Shown here: positions 1 to 35,764 of the stretch, piece by piece
Numbering within the stretch: the stretch's first letter is position 1
How the letters are laid out: every line of letters begins with the position of its first letter
NCBI GenBank assembly: GCA_024223125.1
Contig: JAAEOP010000905.1
Coordinates: forward strand, 1-35,764
Direction of reading: 5' to 3'
DNA length: 35,764 nt
Origin: Chloroflexota bacterium
GTDB taxonomy: Bacteria; Chloroflexota; Anaerolineae; Promineifilales; Promineifilaceae
The notes under the pieces: generated by a model
Database searches by the model: none
What the model saw: only the letters and a program-made list of their open reading frames with translations
What the model was told of the DNA's origin: nothing
Made by a program: the position numbers and the translations under genes

Positions 1-341
1 ATTCTGGCAAACAACTCCGTCACGCCCGCTTGAAACAGTTCATCCAGCGCTCGGCCTAAAGCGTCATCATTGAAATCACTAGCCACCAAATCTTCTCTTA
101 TCAGCAAGTCTACCGGTTTGTTTTCCATATATTCTAGCATCAGATATAGGGATCGCCCGGTGAATCCTAGCCCATTGAGTATCATCGCCAAGGTGGCTTC
201 GCCACAACTAACATTCCGGTTTGAAGGAGTAGGGAGTGAGTGGTCAATAATATTCACTAAATCTATCTCACAGCATATTCCAGCCACAATGCCTAAATGG
301 TCTATCCGTTTTATCTCGTATTCGTATGCTTGTGTATCCAT
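1..341 (-). CDS. IS1634-type transposase, N-terminal part (runs off the window)
   Basis: The minus strand is open from an ATG at 341 to the window edge (113 codons). It reads MDTQAYEYEIKRIDHLGIVA at its start and contains LGFTGRSLYL, MLEYMENKPVDLLI and DDALGRALDELFQAGVTELF. This pattern is the N-terminal DUF4277 domain of IS1634/IS4-group transposases, which precedes the DDE catalytic domain, so the catalytic part would lie left of the window. There is no strong ribosome-binding site ahead of the ATG. No frameshift is visible in the part present. The family assignment is from remembered family patterns. Whether the element is intact cannot be seen here. Confidence 0.8.
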   Translation of the reverse strand, partial: MDTQAYEYEIKRIDHLGIVAGICCEIDLVNIIDHSLPTPSNRNVSCGEATLAMILNGLGFTGRSLYLMLEYMENKPVDLLIREDLVASDFNDDALGRALDELFQAGVTELFAR

Positions 342-346
342 GCTTT

Positions 347-433
347 TCAGGATACTTCAAAATTATTTTTCTCCCCATTTTCTGCAGCGGAATCAGAGAT
401 GTCTGCTAACATGCGTTGACGTAATAGGGTCAT
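347..433 (-). pseudogene. 28-codon stub with strong ribosome-binding site, possible tyrosine-recombinase N-terminus
   Basis: An ATG at 433, preceded by a near-ideal AGGAGGT Shine-Dalgarno, opens a 28-residue frame starting MTLLRQRMLADI and ending at a TGA just upstream of the transposase start. The opening resembles the N-termini of phage-type or integron-type tyrosine recombinases (M-x-x-L-R-Q-R-M-x-x-D). No recombinase core follows. A gene cut short by the adjacent IS is the simplest reading, but a genuine small peptide cannot be excluded. The family suggestion is weak. Confidence 0.3.
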
Positions 434-465
434 GACTATACCTCCTATAGGTAATGGATTGATAT

Positions 466-742
466 TTAGATGACGGGAATAACGGCCGGTAAATCATGCG
501 TCTCCCCTTCATAAGTCAGATGTAATGTTTCCTCATAGGGATCATCGGTGGAAACCCGAATAAGTTTTGCACAGGCGTCAAGCAGTCGCAGGTGTAACCA
601 TTCACTCCCCCAAGGTGCCCGGCACTTATAAACGAGTGTGCTACTCCAGTAGACTTGGTAATGAAGTGCCGGGCACCTGAATGGTTACTCGCAGGTTGGC
701 CCATTTATTGTGAATAAATAATTCGACTAGCGTTGTCTTCAT
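466..742 (-). pseudogene. DinB-family protein remnant, split by a MITE
   Basis: From an ATG at 742, behind a good AGGAGG site, the frame reads MKTTLVELFIHNKWANLR, typical of DinB-family (DUF664-like) N-termini. It is then broken by the element at 594-688. On the far side the frame resumes as RLLDACAKL. Removing the element plus one 8-bp target copy joins WANLR directly to LLDACA with no frame change. After LLDACAKL the sequence jumps to TLHLTYEGETHDLPAVIPVI, which matches the C-terminal half of such proteins, so a large internal part is gone. It ends in TAA at 466-468, where the family normally continues with a QAINHATEH motif. The gene was therefore already decayed or has decayed since. DinB-like proteins are metal-binding four-helix bundles, and this copy cannot fold as one. 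Confidence 0.7.
594..688. mobile_element. MITE copy 1 (95 bp, 8-bp target duplication)
   Basis: The element has 11-bp perfect terminal inverted repeats GTAACCATTCA/TGAATGGTTAC. Inner inverted arms AGGTGCCCGGCACTT and AAGTGCCGGGCACCT are themselves palindromic, and the centre carries a small CTACT/AGTAG hairpin. It is flanked by the identical octamer TCGCAGGT at 586-593 and 689-696, a clear target-site duplication. It has no coding capacity. It sits inside the DinB remnant. Near-identical full-length sequence recurs at 2924-3018 in the opposite orientation, and truncated at 1617-1696. Confidence 0.93.
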
Positions 743-761
743 GAGGTTATCCTCCTAGTGA

Positions 762-1601
762 TTATAAATTTGGGCCTTTATCTGGTTTGCCCTTCCCCAG
801 TTCAATGGAGCGTTGGTAAGCAGCCCATATGCCACGCGAAATGACAGTCCGTAAGCCCCCTTTCTCCATATGGTATAAAGCAGAAGCGGTTGTGCCGCCG
901 GGCGACGTGACCTGATTCCGTAGTTCAGCCACATGCTTACCGGATTGAGCCGCAAATTCCACCGAACCCAGAATCGTCTGGAAAACCAATTCCTCGGCAA
1001 CACGGCGCGAAAAGCCCATGTGTACCCCAGCGTCAATTAACGCCTCCATGAACAAAAACACATACCCCGGCCCAGACCCGCTGAGGGCGGTCGCCATGTC
1101 CAGGTAATCTTCTTCATCTACAGAAATCTCTTTACCAAAAGAAGCCAAAATTGTCTGAGCTTGTTTTTTTTGCTCTGAGGATACTTCTGGAGTAGCTGTC
1201 CAGACGGAAATGCCCTGGCCAATTTGGGCTGGCGTATTGGGCATGGCTCGCACTACGGCCGCATGAGCGGAACCATCGGCCAATTTACGGATGGGCATAC
1301 CGGCAATGATGGAGAGGAGTAAATCGCGGCTGCGTAAATGGCCTCGAATTTCTGGCAGTACCAAAGGCACCGATTGGGGTTTGATGGATAGAACAATGAT
1401 TTGGCCGGCTTCGGCCGCTTCGCGGTTGTCTTTAGTTACATGGATACTGTATTTTTCTTTTAACTCATCCAGCCGAGGCAGCCAGGGGTCGGAAGCAATG
1501 ATTTGCGCGGCCGTGACGCTGTTTTGAGACAACAAGCCCCGTATCATGGCCTCGCCCATAATGCCACTGCCGATGAAAGCAATTGTTTGATCTTTGAACA
1601 T
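762..1601 (-). CDS. proC: Pyrroline-5-carboxylate reductase (279 aa)
   Basis: ProC catalyses the NAD(P)H-dependent last step of proline synthesis (pyrroline-5-carboxylate to L-proline) in the cytoplasm. The N-terminal Rossmann motif FIGSGIMGEAM is at residues 9-19. AMPNTPAQIGQG lies mid-protein, and the C-terminal dimerisation and active-site segments ALSGSGPGYVFLFMEALIDAG and QVTSPGGTTASAL are all present. The 279-residue length is normal. The start is the ATG at 1601, with an AAAGG sequence about 7 nt upstream. Upstream lie a truncated MITE and a heptamer repeat, so any promoter would be in or beyond those. The downstream neighbour is the DinB remnant. Nothing suggests loss of function. Confidence 0.95.
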   Translation of the reverse strand: MFKDQTIAFIGSGIMGEAMIRGLLSQNSVTAAQIIASDPWLPRLDELKEKYSIHVTKDNREAAEAGQIIVLSIKPQSVPLVLPEIRGHLRSRDLLLSIIAGMPIRKLADGSAHAAVVRAMPNTPAQIGQGISVWTATPEVSSEQKKQAQTILASFGKEISVDEEDYLDMATALSGSGPGYVFLFMEALIDAGVHMGFSRRVAEELVFQTILGSVEFAAQSGKHVAELRNQVTSPGGTTASALYHMEKGGLRTVISRGIWAAYQRSIELGKGKPDKGPNL

Positions 1602-1616
1602 AGTATACCTTTGGGA

Positions 1617-1696
1617 GTAACCATTCAGGTGCCCGGCACTTCATTACCAAGTCTACTGGAGTAGCACACTCGTTTATAAGCGCCGGGCACCTTGGG
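1617..1696. mobile_element. MITE copy 2, truncated at one end
   Basis: The left terminus GTAACCATTCA, both inner palindromic arms and the complete central segment are present in the orientation opposite to copy 1. The segment between the inner arm and the missing terminus ends after CTTGGGAG, exactly where a GAGATTG heptamer repeat begins, and the right terminal repeat is missing. The second inner arm reads AAGCGCCGGGCACCT, one base different from copies 1 and 3. It lies between the start of proC and the end of the enolase-superfamily gene. Confidence 0.85.
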
Positions 1697-1740
1697 AGAT
1701 TGGAGATTGATCGCTCCCTAATCTCCAATCTCTAATCTCT
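1694..1740. repeat. Heptanucleotide repeat with inverted arms (GAGATTG / CTCTAAT type)
   Basis: Two GAGATTG units are followed, after about 10 nt, by CTCCAAT and CTCTAAT units on the same strand, so the two halves are complementary and can form a hairpin. The right part overlaps the 3' end of the upstream minus-strand gene and supplies its last codons and stop. Related repeats occur at 9468, 12263 and 15850. Confidence 0.8.
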
Positions 1741-2856
1741 AAATATTTCCTTTTGCTGCGTCACGGCCGCCAATCGCTTCCAATCTATCTCAATGCCCAG
1801 ACCAGGGCCAGAAGGAACATTTACCGTACTGTCTTTCTCATTCAGGTAAAAGTGGGTGGCAATATCCTGCTCATAATAACGAGATGTAGCTGAAATATCG
1901 CCTGGCAAACTGATGCCGGGCAGCGCGGCCAGGGCTAATTGAGCCGCCCGGCCCACACCTGTTTCCAACATACCGCCAATCCAGATACCCAGTCCAGCCG
2001 CGCGGCACAAATCATGAATCTCCCGTGCAGTTGTCCAGCCACCGACGCGGGTGGGCTTGATGTTGATGATGTCGCACGCTTGGATTTCGATGGCGAATTG
2101 AGTATCGGCCGTTGAATGGATAGACTCATCCAGGCAAAGCGGTGTTTGAATGAGGGGTTGAAGTTTACTGTGTTGATAAATATCCACGTAGTCGAGCGGC
2201 TGTTCGATCATGAGCAAGTCCAGATCATCCATCGCCTGAAACAGGGGCGCGTCGCTGAGTTTATAAGCTGAATTGGCGTCAAGCATGATGCGAGTATCAG
2301 GGTAGGTTTGGCGAGCCAGACGAGCTAGTTCAATGTCGTGGCCGGGTTTAATTTTGAGTTTGATACGGCCGTACCCCTCATCCAGATGCCGCCCAATCAC
2401 AGACATTGTTTGCTGCATCGTCGGCTGCATCCCGATGCTGACGCCTACTTCTACTTGTGCTCTAGCTCCTTCGGCATAGGGAGCGGCCAGCTTTTGGGCA
2501 AAGGAGAGATTATCCCGTCGGGCAGTAATATCCCAGGCAGCCTGGTCTAAAGCAGCTTTGGCCAGCGGATGTCCGCGTACATGTCCCAACCAATCCCGCA
2601 TCTGTTCCGGCTCTTGCAACTCTTTACCCAAAACGGAGGGGATGAGAAAATCGGAGAGGATGTGTCTGGCAGTTACGGCCGTTTCATAACAGTAACCAGG
2701 ATCATTGGTAGCCACACATTCACCCCAGCCCGTTAAGCCCTCACTGTGTAAGGCTAAGATGAGACAACTGCGGTCTAGTTGAGTGCCAAAACTGGTCTTA
2801 AAAGGGCTGACCAGCGGCATAGAGATGGAATACAAGTCAATTCGTTCAATTTTCAT
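1732..2856 (-). CDS. menC: o-Succinylbenzoate synthase / N-succinylamino acid racemase family (374 aa)
   Basis: This is a muconate-cycloisomerase-type member of the enolase superfamily. The N-terminal capping domain (about 1-130) is followed by a beta/alpha barrel. Catalytic and Mg-binding residues are visible: the KxK pair K166/K168 (RIKLKIKPG), D193 (LDANSAY), E218 (MIEQP), D243 (LDES) and K267 (NIKPTRVGG). PSGPGLGI near the C-terminus is typical of MenC/NSAAR proteins. In the family these enzymes dehydrate SHCHC to o-succinylbenzoate in menaquinone synthesis and/or racemise N-succinylamino acids. Sequence alone does not separate the two roles, and no other men gene is in view. The length is normal. 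The last residues (FRD) are encoded inside a heptamer repeat. Confidence 0.85.
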   Translation of the reverse strand: MKIERIDLYSISMPLVSPFKTSFGTQLDRSCLILALHSEGLTGWGECVATNDPGYCYETAVTARHILSDFLIPSVLGKELQEPEQMRDWLGHVRGHPLAKAALDQAAWDITARRDNLSFAQKLAAPYAEGARAQVEVGVSIGMQPTMQQTMSVIGRHLDEGYGRIKLKIKPGHDIELARLARQTYPDTRIMLDANSAYKLSDAPLFQAMDDLDLLMIEQPLDYVDIYQHSKLQPLIQTPLCLDESIHSTADTQFAIEIQACDIINIKPTRVGGWTTAREIHDLCRAAGLGIWIGGMLETGVGRAAQLALAALPGISLPGDISATSRYYEQDIATHFYLNEKDSTVNVPSGPGLGIEIDWKRLAAVTQQKEIFRD

Positions 2857-2870
2857 AATGTCACCAAATG

Positions 2871-2912
2871 GTTGCTAGTAGCTGGTGGCTGGTAGTATAC
2901 AAGACCAGCCAC
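2871..2912. repeat. Degenerate heptamer repeat with 9-bp inverted arms
   Basis: Units of the form TTGCTAG/TAGCTGG/TGGCTGG recur every 7 bp. GTGGCTGGT at 2885-2893 pairs exactly with ACCAGCCAC at 2904-2912. It is the same design as the other intergenic heptamer arrays but with a different unit. It lies between the start of the menC-like gene and MITE copy 3. Confidence 0.6.
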
Positions 2913-2923
2913 TAACCGCCAGC

Positions 2924-3018
2924 GTAACTATTCAGGTGCCCGGCACTTCATTACCAAGTCTACTGGAGTAGCACACTCGTTTATAAGTGCCGGGCACCTT
3001 GGGGGAGTGAATGGTTAC
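2924..3018. mobile_element. MITE copy 3 (95 bp, near-perfect 8-bp target duplication)
   Basis: Full length in the orientation opposite to copy 1. It starts GTAACTATTCA and ends TGAATGGTTAC (one mismatch between termini), with the same inner arms and centre. The flanking octamers CCGCCAGC (2916-2923) and CCGTCAGC (3019-3026) differ at one position, consistent with an older insertion whose target copies have begun to drift. No coding capacity. Confidence 0.9.
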
Positions 3019-3033
3019 CCGTCAGCCACCATT

Positions 3034-3729
3034 TCAATTAATAAACTGCTGTACATAATCGGCGCCCCAAATGAGAAAAGCGATGCCGGATAGAGCCAGA
3101 TATTGACCGTAGGGCAGCGCGGTACGCCGGTCTACACGACGGGTCAGCAGCAAAACTAACGTCACCGCACCTCCCAATACTATCCCCCAAAAGAGACAGA
3201 AAAAGATACGATGAAAACCGAGCATTGTCCCCAATAACAAGGCCAACTTCACATCCCCCATGCCCAGTGGAATCCGGTCGCCACCATACAGCAAATTAGC
3301 CAAGTAGTAGAGGCCATAAAAGATCAAAAAACCAACCAATGCTCCCAGGAGCGCCAGCTTGATATTATTTTGATCAGGCGTAACCAAAAAGCTGCCGGCC
3401 AGGGCAATGAGGATGGAGGGATAGACAACAGCATTGAAGATGAGCCTGTGTTCCAGGTCAGTCACAATAATCAGAATGAGGATGGCGATGTAGAGGCTGT
3501 TCATTGCCAGGTTGATGGGGTTGGCGAGCCAAAACGGCAGGCAGAAGAAGAGAACGGCCGTACTAACCAAAACCAGTAACGGCCGTTTGCGCCGCCCCCA
3601 CCCCCAGGTATCAAATTGAGGTGTCAAGGGAACGCTGGAAGAAGGCAACGTATCTGCCAACGCATTGATGATGACCCCGGCAATGAGGCCAATGAATAAA
3701 AAGAGGAAATTCAAGATTGTGAGTGTCAT
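3034..3729 (-). CDS. Prepilin peptidase-type A24 aspartic protease (231 aa)
   Basis: A polytopic inner-membrane protein with about seven hydrophobic segments. Two conserved aspartates of the A24 (type IV prepilin leader peptidase) family are visible: D91 in TDLEHRLI and D159 in GMGD (residues 156-159), followed by VKLALLLG. Such enzymes cleave the leader of type IV pilin-like proteins at the cytoplasmic face of the membrane. The protein lacks the paired CxxC motifs of the N-terminal N-methylating domain of PilD, and the loop after the first helix is short (about residues 28-50). It is therefore a peptidase-only form. No pilin or pilus assembly genes are nearby. Confidence 0.85.
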   Translation of the reverse strand: MTLTILNFLFLFIGLIAGVIINALADTLPSSSVPLTPQFDTWGWGRRKRPLLVLVSTAVLFFCLPFWLANPINLAMNSLYIAILILIIVTDLEHRLIFNAVVYPSILIALAGSFLVTPDQNNIKLALLGALVGFLIFYGLYYLANLLYGGDRIPLGMGDVKLALLLGTMLGFHRIFFCLFWGIVLGGAVTLVLLLTRRVDRRTALPYGQYLALSGIAFLIWGADYVQQFIN

Positions 3730-3870
3730 GCTCCGATTATGGAGGCGGCTGCCGGTTGTGGCAAGTAGTAAGTTCGCACCGTCGTTTAAGAGCTGTCAGG
3801 TTTTTGTAAACCGGGTATCATAGTTCCAATGGGAATCCTCAACCTATAAACAATCACGAAGGAGAAAAAG

Positions 3871-6351
3871 ATGAACCGTGTTCTACATATTTTAGCTTAT
3901 ATTCTTATTGGTATTTTTGTCCTCTTAATCGTAGGCGTTCTAGCAGCCACCCTGTTTGTCCAGAAGCCGTTCCCCGAAACGGCCGGAACAATCAACACCT
4001 CCGATTTGGAAGAAGAAGTCAACATTTACCGAGACGAACTTGGCATCCCCCATATTTACGCCAACAACAGTCATGATATGTTCTTCGCTCAAGGATACGT
4101 GACCGCCCAAGACCGTTTCTGGCAAATGGAGTGGTGGCGACACCAAAGCCAGGGGCGCATGTCTGAAGTTGTGGGCGAAAGCACCCTGGAAGTAGACAAA
4201 TTCCTGCGTAACGTCGGCTTTAATCGCAACGCGGCTTTGCACACCGACTATTACAAAAATGAAGAACCGGAAGTGTGGGCTATGTTGGAAGCGTACAGCG
4301 CCGGCGTTAATGCGTGGTTGGCCGAAAATGAGGGTAAGGCTCCCATGAGCCAGAGTCTTCTGAATTTAACCGGCAAGGAATGGGAAATAGCGCCCTGGCA
4401 ACCGTATGACACTGTTTCCTGGGCCTTAGCCATGGCCTGGGACTTGAAGGGTAGCGGCGGTATTTTTGCCGAACAAGAGTTGATGCTGCTGGAACAGGCC
4501 ATCGGCGAAGAAACGGCTCTGGAACTACTACCTTATTATCCTTACGACAACCGGCCGGTCATTGCCCCCACTGACCAGCATGTGAATTCATCTTCCAAAC
4601 GGCCGTCCCCAGATACGGCCGCCTTCAACACAGATTGGCTTCAAATCAATAACAGCCTCATTGGGGAACGGCCGCCAGACTGGTTCGGGCTAGGCGAAGA
4701 CGCTTTCTTAGGCAGCAACAGTTGGGTTGTCAGCGGCGAACATACCGACACCGGTCTGCCTCTATTAGCCAACGATCCCCATCTAGGCATCCAAATGCCG
4801 GCCATCTGGTACGAAATCGGTCTGCATGCGCCCGGTTGGGATGTCGTCGGTTTCTCCTTGCCCAGCTTTCCCGGCGTCGTTATTGGTCACAACGAAGACA
4901 TCGCCTGGGGCTTCACTAACGTTGGCGGTGATGTGCAAGACCTGTACATCGAAAAGATCAATCCCGACAACCGGCTGCAATACGAGTACATGGGCGAATG
5001 GCGCGACATTGAAGTTATTGAAGAAGTGATTAAGGTTAATGGCGGCGAAGATGTTATCTTAGAAGTGCGCCAGACCCATCACGGCCCCATCATTAATGAA
5101 CCGCAGGATGGTGTGGAAGATGTGTTGGCGTTGCGCTGGACGGCCGCTGAAGTATCTCACGTCTTCAAAGCCGTGATCGGTCTCAACACGGCCGAAGACT
5201 ATGATGACTTCCGCGAGGCGGCCAGTTACTTTGACATCCCGCCCCAAAATATGGTTTACGCCGACACCGAAGGAAACATCGCTTACCAGACGCCGGGACT
5301 GTACCCTATCCGTAAAAATGGAGACGGCCTGACGCCAGTTCCCGGTTGGACCGATGAGTATGAATGGGAAGGATTCATTCCTTTTGAGGAAATGCCGGCT
5401 CTGCTCAATCCCGAATCGGGCATCATCGTTACCGCTAACAATGCAGTGGTGGATAATGAATACAGCCACCATATTTCGCTTTACTGGGCCAACGGCGACC
5501 GGGCGCAGCGCATTGTAGATTTGATTGCAGAAACACTGGCCGAAAATGGGCAGATAACGGCCGAAGATTACACCCGTATTCAGTTTGACAGCTACGCCAT
5601 GTTAGCCGAGGCGTATGTTCCCCTGCTCACTGATCTTTCCAGCAACGACGAACAAATTCAGGCCGCTATTGAGTATCTGCGTGAATGGGATTATCAGGAA
5701 CGCCGCCCCAGTGTGGCCGCCGCACTCTTTGAGATGTTTTATTGGCACCTGTCGCCGGCCATTTTGAATGATGATTTGGGCGCGGCCGAGGAACATTTCT
5801 TCTGGTACAGCCGGCCGCAGCATGTATTCTTGTACGATCTGGCCGAACAACCGGACGCAGATTGGTGGGATAATGGGGAAACGACGGCCGAAGAAACCCG
5901 CGACGATATTTTGTTGCAAGCGTTAGGAGAAAGTGTGGATTGGCTGGCGGAAAATGTAGGCGGCAATATGGACAAGTGGACTTGGGGCGCCATTCACACT
6001 TCTACCTTTGAAAGCCTGCCCCTGGGACAAAGCGGTATCGGTCCCATAGAAGCGCTAGTTAATCGCGGCCCGTATCCTACCGATGGCGGCAGCGGCATTG
6101 TTAACGCCACCAGTTGGAGTACCGATGAACCGGCCGTCGTCAGGGCCATTCCGTCCATGCGTATGATTGTGGATATGAGCGCCCTGGAAGCCAGCCAAAC
6201 GGTCATCCCCACCGGCCAAAGCGGCCACCCCAGCAACTCCCATTATGACGACCAGATTGAATTGTGGTTGAATGGAGAATATCATCCCATGTTGTGGGGG
6301 GAAACGGCCGTGCGGGATGCGGCCGTTGATCATCTTGTCTTAAAACCTTAG
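3871..6351 (+). CDS. Penicillin-acylase-family N-terminal nucleophile hydrolase (826 aa)
   Basis: Residues 8-31 form a hydrophobic signal or anchor segment, so the enzyme is exported or membrane-tethered. The alpha-subunit region (PHIYANN, FFAQGYVTAQDRFWQMEWWR) is followed by LGSNSWVVSG. Autocatalytic cleavage in the family occurs before the serine of G-S-N-S/N-W, here Ser282, which becomes the N-terminal nucleophile of the beta subunit. LANDPHLG and the downstream beta-subunit segments (WGFTNVGGDVQDLY, HHGPI, ALRW) are all present. The family hydrolyses amide bonds of acylated substrates (penicillins, acyl-homoserine lactones and others). The substrate cannot be told here. The ATG is preceded by AAGGAG at good spacing. 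The total length is usual for the family. Confidence 0.93.
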   Translation: MNRVLHILAYILIGIFVLLIVGVLAATLFVQKPFPETAGTINTSDLEEEVNIYRDELGIPHIYANNSHDMFFAQGYVTAQDRFWQMEWWRHQSQGRMSEVVGESTLEVDKFLRNVGFNRNAALHTDYYKNEEPEVWAMLEAYSAGVNAWLAENEGKAPMSQSLLNLTGKEWEIAPWQPYDTVSWALAMAWDLKGSGGIFAEQELMLLEQAIGEETALELLPYYPYDNRPVIAPTDQHVNSSSKRPSPDTAAFNTDWLQINNSLIGERPPDWFGLGEDAFLGSNSWVVSGEHTDTGLPLLANDPHLGIQMPAIWYEIGLHAPGWDVVGFSLPSFPGVVIGHNEDIAWGFTNVGGDVQDLYIEKINPDNRLQYEYMGEWRDIEVIEEVIKVNGGEDVILEVRQTHHGPIINEPQDGVEDVLALRWTAAEVSHVFKAVIGLNTAEDYDDFREAASYFDIPPQNMVYADTEGNIAYQTPGLYPIRKNGDGLTPVPGWTDEYEWEGFIPFEEMPALLNPESGIIVTANNAVVDNEYSHHISLYWANGDRAQRIVDLIAETLAENGQITAEDYTRIQFDSYAMLAEAYVPLLTDLSSNDEQIQAAIEYLREWDYQERRPSVAAALFEMFYWHLSPAILNDDLGAAEEHFFWYSRPQHVFLYDLAEQPDADWWDNGETTAEETRDDILLQALGESVDWLAENVGGNMDKWTWGAIHTSTFESLPLGQSGIGPIEALVNRGPYPTDGGSGIVNATSWSTDEPAVVRAIPSMRMIVDMSALEASQTVIPTGQSGHPSNSHYDDQIELWLNGEYHPMLWGETAVRDAAVDHLVLKP

Positions 6352-6383
6352 AGTTGCAAGTAGCAAGTAGCGAGTTGCAAGTA
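6352..6383. repeat. Heptamer tandem repeat (GCAAGTA type)
   Basis: About four 7-bp units (GCAAGTA, GCAAGTA, GCGAGTT, GCAAGTA) start immediately after the stop codon of the penicillin-acylase gene and end just before the AAGGA ribosome-binding site of the next gene. Unlike the other arrays here, no inverted partner is visible. Confidence 0.7.
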
Positions 6384-6393
6384 AGGATATATT

Positions 6394-7842
6394 ATGTCTG
6401 ACCCTAACCAAATGTCACGCTCAAAAACGATTGAGTACCTGGCGTCCCAATTGGATGGCCCTATGGCGCTGGATGTGTTTGTAGAACAAGTCCTGCAATT
6501 ATGGCATTCCAGCGCCAAAAATCCACAGGCAGGAGTGCGTCAGGGAATTCGGAATGATTATGAAGGCAACGTTCTTCTTTTTCTGGATAAGAAAACAATC
6601 ATTTCCCCATCTCTTGCCTTAAAAGATGTCCGCTTTCGTGTGCCCCTGACAGCGGAAGAGTTAGAGGCTAGCTGTTTACGATTAACCCCGTCTTTCCTGC
6701 ACATTCACCAAGGGGAAGCTTTATACCAGGAATTGGAAGCTGATGATTTTCACTTCGTAAAAGCAGACGGCAGTTCTCTACCCACCCACTTCGTTAAATA
6801 TACAGAAGAAGTCGAAACGCTCTTTGGTTCCCAGGAAATCGAGCGTATAGCTTTTGATCTGACACATTGGCAACCCTTCTACGACGCCCAACTAGAAGAT
6901 AGCATCATTATCACTATTTTGGATTGGGCAAACGGCCGTTACCAGCTCGACCTGGAAACGACACAGCAGCGGCAAATGCAGGCGGCCGTCATTGACCAGC
7001 GCAACCAACTGCTGGCCGACACCTTGTATGACCTGCTGGAATCAGCCGGAAAAGAGAGTATTTGGGCTAAGAGAGCGATTATGACAACCTATGCCCAGCT
7101 GCCTAAAGATGAGGTTGTGCCCGACCATTGGCTGTGGGCGCTTCGCGCTGACGGCCGTATGGTTTGGGGCGGGCACGATATCCGTTACGCTTCGGACAGC
7201 AGACTTAATATGGCAAATATGATCTTCGGGTTTGAGGCTGAACCTGAAGCAGAAGCGGAAGAAATCCCACTCTCGCCCGAGAAAAAACAGCAGGTTTACC
7301 GCTTCAAAGCTTATCTGAAACATCGCAAAGGATTGTGGCGGCGTATTGAAATTCAGGGCGGCCAAACGTTGGAAGATTTGGATGACATTCTGCACTCAGC
7401 CTTCAACCATGATTGGGACCACTTGAGCGGTTTCTGGCAGCTCATTCGGCGGGGCAAAGGACATCGTTACCGAGAGATGGAGTTAGCCACGATTTATCCT
7501 TTTAGCAATGATGGTTTTGGGAAAGACACGGCCGTTGCCAGCCTGGAATTAGAACCGGGGAATAAGCTCAAATACGTCTACGACTTTGGCGACTGGGTAG
7601 ATCATCGCCTGGAGTTAGAAGCGATTAACGCGCCTGAACCGGGAGCCGAATATCCCCGTCAGGTAGAGCAAAACAAACCCCGTTACCGCTACTGCCCCCA
7701 CTGCAAAGAACGCGGCGAAAAGAACATTGCTACCTGGATTTGTATCGAGTGTTCCACTTACGAGGGAAGACAGATACTCATCTGCGAAGATTGTCTGATG
7801 GAATATCACGAAGATCATTATGCCGAAGAAAAGGTGTATTAA
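6394..7842 (+). CDS. pRiA4b ORF-3-like domain protein with C-terminal zinc ribbon (482 aa)
   Basis: Residues about 300-410 match the plasmid pRiA4b ORF-3 domain: VYRFKAYLKHRKGLWRRIE, LEDLDDILHSAFNHDWDHL and the hallmark YVYDFGDWVDHRLELE. The biochemical role of this domain is not established. The N-terminal 300 residues are helical and I do not recognise a family in them; the first 80 could be a winged helix. From C434 there is a cysteine/histidine-rich tail (CPHC, CIEC, CEDC, then HEDH), which probably binds zinc and may contact nucleic acid or a protein. An AAGGA sequence precedes the ATG. The gene is 2 bp from the next one, suggesting a two-gene unit. Confidence 0.75.
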   Translation: MSDPNQMSRSKTIEYLASQLDGPMALDVFVEQVLQLWHSSAKNPQAGVRQGIRNDYEGNVLLFLDKKTIISPSLALKDVRFRVPLTAEELEASCLRLTPSFLHIHQGEALYQELEADDFHFVKADGSSLPTHFVKYTEEVETLFGSQEIERIAFDLTHWQPFYDAQLEDSIIITILDWANGRYQLDLETTQQRQMQAAVIDQRNQLLADTLYDLLESAGKESIWAKRAIMTTYAQLPKDEVVPDHWLWALRADGRMVWGGHDIRYASDSRLNMANMIFGFEAEPEAEAEEIPLSPEKKQQVYRFKAYLKHRKGLWRRIEIQGGQTLEDLDDILHSAFNHDWDHLSGFWQLIRRGKGHRYREMELATIYPFSNDGFGKDTAVASLELEPGNKLKYVYDFGDWVDHRLELEAINAPEPGAEYPRQVEQNKPRYRYCPHCKERGEKNIATWICIECSTYEGRQILICEDCLMEYHEDHYAEEKVY

Positions 7843-7844
7843 CC

Positions 7845-8660
7845 ATGATTTTATCAAAACAAGACGCTGACCTATTTTTTGACTTACTTTGGTCGTTACA
7901 ATTCTACGTAAAACAACAGCTTGACCTGCATCCCCAGGTCGCCACCCTGGCCGATTACCGGGACATGGACAGTGAAGGCCGTATGGAAGTTCGTAACGCC
8001 ATGTGGGAAAATCCTCGACTCATTGCCGATTATGTACAATCCAACCCAGACAACCTAAGTGCAGAATATCTGACAATTGTCAACGGCTGGCAAAACTTTG
8101 TGCAGGGCAAATGTTTCATAGAACGCTTGCTGAAAAAATATACCGTTTTTATCATGGATGAAAAGGTATACGGCGTCCTGGGACTATACGACCCGTTGGA
8201 AGAGATGTTTCCCCGCCAGGTATTACCGCTGTATGTGGAGGCCATTCTGTTACCCTTCAAGGGGGTTATCGTTTACGATGGTTTGCTATCTAGCTACCGA
8301 ATTAGTTTCGGCGGCGGCATGAAACGCAATTTGAAAAACACCTATATGAAGGCAAAACGCAAGGGGGAAATTATCGTCAGTTTTGATAAAGCCACACAAG
8401 CTGCGCACCAGGCCAAAACAGAAACCAAACTCAAGGATTGGCAACCAATCATCAATTCCCTGGCGCAGGAGGCAAAGTCGCTACGGGCACAATCCGGCTC
8501 TCCGCCATCATGGGGGCCAACCTTTAGCCTGGTAAAAGCAAGTCTGGCAATGGCGGAAACGGCCGTTGCCTATCCAGAAGATCAAGACGCATTATGGCAG
8601 CAATTTGACAAAGTTGCCCAGGCCCTCGACCGCTTAGAGAAAGGCATCCACAATACTTAG
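7845..8660 (+). CDS. Conserved hypothetical protein coupled to the pRiA4b-like gene (271 aa)
   Basis: The start is taken at the ATG at 7845, two bases after the preceding stop, with an AAAAGG sequence about 11 nt upstream. The longer open frame that begins inside the previous gene is unlikely to be used. The protein is soluble, with no signal or membrane segment. It begins with a hydrophobic helix pair (DLFFDLLWSLQFYVKQQL). The middle contains a compact beta region (KYTVFIMDEKVYGVLGLYDPLEEMFP, VEAILLPFKGVIVYDGLLSSYRISFGGGMKRNLKNTYMKAK). A helical C-terminus follows. I do not recognise a family. The tight spacing implies joint translation and probably a joint function with the upstream zinc-ribbon protein. 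Confidence 0.8.
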   Translation: MILSKQDADLFFDLLWSLQFYVKQQLDLHPQVATLADYRDMDSEGRMEVRNAMWENPRLIADYVQSNPDNLSAEYLTIVNGWQNFVQGKCFIERLLKKYTVFIMDEKVYGVLGLYDPLEEMFPRQVLPLYVEAILLPFKGVIVYDGLLSSYRISFGGGMKRNLKNTYMKAKRKGEIIVSFDKATQAAHQAKTETKLKDWQPIINSLAQEAKSLRAQSGSPPSWGPTFSLVKASLAMAETAVAYPEDQDALWQQFDKVAQALDRLEKGIHNT

Positions 8661-8691
8661 GGAACGCTCGCAAACCCTATGAGTGTAGGTC

Positions 8692-9063
8692 ATGGAAAAG
8701 ATTTGTATCAGTTCGAGTTTACGCTTCAAGGAAACGATTCGGGATACGGTTCAACGATTCACAGAAATTGGCATAGACGCCTTATTCCCAAATCTCGATA
8801 CCGAGTTTCAAAAGGGCAAATTCGATATTGATGTACTGCGGGGACTTTGCCAGGATCATTTCACGGCAATTAATGCAGCTGAGGGGCTTTATGTTATCAA
8901 TCCTGGCGGCTATATTGGCACTTTGGTTACAGTTGAAATCGGGTATGCTCTGGGAAGAGAAAAGCCTGTCTATTTCACTGAACCGACAGGACATCTGGAT
9001 CATGACGTTCTGTTTAATGGTATCATTCCGCTCGATAAGATTGAAACGTTTCATTCGTTATAA
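8692..9063 (+). CDS. Nucleoside 2-deoxyribosyltransferase-like protein (123 aa)
   Basis: A short single-domain Rossmann-like protein. It contains CISSSLRFKETI near the N-terminus, LFPNLD, DHFTAINAAEGLYVINPGGYIGTLVTVEIGYALGREKPVYF. The last run (acidic or polar strand, NPGGYIG, then an ExGYA helix) is the pattern of the nucleoside 2-deoxyribosyltransferase/DUF4406 group, which handles nucleoside or nucleotide N-glycosidic bonds. The length fits the small members. Actual substrate unknown. The ATG has only a weak TAGG upstream. It follows the 271-aa gene by 31 bp on the same strand. Confidence 0.7.
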   Translation: MEKICISSSLRFKETIRDTVQRFTEIGIDALFPNLDTEFQKGKFDIDVLRGLCQDHFTAINAAEGLYVINPGGYIGTLVTVEIGYALGREKPVYFTEPTGHLDHDVLFNGIIPLDKIETFHSL

Positions 9064-9142
9064 AAGGCATTAATGTCCACAGATTATCATCAATCCTACC
9101 TGGTTCAATTACGCCATCTGATTTGGAAAATGTAAAATTTTC

Positions 9143-9235
9143 GTAACTGTACAGGTGCAACGCACTTTTCCCAGAGTAATGTCAATGCCGCTGCTCTTTG
9201 CAAGTGCGTCGCACCTCTGGAAGCTGAATAGTTAC
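9143..9235. mobile_element. MITE copy 4, second subfamily (93 bp, perfect 8-bp target duplication)
   Basis: The termini are GTAACTGTACA and TGAATAGTTAC (inner half degenerate), and the inner arms are AGGTGCAACGCACTT and AAGTGCGTCGCACCT. It is flanked by identical octamers AAATTTTC at 9135-9142 and 9236-9243. It shares layout, length, GTAAC ends and the AGGTGC...GCACTT arm design with copies 1-3, but the middle of each arm and the whole centre differ. It lies in the 461-bp gap between the deoxyribosyltransferase-like gene and the SDR gene. Confidence 0.9.
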
Positions 9236-9278
9236 AAATTTTCGCCATTATGACACAGACAAGTTATCCTCAAATAGA

Positions 9279-9392
9279 ATGAAAATGAAAAAGTGGCAAT
9301 GGTCACAAAAAACATTAGTTGTAATCGGCGTCGTTATTGTGTTGTCGGCCGTCTACAAGGTTTCGTCGGTAATTCATATATTCAGCTTGTGA
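9279..9392 (+). CDS. Possible 37-aa single-span membrane peptide
   Basis: ATG at 9279 opens MKMKKWQWSQK followed by a hydrophobic run TLVVIGVVIVLSAVYKVSSV and a stop at 9390. The shape (basic N-terminus, one helix) is plausible for a membrane peptide or for the cut-off N-terminus of a larger protein. There is no convincing ribosome-binding site. The rest of the gap to 9524 holds only the hairpin at 9468. Low confidence. Confidence 0.25.
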   Translation: MKMKKWQWSQKTLVVIGVVIVLSAVYKVSSVIHIFSL

Positions 9393-9467
9393 CCTGGGAT
9401 AGCAACGGCCGTGTTATACTTCCAACGGAGGAAACGATGCAATTCAAAGCCATGTTAAAAAGGAAAG

Positions 9468-9496
9468 GAGATTGGGAGATTTGATCTCCCAATCTC
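9468..9496. repeat. Heptamer-type perfect inverted repeat (13-bp stem)
   Basis: GAGATTGGGAGAT at 9468-9480 pairs perfectly with ATCTCCCAATCTC at 9484-9496 around a TTG loop. It is followed by an A/T-rich run and then the AAGGA site of the SDR gene at 9525. It belongs to the same GAGATT sequence family as the arrays at 1694, 12263 and 15850. In RNA it would form a strong hairpin in the 5' leader of the SDR gene. Confidence 0.8.
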
Positions 9497-9524
9497 TTAA
9501 TCCTTATTTTTAAGGACAAATGTT

Positions 9525-10286
9525 ATGACAAAACAGTTGCAAAATAAAATTGCCCTCATTACAGGTGGCGGATCGGGTATTGGGCGGGCAACGGCCGTCT
9601 TGTTTGCCCAAGAAGGCGCGGCCGTCGCCATTGCCGATATTGACGCGGATGGCGGTATGGAAACTGTGCAGATGGTTGCCGATCAAGGCAGCGACGCTTT
9701 TTTCATTCAGACCGATGTTTCTAATTCGGTACAGGTACAGGCAATGGTGGGTGAAGTGGTGGAGCGTTACGGCCGTCTCGACATCGCCTTCAACAACGCC
9801 GGCATCGAAGGGGAAACTTGCCGTACGGCCGACGTGACAGAAGAAGATTTTGACCGTATTATAGCCGTCAACCTCAAAGGGGTATGGTTATGTATGAAAG
9901 TTGAAATCCCCCAAATGTTGGCTCAGGGGGGCGGCGTCATCGTCAATACCGCGTCTGCAGCCGGGCTGGTGGGCACATATTCTATGCCCGTTTATGGGGC
10001 CAGCAAACATGGTATTGTGGGCTTGAGTAAATCGGCGGCAGTGGAATACGGCCGTGAAAACATCCGTGTCAATGCCATTTGTCCCTCTGTCATAGAGACC
10101 CCAATGGTAGAACGCGCCTTTGAAATTTTCCCCCAATTTGTAGAAGCAACCAAACGGCTCAACCCTATGCGCCGCCTGGGACAGGCCGACGAAGTAGCTC
10201 GTGCCGTCTTGTGGCTGGCCTCCGACGCCGCCTCCTTCACCAATGGCGCCGCTTTAACGATTGATGGCGGGTTTACGGCGCAGTGA
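9525..10286 (+). CDS. Short-chain dehydrogenase/reductase, classical type (253 aa)
   Basis: An NAD(P)-dependent cytoplasmic oxidoreductase of the classical SDR family. The cofactor motif TGGGSGIG is at residues 13-20 and NNAG at 90-93. Catalytic residues are N116, S144, Y157 and K161 (YGASK). The acidic residue D38 at the end of the second beta strand favours NAD(H). The C-terminal LWLASDAASFTNGAALTIDGG is typical. Length is normal. The substrate cannot be assigned, since such proteins are commonly misannotated as glucose 1-dehydrogenase or 3-oxoacyl-ACP reductase. An AAGGA sequence lies about 9 nt before the ATG. It is flanked on both sides by hairpin-forming heptamer repeats. Confidence 0.93.
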   Translation: MTKQLQNKIALITGGGSGIGRATAVLFAQEGAAVAIADIDADGGMETVQMVADQGSDAFFIQTDVSNSVQVQAMVGEVVERYGRLDIAFNNAGIEGETCRTADVTEEDFDRIIAVNLKGVWLCMKVEIPQMLAQGGGVIVNTASAAGLVGTYSMPVYGASKHGIVGLSKSAAVEYGRENIRVNAICPSVIETPMVERAFEIFPQFVEATKRLNPMRRLGQADEVARAVLWLASDAASFTNGAALTIDGGFTAQ

Positions 10287-10353
10287 TCCGTATTCCGTAA
10301 TCCGTAATCCGTATACGGTATACGGAATACGGTACACGGAATACGGAATACGA
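10287..10353. repeat. Heptamer array with inverted arms (CCGTAAT / ATACGGA type)
   Basis: It starts one base after the SDR stop. Units ATTCCGT, AATCCGT and AATCCGT are followed by their complement ATACGGT, ATACGGA, ATACGGT, ACACGGA, ATACGGA, ATACG. The symmetry centre is near 10315, giving a long cruciform or hairpin. It ends about 10 bp before the ATG of the MoxR gene, which has no clear ribosome-binding site of its own. Confidence 0.85.
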
Positions 10354-10363
10354 GTTATGAAAA

Positions 10364-11251
10364 ATGGACATCAACTCAATTGACACCCTACAACAAGCAT
10401 TAAAAAGCCGTTTTTATGTGGCTGATAGAGGATTGGCAACGGCCACGTATCTGGCTTTGACATTGGAACGGCCGTTATTTTTGGAAGGAGAACCGGGAGT
10501 CGGTAAAACGGAAATCGCTAAAGTGTTGGCCGATTTGCTGGAAACGGATCTTATCCGGCTGCAATGTTATGAAGGACTGGATGTGAACCATGCTGTTTAT
10601 GAATGGAATTACACCCGCCAGATGCTGCACATTCGCCTGTTGGAATCTCGCGGCGAACACGCTTCTGAAGCTGAACTATTTGGGCCGGAGTATTTGCTGA
10701 AACGGCCGTTGCTCCAGGCCATCGAAGAAAGCCGCAGCCATCGTCCCGTTTTACTCATAGATGAAATTGACCGCAGCGACGAAGAATTTGAAGCCTTCCT
10801 GCTAGAAATCCTCTCCGACTTCCAAATCACCATTCCCGAAATAGGCACGATGAAGGCCAGCCATAAACCGGTTGTTATTCTCACGTCCAACCGCACCCGC
10901 GAAGTGCATGACGCCCTCAAGCGACGCTGCCTTTATTATTGGATTGATTACCCTACCTTTGAGAAGGAATATGACATTGTCCGCGCCAAAGTGCCCGCTG
11001 CACCCGAACTACTGGCCCGCCAGGTAACAGGCTTCATTCAAGAATTACGAGAGGCCGACTTGTACAAAATTCCCGGTATTGCGGAAACGTTGGATTGGAC
11101 GGCCGCGCTGGTAGCCCTGGATCAACAAGCGTTAAGCGTAGATGTGGTCAACGACACCTTAGGCGTCATCCTCAAGTACCAGGACGACATCCAACACATC
11201 AACGGCGAAACCGCACGCCAAATGCTAGATCGGGTAACAGTAAATGTTTGA
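10364..11251 (+). CDS. MoxR-family AAA+ ATPase, CoxD-like (295 aa)
   Basis: Walker A GEPGVGKT is at residues 42-49 and Walker B LLIDEID at 130-136. These are followed by a sensor-type VVILTSNRTREVHDALKRRCLYYWIDYP segment with an arginine pair. A helical lid follows from about 205. MoxR ATPases act as chaperones, usually with a VWA-domain partner, in maturation of metalloenzymes or other complexes (CoxD with CoxE in carbon monoxide dehydrogenase clusters). A VWA partner lies at 12321 on the same strand. No CO dehydrogenase subunits are in this window, so the client is unknown. The leader is occupied by the heptamer array. Confidence 0.9.
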   Translation: MDINSIDTLQQALKSRFYVADRGLATATYLALTLERPLFLEGEPGVGKTEIAKVLADLLETDLIRLQCYEGLDVNHAVYEWNYTRQMLHIRLLESRGEHASEAELFGPEYLLKRPLLQAIEESRSHRPVLLIDEIDRSDEEFEAFLLEILSDFQITIPEIGTMKASHKPVVILTSNRTREVHDALKRRCLYYWIDYPTFEKEYDIVRAKVPAAPELLARQVTGFIQELREADLYKIPGIAETLDWTAALVALDQQALSVDVVNDTLGVILKYQDDIQHINGETARQMLDRVTVNV

Positions 11252-11299
11252 TAATGTGTATAATGGCTTGATACCATAAATAAATGGGAGTTGTTTTCA

Positions 11300-11729
11300 A
11301 TGACAACACAATTACCTCTCACCGTACAACAGGCGCTCGGATGATGTTGGCTTATCTGGGTTTAGAATACAAAGAGTTGGAAATTGTCCAAACTTTGAAC
11401 GCTAAACCGTATGGGACACCCAGTTTTGTATCAAAAAGCTGCAATCCATTGGATTACAGGTAGATTATCGCGAATGGTCTATCACAGAGTTAAACACCGC
11501 CATAGAGAATGATAAGCCTGTTGTAATCTTTGTCCGAACAGGTTTTATGGACATCTGGCAGGAAGATTTCGCTCATGCAATCGTGATAGTTGGGATTGAA
11601 CCTGAACACCAATTCTGGATAAACGATCCCGCCAAAAAACAAGCCCTGCTGCCCATATCATGGGATGGATTATTAGCTGCCTGGGCAAAATTTAGCTATC
11701 GTGGAGCGACTGTGAGCAATCCAAAATGA
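11300..11729 (+). pseudogene. C39-like cysteine peptidase, frameshifted
   Basis: An ATG at 11300 with upstream GGGAG begins MTTQLPLTVQQ but hits TGA at 11342. Homologous sequence continues in another frame as ARMMLAYLGLEYKELEIVQTLN, then shifts again near 11428 to a third frame (IKKLQSIGLQVDYREW, IFVRTGFMDIW, FAHAIVIVGIE, FWINDPAKK) ending at 11729. The pattern is that of peptidase C39/papain-like proteins, with the His in FAHAIVIVGI and the Asp in WINDPA visible. The segment that would carry the catalytic Cys (before ARMML) is deleted. Two shifts plus loss of the nucleophile make it a pseudogene. Its stop overlaps the next start (ATGA), a remnant of operon coupling. Confidence 0.75.
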
Positions 11730-12262
11730 TAACAATTTCCGGCAAGGCACAACTGACATTTATGCTGCCCACAGATGTGGAAACGGCATTTCAATTTTAC
11801 CAGGATGTGAACCGTATCTTGCCTTATTTGCCGCGTATCCAGTTTATTGAATCGCATGGAGATCAGCATTTGCGGATATGCTACGTCTCACGGGAATTGA
11901 ACGCTTACGATGTGAAGATTTATTGCGATGTGCAGGCTTTGGCCGACCATAGCAACTATTCGCTGCGGCTTGTGCCCAAAGAAGCGGCCCCTGAAATTAA
12001 AGCGAAATCAGGGTTTAATAAGACGTTGGCTTACGGCCGTTACAGCAGCGCCTCCATCTTCTACCCCAACGGCAACCAGACTCGGCTGGATTACCAGATT
12101 CATCTCTTCGCCGAACTACCCAAACCGTGGGCCATCAAATTTGTGCCCGATGCCGTTATGGATGGTATTGCCAACAGTATTACCAACCATCGCATTAAAG
12201 AAATTGCCCACGGCTTCATCCAACAATCATTGGGTGATTTAGCGGCGTGGAAGCCGGAATGA
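11726..12262 (+). CDS. DUF1997 / SRPBCC-type lipid-binding-fold protein (178 aa)
   Basis: It begins MITISGKAQLTFMLPTDVETAFQFYQDVNRILPYLPRI, the beta-strand and two-helix opening of the SRPBCC (START-like) fold. It continues through strands to a C-terminal helix (VMDGIANSITNHRIKEIAHGFIQQSL). The layout fits DUF1997 proteins. SRPBCC proteins bind hydrophobic ligands; in cox clusters CoxG is of this fold. Here it sits between a MoxR ATPase and a VWA protein, which repeats the CoxD-CoxG-CoxE combination. The start overlaps the preceding pseudogene stop by 4 bp. The ligand is unknown. Confidence 0.7.
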   Translation: MITISGKAQLTFMLPTDVETAFQFYQDVNRILPYLPRIQFIESHGDQHLRICYVSRELNAYDVKIYCDVQALADHSNYSLRLVPKEAAPEIKAKSGFNKTLAYGRYSSASIFYPNGNQTRLDYQIHLFAELPKPWAIKFVPDAVMDGIANSITNHRIKEIAHGFIQQSLGDLAAWKPE

Positions 12263-12314
12263 GGAGATTAGAGATTGACTTAATCTCCAATCTCTAATCT
12301 CTAATCTCCTAATC
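12263..12314. repeat. Heptamer array with inverted arms (GAGATTA / CTCTAAT type)
   Basis: It starts directly after the stop of the SRPBCC gene. GAGATTAGAGATT near its left end pairs with AATCTCTAATCTC in its right half. Additional CTAATCT units follow, up to about 6 bp before the ATG of the VWA gene, which has no separate clear ribosome-binding site. Confidence 0.8.
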
Positions 12315-12320
12315 ACCATC

Positions 12321-13559
12321 ATGACCCCCTCCCCCCCACCCGGCCACCTCTTACACAATCTAATTCTCTTCGGCCGTTTGCTGCGTGCATTGGGTATGAA
12401 TGTGAACCCCGGCCGTATGGTTGACCTGGTTCGCGCTTTGGATCATGTGCAAATCGGTCGTAAAGCTGATTTCTATTACACCAGTCGCAGCTTATTGGTA
12501 CATGAGCGAGATGACCTGCCTTTGTTTGATCAGGCGTTTGATCTCTTTTGGCGTAAGCCGTCCGGCGAAGGCGCCTGGTTTGAATTAGACAACTTTCGCC
12601 CCACAGAACCGTCGCCGCAAACCTTGATGACGCCCCCTATTTTAGACCCCTCATTCGGTGATGAAGATAACAGTCGCCAACCCCCTGATGAGGATGAAGA
12701 CATTCAGGAAATTATCGAGATCACCCGCACTTATAGCCAGCGAGAACTGCTGCAGGGCAAGGATTTTGCCGCGCTGACGAAAGAGGAGATGGCAGTGATC
12801 AAACTGCTTATGTCGAAGATGGTGTGGGATTTGGGGATGCGGCGCACCAGACGGATGCGGCCTGGCTACGGCCGTTTGCCAGACCTGCGCCGTGTTATGC
12901 GGAAAAATCTGCGCTACGGAGGGGAACTGTTGGAATGGCCTACCCGTGAACCCAAATTCAAACCCCGCCCCCTCATCATTATCGCCGATATTTCCGGCTC
13001 TATGGAACAGTACACCCGCCTGCTGCTGCACTTTACCTACAGTCTGGCGGCCAGCCTGACCCGAACGGTAGAATCTTTTGTATTCAGTACCCGGCTCACT
13101 CGCATCACCCGACAGTTACACGGCCGTGACATAGACCATTCCCTCAACGAAGTGGCCGATCAGGTACATGATTGGTCGGGCGGCACACGCATTGGCGAAT
13201 CCCTGAAAACATTTAATTACAATTGGGGACGGCGCGTTTTAGGGCGCGGCGCCATCGTTCTGCTCATCAGCGACGGTTGGGACCGGGGCGATCCTGATTT
13301 ACTGCGAGAGGAAATCGGCCGTTTGCAGCGTAGCTGTTATCGTCTCATCTGGCTCAACCCCTTACTAGGTTCCGCACAGTACGAACCATTGACGCGGGGG
13401 ATGCAGGCTGCCCTGCCCCACATTGATGATTTTTTACCCGTACATAATCTAGTCAGTCTGGAAGCGTTAGCCGGCCATTTACAAAATCTGACGACGGAGA
13501 AACGGCCGTCGCGGCGCCACCCCAAACTTTCCGGCGCTGCCTTCATCCGGCAGCGGTAA
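12321..13559 (+). CDS. VWA-domain protein, CoxE-like (412 aa)
   Basis: The N-terminal half (LIFGRLLRALGMNVNPGRMVDLVRAL, then an acidic linker about 113-128) is that of the CoxE/YehP-like VWA group. The MIDAS motif DISGS is at residues 223-227, followed by GGTRIGESL and LISDGWDRGD. These are the further MIDAS loops, so metal binding looks intact. Such proteins work with MoxR ATPases in assembling target enzymes. It pairs with the MoxR ATPase at 10364. The gene ends 9 bp before the convergent feoB permease gene. Confidence 0.88.
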   Translation: MTPSPPPGHLLHNLILFGRLLRALGMNVNPGRMVDLVRALDHVQIGRKADFYYTSRSLLVHERDDLPLFDQAFDLFWRKPSGEGAWFELDNFRPTEPSPQTLMTPPILDPSFGDEDNSRQPPDEDEDIQEIIEITRTYSQRELLQGKDFAALTKEEMAVIKLLMSKMVWDLGMRRTRRMRPGYGRLPDLRRVMRKNLRYGGELLEWPTREPKFKPRPLIIIADISGSMEQYTRLLLHFTYSLAASLTRTVESFVFSTRLTRITRQLHGRDIDHSLNEVADQVHDWSGGTRIGESLKTFNYNWGRRVLGRGAIVLLISDGWDRGDPDLLREEIGRLQRSCYRLIWLNPLLGSAQYEPLTRGMQAALPHIDDFLPVHNLVSLEALAGHLQNLTTEKRPSRRHPKLSGAAFIRQR

Positions 13560-13568
13560 CGCCAATTA

Positions 13569-14996
13569 TTATCCTGCTAACAGCCGCCAGATTTGGGCCA
13601 CAAAGAAGGTAACGATGAAACCGAGAGCCAGGGGGAGCAAGGCAGACACAACCGTCCATCTTTTGCTCCTCGTCTCCTTATAAATGGTATAAATGGTGGT
13701 GCTGCACGGATTATGGATGAGGGAAAAGAGCATGAGGTTGACGGCCGTTAGCAGCGTCCATCCACTGGCTACCAGCAACTCTTTCATTTGGGAGAGGGAA
13801 TCCAGCTCAAACATAACACCTGTGCCCGGCCCTGCTTCTGGCTGTCCCAATACCAATACTGTTAACATCAATATCGTAGGAATAACAATTTCATTGGCCG
13901 GAATAGCCACAATATAAGCCACCAGAATAACGCCGTTCAAGCCGATGAGGATACCCAACGGATTTAGAGCATTGATCATATATTCGGCAATACTAACGCC
14001 GTTAATGGTGATGTTGGCAATGAGCCAGATGGCCGCCCCGGCCGGCACGGCAAAAATAATCGCCCGCCACAGTACCAATAAGGTACGGTCAATGAGTGAA
14101 GTGTAAATGGTTTGCCACACTTGCGGTGGCCGGTACGGTGGCAGTTCCAGGCTAAATGTGGAAAGTTCGCCGCGCAGGACAGTGCGTGCCAGCGCCCAGG
14201 AGATGAGGAAGGTGAGCAGAACCCCCAACACAGCTATGCTTACCACTGCCAGCGCCGACACCAATCCGGCCAGATAAGCGGGAACCAATGTCCCAATAAA
14301 AAGGGTGGCAACGAGGATTTGGGTGGGCCAACGGCCGTTACACAACGCAAAATTATTCGTAATCACCGCAATCACTCGTTCACGGGGGCTGTCAATAACG
14401 CGGGTGGCAATGACCCCGGCTGCATTACAGCCAAAGCCCATCATCATGCTTAACGATTGCTTGCCGTGTGTGCCCGACTTTCTGAATACATTGTCCAGAT
14501 TAAAAGCCACGCGGGGTAGATAGCCAAAATCCTCTAGCAGTGTAAACATGGGGAAGAAAATAGCCATCGGTGGCAGCATCACGGCAATGACCCACGCCGT
14601 GGCCAAATAGATGCCATCTAACAGCAACCCAGACAGCCACCAGGGCAGTCCAATGGCGGCCGCCACTTCATGCAGCCAGGGATAAATCGTCTCGATCAGA
14701 ATGAAGGCTAATGCTTGCGAAGGGTAGTTAGCGCCCACAATCGTCAGCCAAAAGACGATAGCAAAGAGTAAAATCATCAACGGAAAGCCCCAAATGCGGC
14801 TGGTGACAATGCGGTCAATGGTACGATCAAGGTCAAAGCGGGGTTTTTCAGACGGCCGTGTCACCGCCCGATCCGCTAACCGCGCCGCATCCGTATAAAT
14901 ATCTTCCAACAACTGCTCATGAAAATTTTGTCCAATCTCCCAACGCAGCGTCTCGGCCGTTTGTAGAATGTCATTTGTAGGTGTAAATGTCGTCAT
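13569..14996 (-). CDS. feoB: FeoB permease part, split gene (475 aa)
   Basis: This is the membrane half of ferrous iron transporter FeoB, encoded separately from its GTPase. About ten hydrophobic segments are present. The first gate motif GFGCNAAGV (residues 187-195) and a second gate-like region [19 protein letters not shown] near the C-terminus are visible. The N-terminal 65 residues are a soluble helical linker. The start overlaps the GTPase gene stop by 4 bp (ATGA), so translation is coupled and the two halves should assemble into a Fe(II) uptake system in the cytoplasmic membrane. No frameshift is seen at the junction: the split is a clean stop/start, not decay. Confidence 0.92.
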
Positions 14997-15838
14997 GACT
15001 GCTCCATAATAAGTAATCGGTTATCGGTCAGCGGTTGTTGATCAGCGATCAAATTTCCTAAATCGCCACTCTCCACAGCCTTCACAATGACAGGATCCCC
15101 TTCCAAAAGACGGAGAGCTACCCAACGTATATTGGGAAGACCGGGAAAAGCAGCTTCGATTTTTTCGGCCAGTTTAGAAATCGCCTGACGTATGGCCGGC
15201 GACTCCGATTTTACGCGGTATGGTTTGACCACCGTTTCTCCGGCGGCAACATCAGCAATCGCTTGCAGCAGATTGTCTATACCTTCACCCTGGCGAGCGA
15301 TGGTGGGTACAACCGGTACACCCAAATCTCGTGCCAGCCGACGGCCGTCCACCTGCAAACCATGCCGCTCTGCTTCATCCATCAAATTCAGACAAATCAC
15401 CGCCCGATCCGTTATTTCCAATATTTGCAGAACCAGATTTAAGTTACGTTCCAACCGGGTGGCGTCTACCACGGCGACAGTTACATCCGGCTGCCCAAAA
15501 AGGATAAAATCGCGGGCTATTTCCTCGTCCAAACTGGTAGACAGCAATGAATAAGTTCCGGGCAAATCTACAATTTTATAGCCGTGGTCGCCGTAACTGT
15601 AGCCCCCCTCAGCGCGGGTAACAGTTTTGCCCGGCCAGTTACCCGTGTGCTGCCGCAAACCGGTCAGAGCATTAAAAACAGTGCTTTTACCCGTATTAGG
15701 ATTGCCTGCCAAAGCAACCACATAATCCCAATCAGACATATCAATGCCCAGCTTTTGTAAGTTACCAGCATTGTGTATTGGACAGGTATCGCAAGCAGTG
15801 GGAGCCGCCTGGTTCAATTTAATTGTTTGATTTTGCAT
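14993..15838 (-). CDS. feoB: FeoB GTPase part, split gene (281 aa)
   Basis: The G domain of FeoB contains G1 GNPNTGKST (residues 45-53), G2-region TGNWPGKT (65-72), G3 DLPGTYS (91-97) and G4 NLMD (151-154). A helical regulatory domain runs from about 200 to the end. An N-terminal ACDTCPI motif offers two cysteines (C16, C19), as in several FeoB proteins with a metal-binding leader. The start is taken at ATG 15838, with AGAGAT a few bases upstream. A TTG at 15877 would extend the frame into the heptamer repeat and into the preceding gene and is less likely. It hydrolyses GTP to regulate the permease encoded next. Confidence 0.92.
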
Positions 15839-15849
15839 AATATCTCTTT

Positions 15850-15890
15850 GGGAGATTAGAGATGGATAATCTCTCAATCTCCAATCTCCA
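15850..15890. repeat. Heptamer array with inverted arms (GAGATTA / CTCCAAT type)
   Basis: On the plus strand GGAGATTAGAGATGGAT is followed by AATCTCTCAATCTCCAATCTCC, partly complementary. The array occupies the gap between the regulator and the FeoB GTPase gene and runs into the regulator's 3' end, encoding its last residues and stop (GGAGATTGA). Confidence 0.8.
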
Positions 15891-16911
15891 TCTTACGTAC
15901 TTTAATGAGTTCTGCCTGCTCGTCTCGCAGCGCAATTGTTGCCCCGCGGATCTGGTAGGCGATGGGGTTGCCGCCGGGGCTGCGGAATTCGACCGTAATG
16001 TGAGTGCCGCGTAAAATACCCAGGTCCATCAGGCGACGGCGTTCGGCGCCGCGCAGTTGGGAGGAGAGGATGACAACTTCGGCCGTTTCACCAGGCCGTA
16101 AACAAGTTAAAGCTTCACTACCAGCCAATGCCGGATCAGGGGTCACGGCCGTTTCCTCCACCACCACAGACACATTCGCCGCAATAATGGGGGCCAACAT
16201 ATGCTCATCCCCATTGGCCCAAAAACGGATACGGCTAGGGGACGATTCAGTTACACGCACAGGCATACCGGGGTGCAGGCCCTCGGCCGCAAGCTGGGCG
16301 TAAACTAGCTCTGGCTCATCTTCCAGGTGAACAATGCGGGCCGGTGTATCCAGAGGTAAGGTAGTTAGCGGCCGTCCGCCATGCCCCACAACCTGCCCTG
16401 CCGCGGTGGGAATGGGGTCGCCGTGAGGGTCATAGGTGGGGTTCCCCAACCGCTGCGCCAGACTGTTTACCTCTTGAGGAGATAGGGTGTGTTCAATTTG
16501 TTCGGCACGACCGTGCCATTCTGCTTCGTCATAACCCGTTTCTTCAGCCAGGTGATGTTCCCAAAGCCGGTGGGCGCGTATGATGTGTAGGGCGGCTTCC
16601 CGACCAGAGGGCGTCAAGCGAATTTCCCCTTCTTGTAAATTGAGCAACTCGTCGCTTTGCATCACAGCCAACAGTTTGGTCGTGTCGTCCTGATTGATAT
16701 TCAATGTGCCGGCAATGTCAGCCAGTCCCGGCAAACGGCCGTGCATCTCTTGTTTGTGAATGTATTTGAGTGCATCTTCAACGAGCACTCGCTGGCTCAG
16801 GCGGCGGCTTTGCTGCCAGCGCCAGTAAACTCCTTTTTCGGGCCAGAAGATGAGAGTTGTGATGAGTACGGCCGTTAGGCCCAATAGTAATGCAGTTAAT
16901 GGATCAGTCAT
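15874..16911 (-). CDS. Membrane-anchored DtxR-type regulator fused to two FeoA domains (345 aa)
   Basis: In order: one membrane helix (about residues 5-23); a winged helix (about 43-103, ending [12 protein letters not shown]); a DtxR/MntR metal-binding dimerisation region ([31 protein letters not shown], ending DPHGDPIP); and two SH3-like FeoA domains (about 180-255 and 268-340, the second with [13 protein letters not shown] and [17 protein letters not shown]). DtxR proteins repress metal uptake genes when loaded with Fe or Mn, and FeoA is the cytosolic partner of FeoB. This single protein can therefore sense iron, bind DNA and touch FeoB, at the membrane. It is the first gene of the split feoB operon, with an AGAGG ribosome-binding site and the promoter at 16943-16971. 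Confidence 0.88.
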
Positions 16912-16942
16912 GCTAAACCTCTTTTAGATGTATCAAAATCTT

Positions 16943-16971
16943 ATTTTAGCTTATTATGAAGGATATGTCAA
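16943..16971 (-). promoter_or_regulatory. Sigma70-type promoter of the feo operon
   Basis: On the minus strand a consensus -35 TTGACA (16966-16971) and a -10 TAAAAT (16943-16948) are separated by exactly 17 bp, about 30 bp upstream of the regulator start. No classical DtxR box was recognised by eye. Confidence 0.75.
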
Positions 16972-17031
16972 AACAACGTTGAGTGAAGATTGTCGGGGGT
17001 ATGCGTGAGGAATGTCATGAGTCGTGTCTTA

Positions 17032-17892
17032 CTAATATCTGCTGTCGTCTCCCCCTCCAAAAACTTCTTCAGAGAGGGCGCCTTCACAAATTTTGGCGAC
17101 TGCTCCCGTCATAACAGCATCGAAACCATTTTTTAATTGTATCCTGAGATTTCCGCCAGGCATCTGTACGGCAATGTCTGGACCACATAAACCAAGTTTG
17201 GAGGCCACAGCGGCCGCGGCCGTGGCGCTGCTGCCAGAAGCCAACGTGTAACCTGCCCCCCTTTCCCAAATTTCTATCTGGACATTGGTCCGATCAAGCG
17301 CCTTCATAAATTGCACATTAATCCGATTTGGAAAGCGGGGGTCTGTTTCGATCTTCGCCCCATGCCGCCGAACTTCCTCAGGGGACAACATTTTGTCTAA
17401 TAGAACAACGCAATGCGGATTGCCGACTGAGGCAGCACAGAATTCAAATGATTGCCCATCCACTCTGATTTCTTCATTTAGAACTTCTCGCGGTGTACCG
17501 ATAACGGGGATCATTGTGCTGTGAAAACGAACCTCTCCCATTTCCACCGTCACACACTTGCCGCCGGACGTGACTTTACAGGAGACGACACCACCGGCCG
17601 TTTCTACTGCAAAGCGTTGACTGCCGACGAGATGATCATCCCAAAGAGAGCGGGCAAAGATGCGCAGCCCATTACCACTTTTTTCCGCTTCACTACCATC
17701 AGGGTTAAAAATCCGCAAGCCAAAATCGCAGCAATCGCTGTCAAGCGGGCCAAGCAAAATACCATCCGACCCGATACCATAGTTTCGGTGACAGATTTGA
17801 CGAATGACGGCCGTGCTAAGTTCATATTTAAGTTCGGCCGGGCGAATGACAATGTAGTCATTGCCCAACGCATGATATTTTGAAAATTTCAT
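17032..17892 (-). CDS. dapF: Diaminopimelate epimerase homologue with both catalytic Cys replaced by Ser (286 aa)
   Basis: The overall DapF pattern is complete: FSKYHALGNDYIVI at the N-terminus, NPDGSEAE (63-70), SVGNPHCV (155-162), PNRINVQF, ERGAGYTLASGS (210-221). DapF interconverts LL- and meso-diaminopimelate in the lysine/peptidoglycan pathway using two cysteines as acid and base. In the usual C-G-N-G position this protein has Ser72 (codon AGT), and in the usual A-C-G-[ST]-G position it has Ser219 (codon TCT). The frame is intact at normal length, so this is substitution, not decay. Its reaction may therefore be altered (another racemisation, an elimination or a non-catalytic role). No other lysine pathway genes are adjacent. 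The start overlaps the end of a small helix-turn-helix remnant (ATGA). Confidence 0.85.
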   Translation of the reverse strand: MKFSKYHALGNDYIVIRPAELKYELSTAVIRQICHRNYGIGSDGILLGPLDSDCCDFGLRIFNPDGSEAEKSGNGLRIFARSLWDDHLVGSQRFAVETAGGVVSCKVTSGGKCVTVEMGEVRFHSTMIPVIGTPREVLNEEIRVDGQSFEFCAASVGNPHCVVLLDKMLSPEEVRRHGAKIETDPRFPNRINVQFMKALDRTNVQIEIWERGAGYTLASGSSATAAAAVASKLGLCGPDIAVQMPGGNLRIQLKNGFDAVMTGAVAKICEGALSEEVFGGGDDSRY

Positions 17893-17999
17893 TTTTTGGC
17901 TTTGCCAACCGATTTAAGGTAAGCCGATAATGCTCGCCGGGTTGTGTACCAATTGCGGCCTCGTTTGATAGCTTCCAAACGGCCGTTTCTGGCTAATAA
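17889..17999 (-). pseudogene. Excisionase-like helix-turn-helix C-terminal remnant
   Basis: The minus strand reads LLARNGRLEAIKRGRNWYTT, then RRALSAYLKSVGKAKK and a TGA that overlaps the start of the dapF homologue. This is the C-terminal recognition and wing part of excisionase/MerR-like (HTH_17) domains (recognition of the type R-x-x-A-x-x-x-G-x-x-W-x-x). The N-terminal part and a start codon in this frame are missing. Confidence 0.55.
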
Positions 18000-18001
18000 A
18001 C

Positions 18002-18154
18002 TCAAATAATCCTGTCAATGACATTAGCGTTGTAAATCCACTCAATATTCAACTGCTCATGCAAACGCTTAAGAGCAGCAGTGGGTAACGGCCGCAACCC
18101 CTCCAATTGTGCTTTCTTTTTTCGAATTCTGGTTAACAATGGTTTTTCTAGCAT
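18002..18154 (-). pseudogene. Fic-family N-terminal remnant (50 codons)
   Basis: ATG at 18154 opens a frame reading LRPLPTAALKRLHEQLNIEW and then IYNANVID. This is the characteristic N-terminal helix of Fic/DOC proteins, which normally continues with S-N-A-I-E-G-N-T and the AMPylating Fic core. Here it stops at TGA (18002-18004), followed immediately by the helix-turn-helix remnant in another frame. The Fic core (HPFxxGNGR) is nowhere in view, so both pieces are relics joined by deletion. Confidence 0.6.
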
Positions 18155-18166
18155 AGAGTCTCTGCT

Positions 18167-18212
18167 TCGGTATCAGATTCATAATATTATACCCTACCCT
18201 ATCCGATACCGA
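18167..18212. promoter_or_regulatory. Inverted repeat TCGGTATC/GATACCGA in the divergent region
   Basis: TCGGTATC (18167-18174) and GATACCGA (18205-18212) are perfect 8-bp inverted copies 30 bp apart. They flank an A/T-rich stretch with TAATATTATA. The site lies about 100 bp upstream of the 42-aa/clpS genes and just upstream of the Fic remnant. It could be an operator or a relic of a toxin-type autoregulated promoter. This is inference only. Confidence 0.4.
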
Positions 18213-18309
18213 TATTTGCAGAACAAAAGTAGCTATCCCCGACTTTGGAGAATGTTGCCACTGCCGCTACAATCCAACCATTACAAGGGAAATAGACAGG
18301 AAATTGCCA

Positions 18310-18438
18310 ATGGATAATGAATCCCAAAACACCTTCAACAATGAAGGGGTGGAAATGACTCTGACTGACGGCCGTACTGTCATGCTCGGCTCTCAAAAAG
18401 CGGTCGCCCTGGAACAGGCCACTCAGGCCAAACTTTGA
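18310..18438 (+). CDS. Small 42-aa protein upstream of clpS
   Basis: ATG at 18310 opens MDNESQNTFNNEGVEMTLTD and ends QATQAKL at TGA 18436. The residue composition looks like a real soluble peptide and ACGGCCGT, the genome signature, is inside it. The stop overlaps a possible TTG start of clpS. I do not recognise a family. Confidence 0.5.
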   Translation: MDNESQNTFNNEGVEMTLTDGRTVMLGSQKAVALEQATQAKL

Positions 18439-18767
18439 GTATTATTAAGATGATGATAGGACACAGCCAACCAGACATTGCCGAAGAGCAAGATGTAGAT
18501 ACTTCAACTGGCGGCGATAATTTGTGGAAGATTATCGCCCACGATGATCCTGTTACCACGATGGAGTTTGTAGTGCGGATTATGGTGCAGATTTTTCGCA
18601 AACCACACATTTTTGCCGAGGCGATTATGTGGCAAGTACACACAGAAGGGCAGTCGGTAGTGGACGTCTTACCCAAAGCAGAAGCAGAACACCGGGTACG
18701 TAAAGCAACGGCCGCCGCCCGCTTAGAAGGGTTTCCTTTTCGTTTTACCATTGAGCATGAACCGTAA
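18435..18767 (+). CDS. clpS: ClpS, adaptor of the Clp protease (up to 110 aa)
   Basis: ClpS binds the N-domain of ClpA/ClpC and delivers N-degron substrates to the Clp protease. The core is clear: DDPVTTMEFVVRIMVQIF, then AIMWQVHTEGQSVVDVLPKAEAEHRVRKATAAARLEGFPFRFTIE. The family usually has N-D-D-x-x-T-x-x-F/Y, and here it is HDDPVTTMEF. The frame may start at TTG 18435, overlapping the previous stop, or at ATG 18450/18453. The ATGs are conventional but have no strong ribosome-binding site, while the overlap would give coupled translation. Residues before about 20 look like an unstructured tail, as in other ClpS proteins. Confidence 0.88.
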   Translation: MSIIKMMIGHSQPDIAEEQDVDTSTGGDNLWKIIAHDDPVTTMEFVVRIMVQIFRKPHIFAEAIMWQVHTEGQSVVDVLPKAEAEHRVRKATAAARLEGFPFRFTIEHEP

Positions 18768-18788
18768 AAAGATCAGTTTTCAGTACTC

Positions 18789-19046
18789 ATGAAAGGTTCT
18801 CTGGAAAACCAGAAGTTTGGACAGGTTAGGCTTTTTCAGAAAAATAATGATCCAATTAAATCTGAAAAAGCCTCGATCCAATTCCAAAAATACCGCCGAT
18901 TTACCAAAGGTAATCTCACCGAGCTAACTTCATACGCTGCCCTATTTGGCAGGGATGATATTATTGAGCAAACAATTGAAAATAGTTTTAGATATTTTAT
19001 TATGCCAGTTTTGGATAAGAGCGGAGAATTTGAGGTACTGCCATGA
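18789..19046 (+). CDS. Hypothetical 85-aa protein, overlapping the methyltransferase start
   Basis: The frame starts at ATG 18789 and ends CCATGA, so its stop overlaps the next ATG by 4 bp, typical of an operon. It is basic in the first half (KFGQVRLFQKNNDPIKSEKASIQFQKYRRF) and hydrophobic/acidic in the second. I recognise no family. The sequence looks A/T-richer than its neighbours and could be a remnant rather than a functional gene. Confidence 0.4.
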   Translation: MKGSLENQKFGQVRLFQKNNDPIKSEKASIQFQKYRRFTKGNLTELTSYAALFGRDDIIEQTIENSFRYFIMPVLDKSGEFEVLP

Positions 19047-19774
19047 TATATGATCCAACGGATCCAGAATTAGCGTCGCTGCTCCGACTATCGGGTGGGG
19101 TTGGTGGGAAGCGGGTGTTGGAGATCGGATGTGGCAACGGCCGTTTGACCCGCAAATACGCCCCACAAGCCAGCCACGTTGATGCTATTGATCCCAATGA
19201 AGACAAAATCGCCAAAGCGAAAACATTGGCTCCCTCCTCTGAACATGTCCATTATTACGCTGTTGCCCTGGAAGATTTCCAGATACCTCAGCCATATGAT
19301 TTAATCATTCTGGCCTGGTCATTGTGATGAATGGAACCGGAGAGCATGGTTCATGCTCTAAAACAAATTCGGCAAATGTTGGCGCCAAACGGCTGTTTAA
19401 TTGACATGCACCCCATCGGTAAACCAGCCCCCATCACCGTCCGTATCGGCGAGGAACGACATCTGGCAGGTTGGATACGGGAAGAGAGTGAGTATGAACA
19501 GTATCTATTAGCGGACGAGGCTTTGCAAACGGCCGTTGCCCACAATTGGTACCAGCAAAAAGCAGATGAAACCTTCGCCTTCATCACCTACTTCGACAGC
19601 TTACCCGATCTGGAACAATATTTGGCAGAAGAATGGAAAGCAGCTTATATCGAATCATTGGTCTCCATGCAAATTGAATCCTTAATGCGCAGCCCCATTC
19701 TAGATCAAGAAATTATCATCAAAGAAATTGTGCGAATCGCTTGTTTCACGCCAAATTTCTGGCTTACGACATGA
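19043..19774 (+). CDS. Class I SAM methyltransferase interrupted by tandem in-frame UGA-UGA
   Basis: Motif I VLEIGCGNG is at residues 25-33, the acidic motif II VDAIDPNE follows, and motif IV is DLIILAWSL (86-94). At 19325-19330 two consecutive TGA codons interrupt the frame. It then continues unchanged as MEPESMVHALKQIRQMLAPNGCLIDMHPIG and on to 19774 with no other lesion (244 codons in all including the stop). As I recall, homologues have Cys-Cys or a similar pair after A/S-W-S-L and before the P-E-x-M motif. A perfect 8-bp hairpin starts 10 nt after the second TGA. Possible readings are a young pseudogene, two polypeptides with restart at the ATG directly after the stops, or UGA recoding. 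It overlaps the 85-aa gene by 4 bp. Confidence 0.6.
19341..19359 (+). other. Perfect hairpin just downstream of the UGA-UGA pair
   Basis: AGAGCATG (19341-19348), loop GTT (19349-19351) and CATGCTCT (19352-19359) form an uninterrupted 8-bp stem with a G as first loop base, 18 nt after the second UGA. As I remember the bacterial SECIS model, it needs a stem-loop with a G in the first two loop positions about 16-37 nt downstream of UGA, and this fits. It lies within codons for E-S-M-V-H-A-L, so coding constraint may explain part of it. Confidence 0.6.
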
Positions 19775-19829
19775 CAAAAAGCAAGACGCAATTAAGCCAG
19801 GGGAGATTAGGTTCCAATGATAGCCAAAG

Positions 19830-21584
19830 TTACTTTGTAATCTCGATCAGACACTGACCCTGCGGGTTGCAGACGCCAACCTGTTCGCCATCATAGAATA
19901 CATCAAATTGATCCTTCCAAAAACGATCCGGCCCTTGACGTATCACACGTACGCCAACCTGATTGCAATCGACATCGGGGGGTTGCGGGTTTCCCCCGTC
20001 TTTCCAGGCTGTCACACAATCACCTGGCGCTAATTGCCCTAAGCCCCACTCTGTCTCCTGGATAGCTCCATTGCCACTCCCCAGACGTAAAGGATCCAAG
20101 GGAAAAGCTTCTTCCGATTGGCTTACCACAAACAGACTGTCTTTTCCATTCGTAGCAATGAGCAATTGATACGCCGTGGGAGATGGTGTATCAGCGGTGG
20201 ATGCGGGGGCAATTGATGTTGGCGGCTCCTCCTCATTACTAATAATGGGCAAATAAACTGTTTCAGATGATTGGGGAAGCGCTTCGGGCAGGGGGGTGAT
20301 GGTTGGATCAAGGGGAGAATTAGCTGCTTCGTTGACGGTCACTGTAGATGTTCCTCTAGGCAAAGACACATTTTCCACTTCGACCGTTTCCACAACCGCT
20401 AATTCTGTCGTAGCCGTGGCAATGCCATCCGTCATCGGTGTATTTGTGTTTTCTTGGTTGCGGAGCAGAAAAAAGGCGGTCAGCACGATTAGCAATAAGA
20501 CTACGATTGCGCCTGCCCCTTTCAGAAAAACGGGCAGCTTTAGGGGGTGAGGTGGCACATCCGTACTGAGCGGCATTTCCTGAGCGCCAGGCAGTTGCTC
20601 GCCGGTCGGGGGGACCGTTTTTGGTGCGGGTGTCGTAGGCTGGGGAGCGGTTATTTGCGGTGTGACAACGGCGGGAAGCGGAGGCAGATCTTCCATGTCT
20701 AGGGCTACCCGATCCATAATAGTTAAAGTTGCCGCGGTAGAAGCGACGGCCGTTTCCTTCAAAGCGGTTTCCAGGGCGACGGCCAGCGCTTTCCCGCTTG
20801 CATATCGTTCATCCGGCTCTTTGGCCAATGCCTTTAAGATGACTGTCGCCAGCGCTGAATTGATGTCCGGGCGTAGTTCGCGCGGGTCGGGCGGCAAGGC
20901 CGTCATGTGCAGCATCAACAATTCCAGCATATCGTCGTGGGTAAACGGCAACTGCCCTGTGACCATCCGGAACAGGATGACGCCTAGGGCATACAAATCA
21001 CTCTGTGGCACAGCTCCGGCTGAGGAAACCGCCTGCTCTGGCGCAATGTAATTGGGTGAACCGAGAATTTCGCCGTGTGTGCCTACATCTGCAAGCAGCG
21101 CCAGACCAAAATCGGTAATGTAAGATCGCCCCTGGTCATCCAGCATCACATTCGATGGCTTAATGTCCCGATGAACAACGCCCTGACTGTGGGCATAATC
21201 CAGTGCAGATCCTATTTCGCGGATGAGACGAGCCACCTCGTCAAAAGGCATAAACTGGCCGTCCTGTTCATAACCGCTCAGGATAGCATGCAAGTCAGCA
21301 CCTTCGATATATTTCATTGCCAAATAGAGTAGATTTTGGGAACGGCCGTAACGATACACAGTCACAATATGGGGATGATCCAGCTGGGCAATAGCACGCG
21401 CTTCTCGTTCAAACCGGGTCATGTACGACTCGTCTTGCTGATAAGGCGTGTCAATAACTTTAATGGCCCCGTAGCGTTGCAAGCCCGTATCTAGCCCGCA
21501 ATAGACGCGGGCCATACCACCTTGCCCCAGCAAACCTTCCAGGCGATATTCATCCAGCCGCGTACCAATCAAAGGGTCGGTCAC
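19830..21584 (-). CDS. Receptor-like Ser/Thr protein kinase, PknB type (584 aa)
   Basis: The cytoplasmic kinase domain spans about 13-270: glycine loop GQGGMA (20-25), K42 in AIKVI, HRDIKPSN with D140, DFG 158-160 and APE 181-183. All catalytic residues are present. A Pro/Thr-rich linker leads to one membrane helix (about 353-374). Then comes a low-complexity Ser/Thr/Pro stalk and an external C-terminal domain (about 470-584) with WGLGQLAPGDCVTAWKDGG, CNQVGVRVI and GEQVGVCNPQGQC. The external domain shares spaced cysteines with that of the neighbouring kinase. Its ligand is unknown. The start overlaps the upstream kinase stop by 4 bp, so the two are co-translated. Confidence 0.92.
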   Translation of the reverse strand: MTDPLIGTRLDEYRLEGLLGQGGMARVYCGLDTGLQRYGAIKVIDTPYQQDESYMTRFEREARAIAQLDHPHIVTVYRYGRSQNLLYLAMKYIEGADLHAILSGYEQDGQFMPFDEVARLIREIGSALDYAHSQGVVHRDIKPSNVMLDDQGRSYITDFGLALLADVGTHGEILGSPNYIAPEQAVSSAGAVPQSDLYALGVILFRMVTGQLPFTHDDMLELLMLHMTALPPDPRELRPDINSALATVILKALAKEPDERYASGKALAVALETALKETAVASTAATLTIMDRVALDMEDLPPLPAVVTPQITAPQPTTPAPKTVPPTGEQLPGAQEMPLSTDVPPHPLKLPVFLKGAGAIVVLLLIVLTAFFLLRNQENTNTPMTDGIATATTELAVVETVEVENVSLPRGTSTVTVNEAANSPLDPTITPLPEALPQSSETVYLPIISNEEEPPTSIAPASTADTPSPTAYQLLIATNGKDSLFVVSQSEEAFPLDPLRLGSGNGAIQETEWGLGQLAPGDCVTAWKDGGNPQPPDVDCNQVGVRVIRQGPDRFWKDQFDVFYDGEQVGVCNPQGQCLIEITK

Positions 21585-23410
21585 GGCAGGTAAGTCTCAC
21601 ATTGGTTGGCAACTACATCGCAACGGCCCACTTCCTGCCCCTGCCACAGCACGCGGAAGGCAGCCACACCGGTGCGCGGCATCCAGAAAACAATATCACC
21701 ATCCTGTTCCGGGGTAATCGTAGCATTGTACTCCCGACATTGTGATGGCCGTAGCCAACTGGATAGTTTAGTTATTTCCAGACGAACACAACTAAACGGC
21801 TCCACATAACTGTAGAATTGTGACCAGCGTCGTCCTTCAAGCCAGTAGCCACTGAGATCACCGTTTTCGTCTAATGATTCAAAAACGAGTTGGCTGACGC
21901 GGATGGCATTGTTGGCATTGGGATTGTACAAATAAAAACCGGTGGCATCATACAACATGACCAGGCGGGGACCTGAAGGGGTGGCCGTCGGTACGACGGT
22001 CGACGCTTCTGTAGCTGGTGGATTGATAAGTTGGGGAACAGCAGTATCCGTTGGTTGGGGAACAGCAGTATCCGTTGGTGGAACTGTTGTTGGCTCCGGC
22101 GCAGGTGTGTTGGTTTCCGGGGGTGGTGAAGGCGGCACGGCCGTATCTGTGGCTATCTCTTGGCGTGCGGCTTCGGTTTCCAGTGGCAGAACTGTGCCTT
22201 CATCTGATACAGCGGTTGTTTGCGGTTCATTGTTGGCCTGAGTAGTGGCCGAAGGTTCGGTGGGCACGACGGCCGTCGCCAGGCTGTCACCTCTGCCAAA
22301 CAACATCCAGCCCCCAAACATAAGTATTAAAACGACTATACCTGCTGCAAACAGCCTGCTAACCGGAAAGGATTTGCTTTCTGCCACAGGGGCAGTTGCA
22401 GGTAAAGGTTGCCGGGATGACGGCGGCGGTTGGGGCACGGGCGTTCCAGATTCTTTCACAGCGGGTGGTGGCGGCGGCATATACAAACTGACACGCTCTG
22501 CTACCGTAATTTGCGAGAGATCCGGTGAAACGACACCGGGTAGTGGCGGCAGCATTTCAGATTCAGCGGCCATTTCAGATGTATTTAAAGCGGCTGACAG
22601 TGCCTCCATTAGGGCTTCGCCGGTCTGGTAACGATCCTCCGACTGCTTGTGGAGTGCCTTGAGCAATACCTTCTCTGTGGCGCTGTTCAGGTTAGGATTC
22701 AATTGGCGTGGCGGTGGTGGTGGCTGCGTTAAATGCTGCACCGCCAGAGTAGTTGGGGATGGGTCATCAAAAGGTACAGAGCCAGTGAGCATCTCGTACA
22801 AAATCACACCCAGCGCGTACAGGTCAGATTGCGGCACGGCCATGGCGGAGTTGCGCGCCTGCTCTGGGGCAATGTAATGCGGAGTGCCAAAGACGCCACC
22901 TAAGGAACCCTGCTGCACATTCAAAGCTAGACCAAAATCTGCCAGAGCAATACGGCCGTCTTTCGCCACCATCACATTCGAAGGTTTCACATCCCTGTGA
23001 ATGATCTCTTGGTTGTGCGCATAATCTAGAGCGCTGGCTACCGCCCGGCCAATTTTTAATACGTCCTCATGGGGCATCAACTCCCCCTCGTCAGCGTACT
23101 GTTTCATTACCTGGCTCAAGTCAGGGCCGTCCACGTACTCCATGGCGAAGTAATACAGGTCGTCTGCCTGTCCGGCGTAAAATACCTGCAAGATGTTGTC
23201 GTGTCGCCAGGTGGCCACTGCCCGTGCTTCTTGCAAAAAGCGTTTGGCGTATGCAGGATTATCCCGGTAACGGGCGTCAATTACCTTCACGGCCACCGGC
23301 CGGTGCAGGCTTGCATCCCAGCCATAATAGACGGTAGCCATGCCACCGCGCCCCACAACGGAATCAATGCGATAATTTCCTAAATGTTGACCAATCAGTG
23401 GATCGTTCAC
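21581..23410 (-). CDS. Receptor-like Ser/Thr protein kinase, PknB type (609 aa)
   Basis: Same architecture as the downstream kinase. Glycine loop GRGGMA is at 20-25, K42 in AVKVI, HRDVKPSN with D140, DFG 158-160, APE 181-183. The juxtamembrane segment to 350 is proline-rich, and one membrane helix (about 350-371) follows. The external stalk is repetitive in PTDTAVPQ and Thr/Pro, including an exact 24-bp tandem duplication in the DNA. The C-terminal domain (about 480-609) contains FSCVRLEITK, RPSQC, GQEVGRCDVVANQC. The pair probably arose by gene duplication followed by divergence. It starts at ATG 23410, and the first gene of the pair faces the CBM9-like gene across a 219-bp divergent promoter region. 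Confidence 0.92.
   Translation of the reverse strand: MNDPLIGQHLGNYRIDSVVGRGGMATVYYGWDASLHRPVAVKVIDARYRDNPAYAKRFLQEARAVATWRHDNILQVFYAGQADDLYYFAMEYVDGPDLSQVMKQYADEGELMPHEDVLKIGRAVASALDYAHNQEIIHRDVKPSNVMVAKDGRIALADFGLALNVQQGSLGGVFGTPHYIAPEQARNSAMAVPQSDLYALGVILYEMLTGSVPFDDPSPTTLAVQHLTQPPPPPRQLNPNLNSATEKVLLKALHKQSEDRYQTGEALMEALSAALNTSEMAAESEMLPPLPGVVSPDLSQITVAERVSLYMPPPPPAVKESGTPVPQPPPSSRQPLPATAPVAESKSFPVSRLFAAGIVVLILMFGGWMLFGRGDSLATAVVPTEPSATTQANNEPQTTAVSDEGTVLPLETEAARQEIATDTAVPPSPPPETNTPAPEPTTVPPTDTAVPQPTDTAVPQLINPPATEASTVVPTATPSGPRLVMLYDATGFYLYNPNANNAIRVSQLVFESLDENGDLSGYWLEGRRWSQFYSYVEPFSCVRLEITKLSSWLRPSQCREYNATITPEQDGDIVFWMPRTGVAAFRVLWQGQEVGRCDVVANQCETYLP
22031..22078. repeat. Exact 24-bp tandem duplication in kinase stalk
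   Basis: The 24-bp unit beginning TTGGGGAACAGCAGTATC occurs twice in direct succession (22031-22054 and 22055-22078). It encodes PTDTAVPQ twice in the external linker of the upstream kinase. The absence of differences between the copies indicates a recent expansion. Confidence 0.9.
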
Positions 23411-23567
23411 ATATATCTATCCTGCCACTCCTACATGCTCCTACTATTATAGTGAAGGTCATAAGAATGTGCATGAATCCTTGAATCCTTTTGGCTAATG
23501 ACTTGATTGGAAGTAAGGTTATGCTCCATAAAAGTAATGGACATCACCAGATACCAGATGAAATGAG

Positions 23568-23596
23568 TTGACAAAACATATTCTTCCCTCTATTCT
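23568..23596 (+). promoter_or_regulatory. Sigma70-type promoter for the CBM9-like gene
   Basis: Consensus -35 TTGACA (23568-23573) and -10 TATTCT (23591-23596) are separated by exactly 17 bp, 33 bp upstream of the ATG at 23630. It lies in the region between the kinases (minus) and this gene (plus). A TATAAT hexamer for the opposite direction is at 23446-23451 but lacks a good -35. Confidence 0.75.
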
Positions 23597-23629
23597 GGCG
23601 TTACCAAAAATCTATGGCATACACTAACT

Positions 23630-24538
23630 ATGCAATCACCGAATAGTAACGAAAGCAGCAAATTTTCCCTGACTAATATTCCCATGAAATGGTTGGCAGC
23701 GGTTCTAGGCATTCTGGTAATATCTTGCCTGTTGTTGTCACTGATTAGCATTCTCATCGTCTTCATAACCCGTGCGGAGAGGGATGATGAAACAGCATCT
23801 CTGGCACCACCGCCGACCCGCCCCGCTACGGTCGTATCTACCGCAACTACAGCGCCAGTGGCGACGGTGACGTTAGCTCCGGCTAATACAGAAGGCCGCA
23901 TTACGGCCGTACGTCTGTCATCGGCGCCACTCATTGATGGCGACCTGGTTGACTGGGGCGCTATCCCACCCTTCACTGCTTCTCATATTGTTGCACAAAA
24001 AGAATCTTGGGACGGCTCAATGGATGTGGAATCAATCTGGCGTATCGGCTGGGATGACCAGAATCTGTACCTGGCTGTTGCTGTTACCGACGATGTTCAT
24101 GTACAAACTCGTGAGACCAAATTTGCTTATCTGGGTGACAGCCTGGAACTTCAATTCGATACCAATGTCCAGGTTGATTACGGTTCCGACGTCAACAGTG
24201 ATGATTATCAGTATGTTGTCTCTCCCGGTAACTTCGTTGACCGATCCCCTGGTAGCTTTCGTTTTCGTGGTGATGCTCAGGGGGTAATGACCGATTTTAT
24301 TGGCTCTATCGCGCGGATAGCTGCGCTCAAGACAGCCGAAGGTTACAATGTGGAAATGGCGATTCCCTGGTCAGATTTAGGCATTCAGCCAGCTTCAAAC
24401 CAGATATTGGGGGCGGCTTTTAGCCTGAATGACCTGGATACGCCGGGCACGGCCGTACAAGAACTGATGCTCTCTCATGTAGCTACCCGCCGCTGGTTGG
24501 ACCCCAGTAGTTGGGGATCGTTGGAACTGGAACCATGA
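23630..24538 (+). CDS. Membrane-anchored CBM9-like domain protein (302 aa)
   Basis: A short cytoplasmic tail is followed by a membrane helix (about 20-48) and a Thr/Pro-rich stalk (55-90). A domain from about 98 to the end begins APLIDGDLVDWGAIPPF and has DDQNLYLAVAVTDDVHVQ, GDSLELQFDTN and GYNVEMAIPWSDLGI. This is the pattern of family 9 carbohydrate-binding-like (CBM9, DOMON-related) domains, which bind sugar chain ends or other small ligands outside the cell. The anchor and stalk resemble those of the divergent kinases, suggesting a shared cell-surface function. It is followed with 4-11 bp spacing by the MscS gene. Confidence 0.8.
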   Translation: MQSPNSNESSKFSLTNIPMKWLAAVLGILVISCLLLSLISILIVFITRAERDDETASLAPPPTRPATVVSTATTAPVATVTLAPANTEGRITAVRLSSAPLIDGDLVDWGAIPPFTASHIVAQKESWDGSMDVESIWRIGWDDQNLYLAVAVTDDVHVQTRETKFAYLGDSLELQFDTNVQVDYGSDVNSDDYQYVVSPGNFVDRSPGSFRFRGDAQGVMTDFIGSIARIAALKTAEGYNVEMAIPWSDLGIQPASNQILGAAFSLNDLDTPGTAVQELMLSHVATRRWLDPSSWGSLELEP

Positions 24539-24549
24539 GGAAACCCACT

Positions 24550-25500
24550 ATGACAAAACAACGCCTATTGCTGCTTATCGGTGTGACGACCGTGGCTTTA
24601 TTGCTTGTCGGCTGCTCGACGACAACCCAGACTGCTGCCGAACCACTTGATCTGTCCTCACCTGAGGCTGTATCCACAGCCTTGCGTGGCGTGCTGGCCG
24701 GTTTTTTGCTCTTCTTTCCCAGAGTGCTGGCAGCCATGGTGTTGTTTGTCATCACGCTTTATCTGGCAGCGTGGATCAGCAAGCTAATTAGACGTATCCT
24801 AGAGAAGCGGCGTACCGATCCCGGCATCACCTTGTTGGTGTATCATGTAACTCGTTGGTCCATCGTCATTTTTGGTACCATTTCCGCTTTGCGCCAGGTT
24901 AATTTTGAGGTGACTGCTTTTTTGGCCGGGTTAGGTATTCTTGGCTTTACGATTGGGTTTGCTTTACAAGATATTAGTCAGAACGTGATCGCCGGCTTTT
25001 TATTGCTCATCCAAAAACCTTTCGAACTCGGTGATATGATTCAGATCGACGATTATACAGGCAAGGTACTCTCGGTTGATTTACGCTCGACAGAGTTGCG
25101 GACGCTCGACAGCCACAATGTACTTATTCCTAACGCCTACGTATTTACCAAACCGATCATCAATTTCAGCCGCCAGGCAAAATGGCGCATTAGCCTCCCC
25201 ATCGGCGTAGCCTTCAATAGCAACCTGGAACAGGTACAGCGGGTAACATTGCAAACAATACAAGTTTTACCAGACGTGTTGGATGACCCGGCCCCCATGC
25301 TGCACTTCCACACATTCAACGATTTTTCGATTGATTTTACGCTCTTTTATTGGATTGACGGCCGTGTAACCAACCCCTTCACAGCTACCCACCCGGCTAT
25401 CATCGCAATTCAGAAAGCTTTTGCTCGGGACGGTATCGAGATTCCCTATCCGATACAAACAGAAATTCAAATAGAAGGCAACCATCGCGCACAACCATAA
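24550..25500 (+). CDS. MscS-type mechanosensitive channel with lipoprotein-like signal (316 aa)
   Basis: The start is taken at ATG 24550 because GAGGAAA lies 6-7 nt upstream. An earlier in-frame ATG at 24535 overlaps the previous stop. The N-terminus ends in LLLVGC, a lipobox with Cys22, so the mature protein may be lipidated. Two more helices follow, then the pore helix region AFLAGLGILGFTIGFALQDI and the beta domain signature PFELGDMIQIDDYTGKV with RTLDSHNVLIPNAYVFTKPIINFS, both typical of MscS. MscS channels release solutes on hypo-osmotic shock. A lipobox in an MscS protein is unusual but has been seen in annotation. Convergent with the 796-aa gene. Confidence 0.9.
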   Translation: MTKQRLLLLIGVTTVALLLVGCSTTTQTAAEPLDLSSPEAVSTALRGVLAGFLLFFPRVLAAMVLFVITLYLAAWISKLIRRILEKRRTDPGITLLVYHVTRWSIVIFGTISALRQVNFEVTAFLAGLGILGFTIGFALQDISQNVIAGFLLLIQKPFELGDMIQIDDYTGKVLSVDLRSTELRTLDSHNVLIPNAYVFTKPIINFSRQAKWRISLPIGVAFNSNLEQVQRVTLQTIQVLPDVLDDPAPMLHFHTFNDFSIDFTLFYWIDGRVTNPFTATHPAIIAIQKAFARDGIEIPYPIQTEIQIEGNHRAQP

Positions 25501-25526
25501 GGAGATGGATGAAACTGATTTTCTCG

Positions 25527-27917
25527 TTACATCTCTTGGCTGGCTGCAGCAATGCGACGCAACTCACGAATGTAATTATTTAACCCTTCAGCATAGGTGT
25601 CCAGGTAATGCTGTGCCAGACGAGTTGCCAATGCTTTGTGGCCAATCTCTATCATCGCTGCCACATGTGGCCGGAAATCACGCAACGTTATGTACATTAT
25701 CCCTTGAGTATCGGTCAGCACCCCCCAGGCGAGGCTTTTCTTTTCGTTGTCATCTTTGGCCGTGCTGAAACGGGTAAGGCTGCTGCCAGAAGATACCCGC
25801 CCTACATTTGAGAACACTTCACGCCCTTTAATGAGGTCATTCAACAAATCGAACCGATTGGGCACGGTATCCAGCAAGCGCTGTACCAGGACTGGCATGT
25901 TCGCCAACAGTTTGATGGAGCCGGAACTGGCGCTCTCACCGCGGCCACCGATTTCCTTAACCCGATTAAGTACTTGCCCAAACCCGACTAACGTCGCCAG
26001 GTAGGTGCGCTGGTGCTGGTCGAACTCGGTGAAAGGAATCTCTCCTTGTTTGTAGGCAACGAGAGCATCCAGAGTACGGCCGTGTAATGCTAACAAATCC
26101 AACTCCCGCAGAGGGGCCTCAAACACCAGCGGGTATAACCGCTCACGAGGGCCGGTGCGGGAAACGTCAATCGGAATGAGAATAGCCGGGTTTATTTCTT
26201 GTCCGGTGATGAGCGCTGCCTGCACCTGGGCAGCAGCCTGCCGATGGCGTGGTGTTTTGTCCAGAGCCGCTATCTCGGCTGCCAGGGTGGGGTCTAACTG
26301 GTAAATGACCGCGTGGATGGCACGATAAAGGATAAGCAGATCGTTTACAGTGAGATTGAGCCAATCGCTACGCTGTTTAAACAGATTCCGGGTCGTGAGC
26401 AGCATTTGCAGATTGACCTTGTCGTTTTCAACACTGACTTCTGGTGTGACTCGCGGCGACTGTTCGATAAACCTTTGCTCTGTCGATTCCAGGGGAAACG
26501 TCAAAGGTTTGATAACAGCCCCGGTTGCCTTTGGCGATGGTAATCCCTTCAAGTATACAGCCCAAGCCATCGCTTCACGGGTAAAGATTTCAGCTAACGT
26601 CGCTCCCCAAGCCCCATCAAAAAAGATGTGCGACTGGTCAAAAACAACTGTCTCACCAGTGTCAAATAGCGTTAAGGGATGATCGCCTATGCCGCGCTCT
26701 CCCTGGCGGATGTCACTGAGCGGCAGGTGTGCTGGTCGTTGGTCAGCATTGAAGATGATGGGCGAATGTTGTAAACGCTCTAGGTTGTCAGCCAGCGTTT
26801 TGTTCAAGTCACGGCGTAGGTTGAACAGGACTGACCGTCTGATGGTAGCCAGGGTAGAAAGATTTACGGCCGTTGTCCCCGTGGGCAAGGCGTGAATCGC
26901 TGCCACTTGTTCTCGTACGGCCGTCACGAATGTAGGTTGCTTACCGTCAGGATCGCTGGCCGAAATCAGATAATACCGCCCTTGGAAAACGAGACCAACA
27001 TGTAGCTGTTCCCAGGTCAGTGATGATCGGATTTCACTATAACTATCTGGCTTCAGAAAAGACCATATGGAAAGCTGCTGTTGATAATCTTTGAGTGCCT
27101 GACGCAGCGCCTGCAAGCGCTGCGTCCAGGTCTGATAAGCCTCAGCGCTCAAGTTGTGGGTGGCTTCGGACAGGAATTGATCGAATTTGTGGCGGCGGTA
27201 GGTGGCGTAGTTGTGCTTGGGCTCAGCGTCCTGGCCTCGGCCGTACGGCCGTTGTTTCTCCCACTCCTTATAAAGGCCGGTATAATGATCAGCATCCGGC
27301 TGATCAGCAGCTATCTCTGACAACAAAGAAAGATATATTCTTTCCCGCCACTCGTTCGCTAGAAGGTCCGGGTATTGATGCAAAATGTGAACGGCGGCCA
27401 TCAACCAGGCGGTGATACGGTCTACAGGGTGTAGTTCGATCTGGTACTGAGCCAACATATCATCGAAACCGCGCGTTTCGTTGGCGTGGCGGGCAGTATC
27501 CTCTCGCAAGGCATATTCCACGTAAAACTGCCATAATCCGTTCGGGAAAGCAGTCTCTGGGTCTTTGCCAGCCAGTTTGAGCAGGTTTTGATACCCCCAG
27601 ATAATGGCTGCCGGACCGGCAAAAAACGCACCGTAAACCGCTTTGTCCAGAGCCGCCTCTACCCCCTTAAAGAGCAGGTTCACATCACGGTTCACGTTGG
27701 CTGCTGGTGGTCGACGACCAGGCAGCCGGGCCAGACCGTTCAATATAACGCCGGGGATATTGCCAGCTGGCACAATCCGGGAAATGATGTCTACGGCCAC
27801 ATCAATTTCAGGCAATGAAAGCGATGACACCTCCGTCACTAACATGGAATGGGCAATGGAACGTAGATTGTCGGCCGTTTTGATGGAAGCTTGGGTATAT
27901 TGTTGTGGAATGTTCAT
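25527..27917 (-). CDS. Large protein of unknown family (796 aa)
   Basis: One uninterrupted frame with the genome signature octamer inside, so it is a resident, coding gene. There is no signal peptide. A short hydrophobic stretch AVYGAFFAGPAAIIWGYQNLL occurs at about 94-114. A notable motif follows: FPNGLWQFYVEYALREDTARHANETRGFDDM, with conserved-looking Arg, Glu, His and Asn. From about 300 the protein alternates beta-rich (GLVFQGRYYLISASD, LTLFDTGETVVFDQSHIFFDGAWG) and helical parts. A C-terminal segment SLAWGVLTDTQGIMYITLRDFRPHVAAMIEIGHKALATRLAQ follows. The ALREDTARHxNET motif recalls DUF2515-like proteins, but I am not sure of it. Function unknown. Confidence 0.75.
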   Translation of the reverse strand: MNIPQQYTQASIKTADNLRSIAHSMLVTEVSSLSLPEIDVAVDIISRIVPAGNIPGVILNGLARLPGRRPPAANVNRDVNLLFKGVEAALDKAVYGAFFAGPAAIIWGYQNLLKLAGKDPETAFPNGLWQFYVEYALREDTARHANETRGFDDMLAQYQIELHPVDRITAWLMAAVHILHQYPDLLANEWRERIYLSLLSEIAADQPDADHYTGLYKEWEKQRPYGRGQDAEPKHNYATYRRHKFDQFLSEATHNLSAEAYQTWTQRLQALRQALKDYQQQLSIWSFLKPDSYSEIRSSLTWEQLHVGLVFQGRYYLISASDPDGKQPTFVTAVREQVAAIHALPTGTTAVNLSTLATIRRSVLFNLRRDLNKTLADNLERLQHSPIIFNADQRPAHLPLSDIRQGERGIGDHPLTLFDTGETVVFDQSHIFFDGAWGATLAEIFTREAMAWAVYLKGLPSPKATGAVIKPLTFPLESTEQRFIEQSPRVTPEVSVENDKVNLQMLLTTRNLFKQRSDWLNLTVNDLLILYRAIHAVIYQLDPTLAAEIAALDKTPRHRQAAAQVQAALITGQEINPAILIPIDVSRTGPRERLYPLVFEAPLRELDLLALHGRTLDALVAYKQGEIPFTEFDQHQRTYLATLVGFGQVLNRVKEIGGRGESASSGSIKLLANMPVLVQRLLDTVPNRFDLLNDLIKGREVFSNVGRVSSGSSLTRFSTAKDDNEKKSLAWGVLTDTQGIMYITLRDFRPHVAAMIEIGHKALATRLAQHYLDTYAEGLNNYIRELRRIAAASQEM

Positions 27918-28162
27918 AATTGGGCCTTCTTATTAAAAAAATAGGTGGTACTCTGCGAAGTGATGGATAATTCACATCTTCTCGATTTGGGTCAATTTCA
28001 ATGAAGTAATACAACAGATTCGGTAGAATTCTGGCTTTCGATTCTCAATCTTACCGGATCAGCTTATGAAGTTCAATCCAACTTTCCTTGAAATCTAGGG
28101 CAATCGCATCTATTATCTAAATAAAAGTGTGGTAATCAAGGGCATAAAAAAGGAAGTTGTCC
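27918..28162. other. Intergenic region, no gene seen
   Basis: 245 bp between the 796-aa gene (minus) and the truncated ISAs1 transposase (plus). A possible minus-strand promoter (TTGACC, 17 bp, AATTAT) faces the 796-aa gene. The part next to the transposase should contain the IS left end, but I could not identify its terminal repeat with the right end missing. Confidence 0.4.
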
Positions 28163-28576
28163 ATGCAAACCACCAAAGTAGCGACAATAAGTGACCATTT
28201 TTCATGCGTAAAAGACCCCCGAATGGAACGAACGAAAGACCATCCGCTCATCAATATCATCATCGCTATCTGCGCGGTGATCTGTGGGGCTGATACATGG
28301 GTAGATATTGAGAATTTTAGTAAAGTCAAGCAAGATTGGCTAGGGGAGTTTCTTGATTTGACCAATGGCATTCCCTCCCATGATACATTTGGACGAGTGT
28401 TCGGACTGCTGGACCCAGAGCAATTTCAACGTGGGTTTATGAGTTGGATACGAGTCGTTAGTGACATTACAGGCGGGGAGATTGTGGCCATAGATGGCAA
28501 ACAACTACGCCAGTCACACAACGGTCGCTTGGGCAAAGCAGCGATTTACATGATCAGTGCCTGGGCAGTGAGTAAC
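28163..28576 (+). pseudogene. ISAs1-family transposase, truncated
   Basis: From ATG 28163, behind an AAGGAAG site, the protein reads ISDHFSCVKDPRMERTKDHP then LINIIIAICAVICGADTWVDI, IPSHDTFGRVFGLLDPEQF and GEIVAIDGKQLRQSHN. This is the N-terminal H-repeat-associated domain and the first catalytic Asp region (AIDGK) of ISAs1-family DDE transposases. Recognisable sequence ends at SAWAVSN (28576), less than half the usual length. The frame then runs on to 28747 in unrelated sequence, overlapping the end of the EamA gene. It is therefore a dead fragment left by a deletion or insertion. Confidence 0.8.
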
Positions 28577-28733
28577 CTTTTTGCATATTACGGCCATCGT
28601 GTGTCACCAGCATCCGAAGTATGTATTTCGCTTTGTGGATCCCGGTTGCTGTATACAACAGGGATGCTTCTGAACATTTCTAGAGTACAAATAAGTGAAG
28701 ATGACCTGCACTGCCCCCAGCATCTCATTTTAC

Positions 28734-29711
28734 TCAATCACCAGTAGCCACTGATTCCCATGGCACATTGGTTTCTAAAGATGGTAATTCGTCCTGGAAT
28801 GTTTTCTTTGCTGGTCTTCGCGTTGTGATGAGAATCACAGCCACAATAATAACTACAACTGGTATGAGCATCTGCGGGGTTATGGGTTCGCTTAAGATCA
28901 ACCAACCCAAGAAAATAGCGATGATTGGATTCACATAAGTGTAAGTGGCTACTTTGGCTGCCTGAACGTTTTTCAGCAGCCAGATATAGGCTGTCAAGGC
29001 CACGACTGAACCGAAAATTGTGAGATACAGCATTGAGACCAATGAGAGAGTTGAGATCCCTACCAGATTTAGCTGACTCGTTTCACCTGTAATGAAGCCA
29101 GCCAATATGAGTACAACCCCACCAGCCAACATTTCTATGGCTGTAGCCATGAAAAGATTCTCTGGCAGATTTGCCTGACGGGAATGAAGAGAACCTAAAC
29201 TCCACAATATAGGCGCCAATAACAAGATAAGTATCGCGGACAAACTAATGGTGTTCGTTTCTAAAATCTGTCCTGGTCCAATAAGTAGGCCAATGCCCAG
29301 AAAGCCGAGAGACAAACCAATCGCCATCTTTTTGCTTGGGCTTATCCCCCGATAAAGCAACCAATCAAATAATACCATCCAGAGAGGCACTGTGGCGACA
29401 ACGAGGGCAGCTATACTGGAAGGCACTTCTTGTTCCGACCAGGTAACCAATCCATTGCCACCAACCAGCAAAAGAGTGCCAATGATGGCGGCAGATCGCC
29501 ACTGCAACAAATTGGGCATCGGGACTCCACGAGCGCGAAGAAAGACAAAGGTGATGATTCCGGCCAACAAGAAGCGTGTTCCGGCCATGAAAAAGGGGGG
29601 AATAGTTTCTATGGCCAGCCGAATGACTAAATAGGTTGTTCCCCAAATGATATAAATGGCAGCAAAGGCGAGGACAATTTTGATGACATTATTTCTATTT
29701 TCACCATTCAT
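28734..29711 (-). CDS. EamA/DMT-superfamily exporter (325 aa)
   Basis: Ten hydrophobic helices in two EamA repeats. Repeat 1 contains IIWGTTYLVIRLAIETIPPFFMAGTRFLLAG and ends with a helix before ISPSKKMAIGLSLGFLGIGLLIGP. Repeat 2 contains VVALTAYIWLLKNVQAAKVATYTYVNPIIAIFLGWLILSEPI. The C-terminal tail is short and polar. It is similar to YedA/RhaT-like metabolite or drug exporters of the inner membrane; the substrate is unknown. The ATG follows AAAGGAAA. DNA around it is visibly A/T-richer than in the rest of the window and lacks ACGGCCGT, suggesting transfer together with its neighbours. Confidence 0.9.
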   Translation of the reverse strand: MNGENRNNVIKIVLAFAAIYIIWGTTYLVIRLAIETIPPFFMAGTRFLLAGIITFVFLRARGVPMPNLLQWRSAAIIGTLLLVGGNGLVTWSEQEVPSSIAALVVATVPLWMVLFDWLLYRGISPSKKMAIGLSLGFLGIGLLIGPGQILETNTISLSAILILLLAPILWSLGSLHSRQANLPENLFMATAIEMLAGGVVLILAGFITGETSQLNLVGISTLSLVSMLYLTIFGSVVALTAYIWLLKNVQAAKVATYTYVNPIIAIFLGWLILSEPITPQMLIPVVVIIVAVILITTRRPAKKTFQDELPSLETNVPWESVATGD

Positions 29712-29736
29712 TTTCTTTTTCCTTTATGACACTTTT

Positions 29737-29757
29737 GTTGATTCTAAATGAATCAAC
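29737..29757. terminator. Perfect 8-bp hairpin between the small gene and the EamA gene
   Basis: GTTGATTC (29737-29744) and GAATCAAC (29750-29757) form a perfect stem around a 5-nt loop, overlapping the stop codon of the minus-strand small gene and 26 bp upstream of the EamA start. There is no U-tract on the minus strand, so it is more likely an attenuator or mRNA stability element than a classical terminator. Confidence 0.4.
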
Positions 29758-29995
29758 GACCTGGAGATCCTTCGAGGATGGGCTGTTGCAGGGCAAGGTG
29801 GGTCTCAGGTTCATAATGCTCTTTCAACTTTCGGCCGATAAGGATCAAGATTGCACCACTATTTATCAAAAAGCGGACACGAATTCCTGGTTTTTCAGCT
29901 CTAATTTCAGCTAGAAGTCTGGCTATTCGAGCTTGTTCAATTAGTTCATTCTCTCGATGTTTGGAAAAATGTAAATGGTAAAGGTAAGGTAACAT
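29753..29995 (-). CDS. Small membrane-associated protein (80 aa)
   Basis: The start is taken at ATG 29995, since GGAGG lies 6 nt upstream. Longer versions from upstream starts lack such a site. It has a polar helical N-terminus (HFSKHRENELIEQARIARLLAEIRAEKPG), one hydrophobic span (FLINSGAILILIGRKL) and a polar tail. No family recognised. It lies between the EamA gene, same strand, and the divergent ABATE/CGNR regulator, and may belong to the same transferred unit. Confidence 0.55.
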   Translation of the reverse strand: MLPYLYHLHFSKHRENELIEQARIARLLAEIRAEKPGIRVRFLINSGAILILIGRKLKEHYEPETHLALQQPILEGSPGR

Positions 29996-30062
29996 TTCAT
30001 CCTCCGTCAGCATAATTAATGTCACTGAATATGTGTGGCAACTCAGCACCTAAAGGCTGACG

Positions 30063-30091
30063 TTGACACGATAATTATAACCTACTATACT
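30063..30091 (+). promoter_or_regulatory. Sigma70-type promoter of the ABATE/CGNR gene
   Basis: Consensus -35 TTGACA (30063-30068) and near-consensus -10 TATACT (30086-30091) with exactly 17 bp between. The leader to the start at 30181 is about 80 nt. The spacer contains one copy of a repeated TATAACC element. Confidence 0.8.
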
Positions 30092-30155
30092 TGTTAAGAG
30101 GGTTATATTATATCATTATTATTGTAACCTGTCAAAGGCTATATGAGGGTTATAA
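30076..30155. promoter_or_regulatory. Operator-like repeats TATAACC / GGGTTATA
   Basis: TATAACC at 30076-30082, between -35 and -10, is mirrored by GGGTTATA at 30100-30107. A second direct GGGTTATA is at 30147-30154, and a TAACC half-site is at 30125-30129. Their position over the promoter and in the leader of a regulator gene suggests autoregulation. The binding protein is not known. Confidence 0.5.
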
Positions 30156-30180
30156 CGTAATTCGAAGAGGTGTTTTAATC

Positions 30181-30828
30181 ATGTTTGACTTAGAATCAGG
30201 GGCACTCTGTCTTGACTTTGCCAATACAGTGGACTGGCATAACAGCGACCATCCAGATGATGCGTTGAAAGACTACTCTGTCCTAATTGAGTGGGGGCGA
30301 GCTGCTGGTATTTTGGCTTCTGATCAGGCAGAAAAACTAGGACAGGTAGCAAAGAACCAATCGAAAGAGGCAATCGTAGCCTATGAAAGCGCCATGCAAT
30401 TAAGAGAATCTGTTTATCGCATCTTCGCGAACTATTCGGAGCAGGAAAGTGTTGATTTGAATGATCTTGGCATTCTGAACAGAGCCCTGAGCAAGTCGTT
30501 GTCTCACTTGCATATCAATCTATCGGACAGAGGATTCGACTGGGAGTTTACAGAGAGTCCCAATGGACTTGACCAGATTGTTTGGCCTGTAGCTCGTTCT
30601 GCAGGCGAATTGTTGGTTTCGGATAGGCTGAATCGGGTACGGCAATGTGCAGATGATCGTGGCTGTGGTTATCTGTTTATCGACACGAGCCGAAATCGGA
30701 GCCGACTTTGGTGCTCGATGGAATCGTGTGGGAACCGTGCTAAAGCACGCCGTCATTATCTACGAAAACAAAAGAAGAAAACAGCATACAAACCAGACGC
30801 TTCTAAAACGCTTCCAGGTGGGAATTAG
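30181..30828 (+). CDS. ABATE-domain / CGNR zinc-finger regulator (215 aa)
   Basis: The start is taken at ATG 30181, behind AAGAGGTG at good spacing. The longer frame from 30091 has no such site. The N-terminal ABATE-type domain begins FDLESGALCLDFANTVDWHN. The C-terminal zinc finger has C156, C162, C178 and C183 in RQCADDRGCGYLFIDTSRNR and WCSMESCGNRAKARRHY, the CGNR signature. Such proteins are putative stress-response transcription regulators, often next to transporters they control. Here the EamA exporter and the small membrane protein are divergent. The basic tail (KQKKK) would aid DNA binding. Confidence 0.88.
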   Translation: MFDLESGALCLDFANTVDWHNSDHPDDALKDYSVLIEWGRAAGILASDQAEKLGQVAKNQSKEAIVAYESAMQLRESVYRIFANYSEQESVDLNDLGILNRALSKSLSHLHINLSDRGFDWEFTESPNGLDQIVWPVARSAGELLVSDRLNRVRQCADDRGCGYLFIDTSRNRSRLWCSMESCGNRAKARRHYLRKQKKKTAYKPDASKTLPGGN

Positions 30829-30841
30829 GGCATAATTCAGG

Positions 30842-30904
30842 CAACTATTTAGGTGCGACGCACTTATAAATTTGCGTTACACCTCTGGTAGCTGTATATG
30901 TTTG
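30842..30904. mobile_element. Degenerate short copy of the MITE (second subfamily)
   Basis: CAACTATTTAGGTGCGACGCACTT corresponds to a terminus plus inner arm (intact palindrome GTGCGACGCAC). It is followed after a short centre by TTGCGTTACACCTCTGGTAG, a damaged second arm. The central segment is mostly deleted and the far terminus is eroded. It matches copy 4 better than copies 1-3. No target duplication is recognisable. It abuts and truncates the BTAD remnant. Confidence 0.6.
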
Positions 30905-31108
30905 CACGGCAAGCCCCTCACCCGCTCTCGCAGCCAAAAAGAAATAGCCCTGTTGGCATATTTGGCACATACCGGGCAAACACACAACCGTGAAGCGGTG
31001 GCTGATTTGCTGTGGGAAGCGCGTTCTACCAGGCGATCGCTTTCTAATTTGTGCGCCGTTTTAGCCAGGCTGCGAAAACAGGTGGGGGATCATCTAATCA
31101 TTAACTGA
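30889..31108 (+). pseudogene. BTAD/SARP-type winged-helix remnant
   Basis: It reads CLHGKPLTRSRSQKEIALLA, YLAHTGQTHNREAVADLLWE and LSNLCAVLARLRKQVGDHLI before a stop. This is the winged-helix part that opens SARP-like and large ATP-binding transcription activators (family pattern: LLAYLA, G-x-x-x-x-R-x-x-L-A-x-L-L-W, N-L-x-x-x-L-x-x-L-R). The first strand is lost into the degenerate MITE and everything after the domain is absent. Confidence 0.6.
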
Positions 31109-31213
31109 AAGAGTCACGGCCGTAACCCCCATATAATCTATCTCCAACCGCCACTCTTTATCCGGGGTGATTGCCTTGAAGTGGGGCGCTTTCCCTTCCT
31201 CTACCTGAAAACG

Positions 31214-32471
31214 TTATTCTAGACCGAAACGGCCGTCATCGTATCGGTTAAACTGATAATGCAACCGCCCATCTTCATGATTGTTCCACAAGATGAGCAG
31301 ATGCGGGTTGCGGGTGTTGCGGGTATTGCGGATATGGTGGACACCAGCCTGGCAGGTCACTTCTAGCAAAGCGCGGATTTGGGAGGGAGCCAATATCGAT
31401 GCATACGTCTTCAAAATAGCTGGATCGGTTTGCAGCTCGGCCAGTTGCTGGGAAATGCCCATTTTGGCCTGGGTTTCCAGCTTAAACGCATGCAGTATAG
31501 CCATACATTTCTCCTGAGTACGGTCGCGACGGCTGAGTAAGTTGTCTTCATCGGTTTTGATGGTTTCTCTGCCGGCGGGATCAATGCTTAAGCGCTGTGC
31601 CAGGGCTGGATATTGGGTTTCATACGGCCGTATCCCCAGCGCCGGATGCAGATTAAGCACTGTTTTTAGACCCATCTCATGCAGCCAGCCCAGAAAGGCA
31701 TCCGGCTCTGGAAACAAGTCGTGGTTCCAGGTATAACCTGTCCAGCCGTTGTAATCGCCTACCTCATACAATGCAGACGGAAAGAGGAACGTCATGGTCG
31801 CGGAAATCTTCCATCAGCTGGGTCAGTTCGGATTGGGTGTAAGCCCAATAACGACCCCACCAGTTGCCCAACGCCCAACGGGGCAGCAAAGGTGCGGAGC
31901 CAGTGACGCGGCCGTAATCCTGGAGGCAGGTTTGGTACGCGCGGCCGTAGCCAAAAAAGTACACATCCAATCCCTCGCCAGGACGGGGTTCCAGCTAGCC
32001 ATCTTTGTTGAAGAGCAGTGTGTGGGAATCATCTACCACCGCCCAACCAGAGCAGGACTTCAACCCTGGTTCCAGAGGAGCGCTGCCGCTGACCGCATCC
32101 AAAGTACGGTATGTGCCCCGAAGATTGTGGGGATCATCGGCCCCATAATGCCAGGTAACGTCGTCCGCCAACAGCGTGATTGTTAGGCTATCGGCCGTGA
32201 AGGGTTGGCCGGTTTGGTAGCTGAGTTGTAGATGTTCTGTTTGGATGGTCAGACGGCCATCTTGCTCCCCGTGTGTAAAATCGGGAACTAGCTGCTGGCG
32301 ATGCCAGAAGGTTTGCGAGGGTTGGTCCTGAAAACGGCCGTGTTCCTCATATTCCAACCGGATCAATCGCGAAGTAAGAACAGTAAACTGTGCCTGACCG
32401 CGCACAATAACAGCATTAACGTCGACTACAGGACGGAAAGGAATTTGAAAATGGGCCGGGATGGGTGACAT
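31214..32471 (-). pseudogene. Glycoside hydrolase family 31 gene, several lesions
   Basis: The start is taken at ATG 32471, with GGAGG 8 nt upstream. It reads as the N-terminal beta domain of GH31 (FRPVVDVNAVIVRGQAQFTV, LIRLEYEEHGRFQDQPSQTFWHR, WHYGADDPHNLRGTYRTLD). An in-frame TAG at 31995-31997 interrupts NKDG|LEPRPG, where TGG would restore the usual DGW. The frame goes on through WALGNWWGRYWAYTQSELTQLME to LSVCIV, then stops. After a small deletion and frame change comes VGDYNGWTGYTWNHDLFPEP and LNLHPALGIRPYE. Beyond GRETIK the sequence no longer matches the barrel, so the catalytic region is largely missing. A further GH31-unlike stretch ends at TAA near 31214. Function lost. Confidence 0.8.
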
Positions 32472-32512
32472 GTGATGAACCTCCAAAAAGCATCATCTCA
32501 ATAACGAACCTG

Positions 32513-35500
32513 TCACGGCTTTTCCACCGTTACCTCACCGCACGGCTGCCCGGTCGTTTCTGAAACTGTTCCGTCAGGCCAAATGATCTGTACATCCGCG
32601 CTGCCAGCCGGCCCCAAACCAAACAGATGCGTGGCGCCATCTTGCGAAAAGTAGCCGTTGCCAGCGTGAACCTCACGGCTGGTTGCGGAGCCATCGGGCA
32701 AGGTGACGATGATGCGTGTACCAACGGCCGTTGGATTAGCGTCATCCCCTGTGAGACGAATCCGTAAGGTGCAGTTGTCGCCGTTGCCGAGATTGTGAAA
32801 GAGAAGCGGATGGTTGTCGTTAACCCCCACGACCACATCTACCCAGCCATCGTTGTCGTAATCGCTAACGGCCGTTCCCCGACCATCATAAGGTACAAAC
32901 AAGCCACTTTCCGACGCAGGCACAACGGTAAAAGAGCCATCCCCCATCCCGCGCAGCCAGTAGCCCACCCCGCCAGTGTATTGCCGCGTTTCGTGATCGG
33001 CATAACTGAAATTGCCTACAAGATAGAGGTCATCACGGCCGTCGTTGTCAAAATCAGCTGTTGTCAACCCATACCCCGTTGTGATTTGGGCTAATTGAGG
33101 GAGTGGGGTGGCGCTGAAACGGCCGTTTCCATCATTGATAAACAGAGAATGTGCTAGCGTATTGGCGGTGAACAACGTTGCATCATCCAATCTGTCGCCG
33201 TAAATATCTTCTAAACTGGCTTCTGCATATGCCAGAAAGGTGTCGTATTTTTCCAGAATAAACGGCATTTCTGCCCCCGTCATTCCCCGCTCACGCACGG
33301 GGCGCAGCACACCGTCCACATATTCCGCCTCGATGATGTCCACATCACCATCGCCGTCTATGTTGCCCGCGTAAACAACGGCAGGATACTCTGGCGAGGC
33401 TGTATATTTTGTGTTTAACCCCAGATTGGCAGCGGCAAAATCCATATGGCCGTCCTGATTGAAGTCGCCGGCGGTGATGCCTGTCCATAACCCCGTCCAT
33501 TGGTCTAATCCTGATTCGGTTGTGGTGTCGGTTAAACGGCCGTTTTCATTCAAAAACAGTCGCACCGCCCCAAACTCCGTCGCTGCCAGCAAATCACCGT
33601 CCCCGTCTGAATCCACATCCAGCCAAATCGCACCCGTTGTCAGGCCCAATTCAAGCAAGTCGGGGGCGATGGCGGCGGTTGCATCCGTAAGTTCGCCGTC
33701 TTCATTGAGGTAAAGATGGCTGGGGGCAGGCAGAGGCCATTGGCCGGGAATTGCCCGTCCGCCGACGAACAAGTCCAAATCGCCGTCGCCGTCCACATCG
33801 CTGGCCGCCATCGCGCCGCCAGATGCGGGCGATTCAGCTTCCCAGCCCATATCGGTAAATGGAAATGGGTTTGCAGAGTCTATGCGGAATTGCGCCGCCA
33901 ATGGCGCGTCCCAGCTTTCGTAACTACTGTAGGTGAGCATTAAATCGGGGGCGGCATTACGGCCGCTCTGGAACCACAACGGCGCGACTTCTTCATATTC
34001 GGCGGGAGCAACGGCGGGCATGAGGGCGAAGGAGCCGCCCACATTCTCATAGAGCGTTCCCGCTTGTCCCAATCCGCCAGCGATGTACAAATCATCGTCC
34101 CCATCTTGATCTGCATCCCCCCACACCACGCCCGGTCCCAACGTGGAGAGGCGGCGCGGCAGCAAAGGCTGCTCGTCAAAATCATCGAATCCTTCATACT
34201 GGTTATCATCAAAATCGCTTTCAATATGGGGGGCAGTTAAGCCCGCGCTGGCAGAAATTTCTTCAAATTGGGGTGCGACGGCCGTCAGCCAATGGGCGGG
34301 CGGCGGGGCGATGGCGCTGTCTGGTTCAACGATGGTGTAGTGTTGATTGGCGGTCAGCGGCTTTCCATCTATTTCAGTAAACCGCTGTGTGTGTCCAGAT
34401 GGCCATTCTACTTCTATCGCTTCGATAGCTTCCCCATCGCCTAACCCAAAGGTGAGGGCGGGCGCGTGGCTGGAAAGATAGCCGCCAGATGTGCTCATCA
34501 GGCGCATCTGTGTGCCGTTGTCAGCGATGAGGGTGACGCGGGAACCAATGCCTTGACTGTTGGATAAACGGCCGTCCAACTCTACAACAACCCGATTATT
34601 AGCCGCATCATTACGATACACGCCTGTGGGTTCATTCATGTAATTGATGATGGCATCTAAATCGCCATCATTGTCTAAATCGGCCAATGTTGCCCCGTGC
34701 CCGATGGCGGCGGTGTCGAATCCCCAAGCGGCGGCCGTTTCTTCAAACGTCAAATCCCCATTATTACGAAAAATGAGATCGTTAGTCACCAACGGTGGAT
34801 AATCGGGGAAATAGGCGGGGGCATTTTGAAATTGGGGCAGGTTGATATTTGCCAGCACGTCGCTGTCCATCAGATCGCCGATCATGCCATTGGTGATCAG
34901 CAAATCGGTGTAGCCATCCACATCCAGATCGGCGAACTTCGTTGTCCATGTCCATTCGCTGGCGGCCACATCCGCCAGCCAGGCGATGTCACTGAAAGAG
35001 CCATCGCCATTGTTCAAAAAGAGGCTGTTACGCATAATTTGCGCTGCCGCTTCATCGGGGGGCATGGTGGTGTCCATCAAGCCGTGCTGGGTCAGGCGCA
35101 ATGTTGCGTCCCGACTGAGCATGTCGCCGACAAAATAATCGGTCAGGCCATCGTTGTTGATGTCGGCAAAATCCATCCCCATCGCAAACATGGGGGAATG
35201 TTGCACCATATCGGGATTGATAAGGCTGAATGTGCCATCGCCGTTGTTGTGGTAAAAGGTATCGGGCGACCAAAAGTCGCTGCTGACGTATAAATCAGGC
35301 CAACCGTCGCCGTCCACTTCGCTGAATGAGGCAGAAAGCCCCCAATAACCGCCGCTGATGCCGGCTGTCGCAGCAACTTCGGTGAAGGTGCTGTCGCCAT
35401 TGTTGCGGAAAAGTAGGTCTGGTTCGCCTAATTGACGCACGCTGAGGCCGTCTTCTGTTTCCACCAATTCAATGCGCGATTGGAAATCTTCGGGAACGAC

Positions 35501-35764
35501 AATTTGACCGTCTACTGTTTCCAGTTTGGGCGTGCCGAATTCGTGGGCAAAATCATGCGGGCGATAGGTGGCGACGAAGAAATCGAGGTCGCCATCTCGA
35601 TCATAGTCGGCGAAGGTGGCGGTTGTGGAGCCACCGGGATAGCCCACGCCCGCCTGCGCGGTGATGTCGGTGAATGTGCCGTTGCCGTTATTGCGATAGA
35701 GCAGGTCGGGGGTGTTCCAGTTGGTGAGGAAGAGGTCGAGATCGTGGTCGTTGTCTATGTCGGC
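32513..35764 (-). CDS. FG-GAP/VCBS-repeat protein with two ASPIC/UnbV domains (partial, over 1083 aa)
   Basis: The frame is open to the right window edge, so the N-terminus is missing. It contains many calcium-binding-type repeats of the form D-x-D-x-D-G-x-x-D-L (for example DYDRDGDLDFF, DLDVDGYTDLL, DVDGDGDLDLFVGG, DFNQDGHMDFA), alternating with FRNNGDxTF segments, typical of beta-propeller FG-GAP/CRTAC1-like proteins. An internal ASPIC/UnbV domain (GIGSRVTLIADNGTQM, VEWPSGHTQRF) and a C-terminal one (VGTRIIVTLPDGSATSR, VQIIWPDGTVSETTGQP) are seen. The protein should be extracellular; no signal is visible because the start is missing. Its biochemical role is unknown. The frame is free of lesions, unlike its neighbour. 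Confidence 0.88.
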   Translation of the reverse strand, partial: ADIDNDHDLDLFLTNWNTPDLLYRNNGNGTFTDITAQAGVGYPGGSTTATFADYDRDGDLDFFVATYRPHDFAHEFGTPKLETVDGQIVVPEDFQSRIELVETEDGLSVRQLGEPDLLFRNNGDSTFTEVAATAGISGGYWGLSASFSEVDGDGWPDLYVSSDFWSPDTFYHNNGDGTFSLINPDMVQHSPMFAMGMDFADINNDGLTDYFVGDMLSRDATLRLTQHGLMDTTMPPDEAAAQIMRNSLFLNNGDGSFSDIAWLADVAASEWTWTTKFADLDVDGYTDLLITNGMIGDLMDSDVLANINLPQFQNAPAYFPDYPPLVTNDLIFRNNGDLTFEETAAAWGFDTAAIGHGATLADLDNDGDLDAIINYMNEPTGVYRNDAANNRVVVELDGRLSNSQGIGSRVTLIADNGTQMRLMSTSGGYLSSHAPALTFGLGDGEAIEAIEVEWPSGHTQRFTEIDGKPLTANQHYTIVEPDSAIAPPPAHWLTAVAPQFEEISASAGLTAPHIESDFDDNQYEGFDDFDEQPLLPRRLSTLGPGVVWGDADQDGDDDLYIAGGLGQAGTLYENVGGSFALMPAVAPAEYEEVAPLWFQSGRNAAPDLMLTYSSYESWDAPLAAQFRIDSANPFPFTDMGWEAESPASGGAMAASDVDGDGDLDLFVGGRAIPGQWPLPAPSHLYLNEDGELTDATAAIAPDLLELGLTTGAIWLDVDSDGDGDLLAATEFGAVRLFLNENGRLTDTTTESGLDQWTGLWTGITAGDFNQDGHMDFAAANLGLNTKYTASPEYPAVVYAGNIDGDGDVDIIEAEYVDGVLRPVRERGMTGAEMPFILEKYDTFLAYAEASLEDIYGDRLDDATLFTANTLAHSLFINDGNGRFSATPLPQLAQITTGYGLTTADFDNDGRDDLYLVGNFSYADHETRQYTGGVGYWLRGMGDGSFTVVPASESGLFVPYDGRGTAVSDYDNDGWVDVVVGVNDNHPLLFHNLGNGDNCTLRIRLTGDDANPTAVGTRIIVTLPDGSATSREVHAGNGYFSQDGATHLFGLGPAGSADVQIIWPDGTVSETTGQPCGEVTVEKP

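Follow-up and report, generated by a model that had tools for sequence, protein, structure and literature searches.

The locus considered here raises the question of how a methyltransferase gene is translated when two adjoining TGA codons stand within its otherwise open frame. It belongs to a Chloroflexota bacterium of the class Anaerolineae (GenBank assembly GCA_024223125.1, contig JAAEOP010000905.1), of which the whole stretch of 35,764 nucleotides that was analysed is called the window in what follows. Judging from the sequences compared, we think it very probable that the product of the gene is a single methyltransferase of full length, with selenocysteine (Sec) inserted at both UGA codons by means of one SECIS hairpin, and that it represents a new selenoprotein family with an adjacent Sec-Sec pair. 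The features are the following, in window positions.

19043..19774, plus strand: whole coding sequence, a predicted 243-residue class I SAM-dependent methyltransferase obtained via two read-through UGA codons (Pfam; pLDDT 92.7, pTM 0.89).
19043..19324, plus strand: part 1, 94 codons, the SAM-binding half (matches over cut-off to Methyltransf_25 and to several related families of Pfam).
19325..19327, plus strand: UGA 1, predicted selenocysteine, residue 95 (UGA in 44 of 45 members and Cys in 1; Cys in 117 of the 120 listed homologues).
19328..19330, plus strand: UGA 2, predicted selenocysteine, residue 96 (UGA in 37 of 45 members and Cys, as TGC or TGT, in 8; Cys in 117 of the 120 listed homologues).
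19331..19771, plus strand: part 2, 147 codons, the remaining Rossmann sheet and the C-terminal strands (predicted structure; the database relatives are free-standing pieces).
19341..19359, plus strand: predicted bacterial SECIS hairpin, with an 8-bp stem formed by 19341-19348 and 19352-19359 and the apical loop GUU at 19349-19351 (folding and comparison).

The frame begins with MIYDPTD, runs to LAWSL, meets the two TGA codons directly afterwards, continues from an ATG as MEPESMVHAL and ends in WLTT before its terminator, which is also a TGA (19772-19774). Translation thus bore out an earlier examination of the letters alone (the sequence-only reading), which had described 19043-19774 as open save for two adjacent TGA codons followed by ATG. 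Assignment to the class I methyltransferases is based on Pfam matches above cut-off, on the string EIGCGNGR, which we take to be the SAM-binding motif, on a predicted Rossmann-like fold and on matches of the predicted structure. Part 2 alone gave no Pfam match; in the predicted structure of the read-through protein, a single class I methyltransferase fold spans the junction. One of the closest known proteins is the N-methyltransferase NodS (PDB 3ofk, 3ofj), with 23% identity, a likeness that does not imply a similar substrate; the NCBIfam NodS model gave the window protein 46.1 bits against a cut-off of 300. Just upstream, an open reading frame of 85 amino acids (18789-19046, plus strand), which has no Pfam match, overlaps the start of the methyltransferase by ATGA and could be translationally coupled to it or be spurious.

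The residues that relatives carry at this place give the first indication of what the two codons stand for. A protein search with the read-through frame returned, besides the window's own fragment, 16 relatives that consist of the C-terminal piece only, 48-75% identical and beginning with M....MVHAL, MVHAL or a close variant, and in the best three relatives of full length (P0018-P0020) WSLCC stands where the window has its stops; with C-terminal pieces on one side and WSLCC in full-length relatives on the other, the upstream stop seemed to be conserved across many lineages. A distant full-length match from Micrarchaeota (P0022, E 1e-4) has no Cys-Cys, and P0021, a piece of 133 aa, lacks this site. 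The profile search for homologues yielded 844 proteins at E<=1e-8, and among the best 120 of them (178-288 aa) the site is occupied by Cys-Cys in 117, by Trp-Trp in two and by Ser-Phe in one, for a query profile that favours Cys-Cys matches because UGA had been entered in it as Cys together with three Cys-Cys proteins. The presence of Cys-Cys in homologues, which the sequence-only reading had put forward, was found in 117 of the best 120 of 844. These Cys-Cys class I methyltransferases (within P0018-P0139, profile E from 1.7e-83) belong to the same family by profile but have Cys codons instead of UGA; they are named only "class I SAM-dependent methyltransferase" or UbiE-like, and the source names among the listed homologues include Thaumarchaeota, Thermoplasmata and Heimdallarchaeota. 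The two Trp-Trp proteins (P0084 and P0117) are metagenome proteins with the MVHAL motif behind the site, and presumably show UGA-UGA translated as Trp by a gene caller. A quick tree, which is unrooted and was made without the site and hairpin columns, placed 28 of the 32 database proteins used in a separate group, and the Cys-Cys protein P0018 inside the UGA group. The Ser-Phe protein, P0045, has neither Cys-Cys nor a UGA pair, yet it also falls within the UGA group on this tree.

For the UGA-containing relatives, a stop-tolerant search was carried out in 298 genomes of the class of genome G001, in which the best 25 matches, from 24 genomes, all have one or two in-frame TGA codons. The E-values of this search lie close together on both sides of the boundary (4.3e-15 for the last member with TGA, 1.8e-12 for the first match without), and a further weak match with one TGA occurs in G274 (E 2.7e-7). 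When 400 genomes from the phylum, a set that overlaps with that of the class, were searched with a profile, 54 matches at E<=1e-20 were obtained, of which 52, in 47 genomes, contain one or two TGA and no other stop (TAA or TAG); the remaining two are weak and partial, lack TGA (E 2.7e-21 and 7.2e-21) and are separated from the rest by a gap that starts at 6.3e-35. The codons were read in 45 distinct members, namely the window, L001, L002, L014-L036 and 19 of the 30 loci read from the 54 phylum matches, the other 11 repeating genes already read; L013, a duplicate of L001, was removed before counting. L001 and L002, from Anaerolineae metagenome-assembled genomes and with proteins 46-47% identical, have the same TGATGA and the hairpin.

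Across the 45 members the site reads TGA-TGA in 36, TGA-TGC in four, TGA-TGT in four and TGT-TGA in one, with TAA or TAG at either codon in none. Sense codons in close relatives, which the sequence-only reading had regarded, together with the absence of any UGA-decoding tRNA, as a sign against recoding, occupy both sites in none of the 44 relatives read from Chloroflexota; Cys-Cys is found in homologues that are more distant. On the quick tree, the eight UGA-Cys members require eight changes, at least five of which are forced by well-supported branches, so the exchange between UGA and Cys at the second codon has recurred; its direction is something we infer, the tree being unrooted.

Several other matches were considered along the way. 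Six loci from the class search (L037-L042, the best stop-free matches that came as loci) were rejected as members and treated as other methyltransferases, because their alignments (33-52 bits) cover the SAM-binding half only and Cys-Cys is absent from the site. Genome G150 (contig C16, L052) carries two copies of the UGA methyltransferase about 5 kb apart (6708-7445 and about 11589-12356, minus strand), the first of which (L022) is of the UGA-Cys type, while the second has one TGA according to the class search. None of 21 pattern matches in viral contigs was a relative, and the plasmid search in near mode gave no match.

The second line of evidence is the hairpin behind the two codons. The coordinates given in the sequence-only reading were correct: the perfect 8-bp stem with loop GTT begins 10 nt after the second UGA, and the G of the loop lies 18 nt after that codon, and 21 nt after UGA 1. 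According to the legend of Figure 2 in PMC13188914, the bacterial SECIS model comprises a loop of 3-9 nt, a stem of 4-16 bp, a G in the first two loop positions and 16-37 nt between UGA and loop; when these rules are applied by hand, the window hairpin agrees with them for either codon, with its 3-nt loop starting with G, its 8-bp stem and its spacings of 21 and 18 nt. Folding of the single sequence is not decisive, as the 60-nt segment is only mildly unusual (MFE -14.6 kcal/mol, z -1.86, with 10 of 200 shuffles as good).

By comparison among relatives, the pairing is far beyond chance. The conserved stem has 7 bp and starts 14 nt behind the first UGA and 11 nt behind the second. Of the 182 cells that these inner seven pairs make up in 26 members, 180 are paired; synonymous resampling of the codons, repeated 20000 times, gives a mean of 124.8 (sd 5.2) and a maximum of 144. 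In all 45, pairing extends to 97.8% of 315 cells and falls to 22.5-61.6% when the 3' partners are slid by 1-3 columns. Both-sided changes occur in six of the seven stem pairs (26 cells, shuffled mean 7.1), the second pair from the base, for instance, being G-C in 28 of the 45 members and A-U in 16, and the covariation score of 0.260 (0.131 when shuffled) was reached by none of 500 shuffles. The number of further pair types was not above that of shuffles in the 45 members (297 of 500 as high), nor in an earlier covariation test (500 of 500). As these shuffles ignore kinship, more weight should be given to the column slides and to synonymous resampling. Codon choice follows the same pairing: a Ser codon in the stem is always AGC opposite GCT (10 of 10), a Gly codon always GGC or GGT opposite GCC (16 of 16), and in the 26 members the hairpin His is CAT in 24 of 24 cases, although the remainder of these genes has 80 CAT and 82 CAC; the Val codon of the loop varies (GTT 12, GTC 9, GTG 5). 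In L085 and L090 the full stem is kept with other amino acids (ESVGDTL and ESVVDAL) than ESMVHAL. The motif MVHAL is present in 38 of the 45 UGA members and in none of the 117 Cys-Cys homologues, so it seems to be the RNA hairpin that shapes the protein motif; the possibility once raised, that coding constraint on the peptide produced the hairpin, looks reversed. A 24-nt segment folds with an MFE of -7.5 kcal/mol or lower, the limit set by the bacterial SECIS model, in 44 of the 45 members. The exception is the sole Cys-UGA member (L084:1879-1938, minus strand), whose hairpin is weak (-3.4 kcal/mol); perhaps it is losing its SECIS or has a different one.

The machinery for selenocysteine insertion was searched in 25 carrier genomes, i.e. 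the 24 carriers of the class and G002, which are relatives of the window organism. SelA was found in all 24 and in G002; its co-occurrence alone is weak evidence, since SelA exceeds the cut-off in 256 of the 298 genomes of the class. SelB is above the cut-off in 22 of the 25 carriers, and in three of ten genomes without a SelA match; the three carriers without it are G111, where fragments are present, G059 and G188. For tRNA-Sec, 24 of 25 carriers exceed the cut-off, the best match of each being 93-95 nt long with at least 61.8 bits, and the exception is again G188 (1.4 Mb); the same cut-off is passed by 5 of 14 control genomes too, and weaker matches of about 86 nt are probably tRNA-Ser. ARAGORN reported a tRNA-Sec with anticodon UCA in both genomes tried; within the window itself there are no tRNAs or Rfam families. 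The search for selA, selB and tRNA-Sec that had been suggested thus turned out positive for most carriers, which are relatives of the window organism, with the exception of those few in which SelB or tRNA-Sec does not reach the cut-off. Taken with the Cys-Cys homologues, the UGA-UGA conserved in 36 of 45 members and the compensatory changes in six of seven stem pairs, this supports what the sequence-only reading had proposed beside a UGA-decoding tRNA-Cys, namely selenocysteine with a SECIS-like hairpin.

The following mechanism can be envisaged. The hairpin at 19341-19359 would act as SECIS and recruit SelB with Sec-tRNA(Sec); SelB would act at both codons, both of which would become Sec, and the single hairpin would have to serve two successive codons. 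In the product, the Sec-Sec pair would directly follow strand beta-4 (motif IV). In class I methyltransferases, the place just after beta-4 is the substrate side of the SAM site. With low confidence, we suggest that the pair might work as a vicinal diselenol/diselenide that binds or activates a thiophilic substrate (a metal, a metalloid, a thiol or a selenol) for methyl transfer, or else as a redox switch. Under selenium shortage, translation should end with residue 94, so that a stub results.

Two Sec insertions off one hairpin are mechanistically demanding, which counts against the Sec-Sec reading. One rival explanation is that only UGA 1 is efficiently decoded as Sec, UGA 2 being mostly a stop or decoded in some other way; in its favour, UGA 1 is the more conserved of the two (44 versus 37 of 45 members), and there is one hairpin for both. 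We think that this is improbable: 36 of the 45 members keep UGA at the second codon under the same hairpin, and the replacement of UGA 2 by Cys in eight members indicates that a residue is needed there.

Still less likely, in our opinion, is a conserved split enzyme in which translation stops at UGA-UGA and re-initiates at the next codon, giving two subunits that assemble. The window has an ATG at this point, and the second piece is what gene callers annotate: the profile of the C-terminal half matched 2167 proteins at E<=1e-5, the best 120 of which are all pieces of 141-155 aa without mention of selenium in their names, and 118 of these 120 begin at a point five residues ahead of MVHAL, the expected position of the codon that follows UGA-UGA (the rest of the 2167 may include Cys-type or other proteins). 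However, ATG follows the two sites in no more than 15 of the 45 members, the others having ATC (12), ATT (11), ATA (2) and GTG, GTC, TTT, ACC or CTC (1 each). Stop-and-restart does not explain the eight UGA-Cys members and the Cys-UGA one, nor why the stop is never TAA or TAG; moreover, homologues have Cys-Cys within one chain, and the cut would fall just past a core strand of the single model fold. A restart at the ATG had also been raised in the sequence-only reading.

A comparably small chance can be given to the reading of UGA as another residue, whether a tRNA-Cys with anticodon UCA, Trp readthrough or a general reassignment of the codon is responsible. A UGA-reading tRNA-Cys would also agree with the Cys-Cys of 117 among the 120 listed homologues. 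On the other side, TGA ends 10 of 24 hand-picked long open reading frames of the window as well as the methyltransferase gene itself, which indicates that UGA has not been reassigned, the hairpin is conserved at SECIS distance, and tRNA-Sec, SelA and SelB are present in most carriers. Finally, two stops in one gene normally hint at a lesion, but a fresh pseudogene or an assembly error, the former also an early suggestion, is hardly credible. For the family it is refuted by the covarying hairpin and by the 45 members, from many genomes, all of which have UGA or Cys at either codon; since TGA-TGA recurs in independent genomes, an assembly error at 19325-19330 is very unlikely. The preferred reading remains a single chain with Sec at both codons.

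Haft and Tolstoy (2025) are said to be the source of several of the listed selenoprotein families. A review of 2026 gives 119 prokaryotic selenoprotein families and subfamilies in its Table 1, where methyltransferases have the motifs UxxG or CxxU and no row has the motif UU, i.e. adjacent Sec-Sec (PMC13188914). The closest in kind is MduS (NF045649), which in Table 1 is likewise a methyltransferase domain with two Sec by UGA recoding, but with the motif CxxU and no adjacent pair, the place of the second Sec not being given in that table (PMC13188914); its model gave the window protein 19 bits against a cut-off of 380, and no match above the cut-off in any of the 25 carrier genomes. The ArsM selenoprotein (NF008823), its fusions (NF041536, NF041537) and the methyltransferase/UXPK-star protein (NF047649) are also Sec methyltransferases; for these, Table 1 gives UxxG, with further Sec in the fusions (PMC13188914), whereas the members of the window family are single domains of about 240 residues. 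An ArsM-like function was considered, since ArsM selenoproteins exist. In alignment A2 (26 UGA members with TGA as C, and three Cys homologues), 20 of the 29 sequences are similar at E<=0.001 to NF041537 and 20 to NF047649 (best E 6.7e-12 and 1.5e-12, respectively). Such a function was rejected, as the models score far below their cut-offs where scores were shown: P0019 and P0020 have at most 47.2 bits on NF047649, NF041536 and NF041537 (cut-offs 460-575), and at most 44.6 on NF041537 against 510. The window protein itself has no match to these three models at E<=0.01. Its best NCBIfam match is the corrinoid protein-associated methyltransferase CpaM (NF043040), with 56.7 bits below a cut-off of 180, and no model of NCBIfam release 20 fits it over its cut-off.

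Literature searching met no adjacent Sec-Sec methyltransferase, and the available text of PMC12013277 has no occurrence of the word "methyltransferase"; we call the family unlisted with respect to Table 1 of PMC13188914 and to NCBIfam release 20. From the sequence comparisons, it most likely constitutes a new family of selenoproteins, with an adjacent Sec-Sec pair as its unusual feature. We consider it reasonably probable that this is a previously unlisted and widespread family with a Sec-Sec pair as active-site element and with SelB acting twice in immediate succession, and that its vicinal diselenol/diselenide may perform a selenium-dependent methyl-transfer chemistry not yet described. It would add a selenoprotein family that standard annotation splits into pieces, and it makes testable whether one bacterial SECIS drives Sec at two consecutive codons, with UU, UC and CU forms existing in nature. 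It also raises the role of vicinal Sec-Sec in a methyltransferase for which other lineages use Cys-Cys, and may serve as an example of an RNA element that imposes a protein motif (MVHAL).

The neighbourhood was compared in search of hints to the substrate. There is no common partner gene: clusters of open reading frames from 20 regions, L002 and part of the window were common to at most 9 of the 22, in a count that excludes the methyltransferase itself and the antisense frames over it. As neighbours are not shared across the family, the substrate is something that we infer only, two vicinal selenols being suited to a thiophilic acceptor or to a redox switch. In the window, iron uptake genes are found on the minus strand at 13569-16911 (for a Gate/FeoB_C protein and for a fusion of an iron-dependent repressor with FeoA); they have no evident tie to the methyltransferase, and lie near DapF and ClpS. 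In four related loci (L044, L047, L048 and L049), a YqeB-like gene is located near the UGA methyltransferase, and an MFS transporter is also near it in the same four genomes. The L048 copy (1401-2315, minus strand) is YqeB (TIGR03309, selenium-dependent molybdenum cofactor biosynthesis; 317 bits, with the cut-off at 220), and the other three were assigned by blastp clustering with it. This proximity may be another link to selenium, or chance synteny in one sub-group.
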